Source: Dyella subtropica | Lineage (GTDB): Bacteria; Pseudomonadota; Gammaproteobacteria; Xanthomonadales; Rhodanobacteraceae | NCBI RefSeq assembly: GCF_026283965.1 | Contig: NZ_JAPDPD010000001.1 | Coordinates: 1 to 64,000 of the forward strand | Direction: 5' to 3' | DNA length: 64,000 nt | The notes under the pieces: generated by a model | Databases searched by the model: none | Told to the model about the DNA's origin: nothing | What the model saw: only the letters and a program-made list of their open reading frames with translations | In this document: in pieces, positions 1 through 64,000 of the stretch | Numbering within the stretch: position 1 is the first letter of the stretch | Layout of the letters: the number at the start of each line of letters is the position of its first letter | Position numbers and translations under genes: made by a program

Positions 1-106
1 CGTCGCTTGCATGCGCAAGCTATTAACCGTGCTCAACGCCATGGTTCGCGACAACGCCTCGTGGCATCTGGAACATGCGACATCCGCTTGACTGCCAACA
101 CAGTTG

Positions 107-145
107 CTCACCTCAATCCTCTCCCCGACGGGGAGAGGAGGCCAA
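107..145 (-). repeat. Fragment of the scattered intergenic repeat (head only)
   Basis: Read on the minus strand, this stretch matches the first ~39 bases of the repeat copy at 6994-7472, including the hairpin CTCTCCCC/GGGGAGAG followed by a TTGAGGTGAG-type tail. It lies just past the stop of sctP and may serve as its terminator hairpin, although no T-run follows. No gene is visible in bases 1-180. Confidence 0.6.
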
Positions 146-180
146 CGCAAAAGGCCACGCTCATGCGAGCCCCCCCCCTG

Positions 181-930
181 TCACGCGAGCAGCGTGGGAA
201 CGATTTCCAACACACCAAGCCTGCTCTGCGCGAATCGTTCGATCAGCTGCGGCGCCCCGTCGAGCAGACTTCGGTAAGCCGTGCTGGAACGCGTGTCAGC
301 GCGCAATGTCCAACCCGTGCTGGTACGACTCAGCCACAGCTCGGTACCAGGCAGCAGGCCATCCTTGAGGGTGATCATGATCTCGTGCGACTGCGCCGAG
401 CTGCGGCTGCTTGCGTCGGGTACCAGCAGTTGTTTCACATGCCGCTCAATCAGTTCGGCAAGTGCCGGCGCCATCGCTGCCCGGCTTGCTCCCGGCTGCT
501 CGACCGTCTGAAAGAAGAGCGCCTGCTGTGTCTGATGCAAGGCCTGCATACCGATACTGGCCGCGTTCTGTCCGTCGCCACGCTCATCGCCTTGTTGGCC
601 ATCGTCATCCCCATCATCCTGGTGTCGCGCCAGCGCGCCGAGCGAGCGATCCCCGCTCTCGCTCAACTGGCGTTGCAGCAGCTCGCGCAGGGCCTGCTCC
701 TGATCCGGCGACAGTGCATCGGCATCCATGGCGACGGCGGCGTCTGCGTTCGCATCGGCACCATCCACCCGCCCTGCCTGCTTGGCATGCATCAATGCGC
801 GGAAGCGCTGCACGTTTTCGTGCTCGCCTTCGTTATGGCCATGGGCCGCGTTCGCGGGCCTGCTTTTCACGGGAGTGTCCTGCATGACACGCCGGGTGGA
901 TGAGGGTGACGTAGAGGATGGCGTATGCAT
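181..930 (-). CDS. sctP: T3SS needle/pilus length-control protein, SctP (HrpP/HpaP-like)
   Basis: The product is 249 residues, last gene of the minus-strand operon, starting 7 bases after the sctO stop. The first ~130 residues are polar, low-complexity and rich in Asp, Ala and Gln (a run of DDGDDD near residue 106). The C-terminal ~90 residues are compact and carry a pattern typical of the T3S4/HpaP substrate-switch domain (hydrophobic strand, LPGTELWL, TGWTLRAD, then a helix ending in a beta-like tail). In the family, SctP sets needle or pilus length and switches substrate class through SctU. Identification rests on position after sctN-sctO plus this two-part layout; sequence in this family is weakly conserved. 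Confidence 0.7.
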   Translation of the reverse strand: MHTPSSTSPSSTRRVMQDTPVKSRPANAAHGHNEGEHENVQRFRALMHAKQAGRVDGADANADAAVAMDADALSPDQEQALRELLQRQLSESGDRSLGALARHQDDGDDDGQQGDERGDGQNAASIGMQALHQTQQALFFQTVEQPGASRAAMAPALAELIERHVKQLLVPDASSRSSAQSHEIMITLKDGLLPGTELWLSRTSTGWTLRADTRSSTAYRSLLDGAPQLIERFAQSRLGVLEIVPTLLA

Positions 931-937
931 ATGGACC

Positions 938-1417
938 TCAGTGTGACTTTGTATGGCTCAGCATCAGCTCTTCCACGCTGTGCTCCTCGCGCAATGCCTG
1001 TTGGTTGCGCGCTTCGCGCAACCAACCCTGTTTCATTTCACCCAATGCGTCCAACTTGTTGCGCGCCTGTTGCCAGGCGGTGGCCGCCTCTTCCATGGCG
1101 GCCTTTGCCTGGGCACGCTCGCGTTCGCTGGTTTCCAGCTCGGCATGCCGCTGCTGGATTTGCTGATCCAGCAGGGCAAGATGCCGCTCATGCTTGTTCA
1201 GCGCCTCACCTAGGAGCTGCCCGCCCTCCAATAGCTGTCGCCACGACGTTTCGGCAAATGCCTGTCGTTCCTGCGTCGCCTGCTCGCATCGCGCTGCCGC
1301 TTCCAGACGCTGGTGCTCAGCGCGCTCGTATTGTTCGCGGCAGTGCCGCAGCGCCGCTTCCAACTTGTGCAGGCGTATTCCTCTTACCGTGCATAAGGGC
1401 TCCAGCGGAAACCTCAT
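938..1417 (-). CDS. sctO: T3SS central stalk protein, SctO (YscO/HrpO-like)
   Basis: The product is 159 residues, almost entirely charged heptad-like coiled coil (many Glu, Gln, Arg and Ala), which is the signature of SctO/FliJ stalk proteins that sit in the ATPase ring and contact SctV. It overlaps the end of sctN by an ATGA junction (start at 1417, sctN stop at 1414), indicating translational coupling. Position directly between sctN and sctP is the usual order. Sequence alone would not identify it; context makes the call safe. Confidence 0.75.
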   Translation of the reverse strand: MRFPLEPLCTVRGIRLHKLEAALRHCREQYERAEHQRLEAAARCEQATQERQAFAETSWRQLLEGGQLLGEALNKHERHLALLDQQIQQRHAELETSERERAQAKAAMEEAATAWQQARNKLDALGEMKQGWLREARNQQALREEHSVEELMLSHTKSH

Positions 1418-2754
1418 GAGCAGACTCCGATCAATTGGTTGCGTGTGGCGATGAATTCAGCCGCCTCGTGCGTGTCCTGCCGCAACAGCTGATTGATGGC
1501 ATCGATACGCGCGATCGCGGCATCCGCATCGGCGTCGCCACCTGGCTTGTATTCGCCCAATTGCAGCAACATCTCGATCTCGCGGTATTTGGCGAGGTAG
1601 CGCCGCAGCAGGCCGGCGGCGCGCTGATGCGTCGGCGGCGCCACGCGCGGCATCAGGCGGCTCGCGCTGGCGAGCACGTCGATGGCCGGATAGTGATCGG
1701 CCTGCGCCAATCGGCGGGAAAGATAGATATGGCCGTCCAGAATGGAGCGCACTTCCTCGGCAATGGGATCGCTGCCGTCCTCGTCTTCCATCAGCACGGT
1801 ATAGAACGCGGTGATCGAACCGCTCTCGTTGTTGCCGGCCCGCTCGAAGAGTCGCGGTAGCGCGGAGAATACCGAAGGTGTGAAGCCGCGCCGCGAGGGC
1901 GGCTCGCCCATCGCGAGGCCGACATCGCGCAGTGCACGCGCAAAACGCGTCACCGAATCCATCATCAGCAAGACATTCATGCCGCGGTCGCGGAAGTATT
2001 CGGCGATGGCCGTGCCAAGCCAGGCCACGCGGCTGCGCTCCAAGGCCGGACGGTCCGAGGTGGCAACCACCAGCACGCTGCGTTGCAAGCCCTCCTCGCC
2101 AAGGCTGTCGTGCAGAAACTCGCCCACCTCGCGACCGCGCTCGCCAACCAGGACAATCACATTGACATCCGCTTGCGCCTTGCGAGCCAGCATGCCGAGC
2201 AAGGTGCTCTTGCCGCCGCCGGCCACCGCAAAGATGCCGGTGCGCTGGCCACGGCCGATGGTCAACGCGGCATCGATCGCGCGCACACCGGTGGGCAAGG
2301 GCTCGTCGATCGTTCGTCGCGCGAATGGGTTGGGCGATGCCGCATACAACGGCACGCGCTCCACGTTCAACAAGGGGCCCAGTCCATCCAACGGATCGCC
2401 ATGTGCATCGATCACGCGGCCGAGCAGGCTCTCGCCCGCCGGTGCGGTGGCTTGCTTGCCGGTGGCCGTGACCGTGGTGGCGGTGGAAATGCCCTCCAGT
2501 GGACCCAGCGGCGTAAGCAGCGTCTGTTGGTGGGAGATGCCGACGACCTCGGCCGGCATGCTGAAACCGGTGTCGTCCTGTTCCAGCAGGCATAGTTCGC
2601 CGATGGCCGCGCGCACTCCGGTGGCGCGCACCAGGGTGCCGTAGGCCTCGGCGACGCGGCCTACGCGCTGCAGGGTGTCGTGCCGGCTCAGCGCGCGCAG
2701 CAGTGGATCGTCAGCGCCCGAAAGCTCGACATCGTCAGGCATCCGCGCGCTCAC
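1414..2754 (-). CDS. sctN: T3SS ATPase SctN (HrcN)
   Basis: The product is 446 residues, the family's normal size. It has an F1-beta-like fold with a Walker A loop AGGGKST near residue 180, a Walker B strand ending LLMMD, and the conserved DSVTRFARALRD helix that follows it. SctN is the cytosolic hexameric ATPase that strips chaperones and unfolds substrates at the base of the export gate. Its start overlaps the end of sctL by 20 bases and its stop overlaps sctO, so L-N-O are tightly coupled. A second Met at residue 5 is an alternative start. No catalytic residue looks damaged. Confidence 0.97.
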   Translation of the reverse strand: MSARMPDDVELSGADDPLLRALSRHDTLQRVGRVAEAYGTLVRATGVRAAIGELCLLEQDDTGFSMPAEVVGISHQQTLLTPLGPLEGISTATTVTATGKQATAPAGESLLGRVIDAHGDPLDGLGPLLNVERVPLYAASPNPFARRTIDEPLPTGVRAIDAALTIGRGQRTGIFAVAGGGKSTLLGMLARKAQADVNVIVLVGERGREVGEFLHDSLGEEGLQRSVLVVATSDRPALERSRVAWLGTAIAEYFRDRGMNVLLMMDSVTRFARALRDVGLAMGEPPSRRGFTPSVFSALPRLFERAGNNESGSITAFYTVLMEDEDGSDPIAEEVRSILDGHIYLSRRLAQADHYPAIDVLASASRLMPRVAPPTHQRAAGLLRRYLAKYREIEMLLQLGEYKPGGDADADAAIARIDAINQLLRQDTHEAAEFIATRNQLIGVCS

Positions 2755-3373
2755 GCCGCCCTCCCGTGGTCTTCTCCGCGGCGGCCAGAATCACGCGCGC
2801 CTGTTCGAGTTGTTCGTTGAAACCCGCGCGCACGATGCCACCCGCGGACTCGATGATGCAGTCAAAACGATCGAGATCCGCATCGCCGATGATCTCGATA
2901 TCCGGCGCCGCGGCCGCTCCCAGGGCGGCCACTTCGCTACGCGCCTGGACAACGATATCCGGGTGTACGCGCACCAGCAGATGGGGCTCGAACACCAGCT
3001 TCTGCATGGCTTCGGCAACCAGCGAGGAAACCAGCCGCTCGGCGCCGATGGCCGGAGCGATATGTTTCACCACGCCAATGGCGATATCGCTGGCACGCTT
3101 GCGCAAGGCCTCCGTTGCCGCGGTGCGCGCCTGCGCCAATGCCTGCAATGCCTGCGCGCATTCACGCAGGCCACGCTCGCGTCCTTCCACCAGTCCATCG
3201 AACTTTGCTTGCGCGAAGATCTGCTCTCGCTCGATTTCGGCCTGGCGCAGCAAAGCATTGGCCTGTTCGACGATGCGTTGGGCCTCGGTCAGCGGCGTCC
3301 ATGCTGCCGCTGGAATCACGCCGGTTTCGAGGTACATCTGAAAGCGATCCTGATCGGCAACCAGTGCGTTCAT
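2735..3373 (-). CDS. sctL: T3SS stator protein SctL (HrpE/NolV-like)
   Basis: The product is 212 residues, related to FliH and to the peripheral stalk of V-type ATPases. The N-terminal ~50 residues hold a PAAAW motif, followed by a long Ala/Glu/Gln/Arg-rich helix and a C-terminal globular segment with alternating hydrophobic strands. SctL tethers the SctN hexamer to the SctQ pods. It lies between sctK and sctN and overlaps sctN. Identification is by helix pattern and gene order. Confidence 0.85.
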   Translation of the reverse strand: MNALVADQDRFQMYLETGVIPAAAWTPLTEAQRIVEQANALLRQAEIEREQIFAQAKFDGLVEGRERGLRECAQALQALAQARTAATEALRKRASDIAIGVVKHIAPAIGAERLVSSLVAEAMQKLVFEPHLLVRVHPDIVVQARSEVAALGAAAAPDIEIIGDADLDRFDCIIESAGGIVRAGFNEQLEQARVILAAAEKTTGGRRERADA

Positions 3374-3400
3374 TCGAGTCGTCCTTCAGCGGTCATGGAC

Positions 3401-4051
3401 TTAAGTCGACACTTCGGCATCGTGCATGGAAAGCAACATCGGCACGGTGGACGCGGGTAGCCAGCATGCTTCACTGCATGGCCGCGCGGGCGGGGATGCA
3501 TATGCCAGCGCCAATCGCGCCGCCAGATTTTCATCCCGCCGTTCGGCGTGGCCGATAAATTCGATTTTGCCGCGCTCATGGATCTCGGCGGCGAGTGCAA
3601 GCGCGTCGCGGCCGCAGCACTGCAACAGGGCCTCGCCCCTATGCCGCACGGCTTCCGGCGCTGGACCTTGCCATGGGTCCACACTCTGTGCGCGTCGCCA
3701 GTTTTCGGCACCCAGCGCGCTGCGCACGAACAAGACGGCATTGCGTTCCACGATCATCCGCAATGCCGGGGCCAGGGCTATCCCGCCCAGCGTCAAGGTG
3801 AAGGCATGCAAACGCTGTTGCGTCCATTGCAGCCACGGCTCCGCGTTTTGCCACAGTTGCCAGCGCTCGTGATTTGGTGCGAACACGCTTGGTGCATGGC
3901 GCAGCGCGGTCCGCGCCAGATACCGGCGGCCAAGCCCGGACTGCCGTGCCTGCTGCAGCAATGGCTCCGGGAGATCGCCACAATGCGCAGGATGCAGGCT
4001 ATCGAGCAGCGCCCGCGCATGCTGTTGGCGCAAGCGGCCTTCAGCGTTCAT
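3401..4051 (-). CDS. sctK: T3SS sorting-platform protein SctK (NolU/HrpD-like)
   Basis: The product is 216 residues. SctK links the pods of the sorting platform to the cytoplasmic face of the inner-membrane ring. The family is poorly conserved. This member is Arg/Ala/Leu-rich, with a C-terminal block (GEALLQCCGRDALALAAEIH) that resembles the region where other SctK proteins carry a Gly-Arg-Asp element. It overlaps the sctJ stop by 11 bases and precedes sctL by 27 bases. The call depends mainly on its slot between sctJ and sctL. Confidence 0.7.
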   Translation of the reverse strand: MNAEGRLRQQHARALLDSLHPAHCGDLPEPLLQQARQSGLGRRYLARTALRHAPSVFAPNHERWQLWQNAEPWLQWTQQRLHAFTLTLGGIALAPALRMIVERNAVLFVRSALGAENWRRAQSVDPWQGPAPEAVRHRGEALLQCCGRDALALAAEIHERGKIEFIGHAERRDENLAARLALAYASPPARPCSEACWLPASTVPMLLSMHDAEVST

Positions 4052-4826
4052 GGGACGCGGCCGAACGGCTCAAGGTGCGCGGGCGGCTACTCACCAGCGC
4101 ACTACGATTGCGCCATAGCAGCAGGCCGGCCAGCAGTAATACGAATACGGCGAAACCCATCAGCACCAGCGAGGCCAGATCCCCCCGAAAGCTGCCATGA
4201 CCGCCCAGGCCGGACGCGAGTTCGGTGGGTGCGCGCAAGAAGAACTGCACGGTGACGCGGCTGGGGTCGGTCAGGCCTTCGGTGCCGTTCATCACGGCAG
4301 CCTTGATATCCGTCGCACGTCCTTCGATGCCGGCATTGGGGCGGGCAATGATCACCACGGAGGCGGAGCCGCTAGGCGGCTTTTCCTCGATGGGGTTCTT
4401 TTCGGGGATGGACAAATAGACATACGCGTCGACCACGCCGTCGAACTGCCGCAAGGTATGGCCCAGTTGCTGCTCGCGGGCGTAGGTGAAGCGCTGCTTG
4501 TCCTCCAGCGGCGAGGAAACAAAGCCATCCTTCTTGAACATCTGGTTGATGTTGTCGACGCCCTGGTGCGGCAAGCCCGCGTCCCGCAGCAACGCCACCG
4601 CGGCCGGCAAGTCGTGGCGGTCCAGCACCACCTGCCAGCCATCGCCCCGTTCCGTGGGGCGCTTGTCGGCGTCGATGCCTTTGTTGAGCAGGGCCGCAAC
4701 GACCTCGTTGGCCTGCGGCTCCTCCAGCTTGTTGTACAACACCTCACGCGTACAGCCGACGAGCAGCCCTAATGCAAGCATCAGTGCCGCTAGTCGCCTG
4801 GTCTTGCCTATCGTCCACGTCGGCAT
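4041..4826 (-). CDS. sctJ: T3SS inner-membrane ring lipoprotein SctJ (HrcJ)
   Basis: The product is 261 residues. A basic N-terminus and hydrophobic core lead to a lipobox LLVGC near residue 25, so it should be lipidated and anchored on the periplasmic face of the inner membrane. The YscJ/FliF ring-building domains follow (REVLYNKLEE, the NEVVAALLNKGI helix, and SVVIIARPNA). A single transmembrane helix near the C-terminus (about 222-242) precedes a short basic tail. It sits 10 bases after the sctI stop and overlaps sctK. All expected features of SctJ are present. Confidence 0.95.
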   Translation of the reverse strand: MPTWTIGKTRRLAALMLALGLLVGCTREVLYNKLEEPQANEVVAALLNKGIDADKRPTERGDGWQVVLDRHDLPAAVALLRDAGLPHQGVDNINQMFKKDGFVSSPLEDKQRFTYAREQQLGHTLRQFDGVVDAYVYLSIPEKNPIEEKPPSGSASVVIIARPNAGIEGRATDIKAAVMNGTEGLTDPSRVTVQFFLRAPTELASGLGGHGSFRGDLASLVLMGFAVFVLLLAGLLLWRNRSALVSSRPRTLSRSAASHER

Positions 4827-4835
4827 CGCGCAGTC

Positions 4836-5231
4836 TCAGGATTGCTGTCGGAAGAGTTGTTGCACGCCCTCGGAGCTCTTGTTGGCGACGTTGGTGGTCA
4901 ACTCCGCCTGAAACACCATCTCCTGGCAACGCATCGTCATATCGATGATCTGGCTGGGCGCCAGATCGCGGCCGCTGCTGCGCATGGCATCAGCCAACTT
5001 GCTCAGCTGGCTGGCATGACCGTTGAGCGAATCGAACTGGTTGAGCACCGCCTTGAATCCCGCCGAAAGCTCCTGCGGTACCGGCGCCACCTGCTCTGCA
5101 TTGACCGGCGCGGCATCGGCGAAGCTTTGACGAAACCGCGCGATGTCATCGACATGCGCCGGCGCGGTGGCGGCGGGTTGCGTCGCCGTGAAATCGGCGA
5201 CGTTGACCATTTGAGTCGGAAGCACATTCAT
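4836..5231 (-). CDS. sctI: T3SS inner-rod protein SctI (HrpB/NolB-like)
   Basis: The product is 131 residues with no signal peptide or transmembrane segment. The C-terminal half is the amphipathic helix characteristic of SctI (PSQIIDMTMRCQEMVFQAEL, then a short helix ending QQLFRQQS). SctI forms the rod joining export gate and needle and is itself secreted early. It lies immediately upstream of sctJ, the classical hrpB-hrcJ order. Confidence 0.8.
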   Translation of the reverse strand: MNVLPTQMVNVADFTATQPAATAPAHVDDIARFRQSFADAAPVNAEQVAPVPQELSAGFKAVLNQFDSLNGHASQLSKLADAMRSSGRDLAPSQIIDMTMRCQEMVFQAELTTNVANKSSEGVQQLFRQQS

Positions 5232-5263
5232 AACAAAACCCCCACCTGGTTAGCCGCGTATGA

Positions 5264-5605
5264 CTACTTCTGTCCCAGGCTGTTGAGGGCCTGACCGATC
5301 GCATTGGTCGACGTCGACGCACTGGTCGACAGGAACTGCATCTTCAAGCTCTCCGCGGTCAACTGCGTCAGCACCGACGGGCTGTCGGAAGGACCGTTGG
5401 TACCCGAAGAACTCACCTGGTCGGACAAGGTGGTGACTTTGTTGGCCTGTTGATCGAGCGCGCTACCCCATGCCTTGGCCATGGCCTCGAACCAGCTATG
5501 GGATTGATCGGCACTGGCCGAACGGCCAGCCGAAGCCGCGCTGTTGCCGATCATGGTATTGACGAACTGGCTGCTGTCGCTTGCGTTGATCGTATTGCTG
5601 CTCAT
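5264..5605 (-). CDS. Small T3SS-secreted-type protein, candidate needle/pilus subunit
   Basis: The product is 113 residues, rich in Ser, Ala, Asn, Thr and Gln, without Cys, signal peptide or transmembrane helix: the composition seen in early T3SS substrates such as Hrp pilus or needle subunits. A strong ribosome site (CAGGAGACGACC just before the ATG) suggests abundant product. It lies between sctD and sctI, where sctF-type genes often sit, and no other sctF candidate is in this operon. Its C-terminal half (WFEAMAKAWG, then TQLTAES and a final helix) aligns with the protein at 20463-20843. I do not recognise the family with certainty; a secreted regulator or translocator accessory is possible. 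Confidence 0.55.
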   Translation of the reverse strand: MSSNTINASDSSQFVNTMIGNSAASAGRSASADQSHSWFEAMAKAWGSALDQQANKVTTLSDQVSSSGTNGPSDSPSVLTQLTAESLKMQFLSTSASTSTNAIGQALNSLGQK

Positions 5606-5649
5606 GGTCGTCTCCTGGTCATGGGCCTCACCGAAAGGCGGGCTCTGGG

Positions 5650-6987
5650 TTAGTGCTGCGGATGAATCAACGGCGACGGGGCATGGGCGCCTGCGTCGCG
5701 ATGTTGAGTGGAGTTGTTGCTTGCGTTGTTGCTTGCGTTGTTGCTTGCGTTGTCGTGACCGGTGCGCTGCTGGTCGGCCTGCATCAGCTGCGCCATGGCG
5801 ATCGAATCCATCACGCCCAACGGATGCGGCGCAAGGTATTGGTCGTCCTTGTTCAGTTGCATATAAGTGTCGTCGGGCATACGCAGCAGAATATTGTCGC
5901 CCTCAGTGACGCCGACAAAGATGCCCCCCTGCGGCAGCACGCCATTGGGGTAGTAGCGCGATTCGTCGCGGGTCACCACGTAGCTGTCCGAGCCGCCGTT
6001 GACATGCCGGATGCGTTTGCCCTGATCCAGCTTGGGCGCCTCGGGCTTGCGCTCGTCGAAATTACCCAGCGCGAGATTGAAGCCGATGTCGGCGTTGAGG
6101 TTCTGCATATCCGCCGAACCGAGCACTTCCTTCTTCACCCGGTCGGCCGTGCCCGGATCGCCAAAATGGCCATCGACCTCGATCAGCCCTTGATCCAGCA
6201 AGCGCGTCTCTACCGTGTAGCTATGCATGCCGAAAATGTCCTTCACCTGCTTGGCGACACTGGGCCAGTCGCGCACCGTCAGCGAGGTCATCAGGCCGGC
6301 CGCCGAGAGTTTCCGCCTGAGCTCGGTCAACTGCGCGGGATTGCCGACCACGCCGCGCACGACCAACCGATCGCTTTCGTCGACGTGGGCGACGACGTGC
6401 TGCAACGACATCTGCCGCAGAATGCCCCCCGCCAGTTCCAGCTGTTCACTGCTGCTGCGCCGGTGGGTGAGTGTCGGATGATTGACCTTCCAGCTGGCCA
6501 TTAACACCAGCACCGCGAACACCAGCAGCAACCCGGCTATCGCCAATACGCCACGCCTGCGTCTGGCCATTTGTTGCTCGGCCACGGTGGCGCCGCTATC
6601 ACCGATGGCATCGGCAAGGCTCTGCCAGCGCTCGCTCCAATGCGGCCCCACCGCGAACTGCACACCACCCAGGCGCACCATGGTGAAATGTTCGAGGCTG
6701 ACGTTTTCGCCCTCGGCAATGCGTCTCTCCTGGGCATCCACATCGCCTTGCAGCCTGCGCAGCAGCACCTGATCGCCGACCACCGTCAGCACGCAGTGAT
6801 GCTCGCGGATATCGGCATCACCGAGGATCAAATCGCAGTCGTCGGCCTGGCCGATCATCAAGATGCCGCGCTCAGGCAGACGGAACTCGGCACCGGCATG
6901 CACGCCGCTGAACACGCGCAAGCGCAACTGCGCGTGAGGCGATGATCGCTCCACGTTGCGGCTTCGGTTGGCGGGTTGGCTGCTCAT
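5650..6987 (-). CDS. sctD: T3SS inner-membrane ring protein SctD (HrcD/YscD-like)
   Basis: The product is 445 residues. An N-terminal cytoplasmic FHA-like domain spans about residues 20-115 (GILMIGQADDCDLIL then REHHCVL). A single transmembrane helix at about 145-165 follows a basic RRRR patch. Periplasmic BON/ring-building repeats fill about 180-330. The C-terminal ~40 residues are low-complexity with an Asn-Ala-Ser-Asn repeat encoded by a 12-bp tandem repeat. SctD forms the outer of the two inner-membrane rings and contacts SctJ, SctC and SctK. It is first gene after repeat copy A, 45 bases ahead of the small secreted-type gene. Confidence 0.9.
   Translation of the reverse strand: MSSQPANRSRNVERSSPHAQLRLRVFSGVHAGAEFRLPERGILMIGQADDCDLILGDADIREHHCVLTVVGDQVLLRRLQGDVDAQERRIAEGENVSLEHFTMVRLGGVQFAVGPHWSERWQSLADAIGDSGATVAEQQMARRRRGVLAIAGLLLVFAVLVLMASWKVNHPTLTHRRSSSEQLELAGGILRQMSLQHVVAHVDESDRLVVRGVVGNPAQLTELRRKLSAAGLMTSLTVRDWPSVAKQVKDIFGMHSYTVETRLLDQGLIEVDGHFGDPGTADRVKKEVLGSADMQNLNADIGFNLALGNFDERKPEAPKLDQGKRIRHVNGGSDSYVVTRDESRYYPNGVLPQGGIFVGVTEGDNILLRMPDDTYMQLNKDDQYLAPHPLGVMDSIAMAQLMQADQQRTGHDNASNNASNNASNNSTQHRDAGAHAPSPLIHPQH
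5714..5752 (-). repeat. 12-bp coding tandem repeat in the sctD tail
   Basis: Three perfect copies of TTGTTGCTTGCG (plus-strand reading) plus a partial fourth encode the NASN-type repeat near the SctD C-terminus. As a multiple of three it can expand or contract without a frameshift. Confidence 0.9.
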
Positions 6988-6993
6988 GGGTTT

Positions 6994-7472
6994 TGGCCTC
7001 CTCTCCCCTCCGGGGAGAGGATTGAGGTGAGGGGCGGGTGCTCGCGATGACCTCTCATTGTCGTCACCCCGGCGTAGGCCGGGGTCCAGTGGCGTTGCCG
7101 TTTGATGTTCGCGGTATCGCGACCTAGCTCGCCTGCCGCGGGCTTTCGAACCGCTGCCGCGGTCCGAGTCACTTTTCTCTGTTTGGCCAGAGAAAAGTAA
7201 CCAAAAGAGAGGCCACCCCGGTTACGCGCCCTCCGGCTTCGCCTGCGGATCCGTGAGGGCTGGCCGGGCTTTTCGACACGACGTCCCTGTCGTGTCGAAA
7301 AGGCGCAGGCATCCATGCCTGCGCCCCCTGCGGGGCCTGATCGTCCAGCCCTCACCGCTGCACAGGGGCCCCCGAAGATCAAGAGCAAAACCATGGCTTG
7401 CTTGAAGGTAGTTGCATTCTGCTGGTTCGAAAGAGCAGCTCCATGCCGACGCGAGATATGTACAAGAGACAG
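6994..7472 (+). repeat. Structured intergenic repeat, copy A
   Basis: This is one of four long related copies (others at 16971-17374, 21109-21755 inverted, and 34979-35456). It splits the sctC and sctD genes, and 6988-7525 holds no convincing gene. In order it carries a GC-rich head hairpin, CACCCCGGCGTAGGCCGGGG, an ACTTTTCTCTG/CAGAGAAAAGT hairpin, a CGACACGACG/CTGTCGTGTCG hairpin, and GGCGCAGGCA/TGCCTGCGCC. It ends with AGATATGTACAAGAGACAG at 7454-7472, which matches the Tn5 mosaic end at 17 of 19 positions. Confidence 0.9.
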
Positions 7473-7525
7473 CTCCCGCGAAGGGATAGATGGCTGAATT
7501 CGCGCTGCACACGCAACCATGGCGT

Positions 7526-9511
7526 TCATGGCCGATGCGCCTCCGGCGATGGCTGCGGCTGTGATGCCGGCGCCGATGCCGGCTGGTCGAAATGCCACCG
7601 CCCCTGCTTCTCGATCTGCCGCGCATCGGTCTGCTGCTGCGTTTCGATCGTCACCCCAGCCGAGCTAGGTGTCTGCTGCCCGGCGATGCGATTGAGCGCA
7701 ATCAAGCGTGGCGTAATCAGAAACAACCGCTCGGTATGCGCTCGCTGCTTTTGCACCGTCTTGAACAAATAGCCCACGAGCGGCAAATCGCCGAGCACCG
7801 GAATTTTTTGCTGCGCGTTGTTGCCCTTGTCCTGGATCAGGCCGCCAAGCAGCAGCCCTTGGCCGTCCTGGATCACCGCCTGTGTGTTCACCGCGTTGTT
7901 GCTGACGATCGGGTACTGCACGTTCTGGTTGTCGGCGGCGGAATAGCTGATGTTGCCGTCGTCGATCTGCACCATCATGCGAATCTGCATGCCACCGTTT
8001 TCCGACACCATGTGCGGCGTCACACGCAGCGTGGTGCCGGCAACGACGTTGTACAGGTCGGAGTTGTACGCACCCGATACCGGCACATAGACCGTCTGGT
8101 TGCTCTGAATGACCGCCTCGGTATCGTTCATGGTAATCACCTGCGGATGAGTGATCACATGGGTGACACCGTTACTCTCCAGCGCATCCACATTCGCGAT
8201 GAAATGCCCAGGGTCGCCAAGAATGGCGCCGATCTGTCCGCCACCACCAAACAAGCTGGTCAGTGCCGAAAGGGCCTCGCCGTTCTTGCCGCCCAGCAAG
8301 GCACTGGCGAGTTCCGCTTTGGACTGATCCGCCGTCGTTTTCCCGTTGGCCGTGGTAAATCCGGCGGTAATGCCATGGTTGCGATAGAACCAATTGACGC
8401 CGAGCGAGCGCGCTTTGTCCTTGTCCACGTCGATAATGGTGGCTTCGATCTCCACCATCTGCGGCGCCACATCGAGATTGCGGATCAGCTCGTCATACAT
8501 CGGCAAGCGATCAGCGGTGTCGCGCACGATGACCGCGTTGCGAAAACTGTCGGCGACGATGCGGCTATCGCCATTGCCTTGAATCGCTTCCACCCTGCCC
8601 TGCGACGACGCGAGCGGCGCGTTCGGCGGCGTCAGCCCGTCGTCGCTATTGCTCGGCACGGGCGCGGTGTAGTTGCCCAGCGGCGGTGGCGGTTGTTGGC
8701 CCATGCCGGCTAAACCCTGGCCGCGCAGTCCCTGTTGGCGAGCGGAGATCAAACGCTCACGCGTGCCGCCGAACGCACCGTTGCCCGCAGACCCGACCAA
8801 CTCACGCAGCACGGAGGCCACGCCCGGAATGGTGACCTGGCGGTTACCGATGGTGATCGTCGTGTCCGAGGCCCAGGCGTATTTCAGCGGATAGAACTTG
8901 AATCGCGTATCGCCGCCCTGGCCAAGACCGGAGATGGTCTGCGCCAATTGCCTGACCTGATCGATAAACCGCTTGCTGCCGGTGATCATCACCAGGCCCG
9001 TGCTCGGCTCCAGTTTCCAGACGTTTCCGCTGGGGACATCGGCCCAGTTCACGCTGGCCATCGCGGCCAGGAACTGCTGCTCCACCGGCAGCGGCACGGT
9101 GGTGTAATCCGTCTGCCGTTCGGTATCCAAGTACACATAAACCGACGAACCGTCCCAGTACCCCAGCAGGCCGTTGCTGTCGGCAACCTTGCGCCAAACC
9201 TGCGCATAACTGCCCTTGAATTCGCCATTGAGCGTGCCCGAACGCGCCGCCACCTGCGGACTCATGACCACTTCCAGCCCCTGGTCATGGAAGAACTCGG
9301 GCAAAAACTCATGCAGTGGCTTGTCGCTCTGAATACCTACCGGGCCTTTCTTGAAGGGGATCGGTACGGCCATCGCCGTTGCGCTCAGCAACATGCCAGC
9401 CAGAAACAGCACTCCTGCGGTCCGCGGCTGAAGTCCTGTCAGCCATCCACCGAATCTTCCACGGCGCTTCATCAATTCATTCACACTCTGATCCAATGTC
9501 TGCCACCTCAT
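7526..9511 (-). CDS. sctC: T3SS outer-membrane secretin SctC (HrcC)
   Basis: The product is 661 residues. The start at 9511 overlaps the sctV stop (ATGA); a second Met at residue 14 (9472, before RRGR) would give a more standard signal peptide whose hydrophobic core ends ATAMA near residue 48. N0/N1/N3 secretin domains follow, including KFYPLKYAWA at about 205 and a variable linker of Gly, Gln and Pro near 270-290. The C-terminal secretin barrel carries VPVSGAYN and the LLLGGLIQDK hairpin near 575, and the tail ends in a Pro/Gln/Ser-rich stretch. SctC forms the outer-membrane ring. No pilotin gene is visible in the window. Confidence 0.95.
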   Translation of the reverse strand: MRWQTLDQSVNELMKRRGRFGGWLTGLQPRTAGVLFLAGMLLSATAMAVPIPFKKGPVGIQSDKPLHEFLPEFFHDQGLEVVMSPQVAARSGTLNGEFKGSYAQVWRKVADSNGLLGYWDGSSVYVYLDTERQTDYTTVPLPVEQQFLAAMASVNWADVPSGNVWKLEPSTGLVMITGSKRFIDQVRQLAQTISGLGQGGDTRFKFYPLKYAWASDTTITIGNRQVTIPGVASVLRELVGSAGNGAFGGTRERLISARQQGLRGQGLAGMGQQPPPPLGNYTAPVPSNSDDGLTPPNAPLASSQGRVEAIQGNGDSRIVADSFRNAVIVRDTADRLPMYDELIRNLDVAPQMVEIEATIIDVDKDKARSLGVNWFYRNHGITAGFTTANGKTTADQSKAELASALLGGKNGEALSALTSLFGGGGQIGAILGDPGHFIANVDALESNGVTHVITHPQVITMNDTEAVIQSNQTVYVPVSGAYNSDLYNVVAGTTLRVTPHMVSENGGMQIRMMVQIDDGNISYSAADNQNVQYPIVSNNAVNTQAVIQDGQGLLLGGLIQDKGNNAQQKIPVLGDLPLVGYLFKTVQKQRAHTERLFLITPRLIALNRIAGQQTPSSAGVTIETQQQTDARQIEKQGRWHFDQPASAPASQPQPSPEAHRP

Positions 9512-11589
9512 GCGGCGAGTTGTCCAATCGGCACCAGACGCAAGTCAGGTACCAGTTCCGGATAAGAAAGCACGGGAATATCGGCGTACTCGGCCTCGGT
9601 CAGCTTGCGCAAGTGACGACGCACATCCGTCGAACTCAGCAGCACCATCGAAGCGCCATGTTCGCCACGAGCGTAATCGCCGATCTGGGCCAGCAGCCGT
9701 GTAGCGAGATCCGGTTCCACCGCCAGCTGAGCGCCGGCAGGACCGTTGTGCACCGAACGGCGCAATCGCTCCTCCAGTTCGGGCCGCGCTACCAGCACGC
9801 GCAACACGTGGTCATCGTCGGCATAGCGATAGCTAAGATGGCGGCGTAGTGACATGCGTACGTATTCGGCGACCAGCACGATGTCTTTTTCGCGACTGGC
9901 GGCATCGGTAATCGCCTCGAACACGTCGCGCAACTGGCGGATCGGTACGCGCTCCTCCACCAACCGCTTGAGCACATCGGCGACGCGCTGCGGCGAGACC
10001 ACGCGCAGCATCTCGCGCACCAGATCCGGGTAGTCGCGACTCAGGCCATTGGAAAGATTGGACGCCTCCTGAATACCGACGAACAGCGACAGATGACGCT
10101 CCACGGCAAGGCGGATGTGCTCGCGCAACATCTGCGGCGCTTCGAGCACGCGCCCGGCCTGGGTGGATTCACGTGCGACCCATTGGCCGGGAAACCCAGT
10201 GATCCCCTCTTTGACTAACGCACCTTTCTCGTGCGCGCCCTCCTCCTGGCTTTGTGCCGGTAGCGCGACACGCCCAGGCAGGAACACCGCTTCCGGCTTG
10301 AGCACGCCGTAACCGATGCGCACGCCGTAGGCATACAGTGCATACCCCTGATCGGGCAGGTTCAGTCCCGCACGCAGCGCGGGCTTGGGCAGCGGCACGC
10401 CGTATTCCTCGCGCAAACTGCCCACCACCTGGCGAAACAGATCGCGCACCTGATTGCTGCCCAGCGCCTGCAAGGCGGACATGTGTACTTCCAGCAACAG
10501 CGCCGGCGGCGGCATCAGTGCATCCGTGTCGGACACATCCGGCGGCAACAGCTCGGCCTGGCTCTCTGGCACCTTGAACACCTTGCGAAAGAAGCCGATC
10601 CGCTCCCGCATGCGCCACGACGCCATCACGATCATGGTGAGGCCGATGGGCAGGAACACCACGATGGGAAAACCCGGCACCAGCATCATCCCCAGTGCAA
10701 TGCAACCGAGGATCATCATCACGCGCGGCTCACCGGAGATCTGCCTGCCGATGACCGCACCGAGGTTGCGGTCCTCCTCATCGCCGGCGGTACGCGTAAC
10801 GATCAATCCGGCGGAAATGGAAGCGAGCAAGGCGGGAATCTGCGCCACCAGGCCGTCGCCGATGGTCAGCACGCTATACGTATGCGTGGCGTCATCCAGG
10901 CTCATGCCACGCATCATCACGCCCACCCCCAAGCCGCCCAGCAGATTGATCACGATGATCACCATGCCGGCGATCGCGTCGCCCTTGACGAACTTCATCG
11001 CGCCATCGAGCGAGCCATGCAGCTGGCTTTCCACCTCAAGCAAGCGCCGACGCCGGCGTGCCTCGTCTTTCTCCAGCAGGCCCGAGCGCAGATCGGAATC
11101 GATCGACAACTGCTTGCCGGGCATCGCGTCCAGCGAAAAACGCGCGGCCACCTCGGCGACTCTTTCGGCGCCCTTGGCCACCACGATGAACTGCACCACG
11201 GTGATGATCAGGAACACCACCAGGCCGACGATCAAGTTGCCGCCGACGATCATGTTGCCGAAGGTATCGATGATCTTCCCACCGTCGGCGTTGAGCAGGA
11301 TCGACCGCGTAATAGCGATCGACAACGCCAGGCGGAACAGTGTCGTCAGCAGCAGCACGCTGGGAAAGCTGGAAAAAGCCACCGGCGTGGGAATGTAGAT
11401 CGCGATCAGGAGCAGGCCCACACCAATAAGCATGTTCAAAGCGACCAGCGCGTCGATCGCCACCATCGGCAAGGGCAGGATCATCAGGCCGATGATCGCC
11501 ACGACGCCGGCCACAAGCACCAGATCGCTATAGCTTCGCGTGCTTCCCGTGTTAGCGCTTAGCCGCGAAAGAATCGACTCGAATGCCAT
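9508..11589 (-). CDS. sctV: T3SS export-gate protein SctV (HrcV)
   Basis: The product is 693 residues, FHIPEP/FlhA family. The reading frame is open to 11781, but the start at 11589 (MAFESILSRL) matches the family N-terminus. The first ~330 residues contain about eight transmembrane helices and the conserved cytoplasmic loop with FSLDAMPGKQ and a following D-x-R-rich stretch; the C-terminal half is the cytoplasmic ring-forming domain. SctV forms the nonameric gate that receives substrates. It is first in the sctV-sctC unit, and a CTAGGGA-type palindrome lies about 125 bp upstream. Confidence 0.96.
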   Translation of the reverse strand: MAFESILSRLSANTGSTRSYSDLVLVAGVVAIIGLMILPLPMVAIDALVALNMLIGVGLLLIAIYIPTPVAFSSFPSVLLLTTLFRLALSIAITRSILLNADGGKIIDTFGNMIVGGNLIVGLVVFLIITVVQFIVVAKGAERVAEVAARFSLDAMPGKQLSIDSDLRSGLLEKDEARRRRRLLEVESQLHGSLDGAMKFVKGDAIAGMVIIVINLLGGLGVGVMMRGMSLDDATHTYSVLTIGDGLVAQIPALLASISAGLIVTRTAGDEEDRNLGAVIGRQISGEPRVMMILGCIALGMMLVPGFPIVVFLPIGLTMIVMASWRMRERIGFFRKVFKVPESQAELLPPDVSDTDALMPPPALLLEVHMSALQALGSNQVRDLFRQVVGSLREEYGVPLPKPALRAGLNLPDQGYALYAYGVRIGYGVLKPEAVFLPGRVALPAQSQEEGAHEKGALVKEGITGFPGQWVARESTQAGRVLEAPQMLREHIRLAVERHLSLFVGIQEASNLSNGLSRDYPDLVREMLRVVSPQRVADVLKRLVEERVPIRQLRDVFEAITDAASREKDIVLVAEYVRMSLRRHLSYRYADDDHVLRVLVARPELEERLRRSVHNGPAGAQLAVEPDLATRLLAQIGDYARGEHGASMVLLSSTDVRRHLRKLTEAEYADIPVLSYPELVPDLRLVPIGQLAA

Positions 11590-11713
11590 GACTCGCGAAT
11601 TCCCTTGTCGTGGCGAACACACTCGACTTGCCAAGGTGGCAGCAGCGTGATGTCCATGGGGATTTAATGTAGGTGGGTAACGCAAACCTACCAGCGTTTC
11701 CGAAAATCGAAAC

Positions 11714-11731
11714 CTAGGGAAGACCCTAGGG
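11714..11731 (-). promoter_or_regulatory. CTAGGGA palindrome upstream of sctV
   Basis: The plus strand reads CTAGGGAAGACCCTAGGG. It is one of five sites fitting CTAGGGAWNNYCCYAGCT (here with GGG instead of GCT at the end). It lies 125 bp ahead of the sctV start in an AT-richer gap (11590-11887) that otherwise holds no gene. I infer an operator for a shared regulator. Confidence 0.65.
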
Positions 11732-11887
11732 TGCTCTTCACATGCCATCGGCCGTCGCCGATTCATAAATAGTGAATTCAATAGACAACTACAAAAATAT
11801 TCCTCGCATGTGTCTATTGCTTCTCAATTCATTCGTCATCATTCGTGAAAGGCATCACGCTCTCATCGTCACATAAATTTCACGTTG

Positions 11888-12217
11888 TCATTGGGAACTA
11901 TCACTCGCATGCAATTCGGCGATCAGCTCAATCTTGTTCGGCGTCACACCCAACACCAGTCTGCGGCCCTGTGCATCGAGCACCACCACACGCTCACGCG
12001 CACCCACGGCGACGGCTTGAACCACCTTCAACGGCCCACTACCGCTCAATGCCTTGCCTCGCCGCAGCCACCAGAACATGGCCACCATGGCTGCCGTCAC
12101 AGCAATCAAGGGAACCAGCAGGCTCAACATCACGCTGCCGCCATCCGACGCTTCTGTCGCAAACGCGATGCTTGGCCAAGGTAGGAGGACAAGCACATTG
12201 CGAAGCAAATTCTTCAT
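11888..12217 (-). CDS. FliO-like membrane protein
   Basis: The product is 109 residues. An N-terminal signal or anchor segment (LLRNVLVLLPWPSIAFA) and a transmembrane helix at about 27-50 are followed by a basic turn (WWLRRGK) and a FliO-type beta domain: PLKVVQAVAVGARERVVVLD then RLVLGVTPNKIELI. FliO is the assembly factor for the flagellar FliP-FliQ-FliR gate, homologous to SctR-S-T, and is normally missing from non-flagellar T3SS. No other flagellar gene is present here, so it probably serves this T3SS or is a stray. A good ribosome site (CGGAAG) precedes the start. Its stop lies about 300 bp upstream of sctV on the same strand. Confidence 0.7.
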   Translation of the reverse strand: MKNLLRNVLVLLPWPSIAFATEASDGGSVMLSLLVPLIAVTAAMVAMFWWLRRGKALSGSGPLKVVQAVAVGARERVVVLDAQGRRLVLGVTPNKIELIAELHASDSSQ

Positions 12218-12346
12218 GGTATCTTCCGGCTCCCGTTGAGGTCAGCTTAATGATTCGTAGCGACCAAACATATCACCGACAGCTGTTTGAATAGTTTCCA
12301 CAGCATCGTTTCAAATGATCGTTTACTGGACTCACTTGATACGAAC

Positions 12347-12374
12347 CTAATCAGCACATACTAATCAGCACATA
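12347..12374 (+). repeat. Perfect 14-bp tandem repeat in the kinase promoter region
   Basis: CTAATCAGCACATA occurs twice, head to tail, in the gap 12218-12513 between the FliO-like gene and the kinase gene. A degenerate relative of the CTAGGGA motif (CCAGGGATGTTCTAG, one base shorter) follows at 12394-12408. These could be regulator sites for the two-component operon. Confidence 0.6.
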
Positions 12375-12513
12375 AGTGGTAGCCATGCTTCCGCCAGGGA
12401 TGTTCTAGTCTTTTTACGAACCTGGCTCTCCCCGGCCGTTCCCGCATAGGTCAAACAGCTATCGTCTCCCCTGCGTGACGGTGGATTACCTGATTGCTCA
12501 AGGATTGGTGACT

Positions 12514-13602
12514 ATGCCTGCGCTAAGGTATCGGAAAGAAGAGCACCGTCATGATGCCGTTCAAGCCGATGGACAGGGCCACGCGCTGATCGAAGTGTTG
12601 CCCTGGCCATGCATCGTATTCCAGCGTGATGGCGACACCGCGCTGACGTGTAATGCCGCGTTTCGCGAGGAATTCCCGCAGCTGGAGGCTCTACCGACGC
12701 GCCATGCGTTCGAGAGCGCTTTCGATGTGGCGGGCGAACAGGCTGGCGCGCGCATTTATTACGCGCCGGATACACGCCGCTGGTATCGCATGGAACGTCG
12801 CGAGCTGGGTCTTGGTGAACGTGCGGACGCGCTATTCCTCACCAATATGAGCGATTGCATCGAGGTGCTTCGCCGTCACCGCGAACAGCATGAGCAGCTG
12901 CTCTCCACATCGCGGATGATGAGCGTGGGCGAGATGGCTACGACGCTGGCACACGAGCTGAATCAGCCGTTGTCCGCCGCGATCAACTATCTCGCCGGTT
13001 GCGAGCAAATCGTCGACGCCGAGCCGGCGGGCAACCGCCTGCGCCAAGGTATCCATCTGGCGAAACGACAGACCGAGCGCGCCGCGCAGATCATCGGCAG
13101 CATCCGCGAGTTCGTGCGAAGCCGCGAACCTCATCGGCAGAACCTGGATGCCCGCGCGCTGATCCAAGGGGTCATCGAATTGTTGCGACTGGAAGCGGAG
13201 AAGTATCAGGTACTCATTGTCAGCACGCTTCCTGACGATCTGCCGCCGATCTTCGCCGATCAGGTGATGATCGAGCAGGTGCTGCTGAATTTGATCAAGA
13301 ACGCGATCGAGGCGATGCACGGAACGCCACCGGGGCGCCGCAACATCCAGGTGTCCGCACGGCTGGACTACGACGACATGGTGGAGATACGCGTGGTCGA
13401 TCAGGGCTGCGGCATCGACGACAACGGCATGCGCAGGCTGTTCTCACCGATGTACACCACCAAGCCCGATGGCCTGGGTATTGGCCTGGCGATCTGCCGC
13501 TCGATCGTCGAGTACCACGAGGGCCGCCTGTTCGCCGAGCCCAATCGCGAAGGCGGGGACGGTTCCGCACTGATATTCACGGTGCCGCGAGGATTGGTGT
13601 GA
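12514..13602 (+). CDS. Soluble sensor histidine kinase of the T3SS locus
   Basis: The product is 362 residues. I chose the ATG at 12514 because AAGGA sits 9 bases ahead; an in-frame GTG at 12475 has no such site. A PAS-like sensor region (about 20-125, with WPCIVFQRDGD and NAAFREEFP) is followed by the phospho-acceptor helix LAHELNQPLSAAINY near 145 and a HATPase domain: N box NLIKNAIEAM, G1 box DQGCGIDDNG, G2 box GLGIGLAICRSIVEYH. There is no transmembrane helix, so the signal is cytoplasmic. The layout is FixL/TodS-like. It overlaps the response regulator gene by one base and is the likely signal input for the secretion genes. Confidence 0.93.
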   Translation: MPALRYRKEEHRHDAVQADGQGHALIEVLPWPCIVFQRDGDTALTCNAAFREEFPQLEALPTRHAFESAFDVAGEQAGARIYYAPDTRRWYRMERRELGLGERADALFLTNMSDCIEVLRRHREQHEQLLSTSRMMSVGEMATTLAHELNQPLSAAINYLAGCEQIVDAEPAGNRLRQGIHLAKRQTERAAQIIGSIREFVRSREPHRQNLDARALIQGVIELLRLEAEKYQVLIVSTLPDDLPPIFADQVMIEQVLLNLIKNAIEAMHGTPPGRRNIQVSARLDYDDMVEIRVVDQGCGIDDNGMRRLFSPMYTTKPDGLGIGLAICRSIVEYHEGRLFAEPNREGGDGSALIFTVPRGLV

Positions 13603-14198
13603 TGACGGCCGCGACCGACACCCGCATCTATCTGGTCGATGACCATCAGGAGTTTCGTCAATCCTGCGTATGGATTCTTGAACAAGCGGGCTTCCAGGTG
13701 CGCGATTTTTCCAGTGCACAAGCCTTGCTGAAAGAGCTGGCACGTGAGGCGCCACCGGCGCGAAGCTGCATCGTCAGCGACATCCGCATGCCTGGAATGA
13801 ACGGTTTGGAACTGCAGGTCGAACTGGCCCATCGCGGCACCTCGATACCGCTGATCTTCGTCACTGGACACGGCGACGTGCCGCTGGCGGTGAATGCCAT
13901 GCGCCACGGCGCCGCCAATTTCATCGAAAAGCCGTTCGACGCACCGTTACTGATCGATGCCATCCAGACCGCATTGACCCATCACGCGCCGCAGGCCGCA
14001 TCCAGCGCACTGACCAACCTCACCCGCCGCGAACGGCAGGTGCTGGACGGCGTCATGAGCGGCAAGCTCAACAAGGTCATTGCAGACGAATTGAGCATCA
14101 GTCCAAAGACGGTCGAGCTGCACCGCTCCAATCTGATGGCCAAGCTGGGTGCTCATAATGTGGTTGAGCTGACCCGGGTCGTGCTGGGGCAGCACTGA
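13602..14198 (+). CDS. FixJ/LuxR-type response regulator of the T3SS locus
   Basis: The product is 198 residues. The receiver domain (about 5-120) has the acidic pair near the N-terminus (VDDH), the phospho-Asp in SDIRMPGMNG, the Thr/Ser in FVTGHGD, and the Lys in IEKPFD. The C-terminal LuxR-type helix-turn-helix carries LTRRERQVLDGV and SPKTVELHRSNLM. The start ATG at 13602 overlaps the kinase stop (TGATG) and the stop abuts the sctQ ATG with no gap, so regulator and sctQRST are probably one transcript. FixJ-family proteins bind short imperfect inverted repeats, which fits the CTAGGGA palindromes near the T3SS units. Confidence 0.94.
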   Translation: MTAATDTRIYLVDDHQEFRQSCVWILEQAGFQVRDFSSAQALLKELAREAPPARSCIVSDIRMPGMNGLELQVELAHRGTSIPLIFVTGHGDVPLAVNAMRHGAANFIEKPFDAPLLIDAIQTALTHHAPQAASSALTNLTRRERQVLDGVMSGKLNKVIADELSISPKTVELHRSNLMAKLGAHNVVELTRVVLGQH

Positions 14199-15239
14199 AT
14201 GCTTCACGACACCGCCTTCCTGATGGATAGAGACGACGTGCACGTCGAGCATGATGAACTGCTACGCGAGGCTGCACGCGCGCTATTGATGCGCGGCAAC
14301 GTGTTGCAGCTTAACGATCACGGCGCATTGGCCTTGCATGCCGGCGTCGGTCAACGCCATGCCGCCGCCCTTCCCTGCGTCTGTCTCGACAGTGCGCAAG
14401 GCCGATTGCTGGTGGCGCTGGAACGCGAGCCGAACGCGAGCCCGCTAGGCGATGCGCACTGGCAGGACTATGTGGGCGAGGCACGCCTGCTCGCCTGGTC
14501 GTTGGCGCATGAGCCGCTGCTCGACGCACTCGGCAAGATATTCGGCGGTGGCTTCATGGCCACCCAGACACTGCCTGCCGGCACGTCTGCAGGCGTGCTG
14601 TGGCTGGCACTGAACTGGCACGACGGGAATGATCAGTCGCTGCAAGGCTGGCTGGGCCTGGGCAGCGCCGAAGTGCGTCTGCTGACCGCGTGCGCCGAAT
14701 GGAAACGCGACGCCTCACGACTGGCCATGCTGGGCGACGCGACGGCGCTGACGTTTGACCTGGTGCTGCCCGGGCGTGTGCTGGATCCGGTGACAGCCTC
14801 GGATTTGACGCCTGGTGACGTGCTGCTTATCGGCCGGGAAGCGGACTGCGATGCGCGACTGCTACCCGATCGTGATACCTCACGCAGCATGTTCGGCCTG
14901 CCTGATGGCTGGGCAGTGCAGCGCCGGCAAGGACAATGGGCGATTGCCGCCAAACCACTGTTGTCCACGCCTATGTTGTCCACGCCGGCCGACCCGAACA
15001 TACCGTCCAGGCCGCAGTTTCATTTGACCCGGCTCACTCTGAGCCCGGATGAAGTGAGCACATTGCAGCCGGGCACCGTGCTCCATTACGACGCGCAACT
15101 GCTCGGCAGCACCGTCGGCATTTCGCTGGATGGGCACCGATTCGGCGTGGGCGTCGTGCTTGCGTTAGGCGAATGGTTGGGCGTGCGCATGACGCAAAAG
15201 GATCTTACCTACAAGGGCGGCACACGTGGATTTCAGTAG
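14199..15239 (+). CDS. sctQ: T3SS C-ring/sorting-platform protein SctQ (HrcQ)
   Basis: The product is 346 residues, long enough to be the undivided form (some systems split it into HrcQa and HrcQb). A variable N-terminal half precedes two SpoA-like segments: SDLTPGDVLLIGRE at about 202 and a C-terminal one around VSTLQPGTVLHYD to VGVVLALGEWLGVRM. SctQ forms the cytoplasmic pods that sort substrates with SctK and SctL. Start codon abuts the regulator stop; the end overlaps sctR by 14 bases. Confidence 0.9.
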   Translation: MLHDTAFLMDRDDVHVEHDELLREAARALLMRGNVLQLNDHGALALHAGVGQRHAAALPCVCLDSAQGRLLVALEREPNASPLGDAHWQDYVGEARLLAWSLAHEPLLDALGKIFGGGFMATQTLPAGTSAGVLWLALNWHDGNDQSLQGWLGLGSAEVRLLTACAEWKRDASRLAMLGDATALTFDLVLPGRVLDPVTASDLTPGDVLLIGREADCDARLLPDRDTSRSMFGLPDGWAVQRRQGQWAIAAKPLLSTPMLSTPADPNIPSRPQFHLTRLTLSPDEVSTLQPGTVLHYDAQLLGSTVGISLDGHRFGVGVVLALGEWLGVRMTQKDLTYKGGTRGFQ

Positions 15240-15891
15240 CTTCTCGCCTGCGCTGATCATCACCATGGTGGTCGCGCTCGCGATGGCGCCATTCGTGGCG
15301 GTGATGGTGACTTCGTTTACCAAGATCGTGGTGGTGCTCAGCCTGCTACGCAACGCGCTTGGGCTGCAGCAAGTGCCGCCCAACGTGGTGCTCAATGGGC
15401 TTGCGATCATCCTTTCGGTTTACGTGATGAACCCGGTGATCGTGGACACCTACCGTAACGTGCAGACGCAAATGAGCACGCAAGCGCCAGGGCCGATGAC
15501 GATGGATAAACTGGGAATGGTCGTGCAGTCGGGCAAAGAGCCGCTGCGGCAATTCCTGATCAAGCACAGTCACGAGACCGAACGCGGCTTCTTCCTGCAA
15601 AGCGCGAAGCGGCTGCTGCCACCGGATCGACAAGGTGAACTTGATGCCAATGACTATCTGGTGATCATGCCGGCGTTCACCGTCAGCGAATTGACGGCGG
15701 CCTTCCAGATCGGCTTCCTGTTGTTTCTGCCATTCCTGGTGATCGACCTGGTGGTATCCAACATCTTATTGGCGATGGGCATGATGATGCTGTCGCCGAC
15801 CATGGTGTCGCTGCCGTTCAAGCTGTTGCTCTTCGTACTGCTCAGCGGCTGGGCCAAGTTGATTCACGGCCTCGTGCTCACCTATCAGTAG
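15226..15891 (+). CDS. sctR: T3SS export-apparatus protein SctR (HrcR)
   Basis: The product is 221 residues with a GTG start overlapping the end of sctQ. It is a FliP/HrcR family membrane protein with four hydrophobic segments and the family blocks MVTSFTKIVVVLSLLRNALG, LIKHSHETE and the ending LPFKLLLFVLLSGW. Five SctR subunits form the core of the export gate with SctS and SctT. No signal peptide is expected in this class, unlike flagellar FliP. Confidence 0.97.
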   Translation: MDFSSFSPALIITMVVALAMAPFVAVMVTSFTKIVVVLSLLRNALGLQQVPPNVVLNGLAIILSVYVMNPVIVDTYRNVQTQMSTQAPGPMTMDKLGMVVQSGKEPLRQFLIKHSHETERGFFLQSAKRLLPPDRQGELDANDYLVIMPAFTVSELTAAFQIGFLLFLPFLVIDLVVSNILLAMGMMMLSPTMVSLPFKLLLFVLLSGWAKLIHGLVLTYQ

Positions 15892-15905
15892 AGAGGAATC
15901 CTGGC

Positions 15906-16172
15906 ATGTACGATCAGGAGATCCAGCTCGCGCGCGAGGCTCTGTGGCTGGTGCTGGTGTTGTCGGCGCCACCGATTCTCGCCGCGGCCATCGCAGGTCT
16001 CTTCGTGGCGTTTCTACAGGCAGCCACGCAGATCCAAGAGCAAACCTTCCCTTATGCGGTGAAATTCCTGGTGGTGGTGCTTGCCTTGTTGGGGACCGCG
16101 GCGATGCTCGGCGGTACCTTGTTCAAGTTTGCCGACCGCCTGTTCAGCACCTTCCCCGGCATGTTGCATTGA
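15906..16172 (+). CDS. sctS: T3SS export-apparatus protein SctS (HrcS)
   Basis: The product is 88 residues, FliQ family, with two transmembrane helices (about 15-38 and 52-75) and the conserved LQAATQIQEQTFPYAVK loop between them. It starts 14 bases after sctR, preceded by GAGAGGAATCC as ribosome site, and its TGA overlaps the sctT ATG (ATGA at 16170-16174). Confidence 0.96.
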   Translation: MYDQEIQLAREALWLVLVLSAPPILAAAIAGLFVAFLQAATQIQEQTFPYAVKFLVVVLALLGTAAMLGGTLFKFADRLFSTFPGMLH

Positions 16173-16963
16173 TGGCCCCTTTTTCGGTCGACTATCTTGG
16201 CAATCAGCTCAACGGCATCGCGCTGACCTTGCCGCGTATCGTTGCAGCCTTCGTGGTATTGCCGCTGATGACGGCGGAAACCGTGCCGGCCCTCGTGCGC
16301 AACAGCTTCTACGTAAGCCTGGCGATCCTGGTTTACCCACTGGCAGCCGCCGCCAACCCCAGTACGACGATCATGACCGGCGCCACCTGGATTCAGGTAC
16401 TTGGCAAGGAAGTTTTCCTGGGCCTGCTGATCGGCTTCTGCTTCGGCACCGTGTTCTGGGCATTGGGCGCTGCCGGTACCGTGATCGACACCAAAGTCGG
16501 CTCGTCGATGTCGATGGAGATGGATCCGATCGCTGGACAACAGTCCACGATGACCGGTGTATTCCTGATGCAGCTTGCGACCTGGTTGTTCATGGTCAGC
16601 GGCGCCTTCCTGGTGTTTATCGACTTGCTGATGTCCAGCTACGCCGTCTGGCCCGTGGCAAGCCTGCTGCCACCGCTGCGTCCCGGCGGGATGGAGTTCT
16701 TCGTCGGCCAATTCAATTACCTGATGACAGCGGTGCTGGTGCTATCGGCACCTGCGCTGGTCGTGATGTCGCTGGTCGATATCGCCTTGGGTCTGGTGAA
16801 CCGTTATGCGCAACAACTCAATGTGTTTTCGCTCGCGATGCCTATCAAGGCGTGGTTGTCGAGCTGGGTGTTGTTGTTGGCGCTGGGGGCGATGATCGAG
16901 GTGGTGATGCGGAAGTTGTATGAGAACCGGGAGTTGTTGGTGGTGCTGAAGCGGATTTTGTAG
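16172..16963 (+). CDS. sctT: T3SS export-apparatus protein SctT (HrcT)
   Basis: The product is 263 residues, FliR family. The start is the ATG at 16172 overlapping the sctS stop, although the frame is open further upstream inside sctS. Six to eight hydrophobic helices are present with family-typical LGKEVFLGLLIGFCFGTVFW, an SSMSMEMDPIAGQQSTMTG loop and QLNVFSLAMPIKA. SctT caps the SctR-SctS helical gate. It is the last gene of the plus-strand unit and converges with sctU across repeat copy B. Confidence 0.96.
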   Translation: MAPFSVDYLGNQLNGIALTLPRIVAAFVVLPLMTAETVPALVRNSFYVSLAILVYPLAAAANPSTTIMTGATWIQVLGKEVFLGLLIGFCFGTVFWALGAAGTVIDTKVGSSMSMEMDPIAGQQSTMTGVFLMQLATWLFMVSGAFLVFIDLLMSSYAVWPVASLLPPLRPGGMEFFVGQFNYLMTAVLVLSAPALVVMSLVDIALGLVNRYAQQLNVFSLAMPIKAWLSSWVLLLALGAMIEVVMRKLYENRELLVVLKRIL

Positions 16964-16970
16964 GGATGCT

Positions 16971-17374
16971 GCCTTTGCTCCCTCTCCCCCGTTCACCGAT
17001 TTGTGCACGGGGGAGAGGGTTGGGGTGATGGGTGGGTGCTCGCGACACCGCTTCTACTTCGTCACCCCGGCGAAGGCCGGGGTCCAGTGTCGTTGCTGTT
17101 TGGTTGTTGCGATTGCTTGCTCTGGCTCGCCTGCCGCGGGCTTTCGAACCGCTGCCGCGGTCCGAGTCACTTTTCTCTGTTTGGCCAGAGAAAAGTAACC
17201 AAAAGAGAGGCCACCCCGGTTGCGCGCCCTCCGGCTTCGCCTGCGGGTACGTGAGGTCTGGCCGGGCTTTTCGACACGACGTCCCTGTCGTGTCGAAAAG
17301 GCGCAGGCATCCATGCCTGCGCCCCCTGCGGGGCCTGATCGTCCAGCCCTCACCGCTTCACAGGGGACCCGTCA
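16971..17374 (+). repeat. Structured intergenic repeat, copy B
   Basis: Second copy of the scattered repeat, between the convergent sctT and sctU stops; 16964-17433 holds no gene. It carries the same central hairpins as copy A and begins with CTCCCTCTCCCCCGTTCACC, a head shared with copy C. It ends shortly after the CCCTCACCGCTTCACAGGGG segment and lacks the 19-bp terminal sequence found in copies A, C and D, so it looks truncated at that side. Confidence 0.9.
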
Positions 17375-17433
17375 CGGGCTCGCTGACGCATCGCTTTTGC
17401 TAAAGCTCACGGCTCTCAGCGACGTGCAGCAAC

Positions 17434-18507
17434 TTACCTCCCCTCCCGCGACTCCCGAATCGACTCCGCCCAGCGCAGCAGCTCCGCCACCGCTTCAAAG
17501 AATTCGCCAGGCAGAAATTCATCCACCTCCACTTTTTCGTACAAACCACGCGCCAGACTCACGTTGCGCATGATCGGTACGCCGGCCTCTTCCGCTGCCT
17601 GGCGGATCAACGCTGCCTCGTGTCCTTCCCCCTTCGCGACGATGACCGGTAGATCGTCTTCGCCTTGTTCGTAACGGATGGCAATGGCCAGATGGGTGGG
17701 ATTGGTCACTACCACGCTCGCTTTGCGCACGCCGGCCAAGGTGTTTTGTTGCGACCATTCCTGATGCAGCTGGCGACGGCGCGACTTGATCATGGGGTCG
17801 CCCTCGTTTTCTTTCGACTCCTGTTTGATGTCGCGCCGGCTCATCATCATTTTCTTGGTGTAGGCGTGGCGCTGGTAAAACGCGTCCAGTACCGAGACAA
17901 AGAAGAATACGAAGATAACGCCGGTGGCAAGCCGCTTCACCGCGATCCACAGCGCCTCCCCCATCGCCTGCGGTGGTGCGTAAGGCAGCTTGACGAACTG
18001 GCCGAGCAAAGCGAGCAACACCCACACGAACAGGCCTATCAGCAAGCTGCTCTTGGCAAGAGCCTTGATAACCTCGACCAGGTTTTCCTGCGAGAACAGT
18101 CGCTTGATGCCTTCGGTGGGATTCATCCGGCTGGCGTCCGGCTTGATCTTCTTCGGCGCGAATACCGGCCCTACCTGCAAAAATTCAACCACCACGCCAA
18201 TAGCCGCCGCGCACAGCAATAGCGGCACGGTCAGGAGTAGGAATACCTCGCCCGCAAGCCAACCCACATTGTGCAAGGCCTGATCGAAGGGCTGATGGAT
18301 GCCTTCCATGACGGTTTCGAACAGCCCGTTCAGTCGCACGCGGATCATGGGCATGCCCATCATCACCATCAGCAGCCAAACCAGCACCAGCGCGGTGCTG
18401 GTCAACTCGCGGCTTTTATGGACGTCGCCGTCCCTGCGCGCATCGCGCAACCGTTTGGAGGTCGGCTTTTCGGTGCGATCGCCGCTGTCCTTATTCTGCC
18501 CCGCCAT
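17434..18507 (-). CDS. sctU: T3SS substrate-switch protein SctU (HrcU)
   Basis: The product is 357 residues, FlhB/YscU family. I place the start at the ATG at 18507 (MAGQNKDSGDRTEKPT), preceded by GGGTGGG; an upstream GTG at 18525 is in frame. Four transmembrane helices lie in the first ~210 residues. The autocleavage motif NPTH is in the stretch VVVTNPTHLAIAIRY near residue 265. Self-cleavage there changes substrate specificity together with SctP. It is transcribed towards sctT, with a CTAGGGA palindrome 59 bp upstream that may be shared with the divergent gene at 18642. Confidence 0.96.
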   Translation of the reverse strand: MAGQNKDSGDRTEKPTSKRLRDARRDGDVHKSRELTSTALVLVWLLMVMMGMPMIRVRLNGLFETVMEGIHQPFDQALHNVGWLAGEVFLLLTVPLLLCAAAIGVVVEFLQVGPVFAPKKIKPDASRMNPTEGIKRLFSQENLVEVIKALAKSSLLIGLFVWVLLALLGQFVKLPYAPPQAMGEALWIAVKRLATGVIFVFFFVSVLDAFYQRHAYTKKMMMSRRDIKQESKENEGDPMIKSRRRQLHQEWSQQNTLAGVRKASVVVTNPTHLAIAIRYEQGEDDLPVIVAKGEGHEAALIRQAAEEAGVPIMRNVSLARGLYEKVEVDEFLPGEFFEAVAELLRWAESIRESREGR

Positions 18508-18565
18508 AGCCCACCCATCGTGCACGCGCTACGGCAGTGTGCGCCGGCCCTTGGACGGCTGCCAC

Positions 18566-18583
18566 CTAGGGAATCCCCCAGCT
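18566..18583 (+). promoter_or_regulatory. CTAGGGA palindrome between sctU and the 83-residue gene
   Basis: The plus strand reads CTAGGGAATCCCCCAGCT. It lies 58 bp from both divergent start codons (18507 and 18642), a placement that suits control of both directions. Confidence 0.65.
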
Positions 18584-18641
18584 CGCACCGTGCAGCAATA
18601 GCCTTAAACTCACGCGTGGCATCAAACCGACTCCAGGCGCC

Positions 18642-18893
18642 ATGAACATTAACGAGCTTCCATCACGCCTGCTGCCCCCTACCGGGGTTGATAGTGGGGC
18701 GATTCAGGCGCCCGCCGGCCCGGGTGTTTCCACGCAAGTTAATGCGGTCGCCGGCCATCAGCTGTTGGGGCTGGACGTGTGGGCCGGTGCAAGCGCCACC
18801 GAACGTTTACTGAGCGGGCGTGGCTCGCTCAATGCTCCCCCTGCCGCGCAGCTCGATCAACTGGCCCACTATATTCTTGCGCCGCTCGATTGA
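18642..18893 (+). CDS. Small T3SS-locus protein of unknown function
   Basis: The product is 83 residues, mostly disordered in the first half (Pro, Gly, Ala, Val) with a probable helix at the end (AAQLDQLAHYILAPLD). No signal peptide, transmembrane segment or Cys. It starts 58 bp after a CTAGGGA palindrome and is followed 22 bases later by the 225-residue gene, so the two are likely co-transcribed. I do not recognise it. Size and composition would fit a secreted accessory or a small regulator of secretion. Confidence 0.6.
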   Translation: MNINELPSRLLPPTGVDSGAIQAPAGPGVSTQVNAVAGHQLLGLDVWAGASATERLLSGRGSLNAPPAAQLDQLAHYILAPLD

Positions 18894-18915
18894 TCCTTAG
18901 CCCTACACTGCGCAG

Positions 18916-19593
18916 ATGTCCGCTGATCTTCAACCGCTGGCCGAACCGCTGCTGGAAACGACCCGGCGCCTGGTGGCTGCGCTTCAGCAGGAATCATCCG
19001 TCGATCTACGTCTGGCACTGGCCAAGCGCATCGTGCGTCAGTTGGGCGATGAAGCGTATCCGGTATTTTTGAAGATCCTGCTGATTGTCGCCGAAAGCGA
19101 TGATGCCGCCGCCAAACAGTGCGTGGCCGACCTGCTCGCCGTCGCGGCACAGCGGATGGACCTGCCCTGCGGCCAGCTGAGCGCATGGGGCAGTTCCTGC
19201 CGCAACGATGTCGAAGACACCGCCCCCTACGCAGCAGGTTCGATGAATCGCCGGCGCGTGCTCGGTCCGATCGAATATCTCACCGTGTGGTATTGCCAGC
19301 AAACCCAGCGCCCCATGCTCGACGAAGCGCTGTACGCCGATGCGATGCACAAACTGCTGGCCTTGTTCGAACTCAATCCGCAGTTGCGCATGTTCTACGC
19401 CAACATGCTCGACGCTGAAGTCGGCACCGAGCTTGAGGGCACCTATACCGGAGAGACACGCGACGTTCTCCACCGGCTGGCGCAGCGCTGGCAGCAAGAC
19501 GGCAGCACACCGGAGGAAGTCGTGCAGGCAGCCATTCGTGGCGCGGCACCAGCCATGCCGACACCGCTTGGCTGGGTCGTGCATAGGCTGTGA
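18916..19593 (+). CDS. Unrecognised T3SS-locus cytosolic protein
   Basis: The product is 225 residues, predicted mainly helical, with no signal peptide or membrane helix. Visible blocks are a Leu/Ala-rich N-terminal helical region (RLVAALQQESSVDLRLALAK and a following repeat-like helix), four Cys, and a C-terminal helical half ending TPLGWVVHRL. It is second in a probable two-gene unit behind a CTAGGGA palindrome. By elimination it could be a gatekeeper (SctW/HrpJ-like) or chaperone, since none was otherwise found, but I see no diagnostic motif. Confidence 0.6.
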   Translation: MSADLQPLAEPLLETTRRLVAALQQESSVDLRLALAKRIVRQLGDEAYPVFLKILLIVAESDDAAAKQCVADLLAVAAQRMDLPCGQLSAWGSSCRNDVEDTAPYAAGSMNRRRVLGPIEYLTVWYCQQTQRPMLDEALYADAMHKLLALFELNPQLRMFYANMLDAEVGTELEGTYTGETRDVLHRLAQRWQQDGSTPEEVVQAAIRGAAPAMPTPLGWVVHRL

Positions 19594-19603
19594 TGCCTAG
19601 CTT

Positions 19604-20254
19604 TCAGCTGCGTTCGCGCCACTTCGACGCATCCAGTTCGTAGCGATGGGCAAGCTGGTGGCGATGCTCGCATACGCCCAGATCGCGAAAACCGAAACGC
19701 GACATGATCCTGCGTACCCGTAGATGCGTCGGATGACAGTAGCCAAACAGTCGCGGTAGGCCGAGCACATCGAACGCCTGCCGACACAGCAGGTACGTGC
19801 CCTCGATCGCATACCAGCGCCCCCAGGCTTCAGGTGCCAGCCGCACGTGAATCTCCACCTCGTCGCTACCGTCGACCGGCAGCAGTGAAAAGAGCCCGAT
19901 AAACGCGCCATCCAGCGCTTCGGCGCGCCAAACCCCCAAACCTGGCGAACTGGCATAGAGCCGATGGACACATGCCACGATAGCTGCCACATCGATAAAA
20001 CGTGTGGGGCTTTCCATCAGCAGCGGATGCATGCGGGTTTGCGCGAACAGGCTACTCAGTCGCGGTATATCTTCGAAACGAAGTCCGAGCAGGCGCATTC
20101 GTTTTGATTGCGACGTGACCAGGCCTGCGGCGTTGCCGACAGAGGCTGCGGCAATGACGGGTGGGATGCCGTTGTGAGCATCGCCATCGGTGGACAAACG
20201 AACGGCATGAAGACGGCTCAAGGCTGCCTCTCTCTGGAACGAATCCGACACCAT
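19604..20254 (-). CDS. GNAT-family acetyltransferase with N-terminal extension; possible T3SS effector
   Basis: The product is 216 residues from the ATG at 20254, which has a strong GGAAGAGGGGG ribosome site; the frame is open to 20308. About 48 polar residues (Ser, Ala, Thr, Gln) precede a GNAT domain beginning MRLLGLRFEDIPRL. It has the pattern of RimJ/RimL-like enzymes: EVEIHVRLAPEAWGRWYA for the cofactor-binding region and LGLPRLFGYCHPTHLRVRRI then SRFGFRDLG for the C-terminal signature. A CTAGGGA palindrome lies 82 bp upstream, as for the secretion genes. The extension and shared motif suggest a secreted effector; a housekeeping acetyltransferase remains possible. Confidence 0.75.
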   Translation of the reverse strand: MVSDSFQREAALSRLHAVRLSTDGDAHNGIPPVIAAASVGNAAGLVTSQSKRMRLLGLRFEDIPRLSSLFAQTRMHPLLMESPTRFIDVAAIVACVHRLYASSPGLGVWRAEALDGAFIGLFSLLPVDGSDEVEIHVRLAPEAWGRWYAIEGTYLLCRQAFDVLGLPRLFGYCHPTHLRVRRIMSRFGFRDLGVCEHRHQLAHRYELDASKWRERS

Positions 20255-20335
20255 GACTGCCCCCCCCTCTTCCCGTCGATACAAGGAAGCATCCCTACAT
20301 GTCGCCATTACGCCCTGCTTCGATCGCCGTGCCTA

Positions 20336-20353
20336 GCTGGGACTATCCCTAGC
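20336..20353 (-). promoter_or_regulatory. CTAGGGA palindrome upstream of the GNAT gene
   Basis: Minus-strand reading CTAGGGATAGTCCCAGCT. It matches the consensus at every constrained position and lies 82 bp from the start at 20254. Confidence 0.65.
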
Positions 20354-20408
20354 ACATCGTCCATGCCATTCCATGACGCTGCACTCGAACCCATAAATAA
20401 AAATGTTT

Positions 20409-20448
20409 AAAAAAAAAGGGCCGGGATACCAGTGCGGTATCCCGGCCC
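20409..20448 (-). terminator. Rho-independent terminator of the gene at 20463
   Basis: On the minus strand a perfect 13-bp GC-rich stem GGGCCGGGATACC (5-base loop) is followed by nine T. This is the clearest terminator in the T3SS region and closes the small secreted-type gene as its own transcription unit. Confidence 0.93.
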
Positions 20449-20462
20449 CATTTCAACGCTAA

Positions 20463-20843
20463 TTAGCCCTTGCGAGCCGTTTCGCTCAGCGCGCCACCCA
20501 GCGTCTTGATGACGTTGTCGACCGCACTCATCAGCTCACTGAATTCCTGCGCTTCGGCGCTCAGCTGCGTGGTCTGGCCCGGGTTGGCCGAATTGACCGC
20601 ACCCGCGTCGGCCTTCAGCTTATCGGCAGCGCTATTGAGCTTGTCACCCAGCGCCTTGGCCAGCGCCTCCAGCCAACCGCCGGAGCCACCGGGATGGCAA
20701 AGCATCGAGACCAGCGGCTCGGAAGCCTGGTGCTGGAATTGCGTCAGCGCATTGCGGACGATCTCAGTGGCTTCCGAACGGCTGATGCCGTTGTTGATGA
20801 TCTGGTTGACGTTGGAAATGTTGACGGGAGATACGTGAGTCAT
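20463..20843 (-). CDS. Small T3SS-secreted-type protein, paralogue of the 5264-5605 product
   Basis: The product is 126 residues; the start at 20843 has GAAGAGGACAAAACC ahead of it, and the frame is open to 20873. Polar N-terminus rich in Asn, Val and Ile; no signal peptide. The C-terminal half (WLEALAKALGDKLNSAADKL, TQLSAEAQEFSELM, then IKTLGGAL) aligns with the C-terminal half of the protein at 5264-5605. It is a single-gene unit with a CTAGGGA palindrome 188 bp upstream and a strong terminator. This suggests a highly expressed secreted product, such as a needle, filament or translocator component. Unlike its paralogue it has one Cys. Confidence 0.6.
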   Translation of the reverse strand: MTHVSPVNISNVNQIINNGISRSEATEIVRNALTQFQHQASEPLVSMLCHPGGSGGWLEALAKALGDKLNSAADKLKADAGAVNSANPGQTTQLSAEAQEFSELMSAVDNVIKTLGGALSETARKG

Positions 20844-21030
20844 GGTTTTGTCCTCTTCGTGGTGGGGTCGCAAAACTGCCGGTTATTGTCTCGTTACGCC
20901 AACGCCTTGCATCCATCGACGGCGGTAACACGCCCTGCGCAGGCAAGATCGGGAAGCAAGCGATCCCAAGCGCCAAGACATGTACGAAGTATGGAAATCG
21001 GCACGAACCAGGCCAACTAGGCCGTTCCCT

Positions 21031-21048
21031 AGCTAGGGTTTTCCCCAT
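21031..21048 (-). promoter_or_regulatory. CTAGGGA-type palindrome upstream of the 126-residue secreted-type gene
   Basis: Minus-strand reading ATGGGGAAAACCCTAGCT. The first half is degenerate but spacing and second half match the other four sites; the extended match CTAGCTAG overlaps it. It lies 188 bp upstream of the start. Confidence 0.55.
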
Positions 21049-21108
21049 ATCGAATGCCATTCGAAGATGTAACGGGAACGCCGCGCAAAAGGGAATTTAG
21101 AAACCACA

Positions 21109-21755
21109 TGTAGGAGCGCACCCTGTGCGCGATGCTCTTCGCGCACCTGTCTCTTGTGCACATCTCGTGTCGGCATGGAGCTGCTCTCTCGACCCATGTG
21201 GATATGACTACCTCCCGATGAGCGAGGTTTTGCTTTTGATCTCGGGGCCCCTGTGAAGCGGTGAGGGCTGGACGATCAGGCCCGCAGGGGCATGGGCAAG
21301 GATGCCCATGCCTCCCGATACGACAGGGACGTCGTGTCCCCATGTCATCTAAGAGCAGGCCCGGCCAGACCTCACGGACCCGCAGGCGAAGCCGGAGGGC
21401 GCGCAACCGGGGTGGCCTCTCTTTTGGTTACTTTTCTCTGGCCAAACAGAGAAAAGTGACTCGGACCGCGGCAGCGGTTCGAAAGCCCGCGGTCCCACGG
21501 GGACTCCCTTCGGTCGCAACGAGCCAGGTTGCGATAGCGCGAATATCGAGCGGCAACGCCACTGGACCCCGGCCTACGCCGGGGTGACGACAGTGACAGG
21601 TTATCGCGAGCACCCGCCCCTCAGCCCAACCATCTCCTCCGTGCACAAATCGGTGAACGAAGGAGAGGGAGCAGGTGCATGCTTGTGCACGCATTGAGTT
21701 GTGCACAAGAAACAGCTGTGCGCGAAGTGCATCGCGCACAGGGTGCGCTCCTACA
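21109..21755 (-). repeat. Structured intergenic repeat, copy C, bounded by inverted REP-like ends
   Basis: This inverted copy shows the full extent of the element. It runs from TGTAGGAGCGCACCCTGTGC to its reverse complement, forming about 38-bp terminal inverted repeats of GTAG-headed REP type. Inside these are 19-bp sequences close to the Tn5 mosaic end: CTGTCTCTTGTGCACATCT at 21147-21165 and AGTTGTGCACAAGAAACAG at 21697-21715. The central hairpin reads GGCATGGGCA/TGCCCATGCC, a compensated version of that in copies A, B and D. No coding region is convincing in 20844-21794. Confidence 0.85.
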
Positions 21756-21794
21756 AAACATCGGAAGCCCAGTTTGGCGCTTCCCGGCTCAGGC

Positions 21795-24749
21795 TTAAGG
21801 AGGGTTCACCCCGAGCACGTTCTTCAGCACGATGTCGAGCTGGTGCACGGATGAAGGCTGCTCTTCGCCGTTGACCGGGAACTCTGTGAGGCCATCCAGC
21901 TTCGAGCCATCGTCCACCACGCCTGCCCCCATTCCGAAGATGCCGTGGCTGACGGTTCCAGAGAGCAGATAGTTGTGCTTGGCCATGTCGTCCCAGGTAC
22001 CGTCATCCTTCGCGGTTTTCTGCAACTTGCTCGCGTCACCGCCCACGGTGTCCAGCGCGGAGACCATCGCACCGGCAAACGTCTTCTGCTGGTCCTGACC
22101 AAGCCCGTTGAACCAGGCGATGGTCTGCTGCTGATTCATGCCCTTCTGTTCGCCGTAGTGCAACAACATGCTCGTTGCCGGCGCGTCATTCTTGCTATGC
22201 CATGCGGAGAGTGCGTCGGCGGCATCCTTGCTGTAGCCAAGACCTTGCAGGAATGCCTCGCGACCCGGCACGGCGTGATCGTTCGCCTTCTTGTCCTGAT
22301 AGGAGATCAGGCCAATGGTGCCGACGGCGGTCAGTGCGATACCGACCGGACCGGCCCAGGATCCTGCGCCTAGCGCCCACATGACCGAACCCGTACCCGT
22401 CGTGGCATACAGCGCGGCCTCGGTGCCATCGTGCTTTTCGAAAAGCGAATCGCCTGCTTTCCAGAAATCGAGCGCGCCCGAGGCTCCGTTGATCCAACGG
22501 TCCCAAAGGGTCGTACCGAACTGAGCGATTTTGCCCTTCTCGGGAACCAAACTCAGATGAGAGAGCAATCCGGCAGTTTTCTGGCCGAGGCCGGCCGACG
22601 ACGCCAGCAACGACAAGGAATTGCGAATCTTGTCCTCCCAGCCTTGCTGACCGATGGTACCCATCTTGTCCACCGAGTTGAGAAAGCCCAGGCCGGCTGC
22701 GCTGACACTGAACAAGCGGAAGGACGTGCCTAGCGCTGAGCCCTTGTCGAATGCCTTCATCCCAGAGAGTCGCTTGTCCAGATCCTCGAGATTGTCGGCA
22801 AGCGCTGCTTGCGGATCTTGGGGCAGGTTCGCCAGCGAGAAGGTTTTGGTGATGTTCGCCTTCAACGCCTCGGTGGCCGCCTTGATATCCGCCTGCTTGT
22901 CGCCGCTCATCGCCAGCACGGTGGCCAAGCGGCTATCGTCACCCAGCTTGGTCAGTCCGTCGCAGGTGGTGCGCAACGAATCCAAGTCATTTGCCTTCAG
23001 CCCGGCGCGTAGCTCATTGAGGCGGCCAGCGACATAGTTGGTGCCCAGCTCCTGCATCAGCTTACGTGTGCCCTGGTCGCCCGCTTTGGCGTACAAGGCA
23101 TACATATTGATCAACGACTCGCCTTGCTCCCCCTGCATGACCGTAGGATCGCGTTGCACCGCCAAGCGTATGGCGGCCTGGTTGTTCTCGCTGCCCATCA
23201 CGCTGTTGAGCACTTTACCGATCGCGTCTTTGTCGCCCGGATGGCTGGCGACCCAGTTGCTCAACGCAGCCTGCTGAGACAGCAGATGCTTGCCGTCATC
23301 GGCAAGACGGGTGATCGCGTCGTTGACACTTTGCTTCCACTCCGCCCCCTTCGATTTGCCGTAATTCTCGATCGCCTGATTGAGCTGGTCGGGCGTCATC
23401 GACGCCCCTTCCTTGGCGATCAGGCTATTGAGTTCACCAGCCGCCTGCACATAGGTCTCAACGTCGTTGTCAACCTTCCTGCTTGTTGCATCGGTAGTCG
23501 CTTGCAGCACTTCACCACGCGCCCGGTCGGACCAGTCGTTTGCCATTCGGTCCTTACCGTCGCCGCGCACGTGATCGATGATGTTCAGGGCCAGCGTCGG
23601 ATCGCCTGACTTGGTGGCAGCATCGCTGAGTATCGATATGTTGCCCGGCCATCCCGCCCACACACGCCCATTGGTCATCTGGCTAGCGAGGTCAGCCGCC
23701 AACGCCTGGGCGCCCGCTGGATTCTGCTGGCCCAAGCTGCCGACTATCGAAGACAGGCTCGTCAAGGCAGCCGTCGAGTGCTGCTGCATGTCCTGGCCGT
23801 TGTGGAGGAAAGCGAAATGAGCCAGCTTGTCGAGCTGCGGATGCGCGTCGGCGAGCAGGCTCGCCTTCATCTCTGGCGAAGAAATGCCGGACAGAAGATC
23901 CGCGTAGCGAGCGGAGGAATCCTCCACACCCTGACCGGCCTTGGTGTACTGATCGTAGTTACTGAAGTGCGTGTTGCCGTCATACGGCTGCGCAGCCCAA
24001 TCGGCAGCGGCTTGTAGCGTGTTGCGGTAGGAATCCTGCCCGGTGGCGAGCGCACGCACCTGATCGGAGGACGCGGTTTTCAGCGAGGCATCCAGCGCCA
24101 GTAATTTGTCCTTGGGCGAGCTGTAGCCGCCCTGGTCGTTGTTGGCAAGCAGCGTGTTCGCCTCCTGGGTGTCCACCGCCTGCTGCACCGCTGCGTCGCC
24201 CTGATATCGGGAGACGATATCCTTGCGGATATCCGTAGCGCGGTCGGCCTGCGTCGGCGCAGCGTCGCCCAGCGCCTTGCGTTGCTGAGGCGTGAGCGAG
24301 GTATCCGGCGTACTGAGGCGGGCCTGGACCTCGGCGTCCACCGCCTTGTTCAACTGATCCTGCAAACTGCTTCGCGCATCGGCCAGGTCCTGGACCTCAC
24401 TGCGGTTGCGCGGCGTGACCTGGGCAAGGTTGTGCAGATCCGCCAGCGCCTTGTCCACTTGTTGCTGCGGAGTTGCCTTGGGCTTGTTCGCATCGGCAGC
24501 CGACTGCGCGCTGAGGTCGGCTGGCGGGATGATCAGCACGTCGCCTGGCACAACCTTCAACGACTGGCTGAACTTGCCCGGATTGGCATGCACGATGGCG
24601 TCCTTCGTGGTGCCGAAATGCTGGGCAATGCTGTCCAGTGACGAGTCGGTTCGCTGTACGCGGTAAGACTGCGGCTGCTGAGACGGAGCCGGCTGCGCGG
24701 CGGACAATGCAACAGGAGAGCTCGAAGTATCAAAGTCGCGCGGGATCAT
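21795..24749 (-). CDS. Large LysM-domain T3SS-associated protein, candidate translocator or effector
   Basis: The product is 984 residues if the ATG at 24749 is used (the frame runs on to a TTG at 24863). There is no signal peptide; the first ~27 residues are Ser, Ala, Pro and Gln-rich. A LysM domain lies at about 28-76 (SYRVQRTDSSLDSIAQHFG, ending VPGDVLIIPP). A very long helical, Ala/Gln/Asp-rich body without Cys-rich or enzymatic motifs follows. A Gly/Ala-rich hydrophobic pair of segments near 815-850 (GSVMWALGAGSWAGPVGIAL) precedes a polar C-terminal domain. A CTAGGGA palindrome lies 63 bp upstream. LysM could engage peptidoglycan and the hydrophobic part could insert in a host membrane, recalling HrpK/HrpF-type translocators, but no specific homology is proven. 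Confidence 0.7.
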   Translation of the reverse strand: MIPRDFDTSSSPVALSAAQPAPSQQPQSYRVQRTDSSLDSIAQHFGTTKDAIVHANPGKFSQSLKVVPGDVLIIPPADLSAQSAADANKPKATPQQQVDKALADLHNLAQVTPRNRSEVQDLADARSSLQDQLNKAVDAEVQARLSTPDTSLTPQQRKALGDAAPTQADRATDIRKDIVSRYQGDAAVQQAVDTQEANTLLANNDQGGYSSPKDKLLALDASLKTASSDQVRALATGQDSYRNTLQAAADWAAQPYDGNTHFSNYDQYTKAGQGVEDSSARYADLLSGISSPEMKASLLADAHPQLDKLAHFAFLHNGQDMQQHSTAALTSLSSIVGSLGQQNPAGAQALAADLASQMTNGRVWAGWPGNISILSDAATKSGDPTLALNIIDHVRGDGKDRMANDWSDRARGEVLQATTDATSRKVDNDVETYVQAAGELNSLIAKEGASMTPDQLNQAIENYGKSKGAEWKQSVNDAITRLADDGKHLLSQQAALSNWVASHPGDKDAIGKVLNSVMGSENNQAAIRLAVQRDPTVMQGEQGESLINMYALYAKAGDQGTRKLMQELGTNYVAGRLNELRAGLKANDLDSLRTTCDGLTKLGDDSRLATVLAMSGDKQADIKAATEALKANITKTFSLANLPQDPQAALADNLEDLDKRLSGMKAFDKGSALGTSFRLFSVSAAGLGFLNSVDKMGTIGQQGWEDKIRNSLSLLASSAGLGQKTAGLLSHLSLVPEKGKIAQFGTTLWDRWINGASGALDFWKAGDSLFEKHDGTEAALYATTGTGSVMWALGAGSWAGPVGIALTAVGTIGLISYQDKKANDHAVPGREAFLQGLGYSKDAADALSAWHSKNDAPATSMLLHYGEQKGMNQQQTIAWFNGLGQDQQKTFAGAMVSALDTVGGDASKLQKTAKDDGTWDDMAKHNYLLSGTVSHGIFGMGAGVVDDGSKLDGLTEFPVNGEEQPSSVHQLDIVLKNVLGVNPP

Positions 24750-24811
24750 TTCGCTGCCTGAGGGTTGGCTAGGGGAAGCCACTATTGGAGCGGTCTTCAC
24801 ACAGGCTTGCC

Positions 24812-24829
24812 TATTAGGGTTATCCCTAG
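24812..24829 (-). promoter_or_regulatory. CTAGGGA palindrome upstream of the LysM gene
   Basis: Minus-strand reading CTAGGGATAACCCTAATA, continuing AG. It lies 63 bp ahead of the ATG at 24749 (inside the frame if the distal TTG were used, which argues for the proximal start). Confidence 0.65.
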
Positions 24830-25025
24830 TGTCCGTGGCTGTTGCTGCTGGCCCCGAATCCAAGTGGGCCCCCGATGGCCCAAGGCGACGCTGGCTTCAT
24901 GGGTGCCGACCGCGGCGCTGGTCGCGCGCGGGGTCGGCGATCAACTTCAATGTGTCCCCGTTCGCGCTTTGGTTCTCTATGCATCGCGGCTAGGTGCTTA
25001 CAATCAATTCCGGCGGAATAGCCTA

Positions 25026-25865
25026 TCACTTACATTCCGGATTCAATTTTTGACACACAACAAAATCACCATTTTCACTTAACTTGAAATGGTTGACATT
25101 ACTTATCTTACTCGACATGGCACCTTTTCTTTCATACGTTGTTATCAAATAATTTTTACTGATATCGAAAGTTAAAATGGATTCGCCATCCATTTTTCCA
25201 ACCATTTCTTTTGAAATCAATTTTACATCCCTGAAAACATAAAGATAGTAAATATTAACATCCGCCTCAGCCCTGCCGGCAAGAATGACTTTTAAATCAT
25301 ATATCGATGGCATAAATAAAATCGTATCCATACTCGGGTCGATTTGACCCCTAAGCTCACCGCCCACCGCATTGTCTGGATATGCATGGAAACGGTCGCC
25401 ACACTCATCCTTCTTGCCCGAACCGACAACACACTGATAATACTTATCAAATACAAATGGTAATTTCGTATCAACAATGACTTGCGCCCCGCCATTATTT
25501 ACACGCCCAAGACATTTCTCAGAGAAATTCTTGTACTTGTTCGCGTCAATATTCAATTTCTCAGGATGCTCATCATCCTTGGTTATGTCGTAAGCAATGC
25601 CTTTGTTCGTATCCAAGACGACCCATCCAATCGATACCTGCTTGCCTGGATTGTCAGAGGCAACGAACATTCTTACCTTGTAAACCCCGCTGTCATTTTC
25701 AGCAAGCTCGACAGAGATATCTTTGTTATTCATCTCCGTCTTTATATTTGGAACTATCAAGCCCGCCAGATCGGCCTGACAGGCCGAAATATCAGATCTA
25801 TCCGTGGCCTCGCACGCCACTGAAATAAGAGCAACCAAAGCAAACAATATTGAACTTGAGCGCAT
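25026..25865 (-). CDS. Exported hypothetical protein, AT-rich
   Basis: The product is 279 residues. The N-terminus (MRSSSILFALVALISVACEA) is a signal peptide, possibly of lipoprotein type although the residues before Cys do not fit a standard lipobox. The mature part is Lys, Asp, Asn and Val-rich with several Cys and no family I recognise. Its DNA is visibly far more AT-rich than its neighbours, with AAA, AAT and TTA codons common, so it was probably acquired. A ribosome site AGAGGATG precedes the start. It lies between the LysM gene and a membrane protein, on the same strand as both, without a CTAGGGA site. Confidence 0.75.
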   Translation of the reverse strand: MRSSSILFALVALISVACEATDRSDISACQADLAGLIVPNIKTEMNNKDISVELAENDSGVYKVRMFVASDNPGKQVSIGWVVLDTNKGIAYDITKDDEHPEKLNIDANKYKNFSEKCLGRVNNGGAQVIVDTKLPFVFDKYYQCVVGSGKKDECGDRFHAYPDNAVGGELRGQIDPSMDTILFMPSIYDLKVILAGRAEADVNIYYLYVFRDVKLISKEMVGKMDGESILTFDISKNYLITTYERKGAMSSKISNVNHFKLSENGDFVVCQKLNPECK

Positions 25866-26122
25866 ATCTACATCCTCTGTAAATTTATTTAAACTAATTC
25901 ACGATTTTTGGAACCATAGCGCGTGGACTGAAGATCACATCCCGATTCGATCCACTGACTTGGTGCGCTCGTGGATTTCACCTGACCCGCTGAACCGTCT
26001 GCTTAATCTATATCAACCTCATAGGGCAACTCCAAAACCGGGGTCATCATTTCGTGCAACAGCCGACTTCGCCGTCTCTGAAATGCCGCCCGTGTCAAAC
26101 GTCAATCTTCCACGAACGCTTC

Positions 26123-27061
26123 TCAGCCGGCGAAGTTGATTGAGAACCAGACGGCCGCGACACCTGCGAGGACTGCCGACATCATAGTGATGTGCAAACG
26201 GTGCATAGCAGGCATGATTGCCAGTAGCACGCGCCCACACGTCCGCCCGGTCACAGCCAAAATCAATGCCACCACGCCAGGCAGCAGCCGCTGCGACATG
26301 CCTAGCCCCTCGTCCAAGGATGCAAATCTCGGGGGAAGCCATGCGAGGCCCAGCGCGCCTCCAGCGAACAACAGGCAACTGCTGACAATCATCGTCACCA
26401 CTGCAAAGGCGCTCGGGTCGGCGGCCCACTTGTCAAACCGCACATACGTTGCCCGCAGGGCTGCAACACACCTCGTCCAGACAAGACACGCGATCGCGGC
26501 CGACGCGTTGATGCGAGCGCGGACGTTGCGCAGGTTCGTAGCGCCGGCTGCCGCGCCTGCTGCCAGCGCAAACCACGGAAAGGGTACCCATAGGAAGCCC
26601 ACGATCAGGAGTCCCGCATCGGGATAGCCTGAGACCGCCAGAATCGCCGTGAAACTCAAGTAGGCCAGCAACGCCACGACGACACCGCGCAGCGCGCCGT
26701 ACGACTCCGCGCCATCGCGGGGATAGAGCACCCAAGCCCAGCCATACGCGCAGGCCGCCGCTAGGAACGGCATAGCAATCGCCAGTGGACGAGATGGCGG
26801 TAGCAGGAGCGGTGTAAGCAACGCCGCCGTGCCCAGCGCGACCACGGCAAAGAAGCTGGCGGCAAATACTCGCGTCCGGGGCTTGGCGATCAAGGGAACC
26901 AAGTGCAGTTGCTCGCGAAGGAACAGTGTGCTTGCGGTTATATCAAAACCGGGGGACGTCGAGAGTACAGCTCCGTTACCTCCGCCCCATCTTCCGCTGC
27001 GTTTCCTGCTGTAAGTCCAACGTGACCCGGATTTCCGCGCCGGGTCCCGTCTAGGTGTCAT
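26123..27061 (-). CDS. Multi-pass membrane protein of unknown function
   Basis: The product is up to 312 residues; the start is uncertain because the first ~60 residues are basic and low-complexity and may not be translated. From about residue 68 there are roughly seven to eight hydrophobic helices (VFAASFFAVVALGTAALL, FLAAACAYGWAWVLYP, then AGLLIVGFLWVPFPWFALAA and others), ending in MMSAVLAGVAAVWFSI. The region DITASTLFLREQLHL near residue 40 is encoded inside an 84-bp sequence repeated at 28094-28178. No enzymatic motif seen; a YIP1-like or uncharacterised integral membrane protein is possible. Confidence 0.6.
   Translation of the reverse strand: MTPRRDPARKSGSRWTYSRKRSGRWGGGNGAVLSTSPGFDITASTLFLREQLHLVPLIAKPRTRVFAASFFAVVALGTAALLTPLLLPPSRPLAIAMPFLAAACAYGWAWVLYPRDGAESYGALRGVVVALLAYLSFTAILAVSGYPDAGLLIVGFLWVPFPWFALAAGAAAGATNLRNVRARINASAAIACLVWTRCVAALRATYVRFDKWAADPSAFAVVTMIVSSCLLFAGGALGLAWLPPRFASLDEGLGMSQRLLPGVVALILAVTGRTCGRVLLAIMPAMHRLHITMMSAVLAGVAAVWFSINFAG
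26861..26944. repeat. Direct repeat, left copy (partner at 28094-28178)
   Basis: Starts GGCAAATACTCGCGTC and includes CTTGGCGAT and GGGAACCAAGTGCA, ending GCGGTTATATC. The same sequence with about ten differences occurs 1.2 kb away, so the pair flanks the gene at 27124-28023. Confidence 0.85.
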
Positions 27062-27123
27062 TGGCGCTAACCGCTATGCTGGGCCCGCACGGCGCGGGGG
27101 CGCCGATCTTCAGGGAGGACACT

Positions 27124-28023
27124 ATGACGACACGATCCAAGGGACCGTCGGCCGGTTTTAGCTGGCTGACGAACGGCATCACCGTGGGCTTCCGCCATCC
27201 GAAGCCGTTGCTAGGAGGGGCAGCCTTCCTGATGGTGGCATGCCTGTTGCCGACGCTGATCACGATGCCGATGCAATTCCAAGCGGCTATCACCAGCACA
27301 CCGATGAGTCCGGCAACCTTTGGTTGGATCATGGCAATCTCCATGCTGGCCGGTCTGCTGATCGTGCCGCTCTACGCGGGCTATCTGCAGGTGATCGATA
27401 CAGCCGAGCGCGGGTTGCCAGCACGCGCACTCGACATCTTCAAACCCTATCGACAAGGCGAAGCGTTGCGCCTGATCGGCTACGGACTGGCGGTCATGGT
27501 GGCCTACGTCGCCGTGCTCGGAGTCATTGTCGTTGCCACGGGAGGCAGCATCGCCACCTGGTACATGCAAGTAGTGACTGCACAGACTACCCATCAGCCG
27601 CCACCGGCGTTACCCCAAGGCTTCGGAATCGCCATGGCACTTTTCATGGTGCTCTGCCTTTTCATGATGGGTTTCTATGCAATCAGCCTTGGCCAGGTCG
27701 CGCTGCGCCGTCGCAGCGTATTCGGCGCCATCGGCGATGGCATAGTCGGCGCGCTGAAGAACCTGCTGCCACTACTCGTGTTTGCAGTGAGCCTCATCCT
27801 TGGCTGGATTGTCGTGGGAATTGCCTTCGCGCTCGTGGCCGTTCTACTCGCCCTGCTTGGGACGCTCGTCGGCACATGGCTGATGTTCGTGCTGATCATT
27901 CCGCTCTATGTCGCCTTGATGCTGACGATGTTCGCGGTGATGTTTGGGGTGATGTATTACCTATGGCGTGATGTGTGTGGGGATGACATTGTCACTGGCA
28001 TGGCCGAGGCGACAGCCATCTGA
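27124..28023 (+). CDS. BPSS1780-like integral membrane protein
   Basis: The product is 299 residues from the ATG at 27124, which follows a GGGAGGACACT ribosome site. It has about six transmembrane helices grouped in pairs and the opening block FSWLTNGITVGFRHPKPLLGG. An IPLYAGYLQVIDTAERG segment and a later MGFYAISLGQVALRR loop follow, and it ends in a MYYLWRDV segment. This layout resembles BPSS1780/DUF-type proteobacterial membrane proteins whose function is unknown. The upstream gene on the opposite strand nearly abuts it, and the 84-bp direct repeats lie on both sides. Confidence 0.75.
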   Translation: MTTRSKGPSAGFSWLTNGITVGFRHPKPLLGGAAFLMVACLLPTLITMPMQFQAAITSTPMSPATFGWIMAISMLAGLLIVPLYAGYLQVIDTAERGLPARALDIFKPYRQGEALRLIGYGLAVMVAYVAVLGVIVVATGGSIATWYMQVVTAQTTHQPPPALPQGFGIAMALFMVLCLFMMGFYAISLGQVALRRRSVFGAIGDGIVGALKNLLPLLVFAVSLILGWIVVGIAFALVAVLLALLGTLVGTWLMFVLIIPLYVALMLTMFAVMFGVMYYLWRDVCGDDIVTGMAEATAI

Positions 28024-28093
28024 CCTGAGGAAACGGGAGGGAGGTAGTTGAATGGAATTAACCACCGCCGTCCCGTTTTCCGTTTTCTGCTCC

Positions 28094-28178
28094 GGCAAAT
28101 ACTCGCGTCGGAGGCTTGGCGATCGAGGGAACCAAGTGCAATTTGCTCGCGGAGGAACAGTATGCTTACGGTTATATC
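28094..28178. repeat. Direct repeat, right copy (partner at 26861-26944)
   Basis: Same sequence as the left copy, placed in the 261-bp gap between the membrane protein and the first tcmP-like gene. On the minus strand it could encode a short piece similar to the DITxSxLFLREQ segment of the gene at 26123, so it may be a truncated duplicate of that gene's 5' part. Confidence 0.8.
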
Positions 28179-28284
28179 CCAGCCCTTTGCCACCAAAATC
28201 GGGGTCACAGCGCGATAGGATGTCTAAGGAAATAGGCGCTTGTGCCGTTAAGGTCAGCAGGGACCAGCCAGGGAGGCCAGCCAG

Positions 28285-29118
28285 ATGCCCACACAAAAAG
28301 ACGATGACCGCTACGAAATCGACCCTGAGGACAGGTTGCGGCGGGCGATCGTCGGAGACTGGGCGCCTGAGAAACATTTGCGCCTTCAAAAATATGTGGA
28401 CATTACCCGAGCGGTCAGGCGGAAATTCGGCGGCAACGCCACCTACATCGACCTCTATTGCGGCCCAGGGCGCGCTCGCTTGCGCAAAACAGGCGAGGTG
28501 GTGGAAGGAAGCGCGTTAGTCGCCGCCACTGAAGCCATCCGGCGTCGGAACCCCTATCGGGAGGTCATCATCGGTGACCTCGACCCGGTAAACGTCGAGG
28601 CCTGCGAAACCCGCTTGAGCCGCCTCAGGGTTGGTAATGTCCGCGCCTATGCGGGAACCGCGGAGGACGTGGCTGCCCAGATCCTCCCCACCCTCCATCC
28701 GACCGGCTTCAATCTGGCCTTCCTGGATCCCTTCAACCTTGAATCCCTTCCCTTCCAGGTGATCCAAACCCTTGCGCAAGCCAAGAGCATGGACCTCCTC
28801 ATTCATGTCAGCATCATGGACTTGCAGCGCAACGTCCGCGCCTTGATGACCTCGGGCAAGCTCAGCAGCTTTGCCCCGGGGTGGGACAAGAAGATCAACA
28901 GCGCAGCCGCCAATCCCAAGTTGGTCATGGCGGTGTTTGAATACTGGCGAAGCCTTTTGTCGCAGCTCGGCTATCTCGTCAGCGACAACATCGAGCGTGT
29001 GACCGGAAACCGAAATCAACCCCTCTATTGGCTGGTGCTGGCCTCCAAGCATGACCTGGCAGACAAGCTGTGGGGCGAGGTCAGCCAAGTGGAACCCCAG
29101 GGGCGGCTACTGCTCTAA
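28285..29118 (+). CDS. tcmP: Three-Cys-motif partner protein (TcmP family), first copy
   Basis: The product is 277 residues with a GGGAGG ribosome site. The fold looks like a Rossmann methyltransferase: motif I YIDLYCGPGRARL near 53-65, an acidic strand end IIGDLDPVNVEAC near 95-107, and AFLDPFNLESLPF near 145-157, where DPF takes the place of the DPPY-type motif. These match the TcmP family, defined by co-occurrence with a three-Cys Gp37/Gp68 protein, which is the next gene. Substrate unknown. First of four co-directional genes ending at tRNA-Ser. Confidence 0.85.
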   Translation: MPTQKDDDRYEIDPEDRLRRAIVGDWAPEKHLRLQKYVDITRAVRRKFGGNATYIDLYCGPGRARLRKTGEVVEGSALVAATEAIRRRNPYREVIIGDLDPVNVEACETRLSRLRVGNVRAYAGTAEDVAAQILPTLHPTGFNLAFLDPFNLESLPFQVIQTLAQAKSMDLLIHVSIMDLQRNVRALMTSGKLSSFAPGWDKKINSAAANPKLVMAVFEYWRSLLSQLGYLVSDNIERVTGNRNQPLYWLVLASKHDLADKLWGEVSQVEPQGRLLL

Positions 29119-29239
29119 CCCGCGGCGACTGTCCCATCGATGGGGACTATGTTAGAAATGCTTGGTTTAGGCCGGGCTGGTCGGATCGTCGCGGTTGGCG
29201 AGATCCGCCAGGAGCAGGATGGCCCACAACGGGTGGACC

Positions 29240-29983
29240 ATGACGACAACATCACGCATCGAATGGACTGAGCAGACCTGGAACCCCATTGTCGGGTGCA
29301 CCAAGGTGTCCGCGGGCTGTAAACACTGCTATGCGGAAGTGATGGCCAAGCGGCTCAGAGCCATGGGCACGCCTGGCTACGAAAAGGGGTTCGCCCTCCG
29401 GTTGATCCCCGAACGCCTCAACGATCCCGTACGGCGCAAGAAGCCCACCGTCTACTTCGTGAACTCCATGTCGGACCTGTTCCACGAGCGGGTGCCGGTG
29501 GACTACATCGACAAGGTCTTCGAAGTCATCACTCAGACCCCGCACCACCACTATCAGATTCTGACCAAGCGCGCGGAGCGCATGGCCAGTTACTTCACTT
29601 CCCGGCCTGTTCCGAAGAATGTCTGGTTGGGCGTGTCCGTGGAGAACAAGCGCCACGGGGTGCCCAGGATCGACTTCCTGCGCAAGGTGCCCGCCAAGAT
29701 TCGGTTTCTTTCCGTCGAGCCCCTCCTGGAAGACGTTGGCCCCCTGGACCTGAAAGGCATTCATTGGGTCATCGTGGGTGGAGAATCCGGGGCCAAGGCC
29801 CGCCCCATGAAGCCCGAGTGGGCAGACGCTGTCCGCATCCAATGCCAGAAGCAAAAGGTGGCCTTTTTCTTTAAGCAATGGGGAGGCTGGGGCGCTGACG
29901 GAAAGAAGCGGGCCAAGTCAAAGAACGGCCGTTTGCTAAATGGTCGCACCTGGGATCAAATGCCTGCCGGGGTCCAAATCTAG
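29240..29983 (+). CDS. Gp37/Gp68 (DUF5131) three-Cys-motif protein, radical-SAM-like
   Basis: The product is 247 residues from the ATG at 29240; the frame is open upstream but the family begins at SRIEWTEQTWNPIVGC. The eponymous cluster CTKVSAGCKHCYAE (C-x6-C-x2-C) near residues 18-31 resembles a radical-SAM iron-sulfur site. Other family blocks are FVNSMSDLFHE, YQILTKRAERM, VWLGVSVENK, RFLSVEPLLEDVG, WVIVGGESGAKARPM and FFFKQWGGWG. The family is common in phages and islands, function undetermined. It lies 9 bases ahead of the second TcmP gene, so the two are coupled. Confidence 0.9.
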   Translation: MTTTSRIEWTEQTWNPIVGCTKVSAGCKHCYAEVMAKRLRAMGTPGYEKGFALRLIPERLNDPVRRKKPTVYFVNSMSDLFHERVPVDYIDKVFEVITQTPHHHYQILTKRAERMASYFTSRPVPKNVWLGVSVENKRHGVPRIDFLRKVPAKIRFLSVEPLLEDVGPLDLKGIHWVIVGGESGAKARPMKPEWADAVRIQCQKQKVAFFFKQWGGWGADGKKRAKSKNGRLLNGRTWDQMPAGVQI

Positions 29984-29992
29984 GCAGGTGCA

Positions 29993-31261
29993 ATGCCACG
30001 CAAGCCTTTTGAATGGCCAGCGGATGGGTCTGGGGCAATTCTTCAACAACACAGCGTCGCCAAGTTGGAAGTGCTGCGGGAGTATCTCCTCGCCTACTTC
30101 AAGACGCTGGCCACCGCTCCTGGACAGGAAGAAATACGCGTAACGCTCGTCGACGGATTTGCGGGCGGCGGCGTCTATCGTCACGCCGACACGCAAGAGC
30201 GGATCCTGGGTTCTCCGCTGGTGTTCTTGAAGGCGGCAGAACAGGCGCAGGCCATCATCAATGCCGAACGCCGTAAGCCCCTTCACTTCAATATCACCTA
30301 CATCTTCGTCGAGAAGAACCGCAATGCGATCAAGTCACTGTTGATCACATTGAAGAATGAGGGATATGAGCACCGCTTGGGCGCGGACATCCACGTCATC
30401 AACAGCACGTTCGAGCGGCAGCTCGATGCCATCATCAGGGCAGTTAAGGAGCGGACTCCTCGTCGAGGGCGCGCCCTCATCTCCCTGGATCAGTATGGCT
30501 ACAAAGATGTGCCCGCGCCGTTGATCAAGCGATTGCTTCAGGAACTCCCCCGCGCAGAGATCGTGCTGACATTCGCGGTGGATGCCTTCATTAACTTCGC
30601 CAGCGATAACTTGGCCACCTGGGAAACCCTGGACCACCTCGGCATTCCCGAGGTGCTCAAAGGGCGCACCTTCCAGGAGATCAAAGCCAACGAAAGCCAT
30701 TTTCGGCTCTACATCCAGAGTTGCCTCTACCACGGGCTTACCGAGGCCTGTGGCGCCAGCTACTACACCTTGTTCTTCATCCGGACCGATGGACACGGCG
30801 ACTACTGGCTGGTCCATTTGTCGCAGCATCCAAAGGCCCGGGATGTCATGACTCAAGTTCATTGGACCAAGAACACCCATTTCATCCATTACGGCGGCGC
30901 GGGTTTGGACATGTTCCGCGCCATCGGTTACCACGCCGGCAGCGACGAGCGATACACGGGCCAGAGCTCATTGGCTTTTGGCTTCGACGACCCGGCCAAT
31001 GAGAGAAGCATTGCCCTTCTGACGGAGCAGTTGGTTCGACTCATCCACGCCCGTGAAATCGTCCGCTTTGGCGAGATGTATTCGACGACCTGCAATTCAA
31101 CGCCGGCGGACAGTCAGCGTTACCGAAAAGCTCTCGAAAACCTGGTAGCCCACAAGGAAATCATCATCACAAGCCCCAAAGGTGGACAACGTCGCAAAGC
31201 GACCACCATAGATGATGACGACGTGATCCAGATGGCCGCCCAACGGACGCTCTCGCTGTAA
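29993..31261 (+). CDS. tcmP: Three-Cys-motif partner protein (TcmP family), second copy
   Basis: The product is 422 residues, longer than the first copy, with the more typical family start FEWPADGSGAILQQHS and VTLVDGFAGGGVYRHAD (motif I) near 50-66. IFVEKNRNAIKSLL follows the acidic strand. The third motif reads ISLDQYGYKDVP, with DQ where the first copy has DPF. A C-terminal extension of ~130 residues holds a winged-helix-like stretch (RYRKALENLVAHKEIII). Two diverged TcmP proteins around one three-Cys protein suggest a hetero-complex. Spacing is 9 bases from DUF5131 and 53 from the nuclease-like gene. Confidence 0.85.
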   Translation: MPRKPFEWPADGSGAILQQHSVAKLEVLREYLLAYFKTLATAPGQEEIRVTLVDGFAGGGVYRHADTQERILGSPLVFLKAAEQAQAIINAERRKPLHFNITYIFVEKNRNAIKSLLITLKNEGYEHRLGADIHVINSTFERQLDAIIRAVKERTPRRGRALISLDQYGYKDVPAPLIKRLLQELPRAEIVLTFAVDAFINFASDNLATWETLDHLGIPEVLKGRTFQEIKANESHFRLYIQSCLYHGLTEACGASYYTLFFIRTDGHGDYWLVHLSQHPKARDVMTQVHWTKNTHFIHYGGAGLDMFRAIGYHAGSDERYTGQSSLAFGFDDPANERSIALLTEQLVRLIHAREIVRFGEMYSTTCNSTPADSQRYRKALENLVAHKEIIITSPKGGQRRKATTIDDDDVIQMAAQRTLSL

Positions 31262-31314
31262 CGCCGCCACAGTCAGTTTCTGTCACGGATAGATCCCAAA
31301 TATCTCGCGTCGCC

Positions 31315-32538
31315 ATGCTTACCATCACCCATCCCGAACTAATGGCCGAGGCCATCGCCTTTCCCGCTGGATTGCGCGCCCTGCGCATCGGTGGTGCCCC
31401 GCGCCCTATTCTCATGATCAAAGGCACCAAGGAAGTGCTTCTGACTGCGCGCGTGAATAGGGGCTTCAAGTTATATGTCGTGCCGTCCACGATCGATGGA
31501 AGTTCCACCATCGGACTCATCACCGCGTTCTTCGATGATGGAGACGAGCCGCTGGTCTTACGGACGCCCATGTTCGACGAATTTGAGACCAGATTTCTAA
31601 GATCAGTGCTATTACGTCCGGAGCTAGACGTCCATCTGTTTGATGAACTTGGAAGAGAGTTTCTTGGCTTCCGCACCACCGTTTCCATGCCATTGGAAAC
31701 CAGGCTTCGTCTCGAAATGGCAAACCTGTTGCCGTTCTCATACGCGGGGGCAAGAGCCATGGACGACCACATGCAGCTCTGGTTTGGGCTTCGAACGTCA
31801 GCAGAGGATGCAAACACAATTTCAGTTGACTTTGCAGAGCCCCTATTTCCCGAAGATATTTTCCTCAGCGATATGCGGCCGGCCCACCACGCTTATCACG
31901 GCAGCTCAGGGCACAGCCACACATCATTGGTTCGAGAAGAGCCTGGTGCCTATCAGGAGCGTGACATCGTCGACCTGTTGTGCCGCGTGTTTCGGCCCGA
32001 TCAAATCTTCCTTGCTCCGTTGAGGTCGACTGACAAGGAGGAGATTGCTGACGTCATGGTGGTCACCGACAGCCATCTTATGCTGATCCAGGCCAAGGAT
32101 AGCCCGAACACCGAGAGCACCTTGCGCCAGACAATGGCAAGGAAGCGTGCGCATTCTTCGCAAAAATTAAAGGCAGCGCTCGGCCAGGTGAAAGGCGCAG
32201 TCAAATACGTGCGGTCGCAATCGCCATTGGCGTTCTTCATCGGTGATGACAAGCATGTGCGCTCGGTGGATCACCTCAACATCGCCACCCTGGTGATCCT
32301 GAAAGAGCTGTTTAATGACTCGTTCCGTGAATACAGCGAACAGATGCTTGCATTGGTCCATGACATCAACGTTCCGTCTATCGCCCTCGATTACGGTGAA
32401 CTCAACATGTATACCGCCCACCTCCCGAACGAGGACTTGTTCTTCGAGGCTTATTACCGGGTGATCAACACCGGCATCGAGGTTGGACAGCTTCCGCGAC
32501 TCAGGTTTGGAATGATTGAACCTGAGGCCGATGAATAA
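31315..32538 (+). CDS. Probable PD-(D/E)xK (NERD-like) nuclease-domain protein of the TcmP cluster
   Basis: The product is 407 residues, no signal peptide or membrane segment. An N-terminal ~200-residue region without recognised motifs is followed by a nuclease-like core at about 215-265. The core reads ERDIVDLLCRVF (helix with Glu), EEIADVMVVTD (strand with Asp), then HLMLIQAKDS, giving the E...D...QxK order of NERD/PD-(D/E)xK enzymes. The C-terminal ~110 residues look alpha/beta. It is the last gene before the tRNA-Ser repeat region and reads in the same direction as the tcmP-DUF5131-tcmP genes. Active nuclease is an inference from the motif. Confidence 0.65.
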   Translation: MLTITHPELMAEAIAFPAGLRALRIGGAPRPILMIKGTKEVLLTARVNRGFKLYVVPSTIDGSSTIGLITAFFDDGDEPLVLRTPMFDEFETRFLRSVLLRPELDVHLFDELGREFLGFRTTVSMPLETRLRLEMANLLPFSYAGARAMDDHMQLWFGLRTSAEDANTISVDFAEPLFPEDIFLSDMRPAHHAYHGSSGHSHTSLVREEPGAYQERDIVDLLCRVFRPDQIFLAPLRSTDKEEIADVMVVTDSHLMLIQAKDSPNTESTLRQTMARKRAHSSQKLKAALGQVKGAVKYVRSQSPLAFFIGDDKHVRSVDHLNIATLVILKELFNDSFREYSEQMLALVHDINVPSIALDYGELNMYTAHLPNEDLFFEAYYRVINTGIEVGQLPRLRFGMIEPEADE

Positions 32539-32588
32539 CTGTCGGAAAAGGGATCGGAGACATTTGTACCTCTGCCTCCAGCAGGCCG

Positions 32589-32733
32589 TGGGATTGTTCG
32601 GCCCATCCATGGGCCGAACCCCTCCGCGCGGAGCGCTACGAGGCCAGCCTGCGGCTGTCCTTGTCGTTCCAGACGAATTTGTCGAACTTAGTGGGTTCGT
32701 CCACACCACTCTCTCTGCCAGATACGCAAAACG
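32589..32733 (+). repeat. 145-bp direct repeat with tRNA-Ser 3'-end remnant, copy 1
   Basis: Starts TGGGATTGTTCGGCCCATCC and ends GCCAGATACGCAAAACG. The last 43 bases (32691-32733) resemble the 3' end of the nearby tRNA-Ser plus its downstream sequence, with the T-arm partly scrambled (GTGGGTTCGTCCACACCACT). The second copy lies 182 bp downstream. Confidence 0.8.
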
Positions 32734-32770
32734 GCCCGGGCTTCGACAAGGGCCTTGTTAGCGTGAAGGG

Positions 32771-32915
32771 TGGGATTGTTCGGCCCATCCTTGGGCCTCA
32801 CCCTTCCGCGCTGCGCGCTCCAGGGCCAGCCTTCGGCTGTCCAAAATTGTTCCGGACAATTTTGTCGAACCAGTGGGTTCGTCCACACCACTCTCTCCGC
32901 CAGATACGCAAAACG
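32771..32915 (+). repeat. 145-bp direct repeat with tRNA-Ser 3'-end remnant, copy 2
   Basis: Same unit as 32589-32733, diverged in the middle. Its tRNA-like end (32873-32915) faces the intact tRNA-Ser in inverted orientation, creating the perfect inverted repeat at 32889-32955. Together these fill the 403-bp gap 32539-32941, where I see no gene. Confidence 0.8.
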
Positions 32916-32955
32916 CCCCACTAGGGGGCGTTTTGCGTATCTGGCGGAGAGAGTG
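32889..32955 (-). terminator. Perfect 31-bp inverted repeat at the tRNA-Ser 3' end
   Basis: Two 31-base arms with a 5-base loop ACTAG. The right arm includes the acceptor stem and CCA of tRNA-Ser, so the hairpin overlaps the mature 3' end rather than lying beyond it. GCGTTTT/AAAACGC in the stem could end tRNA transcription, but the overlap suggests its origin is an inverted att-like duplication. Confidence 0.6.
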
Positions 32956-33031
32956 GGATTCGAACCCACGGTAGGCTTACACCTACGGCAGTTTTCAAGA
33001 CTGCTGCCTTAAACCACTCGGCCATCTCTCC
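32942..33031 (-). tRNA. tRNA-Ser(UGA)
   Basis: The 90-base minus-strand sequence starts GGAGAGATGGCCGAGTGG and ends with encoded CCA. The anticodon loop is CTTGAAA (anticodon TGA), the long variable arm CCGTAGGTGTAAGCCTACC-like stem is typical of class II tRNAs, and GGTTCGAATCC is the T-loop. The seryl-tRNA synthetase gene lies about 600 bp upstream on the same strand. Confidence 0.97.
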
Positions 33032-33155
33032 GAAATTGTCTGCTCGCAGTCGCGCTTCGCGCGACACTACGGCAGTTTGACTCCGGGCATCCTGCCCTCC
33101 GCCCCTTCGGGGCCATCGACTTTGTCGATGTTCGCTTCGGCTTCCTGCCTCCGCG

Positions 33156-33195
33156 TCAAGACTGCTGCCTTAAACCACTCGGCCATCTCTCCGAA
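33156..33195 (-). repeat. Partial tRNA-Ser: 5' half only
   Basis: These 40 bases are identical to 32995-33034: the tRNA 5' end, D-arm and 5' side of the anticodon arm, broken in the anticodon loop, plus four bases of upstream sequence. The 3' half is missing and replaced by ~120 bp of unrelated GC-rich DNA. It looks like a relic of integration or recombination at the anticodon loop. Confidence 0.85.
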
Positions 33196-33246
33196 TTTTT
33201 CGCTGCCCTATCTTGCATCGGGCAACGTTTGAGCCGCGACATCTTA

Positions 33247-33609
33247 TCAGGAATGCCCCGCCGTCCCCTGCCCCTTCTTCGACAAGGCTACCAGCGCCCA
33301 CAAAATAATCCCCACCGGAACCGCCGCGCCGATCAACGGCAGCAGCAACACCGGCTGGCGGACCACCATCGGCACCAGCTGGGTAGCGGCAGCAAAACCG
33401 ATCACCCAGAAGCGCAGTTTGCGGCTTTGGCGGGCGAACCAGAACGCGCCGAGTACCAGCACCGTGGCGGCGCTGGAGAGCACCAAGTCCACGGTGGGCA
33501 GCGGGAACATGCTGTACAGGCCCAGGCGGGTCAGCAGTTCGGTGGCGAGGATCACCAGCAGCGAGTAGCTGGCGGTGAGCTCGACTTTGTCCCAACGGGT
33601 GGTGCTCAT
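33247..33609 (-). CDS. Small four-helix membrane protein
   Basis: The product is 120 residues from the ATG at 33609, 11 bases after the serS stop, so probably co-transcribed with serS. A short polar N-terminus (MSTTRWDKVE) is followed by about four hydrophobic helices (SYSLLVILATELL, VLSSAATVLVLGAFWF, WVIGFAAATQLVPMV, LLLPLIGAAVPVGIILW) and a basic tail. Function unknown; no motif recognised. Confidence 0.75.
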   Translation of the reverse strand: MSTTRWDKVELTASYSLLVILATELLTRLGLYSMFPLPTVDLVLSSAATVLVLGAFWFARQSRKLRFWVIGFAAATQLVPMVVRQPVLLLPLIGAAVPVGIILWALVALSKKGQGTAGHS

Positions 33610-33620
33610 GGCCTTTGCGC

Positions 33621-35456
<1,836 letters not shown>

Positions 35457-35904
35457 TGCTCGCCAGGGGAGCTTGGGAGGCAATGCTCCGAACTTAAGCT
35501 CGCCCGTGGAATCAGCAACCGATCCTGCCTTGGTTTTTGATTCGCCGATGTTGCCCCGCCGATAGTTTCGACAGCAGTGCGTAGCGCCGAGAACATCAAA
35601 TGCTTTCGTTTCCCTTCTCTACGTTCCCATCGCTGCCGGATAGCAAACCATCCGAATCCCCTTCATTACCTGCACCTCCATTGCGCTTGCTCAGTACTGA
35701 CTCAATGACGCTACGGCGGTTGCAGATGTTGCTCACAAGTGCCAACGCGGTGACGTCATGAAGACGCCGCCGTGAAAGTCATGTGAAGCACACGACGGCG
35801 CCGTTCGTCATGGCGATCTTTCATGCGGTACATGTGGAGAGCAGTGCTACATTGCGCGGGCTGTCGGCTCTTCCATCAGTTCCGATTTAAAGAGGGGATC
35901 AACT

Positions 35905-36459
35905 ATGTCCGGCTCGTCGAAAGCACGTGTTTTGCGTCAGCTCACGCTGGCGAGTTGTCTCGCGGTGGCAGTGCCCATGTCGGCGTTCGCTCAACCGGCA
36001 TCGCCGCCTACCGGCATGGGCAACTCCTCGCCCAATGTGCAGGAGGCGAATACCGGCGTCGTTCAAGACTCCCCCGGCACCGGCCTGGGCCAATCCTGGC
36101 CTAATGCCCCGGACGTGAGCGCGAACCCGCATTGGCACGTGTATGTGTTCGAGCGCGACGGCATCCGCTATGTGCAGGTGAATGACTTGGGCGGCAAAGT
36201 ACGCGCCGCCTTCGCGACGGCGAACGGCGAACTCCTGGTGCTGCCGATGGGCGAAGATGCGCAGGTGGTGATCAGGCCGCAGGGGGATCGCGGCAGGTCG
36301 AACCAGACCAGATCAGTCGCCAGGACCGAGACGATTTATCAGGATGGGATGCTGCGCATCACCGCGAGGTCACGACGCATGGACGCCGTGCTGATGGAGG
36401 CGGTGTTGGACGTATGCACTGACCCTGTGCAATGCGGTGGAAGGTTCACCGCCCAATGA
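35905..36459 (+). CDS. Secreted hypothetical protein
   Basis: The product is 184 residues. A signal peptide spans about 1-30 (basic start, hydrophobic core LASCLAVAVPMSA, cleavage after AFA). A Pro, Gly, Asn and Ser-rich linker leads to a small domain from ~72 (HWHVYVFERDGIRYVQVNDLGG) ending with two Cys (DVCTDPVQC) that could form a disulfide. I do not recognise the family. Ribosome site AGAGGGG. Its stop overlaps the convergent sensor gene by 14 bases. Confidence 0.75.
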   Translation: MSGSSKARVLRQLTLASCLAVAVPMSAFAQPASPPTGMGNSSPNVQEANTGVVQDSPGTGLGQSWPNAPDVSANPHWHVYVFERDGIRYVQVNDLGGKVRAAFATANGELLVLPMGEDAQVVIRPQGDRGRSNQTRSVARTETIYQDGMLRITARSRRMDAVLMEAVLDVCTDPVQCGGRFTAQ

Positions 36460-38080
36460 CAGTTTTGGCTATATCGGCCGCCATGGGATCGTGGATCAGG
36501 TAGCTGATGCCATATCCCATGGTGATCGCCTTGGCGTGCATCTCGCCGTTGTACAGATGAGCGAGATGACGCATGGCATCCGGATCCATCGCCGACGATC
36601 CTAGGTTCACGGCCAGCAACTCCGGATTGAAGGACGCCTGTGAAGCATCGGCTGCCGGTATGCCGCACGATGCGATCACCCGCAACACAACCCAGCGCCT
36701 GCCGTTCGTCTCGCCGCCACGCAACACCAGGCGCAGCGCAGACAGGCCGAACTGCGTCGCGCCCAGGTAGGCGATGGTGTCGCAGGCCAGGCGGTACAAC
36801 GTAGCGTTGACCTCGGGGGCCAGCCGGCTCAAGCCGCGGCCCTGGATGTCACAACGGTAGTCAACGCCGGCTTCGTCCAGACAGCTGGCAATCACCCCTG
36901 TTTGCAACGCTGCCGGCAGGCCGCGTTCCCGCCAGACTCGCGGATACATGCGGTCGGCGAGGCGATAGACCTGCTGGTGAGCGTCCACGGCCTGCCGGTG
37001 GTACGGACCTTGATCGAGGGCGGGTGACAGGCGGCGAATTTGGGTGAGCAGATTCGAGTGCAGGTGATGCAGGCTGCCACCAAAGCGTTCGAGTGCATGG
37101 GAAGCCTGACGCGAGCGCAGCTCAGCGCGATAAAGGCCTTGCTGTGCCAAGGCCAGCGCACGCTGGCCGCTGATGCGCTGGCGCTGTTCGCGATCATGCA
37201 GCAGCGCAATATGCGCCCCCAGAATCAGCAAGGTCGATACCACAAAGCCGAGGAAGGCTTGCACCTGCAGCACAGCCGGATCGCTGAGTACGGTCACCGT
37301 GCCCATCATGGCGACGCTGGCGAGCGCCCCGCCGATGCCTGCGCCATGCCAGCCATGCCGTAAAGTCAGCCACGCAACGGGCAAGAACATGGCGATGCGT
37401 GCGATTTGCCGGTTGTCTCCTGTGCTATGCAGGCTGAGCCAGATCAGCAACAGCAGCACTGGTAGCAGCAGACAAACGACATCCCAAGCGAGACGACTAT
37501 TGGCCAAGCCTGCGGTTAGATCACGCAGCGTCTTGGGGCGACGGGCTTCACGCACCATCAGTACAGGTGGAAGCAGCATCAAGGTACCAAGGTAGGCACC
37601 GAGGAAATACTCCATGGCCAAACTCAGTACCGGAGGCAATACATAACCTTTCGGCAAGCGCATGGTGAGTACACCGCCAACGTTCAGCCATGCGGTGGCA
37701 GCCGCGACAATCAGCGCGCACAGCAGCAACGCGCTTATGTTGGTCAAGCGTTTGGGAGGTACCTGCGAAACGTGCCGGCGGAACCAGGCCACAATAGGCA
37801 TGGCCACGGCGATCGGCGGAAACAGGTTGAACACCGCCCAAGCCGGCCCGTACTGATCGAAGCAATCCAGCGAGCTGTAGGCCATCGGCAGCATTTCGCC
37901 GATCGCGAGCGCGGCCCAATAGCGCGGCGGCAACAGCATGAGGCAGCACAGCCTCAAGCCTGCGGGCAGCATCCAATGCGACACTGATATGCCACGCAAC
38001 AGTGTGTACGCGAGGGCATATCCGATGATGACGAGCAGCTGCCGCTGCCATGGTCTTCCCAAACCCGTCCCCTTACGCAT
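36446..38080 (-). CDS. MASE1-type membrane sensor with degenerate kinase-like C-terminus
   Basis: The product is 544 residues from the ATG at 38080 (MRKGTGLGRPWQRQLL, preceded by GGCGGAG); the frame is open to 38263. The N-terminal ~300 residues are an eight-to-ten helix MASE1-like sensor region (with YTLLRGISVSHWMLPAGLRL and HGWHGAGIGGALAS). A helical linker (about 330-400) and a region resembling a histidine-kinase ATPase fold follow. The usual H box and G boxes are not clear, so it may be a degraded or noncanonical kinase. Convergent with the secreted hypothetical. Confidence 0.75.
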   Translation of the reverse strand: MRKGTGLGRPWQRQLLVIIGYALAYTLLRGISVSHWMLPAGLRLCCLMLLPPRYWAALAIGEMLPMAYSSLDCFDQYGPAWAVFNLFPPIAVAMPIVAWFRRHVSQVPPKRLTNISALLLCALIVAAATAWLNVGGVLTMRLPKGYVLPPVLSLAMEYFLGAYLGTLMLLPPVLMVREARRPKTLRDLTAGLANSRLAWDVVCLLLPVLLLLIWLSLHSTGDNRQIARIAMFLPVAWLTLRHGWHGAGIGGALASVAMMGTVTVLSDPAVLQVQAFLGFVVSTLLILGAHIALLHDREQRQRISGQRALALAQQGLYRAELRSRQASHALERFGGSLHHLHSNLLTQIRRLSPALDQGPYHRQAVDAHQQVYRLADRMYPRVWRERGLPAALQTGVIASCLDEAGVDYRCDIQGRGLSRLAPEVNATLYRLACDTIAYLGATQFGLSALRLVLRGGETNGRRWVVLRVIASCGIPAADASQASFNPELLAVNLGSSAMDPDAMRHLAHLYNGEMHAKAITMGYGISYLIHDPMAADIAKTVIGR

Positions 38081-38557
38081 ATCTCCGCCACCCCTTGAGC
38101 ATCCGATACGGTTTTCAGTGGCGGCGACTGTACTACGTCCAAGCCGCTGCGCGGGCCTGGTGTTGTGAAGACTATGTGGATAACAGCTCACCCCGATTGA
38201 CTCGTCGTCTCGCCACGCTAGCTCACACGCGGGCCCACAGGCGGCGGTATAGACGGCCAGCATGTGACGGAGTAGGCAATTTGGAACGCGCAGGTGCTGA
38301 TGCGTCCTCTCTTCGGTTCTATCGCTTGATCGCCAAGGGCTTCAACACAAACGGCGCGTCAATAAGACCAAAGTCTTGGCGAACGCATGATCGCTGCGTG
38401 CACGTACGCGCACACGCAAGTCGTTGGTTCGGCGCATTTGGGTTGGAAGAAGGCAAACGCCGTGATGACGTCGCGACGCTTGTGGACTTCACCCTCCCCT
38501 GCTGTGACCCAAAGGGAGTCCCCCTTTCTGGGACACACAGGGGAGGCGTTGGATGAC
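38081..38557. other. Gene-free interval with an inverted repeat
   Basis: No convincing gene. An inverted repeat CCTCCCCTG...CAGGGGAGG at about 38493-38547 encloses AAGGGAGTCCCCC; the same GGGAGTCCCC element appears inside repeat copy C (as its reverse complement), and a similar CTCCCCTGC/CAGGGGAGG arrangement is in the gap at 39913-39966. Confidence 0.5.
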
Positions 38558-39133
38558 TCAAGCCTTGGCGTGGTCGGAACGCCCCAGCCACCAAGCCATG
38601 GCGGCACCCGCCAACAACCAGCCGATCAGCTGTTCGGCTAGCGCCGCCAAGGTGAAGTCCAGCGGGAAGCGATACCAGTTCCAGTACGGCACCATGGCAC
38701 TCAGCCAGGAGAACACTGCTGCCGCGGCGGCGATGCTCAGGCGACGTCCAAAGCCGAAGGCCGCCAGGCCCATCACAAAGGCCAGAGCCAGGGCCGACAG
38801 CGTGTCAGAAGCCCATTGCCGGCTCAGTTGCGGCCCCATCTGCATCAGGTCGTCGCCCAGCGGCATATAGACCACCCAGGCATACGGCGACACTTTGCTC
38901 TTTTCCGAATAGGCCTGAGTCACCGCCCGATCGGACATTTTGTTCGGGTCCACCGACGGCAGGATGTAGACGCCGGCCTGCGTGCCCAGCCCCTGATGCA
39001 AGCTGCTCAACACCACATCTTCGTTCGCCGGCAGCCTCATGCCCATGCTGCCGAGCCCCAGCACCATATGCGCCACGGCACCCCAGATGAACATCACGAT
39101 GCCGCCGATCAGTCCTGCGACAAGTACGCGCAT
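38558..39133 (-). CDS. Conserved-type membrane protein of unknown function
   Basis: The product is 191 residues. An N-terminal helix with Gly-rich packing motif (VAGLIGGIVMFIWGAVAHMVLG) starts the protein. A periplasmic or external domain follows (about 30-105, with the block SLHQGLGTQAGVYILP and the YAWVVYMPLG stretch). Three to four C-terminal helices end AMAWWLGRSD. Architecture suggests an integral membrane protein with one soluble loop; function unknown. Confidence 0.7.
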   Translation of the reverse strand: MRVLVAGLIGGIVMFIWGAVAHMVLGLGSMGMRLPANEDVVLSSLHQGLGTQAGVYILPSVDPNKMSDRAVTQAYSEKSKVSPYAWVVYMPLGDDLMQMGPQLSRQWASDTLSALALAFVMGLAAFGFGRRLSIAAAAAVFSWLSAMVPYWNWYRFPLDFTLAALAEQLIGWLLAGAAMAWWLGRSDHAKA

Positions 39134-39221
39134 GATTCTTCCTCCCCAGTTGGAATCGCTTACGGTGCCTCGAATCTATGCCCGCATGGCGAAACGTCGC
39201 AAGGGAGGTCGCAGCAGGCTC

Positions 39222-39848
39222 TTAGATCCGCGCAGCGCCGATCGGCAACGTGGCGACCCGGTGCATCTCCGCCTCGTCCCACATCGCGGGATCGCGCAGA
39301 TAGGCCAGCGCAAAGTCGTGGGCATCGCCACCCCAGAACAGGTGGCCGTCGATCGATAGCGTGGGTACGCCGAACACGTCTTCCGCGATGGCGGCATCGA
39401 AGTTGGCTTTGAGCTGCGCCTTGACCGTGGGATCGGCGATGGCGGCGGCAGGGTCGGCGATACCAAGCTGCGCGGCGACCGGCTTCAGCGCATCGATGCT
39501 GTCGCCGGCTTGGCCCTGCCCCCAGATCCAGTCGAAGATGGCATCGGCCGCTCGCACGTCGTTGCCGGCAGCAATGCACAAGCGCAGCGCCGCCAACGGA
39601 TTGAACGGATGCGTGGGCGGAAAACGCAGGGGCTGCCCGGCCTGCCGCGCGCGCCACAGCACATGCCGATAGGAGAACTCGCGCTTGGCGGGAATCTCCG
39701 CCGGCCCTTTCTGGCCAACGCGATCGAGCACGCCCGCGAACAGGATGGGGCGCAACGTCACCGGCTGCGATTGAGCCAGCTCCTTGATCTTCGGCCACTG
39801 CAGCCAGGCGAACGGAGAGATGAAATCGAAGTACCAGACGATGGACAT
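39222..39848 (-). CDS. 2-hydroxychromene-2-carboxylate isomerase family protein (DsbA-like fold)
   Basis: The product is 208 residues. The start MSIVWYFDFISPFAW carries the family FDFxSPFAW motif whose Ser holds glutathione in the kappa-GST/HCCA isomerase fold. The mid-region HPFNPLAALRLCIAAG and the C-terminal EDVFGVPTLSIDGHLFWGGDA, with a cis-Pro loop GVPT, complete the pattern. Family members isomerise 2-hydroxychromene-2-carboxylate in naphthalene breakdown, but many act as generic GSH-dependent enzymes. No aromatic pathway genes are nearby, so the substrate is unknown. Confidence 0.88.
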   Translation of the reverse strand: MSIVWYFDFISPFAWLQWPKIKELAQSQPVTLRPILFAGVLDRVGQKGPAEIPAKREFSYRHVLWRARQAGQPLRFPPTHPFNPLAALRLCIAAGNDVRAADAIFDWIWGQGQAGDSIDALKPVAAQLGIADPAAAIADPTVKAQLKANFDAAIAEDVFGVPTLSIDGHLFWGGDAHDFALAYLRDPAMWDEAEMHRVATLPIGAARI

Positions 39849-40093
39849 GGGTGAGTCTCGTGTGGGGGTTTACTTGTTCTATTGGCGTCGAATCTCAGCG
39901 CTGCGCGCTTTGGGCTCCCTCCCCTGCTTGCGACGCAAAGCTAGTCCCGTGGGACAGGGGAGGGCTGGGGAGGGGTGAGTACTTGAGAAAGCGTTTCGGG
40001 AAAGGTTTTCGCAAGGGTTCACCCCCTCCCGGCCTCCCCCTGCAAGCAAGGGGAGGAGAACAACGCGCTAGCCGAGATTCGCCGCCAATCACC

Positions 40094-41425
40094 TTACTTG
40101 TTGCGTGCATTACGCCGCGCTTCGCGCAGGCTCAACAGCTTTTCACGCAGCTTCAATTCCAAGCCGCGCTCGACCGGTTCGTAGAACACCGTGCCGTCGA
40201 GCGCATCCGGCAGGCATTGCTGATCGAGCGCGACGCCGCCTTCGGCATCGTGGTCGTATTGATAACCCTTGCCGTAGCCAAGCCCCTTCATCAATTTGGT
40301 CGGCGCGTTACGCAGATGCATCGGCACCTCCAGCGTGCCGGTTTCGCCCACCACCGCGCGCGCCTGGTTATAGGCCTTGTACGCGGCGTTGCTCTTGGGT
40401 GCGATGGCCAGCCAGATCGCCAGCTGCGCCAGGCCCAATTCGCCCTCCGGGCTGCCCAGACGCTCGTAGGTGTCCCATGCGTCCAGCGCCATGCGCCACG
40501 CGCGCGGTTCGGCCAAGCCGACATCTTCCACGGCCATGCGCGTCATGCGGCGCGCGAGATAGAGCGGATCCATGCCGCCATCGAGCATGCGGCACAGCCA
40601 GTACAGCGCGGCATCCGGATCGGAGGAGCGCACCGATTTGTGCAGGGCCGATATCTGGTCGTAGAACTGTTCGCCGCCTTTATCGAAACGCCGCGTGCGA
40701 TCGGCCAGCACTTGCGTCAGTGTGGCTTCGTCGATGGTGTTGTTCTCGGCCAGCTCAGCGGCGATTTCGAGCAAAGTCAGGCCGCGGCGCACGTCGCCGT
40801 CAGCGGCCCGGCCGATCAAGCGCAGTGACTCATCAGCAATCTGCAAACCCATCGCGCCCAGCCCGCGCTCGCTATCGGCCAGCGCGCGTCGCAGCGCGGC
40901 AACGATGTCGTCTACCGACACCGCTTCCAGCACGTGCACGCGGCAACGCGAAAGCAACGCGGAGTTCAGCTCGAACGACGGGTTCTCCGTGGTCGCGCCG
41001 ACGAAGATGATCACGCCCCTTTCGATGTGCGGCAGGAACGCATCCTGCTGCGCCTTGTTGAAGCGATGCACCTCGTCCACGAACAACACGGTGCGCCGCC
41101 CCTGCGCGAAATTCGCCTCCGCCTCGGCCAAGGCTTTGCGCACGTCAGGCAGGCCTGAGAGCACGGCGGAGATCGCGCGAAAATCGGCGTCGGCATAACG
41201 CGCCACCAGCAGTGCGAGCGTGGTCTTGCCGCAACCGGGCGGCCCCCACAACACCATCGAATGCACCCTACCCGCTTCCAATGCGCGGCGCAGCGCCTTG
41301 CCCGGCGCCATCACGCGCTGCTGGCCGACGATTTCGTCGAGGGTGCGCGGACGCATGCGCTCGGCCAGCGGCTTCAGGTCGTCGGGCTCGGGGAACAGCT
41401 CGGGGGAGGCACTGCGAAGGGACAT
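40094..41425 (-). CDS. rarA: Replication-associated recombination protein A (RarA/MgsA)
   Basis: The product is 443 residues, AAA+ clamp-loader family. It has Walker A GPPGCGKTTLA near 60-70, Walker B VLFVDEVHRFN near 115-125, sensor 1 GATTENPSF, and the C-terminal tetramerisation region with GYQYDHDAEGG. RarA acts at stalled replication forks. In many gammaproteobacteria it neighbours serS; here about 5 kb of other genes separate the two, both on the minus strand. Confidence 0.96.
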   Translation of the reverse strand: MSLRSASPELFPEPDDLKPLAERMRPRTLDEIVGQQRVMAPGKALRRALEAGRVHSMVLWGPPGCGKTTLALLVARYADADFRAISAVLSGLPDVRKALAEAEANFAQGRRTVLFVDEVHRFNKAQQDAFLPHIERGVIIFVGATTENPSFELNSALLSRCRVHVLEAVSVDDIVAALRRALADSERGLGAMGLQIADESLRLIGRAADGDVRRGLTLLEIAAELAENNTIDEATLTQVLADRTRRFDKGGEQFYDQISALHKSVRSSDPDAALYWLCRMLDGGMDPLYLARRMTRMAVEDVGLAEPRAWRMALDAWDTYERLGSPEGELGLAQLAIWLAIAPKSNAAYKAYNQARAVVGETGTLEVPMHLRNAPTKLMKGLGYGKGYQYDHDAEGGVALDQQCLPDALDGTVFYEPVERGLELKLREKLLSLREARRNARNK

Positions 41426-41457
41426 GCCGCGATGATAACGCGACCAGGAAATTCATC

Positions 41458-41483
41458 GTAGGAGCGCAAAAAGTGCGCTCCTA
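41458..41483. repeat. GTAG-headed REP-like hairpin
   Basis: GTAGGAGCGCA, a short A-rich loop, then TGCGCTCCTA form a 10-bp stem between rarA and DUF3999. It shares the GTAGGAGCGCA head with the ends of repeat copy C, placing both in the GTAG class of REP elements known from Stenotrophomonas and Pseudomonas. Confidence 0.85.
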
Positions 41484-41530
41484 TCGAATGACGGGGTGAT
41501 GCGTCGACTGGGTCAGCGCATCCCTCGGAA

Positions 41531-42907
41531 TCAGGGGCGGGCATCCTCGCGCTTGGACTGCCGCAACAAACTCAGCGCCATGCCACCCACAGCCAGCGCG
41601 CCCGCCACCAGTACCAGCCACAGCAGCGGCTTGGTCCAGTCATAAGGCACCTTGGGCGCTGCCAGCGCTTGAGGGCCACCCGCATCGCTGCGCTCACCCA
41701 GCGCGGCCAACGGCGGCTGCCAGCCTTCGGGCTGGGTTGCGCGCATGCTATCCAGCGCCGCGGTGACCGGGTAGTCGGCGCGACGTGCGGCATAGCTGCC
41801 GGCCAGCAGACGATAAGGGCCGCCGCCTTCGGCGAGGAACACAAACTCATCCGGCAACCAGGCCACCGCCAGTGCAGGCGCTTGCGGCAAAGGCGTGTCG
41901 GTATGCAAGCGCAAATGCTGCACGCGTTGCGGCGAGAACGTGGCATCGGCCGTGGTTTTACCCGCGACGCGCACGGCGGTGATCGAGGCCAGCGAACTCC
42001 ACGATGCGCTGCCACCCTCGCCGGCCTGCGCCGACAGTTGGAACCGTGCGGCGGTATTGGCGTCCGGCAAAGTCACCCGCACGGCCTCCAGCGGCAAACT
42101 GGCCGGCAGTTGGTAATCGTAGTCATGGCCATTGCCGGATGCGCTCGACGTTTCGGCCTGCATCGTCTGCCACTGCAGCGACGCAGCGTGATCGGCAGCC
42201 GGGTCAGCGTAATGGCCGCTAAGGCTGACAGCGGGCGTGTGCTTGCTGTCCCAAGCCGGCTCGCCCTCGACGATGCGCAAGCGGTAATAGCGTGCCGGCT
42301 CGCCGCCGACCTGGATGCTGCGCTGGTCTACGGCGTCTTCGCCGCGTTTCACGCTGACGACGGTGGCGCCTTCGTTGCGCTGGTCCCATTGCTGCAAATC
42401 GTCGCTGGCTTCCACCGCCAGCTGGATCTCCATGTCGTGTTCGGAATCCAGCGCATCGATATCGATGTGGTCGATGACCACCGGACGGCGCGCGTCGACC
42501 AGCCATTGCATCGGCTTGAGCGCAGCGGTCGCCGCGCTCGGCTGATTGATCACGATATCGCCGTTGGCGTTGCGCTCCACCCGCACGCCGTCCTTGCTAT
42601 CGGCGCTGCTGGCGGGCAGCGGCAGCAGCTTGGCTTTGAGCGAATACGCATGCACCTGTGGCGCTGCGGGCGGCATCGGCGCAAACGGCACCGGCCGTCC
42701 TTGCGCATTGACCACCACGATATCGCGCAGCCCGGCATCGAAGCGCGATACCGCATACACGGCGGGACTCAACGCCACCCGGTAAGCCTCGCTTCCGGTC
42801 TTGGTATCCAAGGCGAAGCCGTAGGCATAGTCAGTCACCGAACTGGCATGAGCCGCTGCCAGCGGCAGCAGCGATGCCGCCAAAATCCAACGCAAATCAA
42901 GGCGCAT
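41531..42907 (-). CDS. DUF3999 domain periplasmic/membrane protein
   Basis: The product is 458 residues. A signal peptide (LRWILAASLLPLAAAHA) leads a long beta-rich periplasmic part with family-typical blocks (YRVALSPAVYAVSRFDAGLRDIVVVN near 42-67, and VEIDHIDIDAL-like strand), and a single C-terminal transmembrane helix (PLLWLVLVAGALAVGGMALSL) before a basic tail. It overlaps the stop of the DUF2339 gene by 11 bases; DUF2339-DUF3999 is a recurrent pair thought to work together at the envelope. Function undetermined. Confidence 0.88.
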   Translation of the reverse strand: MRLDLRWILAASLLPLAAAHASSVTDYAYGFALDTKTGSEAYRVALSPAVYAVSRFDAGLRDIVVVNAQGRPVPFAPMPPAAPQVHAYSLKAKLLPLPASSADSKDGVRVERNANGDIVINQPSAATAALKPMQWLVDARRPVVIDHIDIDALDSEHDMEIQLAVEASDDLQQWDQRNEGATVVSVKRGEDAVDQRSIQVGGEPARYYRLRIVEGEPAWDSKHTPAVSLSGHYADPAADHAASLQWQTMQAETSSASGNGHDYDYQLPASLPLEAVRVTLPDANTAARFQLSAQAGEGGSASWSSLASITAVRVAGKTTADATFSPQRVQHLRLHTDTPLPQAPALAVAWLPDEFVFLAEGGGPYRLLAGSYAARRADYPVTAALDSMRATQPEGWQPPLAALGERSDAGGPQALAAPKVPYDWTKPLLWLVLVAGALAVGGMALSLLRQSKREDARP

Positions 42908-45602
42908 GTGCGGCCTCCTCTTTAGATGAAAGCGGGCGCTTTGGTGGCGCCGGAGCCAGATAACCGATCACCGTGCACAGCAGGCCATAGGCGATGAAGG
43001 AGCCGATGCCGAACAAATTGCCGAGGTGCCCGCGATCGATCAGCAGCAACTTCGCCAGCACCACGCCCATCATCACCGCGCCGGCCAGCCATACCAGCCG
43101 CTGGCCGCGGCGCGAGCCCCACACCCAGGCCAGCAGGCCGAGCGCGCTCCACACCACGGTCAACGACATCTGCGCGAGGCTGGAATCGCTCAGCGCGCTG
43201 TCCCAGGGCACGCCGGCCAGCTGATGCACGCCACGCAAGGTGGCACTGGTCGTAAACAGCAGCACAAACACGCCGAGCATGATCGGACGCGCATGCCGGA
43301 ACGCTGGCGACGTGGCTGCGTCGACAAGCCAACGCGCTACGCACAGGGCGATCAGCAACAACAGCAGCTCCACCGGATTGAATAGCGGCAGATAGTGCAG
43401 CGGTGCGGCGTCGCCATCCTGCAGCAGTGCCCAGAGACCCAGCGCGGCCGACACCATCAGCAACGAATGCAGCAACGGCGGACGCCACTTTGGCAAAAGC
43501 TCGGACAGCGGCGAAGCGATCCACCGCGGCTGCCACAACGCGAGCGCGAGCAATAGCAACAGCGGGGTGGATGCCAGCACCACGTACCAGCTGGTCGACA
43601 ACCAGCGGCTGTCGATGAGGGCCACCCCAATCGATACCGCAAAAATCACGACCCAACGCCATAGCCAGGCGAGCTGTGCCAGCGTCGCGGCCAACGGGTA
43701 GCTGCGCAGGCAAGCCAACGCGCGCCAGCCGAGCACCGCGGCAACCGCCACGCTGAGCAGGCGCCAGCCGGCCAGAAGCTGCTCTTCCTCCACGCCGCAC
43801 CGGATCACCAGAAGAAGCATGGCGGCGAACAGCGCTGGCGCAGTGAAAGCGATGACCTGCCCCAGTTCGCGCGGGGGCCGGCGCTGCGCCACCTCGGCAG
43901 CGCCCCACGCGGTGAGCGCGAGCAGTGCGATGTACCAGGCCAGCCGCATGGAAGGCCCGGCGAAGTGAACGATTTCCGCGTGGCATGCCAGCAGCCACCA
44001 GCACAATCCCCACCCATACAAAGCCACGGCGATGAGTCGCTGCGATGTGGTGTTACTGCCCAAGCGCGCATAGAACGTGCTGCCGGCAAAGGCGGCCACG
44101 GCGAGCAGCAGCAAGCCGACAAAACCGCCATTGAGCACCGGCAGCATCGTGTCGTACGCGTATCTCACGTGACCGAAGAACAAGGCGCTAACCGCAAAGA
44201 CCTGCAAGGCCAGACCGCTCCAGCGAGACAATGCGCGCTGCTGCTTCAAGCCCAGCCAGATCAGACCGGCGCCTTCCAACGCAAAGATGCTGCTAGTGAC
44301 AGCGGCACTCAGTGCCAAGGGCACCGCCAGCGTAGCCATGGCCACCGCCAACACCGCCCACGCGTCGCGCAGCAATCGCAGCCCACTTCGGTTGCGCACG
44401 GTGAAGGCGACCAGCACGTAAATGGCGGCGCCGACCAGCGCGGAGAACGCCAGGCCTTGGCCGTGCCAGCGCAACAGTGCGCCCTGCAGCAACAAGCTCA
44501 CGATCGGATTGCCGAACAACAGGCTGCCGTCGATCACCAGGCGCCGATCCGCCGGTGCGCGCAGCACGTGCAGCCACGGAATCACCAGGTAGAACAGGAA
44601 ATTCAGAATCAGGAACGGCTCGGTGCTGGCGAAAAGCTCGTGCTTATAGCGCAGCACGCCCCAGGCCGTACCGATGCCAAACGTCGCGATGAAACCCAAC
44701 AGGTTCAGTACGCGCCAGGAACGCACCCACGCAATGCCCAGCACCGCGATGTTCAACACGGCGTAGTAACTGAACAGCGCGACATGGCTGCCGCTGCCGG
44801 TGGAAACCAGGATCGGTGCCGCAAAACCAGCGAGCAGGCCGAGCACCGCCAGCGCCAGGGCATCTTGCAGCACGGCCAGTACGCCGATCCCGGCGACCAG
44901 CAGCAAGAGAAAGGCAAAGGCCGCGGTTGCCGGCAGCAGATCGTACAGACGGAACGCCGCGAAGATCGTTATCAACAGCACGCCGATCGCACCGCCTTGC
45001 AGCGATAGCGCGAACACGCGTCGCTGGGTGCGCTGGCGCCACCCGAAACCGAGCCCCGCAATCGCGGCGACCGCCACCAGGCTGACCCGCAACCCGACCG
45101 GCACCCGCAGCAGGCCGCTATCGGAGGCGTATTTCAACAGTGCGGCCACACCGGCAAACAGCACCAGCATGCCGATCTTTACCGGCACGTTGCCCTCGGT
45201 GAACCAACCCCACACGCGCTCCAGCACCGAAGGGCCACTCGGCGGTGGCGGCGATGCGGGCGGCGAAGCGCGAGGTGGCACGGGTGCCTGCTGCGGCACC
45301 GATGGCGGCGGGTTGTTTACCACCAGCGATGGCTGCGTATCGCGAACCGGCATCGGCGCGGCGACCACCGTGGCTGCCGGTGGCGCGACCAGAGGAATGG
45401 GCCGGCTCTCCGCCGGCCTTGGCGCGGCTTTGTCTCCCGCAGCCAGCGTCTCCAGCGTCGCGCGGGTGGCGCGCAACTCCTTGGATAACTGCGACTGTCG
45501 CGCCCACAACAGGCCGAGCACCGTGCCGGACAGCGCGGCAAACACACTATGCCCCGCTAAGGCGCCAAGCACAGCGCCCACAACTATCCATAGAAAATAC
45601 AT
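42897..45602 (-). CDS. DUF2339 multi-pass membrane protein
   Basis: The product is 901 residues from the ATG at 45602 (MYFLWIVVGAVLGALAG), with AAAGGGATG just ahead; the frame is open to 45794 but upstream sequence is not protein-like. A first transmembrane helix is followed by a short coiled segment and a Pro/Ala-rich linker (about 70-125), then some twenty or more transmembrane helices, including the family block FTEGNVPVKIGMLVLFAGVAALLKYA. It pairs with the overlapping DUF3999 gene. Function unknown. Confidence 0.9.
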   Translation of the reverse strand: MYFLWIVVGAVLGALAGHSVFAALSGTVLGLLWARQSQLSKELRATRATLETLAAGDKAAPRPAESRPIPLVAPPAATVVAAPMPVRDTQPSLVVNNPPPSVPQQAPVPPRASPPASPPPPSGPSVLERVWGWFTEGNVPVKIGMLVLFAGVAALLKYASDSGLLRVPVGLRVSLVAVAAIAGLGFGWRQRTQRRVFALSLQGGAIGVLLITIFAAFRLYDLLPATAAFAFLLLLVAGIGVLAVLQDALALAVLGLLAGFAAPILVSTGSGSHVALFSYYAVLNIAVLGIAWVRSWRVLNLLGFIATFGIGTAWGVLRYKHELFASTEPFLILNFLFYLVIPWLHVLRAPADRRLVIDGSLLFGNPIVSLLLQGALLRWHGQGLAFSALVGAAIYVLVAFTVRNRSGLRLLRDAWAVLAVAMATLAVPLALSAAVTSSIFALEGAGLIWLGLKQQRALSRWSGLALQVFAVSALFFGHVRYAYDTMLPVLNGGFVGLLLLAVAAFAGSTFYARLGSNTTSQRLIAVALYGWGLCWWLLACHAEIVHFAGPSMRLAWYIALLALTAWGAAEVAQRRPPRELGQVIAFTAPALFAAMLLLVIRCGVEEEQLLAGWRLLSVAVAAVLGWRALACLRSYPLAATLAQLAWLWRWVVIFAVSIGVALIDSRWLSTSWYVVLASTPLLLLLALALWQPRWIASPLSELLPKWRPPLLHSLLMVSAALGLWALLQDGDAAPLHYLPLFNPVELLLLLIALCVARWLVDAATSPAFRHARPIMLGVFVLLFTTSATLRGVHQLAGVPWDSALSDSSLAQMSLTVVWSALGLLAWVWGSRRGQRLVWLAGAVMMGVVLAKLLLIDRGHLGNLFGIGSFIAYGLLCTVIGYLAPAPPKRPLSSKEEAAHAP

Positions 45603-45774
45603 GCGGCATCCCTTTCTGCCCGGCGAATGATTCGGCGGGCCTGACTCAAGGTCGTGGTGGTCATCAGTTTGCCATGTTCGGGGCGGATGTCGTAGCAACT
45701 CTTGCCAGCTGTCGAGAAGCACCGGCTTCCTCATGAGGCGCAAGCCTGCCTCTACCCCAAACGCAGCGAGGATC

Positions 45775-45963
45775 TCACAGGTCGTTCGTCGCACATCTGC
45801 GGATGCCCATGGTCCGTTCGTGCCCGGTCGCGTGGGGCACGTCGATACCGATCAACACGCCGTTGCGATTCTCCATCAGCGCATTCGCCAGCCAGCTCAT
45901 ACGAGAACATCCCCAGTTGCTGGGCATCCGCTCGGCACACACCATGATCCGATCAATGATCAA
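45775..45963 (-). pseudogene. Remnant of a DDE transposase (IS5-type)
   Basis: A short minus-strand frame contains SWLANALMENRNGVLIG, closely resembling the ALMENRNGL signature near the end of IS5-type DDE transposases, followed by the usual xxATGxxER pattern (HATGHERT). The frame is interrupted soon after and no upstream catalytic Asp region or inverted repeats are visible. The remaining gap 45603-46321 is otherwise gene-free, AT-rich near 46000-46130. Confidence 0.5.
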
Positions 45964-46321
45964 ATCATGATTGCCCGAATTTGTCGGCGGCTCTCAATAG
46001 CCTTCCATTAAATACATTTGATCGATTAATCGAAAAACTATTGTCAAAAATGCCAGATACCATGCATCGCCTATAAGCCAAGAAAGTGCACTTCCATTTT
46101 CCACGTGAAGACCACGTGAAAATACGTCGACACCCCGGCCATTGACACCCATTACACCCGCTTCAGACAATGTGACGCGCAACACATTAATGCGACTTCC
46201 GACACAAGCGGATATCCATGACTGCTGTCACAATCCGGCGCGGCCATGTCATTCGCTGATCCTGCAGGTGCTTCATCGCAGTGTCCGTCTATAAGACCCA
46301 GTTGGTAATGGAGAGACCATC

Positions 46322-46540
46322 GTGAGCAATCCGTTTGAGGATAAAGACGCAGCATTTGTCGTTCTGGTGAATCATGAAGGCCAGTATTCGCTTTGGCCCG
46401 ACTTTGTACAGGTTCCATCCGGCTGGAATATCGCCTTTGGACCCGAGGCCCGGCAGGCTTGCCTGGACTATATAGAGCAGCATTGGATTGACATGCGCCC
46501 TCGCAGCTTGATCGAGGCCATGGATTCGTCCACCGCCTGA
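46322..46540 (+). CDS. MbtH-like NRPS accessory protein
   Basis: The product is 72 residues with a GTG start after GGAGAGACC. It carries the MbtH signatures: [38 protein letters not shown] and [14 protein letters not shown] (the conserved Trp residues and final DMRP). MbtH-like proteins bind adenylation domains and support their folding and activity. Located 119 bp upstream of the first NRPS gene on the same strand. Confidence 0.96.
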
Positions 46541-46659
46541 CGCAACACCGTCAAGACGCCTTCGCCTGAGTATCGCTAGCGCACGAGCGAGGGGTTCGTG
46601 CGGCTTGCGCACGCCGAAGTCATATCTATTTCTAGATATCTATTTATTAGGGGGCAACT

Positions 46660-49600
46660 GTGCAAGATAAGCACAATGCGTCTTCGTCTTTGCCGTGCGC
46701 AAAGACTGAGTGCGAGGGTGGGGCCGGAGGCGCTGGGCATGCACAGTCCGCCGGAAACGATACGGCCATCACCTCGCTTACTTTTCCGCAGTTGTTCGCG
46801 CAGCAGGTGGCGCAAGCACCCGACGCGACGGCGCTGATCCTCGGCGAAGACCGCCTCACCTATGCGCAACTCGATGCTCGTGCCAACCGGCTGGCGCACT
46901 GGCTCAAAACCCGCAACGTCGGCCCCGGCCAGATCGTAGCGATCGCCTTGCCTCGTTCGTTCGAGATGATCGAGGCGGTCCTCGCCGTACTGAAATGCGG
47001 CGCCGCCTACCTTCCGCTTGATCCGGATTACCCAAACCAGCGCCTGGCTTACATGTTCGAGGATGCCAAGCCGCGCCTTGTTCTCAGCCAGCGCCTGGTG
47101 GATCTGCCGAAAGCCACGGCGACCACCCGAGTCAGCCTGGACGACCCGGACACGGCGGCGGCGATCGCTACCCAGTCCGCCGAGCTGACCGATGCCGCCG
47201 GCCTGTCGATGTCGCCGCAGCAGGCGGCTTACATCATCTACACGTCTGGCTCGACGGGCCGCCCGAAGGGAGTCGTGGTCACCCATGCCGGCATGCATGC
47301 CTTGGCGCTCAGCTACCGCGAACGGCTGCGGGTCGATGCGGATAGCCGTGTGCTGCAGTTCGCTTCGTTGAGCTTCGATGCCTCGTTCGGCGAAATCTGC
47401 ATGGCTCTCGGCCTGGGTGCGCAGCTGGTGCTGGCGCCGGTCGCCGAGCTTGCGCTGGGCCCGGCGCTGGCCGATCTATGCGCACGCCAGCGGATCACCC
47501 ACCTCGCACTGCCGCCGAGTTTGCTTGCCTTGATGTCGCCTGAGCAGTTGCCGTCACTCAGCACCTTGCTCGTGGGCGGCGAAGCGTGCCCGCTGAACTT
47601 GGTGGCGGCATGGGCGCCGGGGCGGCGCATGATCAATTGCTACGGCCCCACCGAAGCCACGGTCGATGCGTTGCTGTCCGCACCGCTCGATGCCGATCAC
47701 ATGCAGGCGGTACCAATCGGGCATTCGGTGCGCATGGCCCACGCCTATGTGCTCGATGACGCACTGCGGCCGGTGGCGGACCACGCCGAGGGCGAGCTGT
47801 ATCTCGCGGGCCCCGGCCTGGCGCGTGGCTACCTCCAGCAACCCGGCTTGACCGCGACACGCTTCGTCGCCGATCCGTTCGGCGTGCCTGGCAGCTGCAT
47901 GTACCGCACGGGCGATCTGGTGCAGCGGCTGCCGGACGGCCATCTGGTGTTCACCGGTCGCGTGGACCAACAGGTGAAGATCCACGGGCTGCGTATCGAG
48001 CTTGGCGAAATCGAAGCCTGTTTGTTGCGCGATCCGGCTGTGGCGCAAGCGGCCGTGCTCGCTCGCGAGGACCGCTCCGGGCACAAGCAATTGGTGGGCT
48101 ACGTGGTGCCGCGACGGGCCGCGGAGCTTGCCGCTCGCGATGAAGCCATCGATACCCGGCAAGTGCAGGAGTGGCAAACCCTGCACGACGATTTGTACAT
48201 CCAGCATGCGGAACTCGCCCACGGCGAAGACTTCGAAGGTTGGGACAGCAGCTACGACGGCACGCCTATTCCGCTCGAACAGATGCGCGAATGGCGCGCC
48301 GCCACCACCGAACGCATCCTGTCGCTGCGTCCGGCCAGGCTGCTCGAAATCGGCGTCGGTACCGGACTTATCTTGTGGAACGTCGCGCCGCATTGCGAGA
48401 CCTACTGGGGCCTGGATTTCTCCGCGCCGGTGATCGAGTCGCTGCGCACGCGCGTCGCACAGGACGAGCGCCTATCCGGAAGAGTGGAGTTGCGCTGCCA
48501 GGCCGCCCACGATGTCAGCGGCCTGCCGCAGCAGTTCTTCGACACCATCGTGATCAACTCGGTGATCCAGTACTTTCCTGGCGCCGACTACCTGAGCCAG
48601 GTGCTTCGACAGTGCATGGCCCTGCTGGCGCCCGGTGGACGCATCTATGTCGGCGATGTGCGCAATCTGCGCCTGATGCGCTGCTTCGCCACCGCCGTCG
48701 CCTGGCACCGCGCGCCGCCCCAGGACGACGCGGCACACGTTCTGCAGCGAACGGTCGAGCAGAACATGCAGTTGGAAAACGAGCTGCTGGTCGACCCCGA
48801 CTATTTCGTCGCGTTGTCGCGACAGATCGAGGACAGCGCCGGCATCGACATCCAGTGCAAGCGCGGGCATTACCACAATGAGCTGACCCGTCACCGCTAC
48901 GAAGCCGTTCTGCACAAGCGTGACGCCTCCCTGCGCTCGTTGAAGGACGCACCAACGCTGCACTGGGGGCGCGATATCGAAACACTCGAAGCGCTGCACC
49001 GGCATCTGGACACGCAACGCCCGCCCCTCCTTCGGCTAGCGCGCATTCCCAACGAACGCCTGCGCGGCGAGCTTGATCTCGTGCGACGCGTAGCGCAGGC
49101 CCCCGAGCGCATGGCAGGCGAAGCGACGGCCATGGATGTGGAGGACCTGGACGCCGTCGCTGCGAACCTCGGCTATTGCGTCGCCGCCACCTGGGCCGGC
49201 GGCGGGACCGAAGAGGGCCGGTTCGAAGGCCTGTTCGAAGCGGTCTTTATCGACGCAGCCGCCCGCGATGCGGCCCTGCTGGCCGACGTCTACCTGCCGA
49301 CAGGCGAACCCACGGGCGAACTGTCGACCTACACCAACAACCCACATGCCATGCAGGACACCCGGGCCTTTGTCGCCAAGCTGCGTGGCAGCCTGTTGGA
49401 ACAACTGCCCGGCCATATGGTGCCGGCCGCCATCGTGACACTGTCCAGCTTGCCGCTCAGCGCCAACGGCAAGCTCGATCGCCAGGCCTTGCCCGCCCCC
49501 ACCGATGCCGCGTTCGTCCTGCGCGCCTATGAGCCGCCGCAGGGCAAGATCGAAACGTTGCTGGCCGAGCACTGGCAAGAGCTACTGCACATCGAACAGG

Positions 49601-52600
49601 TCGGCCGCCACGATCACTTCTTCGAGCTGGGTGGCAACTCCCTGATCGTGATCCAGCTGATGGAGCGCCTGCGCCGCGCCGGGCTCGGCGCCGAGGTGCG
49701 CGCGATTTTCTCAACACCGGTTCTGTCCGAACTGGCGGCGACGCTAGGTACACACGGCGAAGTGGTGACGCCGCCGAACGCGATCACGCCCGAAAGCACC
49801 ACCATCACCCCTGACATGCTGCCGTTGATCGAGCTGTCGCAAATCGACATCGACCGCATCGTTGCCCAGGTGCCCGGCGGCGGCGGCAACATCCAGGACA
49901 TCTACGCGCTCTCTCCGCTGCAGGAAGGCATGCTCTTCCATCACCGGCTGACCACGGCGGGCGATCCCTACCTGATGATCGACCGCCTGGCCTTCGCCAG
50001 CCGGGATCTGCTGGACGGATACCTGGCTGCGGCTCAACAGGTCGTAACGCGCCACGACATTCTGCGCACCGCCTTTGTCTGGGAGGGACTGTCGACGGCT
50101 GCACAAGTGGTGTGGCGGCATGCCCCGATCAGCGTGACGGAGCTGGTGCTCGATCCGCGCGACGGGCCGATCCAGGAGCAACTGGCGAAACGCTACGACC
50201 TGAGCCATACCCGGATCGACCTGACGCGAGCACCGCTGCTGCATTTCGTCGTTGCCTACGACGCCGCGCAGGAGCGGTGGCTGTTGCTGCAGATCCTGCA
50301 CCACCTGATCGGCGACCACTCCAGCATCGACTCGCTTTACGCCGAAGCGATCGCTCTGCTCACCCACCAGACGCATACGCTCTCCACGCCGCAGCCGTTC
50401 CGCCAGCTGATCGCGCAGACACGCCTGGGTGTGTCCACCGCGGAGCATGAGCGCTACTTCCGCAGTCAGTTCGCCGATATCGACGAGCCCACGCTGCCGT
50501 ACGGTCTGCACAACGTGTATCTGGACGGTGCTTGCGTCGATGAGTCGCACCGCACACTTCCCTCACCCCTCGACCAGCGTCTGCGCACGCAGGCACGCCG
50601 GCTGGGCGTGAGCCTGGCCAGCCTCTGCCACCTGGCCTGGGGACAGGTGGTGGCCAGAACCAGCGGACGCGAGCAAGTGGTCTTCGGCACCGTGCTGTTC
50701 GGGCGCATGCACGCCAGCGCGGGTATCGACGAGGCCATGGGTCTGTTCATCAACACCTTGCCCTTGCGCATGGACATGGACGACACCGGCGTGGAAGCCG
50801 CGGTGCGGCGCACGCAGAGCAGCCTGGCCGAACTATTGCGCCACGAGCATGCCTCGCTCGCCCTAGCGCAGCGCTGCAGCGGCATAGCGGCGCCTGCCCC
50901 GCTGTTCAGCGCCCTCTTCAATTACCTGCACGAAGTGGCGGACGCCGACCTCGCGCAGAAAAGCACCCCAGGCATCGACTGGCTGGGCTTCGAAGAGCGC
51001 ACCAACTATCCGCTGACCCTGTCCGTAGAAGACTACGGCGATGCGCTCAGGCTTGTGCTCCAGGCCGCGCCGCCGATCTCCGCCGAGCGGGTCTGCGGCT
51101 ATATGCAACAAGCGCTCGAGAGCATGGTGTTTGCGCTGGAAACCGCTCCGCAGCTGCCGGTACGCCAGCTCGAGATCCTGCCGCCGGACGAGCGCACCCT
51201 GCTGTTGCAGGCATGGAACCGCACCGATGCGCCCTACCCTTTCGATCGTTGCGTCCACCGGCTGTTCCAGGAGCAGGCGCAGCGCACGCCCGCGGCCATC
51301 GCGGTGGTGCATGGGGATCGATCCGTTTCCTACGCGCAACTCGATGCACTGGCCAACCGCGTGGCCCATCACCTCATCGCTCAAGGCGTGCAGGCGGGCG
51401 ACTTCGTTGCCCTGCAGCTGGAGCGCAGCATCGATCTGGTCGCCGCGCAATTGGCCGTACTCAAGACCGGCGCCGCCTATGTTCCGCTCGATGCGCAAGC
51501 ACCGGCGGCGCGACAGGCGTGGGTCATCGACGACTGCGCGGCACGCCTGTTGCTCACCGCCACTGCGGTCACTACCGATACGATCAGCACCGACGCGCGC
51601 GTGCCGACGCTATCGATCGAGCCCCTGTTGGCCTCTGGCGTCGATACCGATCTGGCGCTGCCCCTCCGCGCGGATGCCCCCGCCTATGTGATGTACACCT
51701 CCGGTTCCACCGGCACGCCGAAGGGCGTGATCGTGCCGCACCGCGCGATCAACCGCCTGGTGATCAACAGCGGCTTCGCCGAGTTCGATGCCGACGACCG
51801 CATGGCCTTCGCCGCGAATCCCGCGTTCGACGCCAGCACGCTGGAGGTATGGGCGCCGCTGCTGCACGGCGGAACGATCGTGGTGATCGATCAAACGACC
51901 CTGCTCGAGCCGCCTTCGCTGGTGCGGGCGCTGCAGGCCAGCAAGGTCAACCGGATGTGGTTGACGGTCGGCCTGTTCAATCAGATCGCGGCCGAGCTGG
52001 CGCCTGTGCTTACGCAGCTGAAGACGCTCATGGTCGGTGGCGATGCACTGGACCCTTCCGTCATCGCCAAGGTGCTGCGGCAACACCCTCCGCAGCGCTT
52101 GGTCAACGGCTACGGCCCGACCGAAACCACGACCTTTGCGACGACCTTTGCCATCCACGCGGTCGAGAACGAGGCGACGTCCATACCGATCGGACGCCCC
52201 ATCGGCAACACGCGCATCTATCTGCTCGACGCGCATCGCCACCCCGTGCCCCTGGGTGCGGTGGGCGAGCTCTACATCGGCGGCGAAGGTGTCGCACTTG
52301 GCTACTTGAACCAGCCCGAGCTTACCGCGCAGCGCTTTCTCGACGATCCGTTCGCGGCCACCCAAGGCGCGCGCATGTACCGCACGGGTGATCTGGCGCG
52401 CTATCTCCCCGACGGCAACATCGTCTTCCTCGGCCGCAACGACCGCCAAGTCAAACTGCGCGGCTTCCGCATCGAGCTGGGCGAGATCGAAGCCCGCCTG
52501 GCGGAGCATCCCGCGGTGCGCGAGGCGGTGGTCCTCGCCCGCGAAGACGCGCCCGGAGACAAGCGTCTGGTCGCCTATGTGGTAACCACGCGCGACGCAT

Positions 52601-53052
52601 CGGGCGACGGCGTCGACACTGCCGCGCTGCGCGGGCATCTGGCCGCCAGCCTGCCCGATTACATGGTGCCGGCCGCCTTCATGGTGATCGACGCGCTGCC
52701 GCTCACGCCCAACGGCAAACTCGATCGGCAGGCACTGCCGCCACCCGAATTCGTCGCGGTGGCCACCCGCGCGCCACGCAACGCCGTGGAAGAACAGCTT
52801 TGTGCCCTGTTCGCCGAAGTGCTCGGCCAGGAAGAGGTTGGGATCGATGACTCCTTCTTCGACCGCGGCGGCCATTCCCTTCTGGCCACCCGCCTGATCG
52901 GCCGCGTGCGGACGGTTCTCGACATCGAGCTTCCGCTGCACACCCTTTTCGATGCACCCACCGTCGCCCAGCTCGCGCTGGAACTCGGCAACGCGCGCCG
53001 TCCGGCTCGCCCGCCGCTGCGCCCGATGCGGACCATGGAGAAACAATCGTGA
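46660..53052 (+). CDS. Nonribosomal peptide synthetase, modules 1-2 (A-MT-T, C-A-T)
   Basis: The product is 2130 residues with a GTG start after AGGGGGCAACT. Module 1 has no condensation domain: adenylation (about 40-480, YTSGSTG near 193) is interrupted by a SAM-methyltransferase ([11 protein letters not shown] near 560), resumes ([10 protein letters not shown]), then carrier FFELGGNSL near 987. Module 2: condensation ([11 protein letters not shown] near 1081, active site HHLIGDH near 1213), adenylation (YTSGSTG near 1678), carrier FFDRGGHSL near 2066. Specificity residues read DAGALGCVDK (no call) and DALWMGGTFK (Val-like). The gene thus loads an amino acid, probably N-methylates it, and joins it to a Val-like residue. 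It overlaps the next NRPS gene by 4 bases. Confidence 0.96.
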
Positions 53053-56000
53053 TTCCTTTGTCGTTCGCCCAACAACGCCTCTGGTTCATGCAACAACTGC
53101 AGGGACCGAATGCGCTCTTCAATATCCCAGTGCTGCTCGACCTGCGCGGCGAACTGGATCTCCCTGCGCTGCACGCGGCCTTGAGTGACGTCGTCGCCCG
53201 CCACGAAAGCCTGCGCACCGTGTTCGACGCAGCCGAGGGTGTCGGCCAGCAGATCGTCCGTGCCGCGGATGCTGCTGACGTTTTCTTCGAGCATCGCGAG
53301 ACCGATGACGCCGGGCTCGCGGCCGAGGTAAAGCGGGCGTCGGCCTATCCCTTCGACCTGGCCCGCGAAATTCCCATTCGCGCGACGCTGTTCAAGCTCG
53401 GCGCCACGCACCACTCGCTGCTGCTGGTGATGCACCACATCGCCAGCGACGCCTGGTCGCTGGCGCCGCTGCTGCGCGACCTCGCCCTGGCCTATGCCGC
53501 GCGCGCGAAGCAACAGCTGCCCGCGTGGAAGTCATTGCCCGTGCAATACGCGGATTACAGCCTGTGGCAGCGCGAATGGCTGGCGCAGGAGAACGATCCC
53601 GACAGCGATGCCGCTACACAGCTTGCCTATTGGAAGCAGGCGCTGGCCGGCCTGCCCGAACGGCTCAATCTGCCCACCGATCGACCCAGGCCGTCCCACG
53701 CCAGCCATCGTGGCGCCATCATCGATTTCCGGATTCCGGCGGCCACGCATCGGCAGCTGCATGCGTTGGCCCAGGAAACCCGCTCCAGCCTGTTCATGGT
53801 GCTGCATGCCGCCTTGGCCGCACTGCTCTCGCTGCACGGCGCGGGCGACGACCTGCCGATCGGCACCTCCATGGCCGGCCGCCAGGACGAAGCGCTGGAT
53901 GCCCTGGTCGGCTTCTTCGTCAATCTGCTGGTGCTGCGCACGGACACCTCGGGCCACCCCAGCTTCCGCGAACTGATCCGCCGCGTGCGCGCCACCGATC
54001 TGGCCGCCTTCAGTCACCAGGACGTGCCGTTCGAACGCATCGTCGATCTCGTCAAGCCAACGCGCACCCAGGCGCAGCATCCGCTGTTTCAGATCGCGCT
54101 GCTCCTCGACAACAGCGTCCTCGACAACAATGCTCGCGACAGCAGCGCCGGCACCTCGCCCACTTTCCCGGGACTCGACGTGAGCTGGCGGTACGCGGAT
54201 AGCGATTCCGCCAAATATGACCTGCTGTTCCAGTTCGTCGAGGAAACCGATGGCGCGGGCGCGCCCGCTGGCCTCACCGGCGGCCTGGAATACGCCACCG
54301 ATCTGTACGATCCCGCGACGGCGCAGCGCTTCGTTGATCACCTGCAGCGGCTGATCGCCTTCGTCGCCGAACATCCCGGCCGGCCTATCGGTGAGGCCGA
54401 CCTGCTCGCCGCCGACGAGCGCCAGCAACTGCTGGTCGACCGGAATGCCACGGCGCATCCTCTCTCGCTCGCCCCGCTGCCCGAGCTGTTCTCGGCACAG
54501 GCCGCACGCACACCCGACGCCATCGCCGCCGTGGCCGGCACGCATACGCTCAGCTATCGCGAACTCGACCGCCGCGCCAACCAACTCGCCCATCACTTGC
54601 AGGAACTCGGCGTTGGAGCGGATGTGCTGGTCGGCCTGTGCGTGGAGCGCTCGTTCGAACTGCTGATCGCCACCCTGGGCATTCTCAAAGCCGGTGCCGC
54701 TTACCTGCCGCTGGACCCGGACTATCCCGCCGAACGGCTGGTCCACATGCTCAACGAGAGCATGGCTCCGGTGCTGGTCACCCAGGAGTCGCTGGTCGAT
54801 CGCCTGCCTACGCACTGGGGCGTCCAGACGCTGCTCGACGCCGACCGCGACGCGATCGCGCAGCAACCCGACAGCGCGCCCGCACATACCACCCAGCCGG
54901 ATCACCTGGCCTATGTGATCTACACCTCCGGCTCCACCGGCACGCCCAAGGGCATCGCCGTCACCCAGCGCAATGTGGTCGAGCTGGCCCTGGACCGGCG
55001 CTGGGGCGACGGCAGCCAGCAGCGCGTGCTGATGCACTCGCCGCAGGTGTTCGATGCCAGCACGTACGAGATTTGGGCGCCGCTGCTCAGTGGCAACCAG
55101 ATCGTTATCGCGCCGCCGGGCAAGACCGACACCCAGGTGCTCGCCGAGGTCATAACGCAGCAGCACGTCAGCGCGCTGTTCCTCACCACCGCTTTGTTCC
55201 GCTTGCTGGCCGACGAACAACCGCAATGCTTCGCGAACGTGCGCACGGTATGGAGCGGCGGCGAAGCCGCATCGCCGCGCGATTTTCAGCAGGTGCTGGA
55301 CCGCTGCCCGCAGACCCAGGTGGTGCACGTTTACGGCCCCACCGAAACCACCACCTTCGTGACCTGTTATCCCATGCGCGCGCCGTTCCGCGTCGGCGCG
55401 AGCGTGCCCATCGGCGCACCGATGGACAACACCCAAGCCTACGTCCTGGATGCCGCGCTGCGGCCTGTGCCGGTCGGCGTGCCCGGTGAGCTGTATATCG
55501 CCGGCAGCGGCCTGGCGCGCGGCTATTTGCAGCGCCCGGCTCTGAGCGCGGAACGCTTCGTCGCCAATCCCTACGGTACGCCGGGCAGCCGCATGTACCG
55601 CACCGGTGATCTGGTGCGTTGGCGCGCGGACGGCGTGCTCGACTTCGTCGGCCGCAGCGATCACCAAGTGAAGATCCGCGGTTTCCGCATCGAGCTGGGC
55701 GAGATCGAAGCCGCGCTGCGCGAGCTGCCTTCCGTGCAGCATGCCGCGGTGATCGCGCGCGAAGACCGCCCCGGCCACAAGCAACTGGTCGGCTACGTGG
55801 TCTGTGCAGCCGGCCACACGCCGGAACCCGCCGCCTTGCGCCTCGCCCTGTCCGCCCGCCTGCCTGAGTACATGGTGCCCAGCGCGGTCGTGCTGCTCGA
55901 TGCCCTGCCGCTGACGGTCAACGGCAAGCTCGACACCCGTGCGCTGCCCGTGCCGGACTTCAGCCCACGTGGCCAGCGCGAAGCGAGCACACCGCAGGAA

Positions 56001-59000
56001 CAGACTTTGGCGAGCTTGTTTGCCGAGGTACTGGGCCTGGAGCGCGTCGGCATCGACGACAGCTTCTTCGACCTGGGCGGCGATTCGATCCGGGCCATCC
56101 AGCTGAAGGCGCGCGCGCAGCGGGCCGGCATCGGCTTCGAACTGGCCGCGTTGTTCGATCACCAGACCGTGGCCGCGCTGGCTGCCGTCGCCACCGCGGC
56201 CGGGCGTGACGCCGGGCATGTCGAGGGCGCTTTCGCGCTGATCGACGGCGCCGATCGCGAGCGCATCCCGGCAGAGGTGGAAGACGCCTACCCGCTCAGC
56301 CATCTGCAAGCCGGCATGCTGTTCCACAGCGATCTGGCGGACGCATCCACGCTCTATCACGTCGTGTTCCGCGCCACGGTGCGGTTGCCTTTCGCCGAAG
56401 ATGCATTGCGCCAGGTGCTGGCCGAACTGGCCGCGCGGCATGAGGTGCTGCGCACCAGCTACGACTTGAAGAACTACAGCACGCCCATGCAGCTGGTGCA
56501 TCGGCATGCCGAGATTCCGCTGACCGTCCACGACCTGCGCCCGCTGCCCGAGCCGGCGCGCGGCGCGGCCTACGAGCAGTGGTGCCTGGCCGAAACGCGC
56601 AGCCCCTTCGATTGCTCGCGCCCGTCGCTGCTACGCGTGTTCGCGCATCGCCTCAGCGACGCGCACTTCCATATCTCGCTGAGCTTCAACCACGCGGTGA
56701 TGGACGGCTGGAGCGACGCCAGCCTGGTCACCGAACTGGTGCAGCGATACAACGCAAAACTGGACGGCGGCGCAAAACTGGACGGCCGCGATTTTGAGCC
56801 GGAAGCCCTCGTCACGCACTACCGCGATTACATCGCGCTGGAACGCGCCGCGCTGCGCAGCGACGAGAGCCGCTTGTTCTGGCAGGACATGTTCGCCGGC
56901 TTCGAGTTGACCGAGCCGCTGCGCGACACCTCGCGCTCGGCGAGTGGCACCGTGGCCGCGGACCCGGCCGAAACCATGCAGCTGGAAGTGCCCATTCCGG
57001 TCGAGCCGGCCACCGCCCACGCCCTGACCGAACTGGCGCAGCGGATCAAGGCGCCGTTGAAATCCGTGATGCTGGCCGCCCATCTGGCCGCGCTGAGCAT
57101 GGTGACCGGGCGCGACGACGTGACCACAGGCGTTGCCACCAACGGCCGTCCGGAGACCGAGGACGGCGAGCGCATGATCGGCCTGTTCCTCAACTCGGTG
57201 CCGTTGCGCCTGCGCCTGCAGCGGGAAAGCTGGCAGGCGCTGATCCAGCGCGTGATGAACGTCGAGCGCGACCTGATGCCGCACCGGCGCTATCCGCTGC
57301 CAAAGATCATGAGCGACCTGGGCCGGCGTGATTTTCTGAAGGTACTGTTCACCTATGCCAACTTCCATGTCTACGGGCAGATGGGCGAACTGCAGCAGCA
57401 GTTGCTCGATTCCGCTGCCGTCGCTGGCGACAACAGCTTTCCGCTGCAAGTCACGCTCAGCCCCTCCGCCTCCGGTATCGAGGGCAACATCATCGGGCAT
57501 CGCACTCACTACGACCTGCGCACGCTGGAACGCTATGCGCGGTGCTACGGCCAGGTGTTGCAAGCGATGGCCGAAGACGCGAGCCAGCCGGTGCGTCACT
57601 TCGGCCTGCTCGACGCGTTAGAACGTCAGCACCTGGTGCGCGCGCCCCGGCTCGTCGCCGCCGATATCGATGCGCTTCTCGAAACCAGCGCGACGCTGCC
57701 GCAACGATTCGAGCGGCAGCTGCGGTTGCATCCGGACGCTATCGCCGTGGTCAGCGGCGACGAGCGCCTGAGCTACACCGAACTCAACCGGCAGGCCAAT
57801 CGGCTGGCGCACGTGCTGATGGCGCACGGCATCGGCCCGGAAGATCGCGTCGCGCTCGCGCTGCCGCGCTCCACCACGATGGTGGTTGCGCTGCTGGCGG
57901 TGCTCAAGGCCGGCGCCGCCTATCTGCCGCTGGATCCGGAATATCCGGTCGAACGCCTGGCCTTCACGTTGACCGATGCGCAGCCGCGCGCCTTGCTTGG
58001 CGAAAGCGGCTTGCTGGATCGGTTGGCCGGTGCGATCCCCGCGGACATGACATGTCTGGCGTTGGATAGTGCGGCGCTCGACCAAGCCCTTGCCCAGGCG
58101 CGCGACGACGATCCCGACGACAACTGTCGCGCGCGTCCGCTGCAGCCGCAGCACCCCGCTTACGTGATCTATACCTCCGGCTCCACCGGCACACCCAAGG
58201 GCGTGCTGGTGACGCATCACAACGCCTTGCGGTTGATGGACAGCACCGAGCGACCGTTCGGTTTCGACGCCGAGGACGTGTGGACGCTGTTCCATTCCTA
58301 CGCCTTCGATTTCTCGGTGTGGGAGCTGTGGGGACCGCTGCTGGCCGGTGGCCGCCTGGTGATCGTGCCCTACCTGATCAGCCGCTCACCGGCCGACTTC
58401 CTCCAACTGCTGGCGCGCGAACGAATCACCGTGCTCAACCAGACGCCGTCGGCGTTCTATGCCTTGATGCAGGCCGAGCGCGACCTCGGCGAGGCAGCGC
58501 CACCGCTCGCTCTGCGCCGGGTGATTTTTGGTGGCGAGGCGTTGGACCTGGCGCGGCTGCGCGACTGGTACGCGCGCCATGATGAGCAATCGCCACTGCT
58601 GGTGAACATGTACGGCATTACCGAGACCACGGTGCACGTGAGCTATCTCGCGCTGGACCGCTCGCTGGCGGAGGCGGACGAAGGAAGCCTGATCGGCACG
58701 GCGCTGGACCATCTGGCCGTCTATTTGCTGGACGGCAACCTGCAACCGGTGTCGCCTGGCGTGTGCGCGGAAATCTATGTGGCCGGCGCCGGCCTGGCGC
58801 GCGGTTACCTGCACCGCCCGGGGCTGACCGCCGAGCGTTTCGTGGCCGACCCGTTCGTGCCCGGCCAGCGCATGTACCGCAGCGGCGACCTGGCGCGCTG
58901 GCGTGCGGACGGTCAGCTCGAATACCTGGGACGCGCGGATCAGCAGGTGAAGATTCGCGGCTTCCGCATCGAACTGGGCGAAATCGATCACGCGCTACTG

Positions 59001-62000
59001 GCGCTGCCCGGTGTGACGCAAGCAGCCACCATCATGCGCGAGGACCAGCCCGGACATCGGCAACTGGTTGCCTACGTCGTCGCCGATGCGCCGTGGGATG
59101 CCGCCACCGCACGTCAGCGCCTGGGCGAATACCTGCCGGACTACATGGTGCCGGCAGCCATCGTCCCGCTGGAGCGACTGCCGCTGACGGTCAATGGCAA
59201 GCTCGATCGCAAGGCACTGCCTGCACCGGATTTCCAACCGACCGGCGGTCGCGCGCCAAGCACGCCACAGGAACAGAGGTTGGCCGCGTTGTTCGCCGAG
59301 GTGCTGGGCTTGGAGCGGGTCGGCATCGACGATGGCTTCTTCGACCTGGGTGGCGATTCGATTCGTGCCATTCAACTGAAGGCACGCGCGCAACGCGCGG
59401 GGATCGACTTCGAGCTGGCCATGCTGTTCGAGCACCCGAGCGTCGCCGCGCTGGCCGCGGTCGCCACCGTCGTCGGCGTGGCCGGGCGTGACGGCATGCC
59501 CCTCGAAGGCGCCTTCGCACTGATCGGCAGCGCCGACCGTGAACGCATTCCGGCCAGCGTGGAAGACGCTTACCCGCTCGGCCATCTGCAAGCCGGCATG
59601 CTGTTCCACAACGCCTACGAGACCGGTTCCACGCTCTATCACGATGTCTCCGGCTGCTGGGTGCAACAGCGCTTCGACCACGCCGCGATGCGCGCGACGC
59701 TGGACGCGTTGAGCCGCCGGCACGAGATCCTGCGCACCGGTTTCGACTTCGACCGCTATAGCGAACCGCTGCAACTGGTTCAGCGCGCCGCGACCATTCC
59801 GCTGCACCTGAGCGACCTGAGCGGCCAGGACATGGCGGCGTGGAGCGCCGAACTCGCCCCCTGGTTCAAGCACGAGGCAAGTCAGCCGTTCGATGCCAAA
59901 CAGGCGCCGCTGCTGCGTGTGTTCGTGCATCGCGCCGAGCCGGCGCGCTTCCATCTCACGCTCAGTTTCAGCCATGCGATCTTCGACGGCTGGAGCCATG
60001 CCAGCCTGACCACCGAGCTGCTGCGACGCTACCAGGCGCATCTGGACGGCCATGCCCTGCCGTGCGAACCGCTGGCGGCCCGCTACCGCGATTACATCGC
60101 GCTGGAACGCGCCGCGTTGAACGCGCCGGAGAGCCGCTCGTATTGGCTCGAACAGCTGCGCGGTTTCACGCCGCGAGAACCCCTGCGCGCCAGCATCGAT
60201 GGCGCCGCGCCGGTGCAGGCCGCCAGTTCGGTCGCTACGGGCGAAGTGCCCATCCCGCTCGCCCCCGCCACCGGCGCCGCCTTGGTCGCACTCGCCGGCC
60301 GCCTCCAGACGCCGCTGAAGTCCGTGCTGCTGGCGGCCCACATGGCGGCGCTCAGCATGCTCACCGGCCACCGCGATGCGACCACCGCCCTGGTGACCAA
60401 CGGGCGCCCCGAAGTGACCGATGGCGAGAACCTGATCGGCCTGTTCCTCAACTCCCTGCCGTTCCGCCTGCGTATCGGCGCCGAGAGCTGGACCCGATTG
60501 ATCCGCCGCGTGATGGAGGGGGAACGCCAGCTGCTGCCGCACCGCCGTTATCCGCTGTCGCGCATCATGGACGACATCGGCGAGCGTGGCTTCCTCAAGG
60601 TGCTGTTCAACTACACCCACTTCCACGCCTACGACGCCTTGGGCGATCTCGGCGAACGAGTCAGCGACAACGGCGGCAACGGCGACAACAGCTTCCCCTT
60701 GCAGGTGAACTTCCAGCCGAGTGCGGACGGCGTGACGGGCTTTCTCGCCGGGCACGCTGGCGTCTATGACCTGCCAACCCTGCAACGCTATGCGCGCTGC
60801 TATGGCCAGGTCTTGCAGGCGATGGCCGCCGATGCCGAGCAACCGGTGCCACGCCTGGATCTGCTCGACGCCGCCGAACGCCGGCGGCTGGCCGATGGGA
60901 ATGCCACCGCACGCGGCGTGCAGGCCGAACCGCTCGCCGCCATGTTCGAGCGACAGGCCGCCGGTACGCCCGATGCGCCGGCCGTGGTCGGCGCCCACAC
61001 GCCACTGAGCTACCGCCAGCTCAACACCCAGGCCAACCGCTTGGCGCATCGCCTGATCGCCGCGGGGATCGGCCCCGAATGCCGCGTCGCGATCGCCCTC
61101 TCGCGCTCGCCCACGCTGATCGTCGCCCTGCTGGCGGTGTTGAAGGCCGGCGCCGCCTATGTGCCGCTGGACCCGAACTATCCCGCCGAGCGCCTGGCTT
61201 ACATGCTGACTGACGCACAGCCGTCACTGCTGCTGTGTACCCGCGAGGACAGTGCCGCGCTGCCGCCGTCCCCCGTTCCGACCCTGCTGCTGGACGATCT
61301 GCCTGCCGATGACACGGACCCGGGCGACCCGACCGATGCCCAGCGCATCCAGCCGCTGCGTATGCAGCATCCGGCCTATGTGATCTACACCTCCGGATCC
61401 ACCGGCACGCCCAAAGGCGTGATGGTCACCCAGGCCAGCCTGGTCAATCACATGCTCTGGATGCAGGCCAGCTATCCATGCAGCGCGGACGATCGAGTGC
61501 TGGCGCGTACCTCGGTCAGTTTCGACGCGGCTGAGTGGGAAATCTGGATGCCGTTGCTCAACGGCGCCACGCTGTATCTGCTGCCGGATCATCTGAAACA
61601 CGATCTCGAAGGCACCCTGGCTTATTGCGAGCGTCATCGCACCACCATCGCGCAGTGGGTTCCCTCGATGCTGCCGTCCTTGTTGAGCATCGAGGCGGAG
61701 CCTCCATTCCGCCGGATCTTCGTCGGAGGGGAGGCGTTGCCGACGGAACTGGCACAAAAGGTCGCCCAGCGCTGGCACGCGCCGGCGGTCAATTTGTACG
61801 GCCCCACCGAAACGACGATTCAGATTTCGTCCTACCCGTGCCCGCCACCTCAGGATGCCGATGGCGCCGCCGCGCCCATCGGGCGGCCGATCTGGAACAC
61901 CCAGCTCCATGTGCTGGACGCGACGCTGCAACCGGTACCGGCGGGTGTCGTCGGCGAGTTGTATATCGCCGGCGCAGGCTTGGCACGCGGCTATTTCAAG

Positions 62001-63491
62001 CGCGCCGCGCTCACTGCCGAACGCTTCCTCGCCAACCCCTTCGGCGAACCGGGCAGCCGCATGTATCGCACCGGCGATCTGGCGCGCTGGCGCGACGACG
62101 GTCAGCTCGACTTTGTCGGCCGCAGCGATCAGCAGTTGAAGATCCGCGGCTTCCGCGTCGAACCGGGCGAGATCGCAGCGGTGCTGCAGCGTCTGCCGGG
62201 CGTCGCCCAGGCCGCGGTCATCGCACGCGAAGATCGCAGCGGTCACAAGCAGCTGGTCGCCTATGTCGTCGCGGAATCGGAGCAGACCGCCGATCCAGCG
62301 GCCTGGCGTTACACGCTTGCCACGCAGCTGCCGGACTACATGCTACCCACGGCGATCGTGGTCTTGCCCGAACTCCCGCTCACCGCCAACGGCAAACTCG
62401 ACCACAAGGCGCTGCCCGCGCCGGATGTCGTCTCGCGCAGCAGCCGGGCGCCACGCACGCCGCAGGAAGAAACCCTTGCCGGTTTGTTCGCCGAGGCCTT
62501 GGGTTGGGAGCGGGTCGGCATCGACGACAGCTTTTTCGATCTCGGCGGCGACTCGCTGCGCGCGCTGCGGCTGATCAGCCGCATCACCGCCACCTTGGGC
62601 GCCAAGGTGCCGATTCGCGTGCTGTACGAGTCGCCGACTGTGGCTGAACTGGCCGCGTCATTGGGCCGCTTCGGCGCATCGCGTCACTTGAAGACGCTGC
62701 TGCCACTGCGTGTCAGTGGCTCGCGCCCGCCGCTGTTCTGCCTGCCGCCCGCCGGCAACCTGTCGTGGTGCTACGCCGGCTTGGTCAGCCATATCGACGC
62801 CAGCTGCCCGATCTACGGACTGCACGCGCCGGAGCTGGACCAGCTACAGGGCGAAGAGACCACGCTCGAGGACATCGCGTCGTACCACCTCGAGCAGATT
62901 CGCCGAGTGCAGCCGCAGGGGCCCTATCGGCTGCTCGGTTGGTCGATAGGTGGCCTGATGGCGCATGCGATCGCCACCCGCTTGCAAGCCGCCGGCGAAC
63001 AGGTCGCGCTGCTTGCGCTGATCGACGCTTATCCGCGACCTATCGCTCCACCGGAGTCGGCGATGGCCGCGGTGCAGGTGCAGGCGCTCGAACAGGCGGC
63101 GCTCGCCAATATTCTCGCCAGCTTCGGCGTAGACGCCCCGCCCTCATCCGAGCAGAGTATGGACCCTCAGCTGCTGCAGCGCCTGCGTGCGGAGGGCAGC
63201 CTGTCGGACGGCGATGCGCAAACCATCGCCCACATGCTGCAATCGCTCGAACACAGCGTCGATCTGGCGCGCACGTTCCAGCCGCAGCCGTATCAGGGAG
63301 ATGTGTTGTTCTTCCGCGCCGCCATCGTGCCCGAGCCGCTGTCGCCGCCGTCGGTGAACGCGTGGGCGTCGCATGTCAGCGGCGATATCGAAGTCCACGA
63401 CATCCATGCCGACCACTACGGCATGCTCGACCCACACGCACGCGCACCGATCGGCCGCGTACTGAACGAGCGGCTGACTGTGCGCACGTAG
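53049..63491 (+). CDS. Nonribosomal peptide synthetase, modules 3-5 with terminal thioesterase
   Basis: The product is 3480 residues with a GTG start overlapping the upstream stop. Order: C (HHIASDAW near 130), A (YTSGSTG ~624), T (~1006); C (NHAVMDGWS ~1213), A (~1706), T (~2097); C (SHAIFDGWS ~2307), A (~2778), T (~3160); thioesterase with nucleophile GWSIGG near 3297. No epimerase. Specificity residues read DAYFWGVTFK (Val/Ile-like), DFWNIGMVHK (the classical Thr code) and DAWQFGLIQK (close to Gln DAWQFGLIDK). In the second and third C domains the first His of HHxxxDG is Asn or Ser, with the catalytic second His intact. The thioesterase should release or cyclise a pentapeptide. Confidence 0.96.
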
Positions 63492-63566
63492 GTTGAGATT
63501 TGGACGAATGAAGACTCGAACGCCCACCCAACGATCACACACGCCCATCATCACTACGGAGAGTGC

Positions 63567-64000
63567 ATGAGCACCATCGACGCCACCGAAGAGGTCTTTC
63601 TCGCCAGCGACACCAAGATCGAGCCGCTCGCCTTCCGCTGGTACGCGTGGGGCCATCTGGTGTCACCGGTGCAGCAGGCGCTGAACCTGGCCTTCCGTCA
63701 CCTGCCGATGCTCAAGTCGTTCATTGCCAATCCCGGCGTGCACGAAGCGGCGTCGAAGAACCCGAAGATGCTAGGCGGTGCGTTTCTGGAGTTGAGTCAG
63801 CGCGACGTTGGCAACGTGCGCGCGCTGTTGCAGGACATCATGCAGCGCGGCGCCGGCCTGCTCGGTTTCGCCGAAGACCTGCTCAAGCTCGATCGCCAGC
63901 TGCATAAAAGCGAAAGCGGCTTCAGCCTCGACCACCTGTACGACAACCTGCCCGCCTCCCTGGCCGGTTTCGTCGAAGCAAGCTACGACTTGAACAACCA
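63567..64000 (+). CDS. 5' part of a probable CmlA-like (metallo-beta-lactamase fold) hydroxylase
   Basis: The first 144 residues are visible; the gene is cut by the window edge. Start ATG follows ACGGAGAG and lies 75 bases after the NRPS stop. The N-terminus VFLASDTKIEPLAFRWYAWGHLVSP, then RHLPMLKSFI and ASKNPKMLGGAFLEL, resembles the helical N-terminal domain of diiron CmlA-type enzymes that beta-hydroxylate carrier-bound amino acids. The metal-binding His motif would lie beyond the window, so the assignment is provisional; the position next to an NRPS supports it. Confidence 0.5.
   Translation, partial: MSTIDATEEVFLASDTKIEPLAFRWYAWGHLVSPVQQALNLAFRHLPMLKSFIANPGVHEAASKNPKMLGGAFLELSQRDVGNVRALLQDIMQRGAGLLGFAEDLLKLDRQLHKSESGFSLDHLYDNLPASLAGFVEASYDLNN

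What the first reader, a model, noticed from the sequence alone, without database searches (positions are those of the whole stretch)
28285..32538. TcmP - DUF5131 - TcmP - nuclease-like gene set next to tRNA-Ser
Four co-directional genes combine two diverged TcmP proteins (DPF versus DQY in the third motif), a three-Cys radical-SAM-like Gp37/Gp68 protein, and a protein with an E...D...QxK nuclease pattern. The family names only record co-occurrence; no biochemical role is established that I know of. The island position at a tRNA with att-like debris, plus a nuclease candidate, suggests a mobile defence or nucleic-acid modification system.
Basis: partly seen in the sequence, partly recalled or inferred. 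Interest (0 to 1): 0.78.

Follow-up and report, generated by a model that had tools for sequence, protein, structure and literature searches.

The report
Two-methylase radical-SAM module beside lone nuclease
Four neighbouring bacterial genes turn out to be two separate things parked at one variable spot next to a tRNA gene: a three-gene enzyme set that probably modifies RNA or DNA and is already suspected of fighting phages, and an unrelated, so far unnamed, nuclease-like gene whose relatives often lie near other phage-defence systems.

Summary
The four genes are real and the motifs are as described. They are best read as 3+1, not one system. (1) Short TcmP - DUF5131 - long TcmP: the pair is tightly linked (16 of 16 fetched loci of the order; 34 of 37 viral loci of the near clade), matches the untested PADLOC candidates PDC-M30/M41, and TcmP is kin to the rRNA methyltransferase RlmJ. 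The window's set is a mosaic: its DUF5131 nests among DUF5131-long pairs, its short TcmP beside a short-DUF5131 operon. One DUF5131 with two TcmPs recurs in several arrangements. (2) Gene 4 is a rare, unnamed family with invariant E, D and QxK, weakly but above decoys alignable to NERD and Mrr nucleases. Of 22 relatives 1 lies beside TcmP, and that copy is broken while TcmP is under strong purifying selection. Six of 12 scanned gene-4 loci hold strong matches to defence genes such as Gabija, Septu, SEFIR or type I R-M. The site is a cargo hotspot (a sister species has a helicase-nuclease and a DUF4238 gene there), but the 'att-like debris' is a repeat found beside tRNA-Ser genes across the genus.

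The parts
28285..29118 (+). short TcmP (277 aa), class I methyltransferase-like; D-P-F at 28726-28734
   Evidence: TIGR04474 157.8 bits, cut-off 53; PDC-M41A E 1.3e-12; groups 100/99 with the short TcmPs of L215 and L221
29219..29983 (+). DUF5131 (Gp37/Gp68) protein, radical-SAM-like; start 29219 chosen for its AGGAG, 29195 and 29240 also possible
   Evidence: PF07505 E 1.7e-111; PDC-M30B E 1.7e-115, PDC-M41B E 7.9e-114
29297..29329 (+). CX6CX2C three-cysteine motif (C26, C33, C36 of P0002)
   Evidence: invariant in 19 of 19 aligned proteins, the window's included
29993..31261 (+). long TcmP (422 aa), class I methyltransferase-like with D-Q-Y-G-Y at 30488-30502
   Evidence: TIGR04474 214.5 bits; PDC-M30A E 6.4e-26; invariant motif in 8 of 8 aligned; dN/dS 0.066 against L002
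30947..31183 (+). GMT-like winged-helix domain of the long TcmP (residues 319-397)
   Evidence: PF22560 E 2.6e-13, over cut-off
31315..32538 (+). gene 4: solitary nuclease-like protein (407 aa); no match in Pfam, NCBIfam or PADLOC at E <= 1
   Evidence: family alignment A5 of 18
31897..32535 (+). C-terminal nuclease-like half of gene 4; E215 at 31957-31959, D246 at 32050-32052, QxK (259-261) at 32089-32097
   Evidence: hhalign against NERD and Mrr above decoys; the half occurs alone in L123
28081..32587 (.). stretch without a blastn counterpart in the 18 kb fetched at the same site of sister species G001; holds exactly the four genes
32588..32957 (.). repeats found beside tRNA-Ser genes in this genus (units 32588-32737 and 32770-32919, reaching the tRNA end)
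32942..33031 (-). tRNA-Ser (TGA)

Best explanation
Two independent cargoes sit together in a variable site beside tRNA-Ser. Cargo A is a DUF5131/TcmP module carrying both TcmP classes. Proposed working: DUF5131 binds a 4Fe-4S cluster through C26/C33/C36 and uses SAM to make a radical that alters a nucleic-acid base; the TcmPs, RlmJ-like class I enzymes, bind SAM and methylate the same or a nearby base. The long one places the enzyme through its winged helix; the short one, with the nearer-canonical D-P-F, is the likelier N-methylating partner. I favour an RNA substrate (tRNA or rRNA) because of the RlmJ kinship, so that phage growth is blocked without an obligate nuclease. Cargo B, gene 4, is a separate PD-(D/E)XK-like nuclease with an N-terminal half of unknown function, acting alone against invading DNA or RNA. 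Shown here: family membership, linkage, mosaic origin of the triad, conserved residues, separation of gene 4 from TcmP in nearly all relatives seen. Inferred: all chemistry, the substrate and the defence role.
For: Linkage: DUF5131 adjacent to TcmP in 16 of 16 fetched loci of the order and in 34 of 37 viral loci at >=55% identity with >=800 bp on both sides, against 1 of 28 below 55%. Candidate defence status: PDC-M30/M41 matches; PMC10855318 (passages) calls PDC systems putative and not experimentally validated, with PDC-M30 in 32 of 100 P. aeruginosa strains, 68.8% of them resistant. Methyltransferase kinship: besides 15 genomes over the cut-off, 37 of 299 genomes give only sub-cut-off TIGR04474 matches (best E 5.5e-7); in 5 of 5 of these that I checked the place is the RsmJ/RlmJ gene PF04378; hhalign short TcmP v RlmJ E 0.0016. 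Mosaic: DUF5131 of the window in a DUF5131-long clade (99/93), its short TcmP with a short-DUF5131 operon (100/99). Two TcmPs with one DUF5131 recur: G692, G377, G320, G292, and plasmids of Burkholderia glumae, Paraburkholderia and Acidovorax. Gene 4: invariant E, D, Q, K; NERD E 0.0025 and Mrr E 0.0034; no TcmP near 21 of 22 relatives; next to Gabija (L115) and SEFIR (L003), about 1 kb from Septu (L119) and type I R-M (L004).
Against: No activity of any kind is shown. hhalign probabilities are low (11.7, 9.5 and 16.1%), although a positive control, NERD v Mrr, itself reaches only 53%; the long TcmP v RlmJ gives only E 0.1; in the Mrr alignment the E215 region is not covered. In Pfam one gene-4 member matches an unrelated family (RAB3GAP2_N, E 0.013) better than any matches NERD. 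The window's own genome has an RlmJ gene that TIGR04474 does not report at E <= 0.001. No solved structure is a significant match to the DUF5131, TcmP or gene-4 profiles. DUF5131 lacks the canonical CX3CX2C spacing (recalled). Long TcmPs lack the DPP[YF] motif of amino-methylating enzymes. L002 keeps the long TcmP - gene 4 junction, so the two have travelled together at least once, and gene 4 lies 53 bp downstream on the same strand and could share a transcript. PADLOC neighbour scans were on proteins chosen by hand: 21 of 40 matched at E <= 1e-5, some weakly or to non-defence parts, against 2 of 10 hand-picked housekeeping controls, one of them strongly (E 5.6e-50). Of 9 TcmP loci scanned 5 had no match.
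Confidence: 0.6

Rival explanations
1. One four-gene restriction-modification-like system: DUF5131 and the TcmPs mark self DNA and gene 4 cuts unmarked DNA.
For: Same strand, small gaps (100, 9 and 53 bp); the TcmP-long - gene 4 junction is shared with L002; gene 4 looks nuclease-like.
Against: 1 of 22 gene-4 relatives lies near TcmP and that one is broken while TcmP-long stays intact with dN/dS 0.066; none of the 16 fetched TcmP loci of the order, G692's equal triad among them, shows gene 4. Loss of the nuclease alone is survivable, so L002 by itself does not exclude this.
Confidence: 0.12
2. The DUF5131/TcmP module is a counter-restriction or self-marking device of mobile elements (it modifies the element's own DNA) and not host defence.
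For: It is common on mobile elements: 75 viral loci of DUF5131, DUF5131 in 161 phage and 409 plasmid records; Gordonia phage Easley has the pair next to its repressor and near its integrase.
Confidence: 0.22
3. Gene 4 is not a nuclease but a regulator or sensor with a decayed nuclease-like fold.
For: Weak profile scores; no significant solved-structure match; Q in place of the usual D/E.
Against: E, D, Q and K are invariant in 18 of 18 aligned members; fetched Mrr proteins have QxK at that place.
Confidence: 0.2

Closest known systems
PADLOC phage-defence candidates PDC-M30 and PDC-M41 (TcmP-like A plus DUF5131 B)
   Same: DUF5131 next to a TcmP; P0002 matches M30B/M41B at E about 1e-115, P0003 M30A, P0001 M41A
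   Different: Here one DUF5131 serves an M30A-like and an M41A-like partner at once; that PADLOC defines them as two-gene sets is read from the A/B naming; untested by experiment (PMC10855318 passages)
RlmJ (YhiR), 23S rRNA m6A2030 methyltransferase, class I fold (PMC4119055 passages)
   Same: Motif I region and motif IV position align with the short TcmP; TIGR04474 finds it below its cut-off
   Different: The fetched RlmJ proteins have DPPF; the TcmPs have DPF or DQY; the long TcmP adds a winged helix
Radical SAM mobile pair protein A (TIGR04471)
   Same: DUF5131-like; 98.5 bits over residues 18-219
   Different: Far below its cut-off of 355; neither neighbouring TcmP matches pair protein B, TIGR04470
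NERD and Mrr_cat nuclease domains (PD-(D/E)XK)
   Same: Gene 4 aligns with NERD over E, D and ExK, with Mrr over D and QxK; 4 of 18 members touch NERD, best E 0.036
   Different: No gene-4 member reaches a Pfam cut-off in the matches seen; long own N-terminal half; Q in the third place as in Mrr

Membership tests
TcmP (TIGR04474) | curated score cut-off 53 bits | tested here: met
   157.8 and 214.5 bits
DUF5131 (PF07505) | gathering score 28.9 | tested here: met
   372 bits
PDC-M30 / PDC-M41 | A and B components encoded side by side | tested here: met
   gaps of 9 and 100 bp. PADLOC's own cut-offs were not shown
PDC-M30 / PDC-M41 | protects against phage | not testable with these tools
   no experiment in the passages seen
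Radical SAM superfamily | three cysteines for a 4Fe-4S cluster | tested here: met
   C26, C33, C36 invariant in 19 of 19 aligned; the cluster itself not tested
Radical SAM superfamily | canonical CX3CX2C spacing (recalled) | tested here: not met
   spacing is CX6CX2C; some radical SAM families differ (recalled)
Radical SAM superfamily | TIM-barrel fold | not testable with these tools
   structure prediction off; profile against solved structures gave only RimO at E 0.28 and chance matches
Radical SAM mobile pair protein A (TIGR04471) | cut-off 355 bits | tested here: not met
   98.5 bits
RlmJ (PF04378) | motif IV DPP[FY] | tested here: not met
   DPF and DQY; no PF04378 match at E <= 1 for P0001 or P0003
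PD-(D/E)XK nucleases | conserved E/D ... D ... [E/D/Q]xK | tested here: met
   E215, D246, Q259, K261 invariant in 18 of 18 aligned
PD-(D/E)XK nucleases | homology to a known member | tested here: inconclusive
   E 0.0025 and 0.0034, probabilities 11.7 and 9.5%; decoys at most 2.2%
NERD (PF08378) | gathering score | tested here: not met
   best member E 0.036; P0004 no match at E <= 1
Four-gene restriction-modification-like system | nuclease gene conserved beside the modification genes | tested here: not met
   1 of 22 gene-4 relatives, and broken; none of 16 TcmP loci
Site-specifically integrated island at a tRNA | direct repeats of the tRNA end at both borders | tested here: not met
   no copy found near 28080; repeats on the tRNA side occur beside tRNA-Ser genes generally. 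G001's cargo at the same tRNA does have a second copy 8.4 kb away

The most novel reading that the evidence does not exclude
Gene 4 founds a new stand-alone antiphage nuclease family (own N-terminal sensor half plus a QxK nuclease half) carried by defence islands, plasmids and prophages; and the triad is a two-methyltransferase radical-SAM machine that makes a new base modification, assembled repeatedly because the two TcmP classes work together on one DUF5131.
Probability: 0.3. Interest if true: 0.78.

Novelty: new variant of a known kind. Interest (0 to 1): 0.5.

Why it matters
DUF5131/TcmP is a common, mobile and, in the passages seen, untested enzyme pair. The repeated joining of two TcmPs to one DUF5131 gives a concrete test of whether they cooperate, and the RlmJ kinship names the first substrate to look at. 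Gene 4 is a small, unnamed family whose company (Gabija, Septu, SEFIR, type I R-M) makes it a cheap new candidate for an antiphage nuclease.

Tried and rejected
Wrong accession: one search searched PF18556 (a TetR domain) by mistake and says nothing about TcmP. A first hhalign run read minus-strand loci on the wrong strand and is void; one search repeats it correctly. Solved-structure profile searches gave only chance matches. Gene 4 has no match in phage records. The idea that the tRNA-side repeats are att remains was tested and dropped for the window. A promoter/terminator scan found no promoter-like site and no more terminators than shuffles. The GC of gene 4 (54.0%) is below that of the triad genes (56.9-59.7%) and of the window (62.6%), which fits a separate origin but proves nothing. 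The GC3 value printed for the upstream gene was off frame and is not used. G313's gene-4-like match (E 6e-4, two stops) was dropped before counting relatives. Five DUF5131 rows (L038, L230, L103, L079, L041) were left out of the tree by name, besides rows under 60% identity or 180 residues, so the Burkholderiales triads (38-39% identity) are not in it. In the short-TcmP tree several long branches exist, so deep joins there are unsure.
Full report
Observation. The window holds four co-directional genes at 28285-32538. The first and third are TcmP proteins over the curated cut-off, the second is DUF5131, the third ends in a GMT-like winged helix, the fourth has no match at E <= 1 in Pfam, NCBIfam or PADLOC and a weak one in PHROGs (phrog_30399, unknown function, E 7.6e-4).

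The DUF5131/TcmP module. Among 299 genomes of the order, 15 have TcmP over the cut-off. I fetched 16 loci, which cover every over-cut-off match listed except the window's own locus, and all 16 have DUF5131 beside TcmP, one of them (L230) with both genes broken. In viral contigs 75 DUF5131 loci were found. With >=800 bp on both sides, 34 of 37 with at least 55% identity to P0002 have an adjacent TcmP, against 1 of 28 below that; without the length condition it is 35 of 46 and 1 of 29. The more distant phage DUF5131 proteins thus mostly do without TcmP. Two arrangements dominate the near clade: a long TcmP follows on the same strand (5), or a short (11) or diverged (18) TcmP faces DUF5131 tail to tail.

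Two TcmPs on one DUF5131. G692, another genus of the family, has the same order and orientation as the window. In 398 genomes of the phylum, 24 have TcmP at E <= 1e-20 and 4 of them (G000, G320, G377, G292) have two TcmPs within 3 kb, each with one DUF5131. G377 has clear members of both classes; in G320 the second is only weakly short-like and in G292 it belongs to neither class clearly. Plasmids of Burkholderia glumae, Paraburkholderia phenoliruptrix and Acidovorax add further arrangements. The tree of 60 DUF5131 proteins puts the window and G692 inside a clade whose other three members have only a long TcmP (99/93); the tree of 19 short TcmPs joins them to L221, a short-DUF5131 operon of the same order (100/99). 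The window's triad is therefore best read as a fusion of two pairs that kept one DUF5131. The Burkholderiales triads have DUF5131 proteins only 38-39% identical, so I take them as separate joins, without a tree. That such joins happened more than once suggests that the two TcmP classes work together, but does not prove it.

What the proteins may do. TIGR04474 also gives matches below its cut-off: 37 of 299 genomes have only such matches. I then searched PF04378 (RsmJ/RlmJ) in 6 genomes: in the 5 that had such a match the two places overlap; the sixth, G000, has an RlmJ gene that TIGR04474 does not report. hhalign joins the short TcmP to RlmJ over motif I and the DPPF region (E 0.0016), the long one hardly (E 0.1). 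RlmJ is a class I m6A methyltransferase of 23S rRNA (PMC4119055, passages). So TcmP is most likely an RlmJ-like class I enzyme in which the catalytic motif has changed to DPF or DQY. DUF5131 has three invariant cysteines as in radical-SAM enzymes but not the canonical spacing, and no solved structure is a significant match. I infer joint base modification, more likely of RNA; this is not shown.

Defence status of the module. It matches PADLOC candidates PDC-M30 and PDC-M41. PMC10855318 (passages) calls PDC systems putative and not experimentally validated, and reports PDC-M30 in 32 of 100 P. aeruginosa strains, 68.8% of them resistant. PMC12445080 (passage) lists a TcmP gene next in its table to the Hna defence gene of Sinorhizobium meliloti, with a similar change of expression. 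PMC12429752 (passages) lists TcmP among prophage genes. Searches of the held library (listings seen) showed me no experimental study of the module; most subscription papers and bioRxiv preprints are not in it. Of 9 TcmP loci whose hand-picked neighbours I scanned, 4 had a PADLOC match: HmaC and ThsA (L220), LmuB-like (L217), PDC-M45B (L215), PDC-S28 (L226); L216, L221, L222, L228 and L229 had none.

Gene 4. It is rare: absent from 60 relatives, present in 3 of 398 phylum genomes including the window's own, one of them degenerate, on 4 of 72,556 plasmid records, in no phage record, in 16 viral contigs and, besides, in one MAG contig. In the alignment of 18 members 23 columns are invariant, among them E215, D246, Q259 and K261. 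The C-terminal half stands alone in L123. Against decoys of 2.2% at most, hhalign gives 11.7% (E 0.0025) for NERD, with E, D and QxK/ExK in register, and 9.5% (E 0.0034) for Mrr, with D and QxK in register and E215 outside the aligned part; the positive control NERD v Mrr gives 53%. In Pfam 4 of 18 members touch NERD (best E 0.036) and one Hjc (0.11), but one member also touches the unrelated RAB3GAP2_N at E 0.013. This supports a PD-(D/E)XK-like nuclease without proving it.

Gene 4 is mostly separate. Of 22 relatives outside the window (L002, four plasmids, 16 viral contigs, G292; some are near copies, and flanks of up to 8-9 kb are one-sided or short at contig ends) only L002 lies beside TcmP. 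There gene 4 carries a stop and ends early, while the long TcmP is 94% identical to the window's with dN/dS 0.066. G292 has both gene 4 and a two-TcmP module, but on different contigs. Neighbours of 12 gene-4 loci were scanned; 10 had a PADLOC match at E <= 1e-5 and 6 one below 1e-20: L002 (dCTP deaminase type, SoFic), L003 (SEFIR, next to gene 4), L004 (type I restriction about 1 kb away; a DUF4238 gene follows), L006 (NucC-like protein next to it), L115 (Gabija next to it, CBASS 1.8 kb further; L116 is a near copy, not scanned) and L119 (Septu about 1 kb away). Weaker: L032 (Sir2, E 5e-15, 6.5 kb away), L034, L035, L122. None: L033, L114. In five P2-like prophages gene 4 lies in the run of tail genes (L030, L031, L117, L118, L120), between the genes that I read as S and V where both sides are seen (L031, L117, L120; gene names recalled). 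All scanned proteins were chosen by hand: 21 of 40 matched PADLOC at E <= 1e-5, including one of three from G001's cargo, against 2 of 10 housekeeping controls, one strongly (exonuclease-like, E 5.6e-50).

The site. Against the 18 kb fetched from sister species G001, homology breaks at about 28080 and resumes at 32588, so exactly the four genes are extra. At the same tRNA-Ser G001 carries a 1514-aa helicase-nuclease (PDC-S37 E 1.1e-63, MTES_1575 REase domain), a gene without family and a DUF4238 gene (a defence link that I recall; PADLOC gave no match) between two copies of a 94-bp repeat (97.9% identical) 8.4 kb apart. That makes the tRNA-Ser/serS flank a cargo hotspot. The repeats themselves are not special to insertions: 11 of 12 fetched stretches with a copy hold a tRNA gene, 10 of them tRNA-Ser; the one without is the far border of G001's cargo. 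In the window no copy was found at the left border.

Verdict. Real genes, right motifs, right general setting; wrong unit. A mosaic two-TcmP DUF5131 module (untested defence candidate) plus an unrelated solitary nuclease candidate. New variant of a known kind, with a new unnamed family as the most interesting part.

Noticed in passing
32588-32957: Repeat units beside tRNA-Ser genes (anticodons cga, gct, tga) in several species of the genus, often in more than one copy; function unknown.
   Followed up: partly
26860-26944 and 28093-28178: An 86-bp direct repeat (90.7% identical) on both sides of the membrane-protein-like gene at 27124-28023; a stretch near the end of that gene also matches G001 in the other orientation.
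   Followed up: no
33156-33201: A 46-bp copy (95.7%) of the 5' half of tRNA-Ser about 125 bp beyond the gene.
   Followed up: no
G000:C6:26993-27751 (locus L222): A third TcmP of the window's genome, of a diverged class, with its own DUF5131.
   Followed up: partly
21795-24863, minus strand: 1022-aa ORF with a LysM domain and no other Pfam match.
   Followed up: no
L217 and L230 (G637): One genome holds an intact DUF5131-long TcmP pair and a second, frame-broken copy of both genes.
   Followed up: no
L002:2218-5551: A dCTP deaminase-type and a SoFic-type gene next to the truncated gene 4 in a Lysobacteraceae MAG.
   Followed up: partly
L123:7986-8615: The nuclease-like half of gene 4 alone, near a gene that I read as a filamentous-phage assembly ATPase (recalled, not searched).
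   Followed up: no
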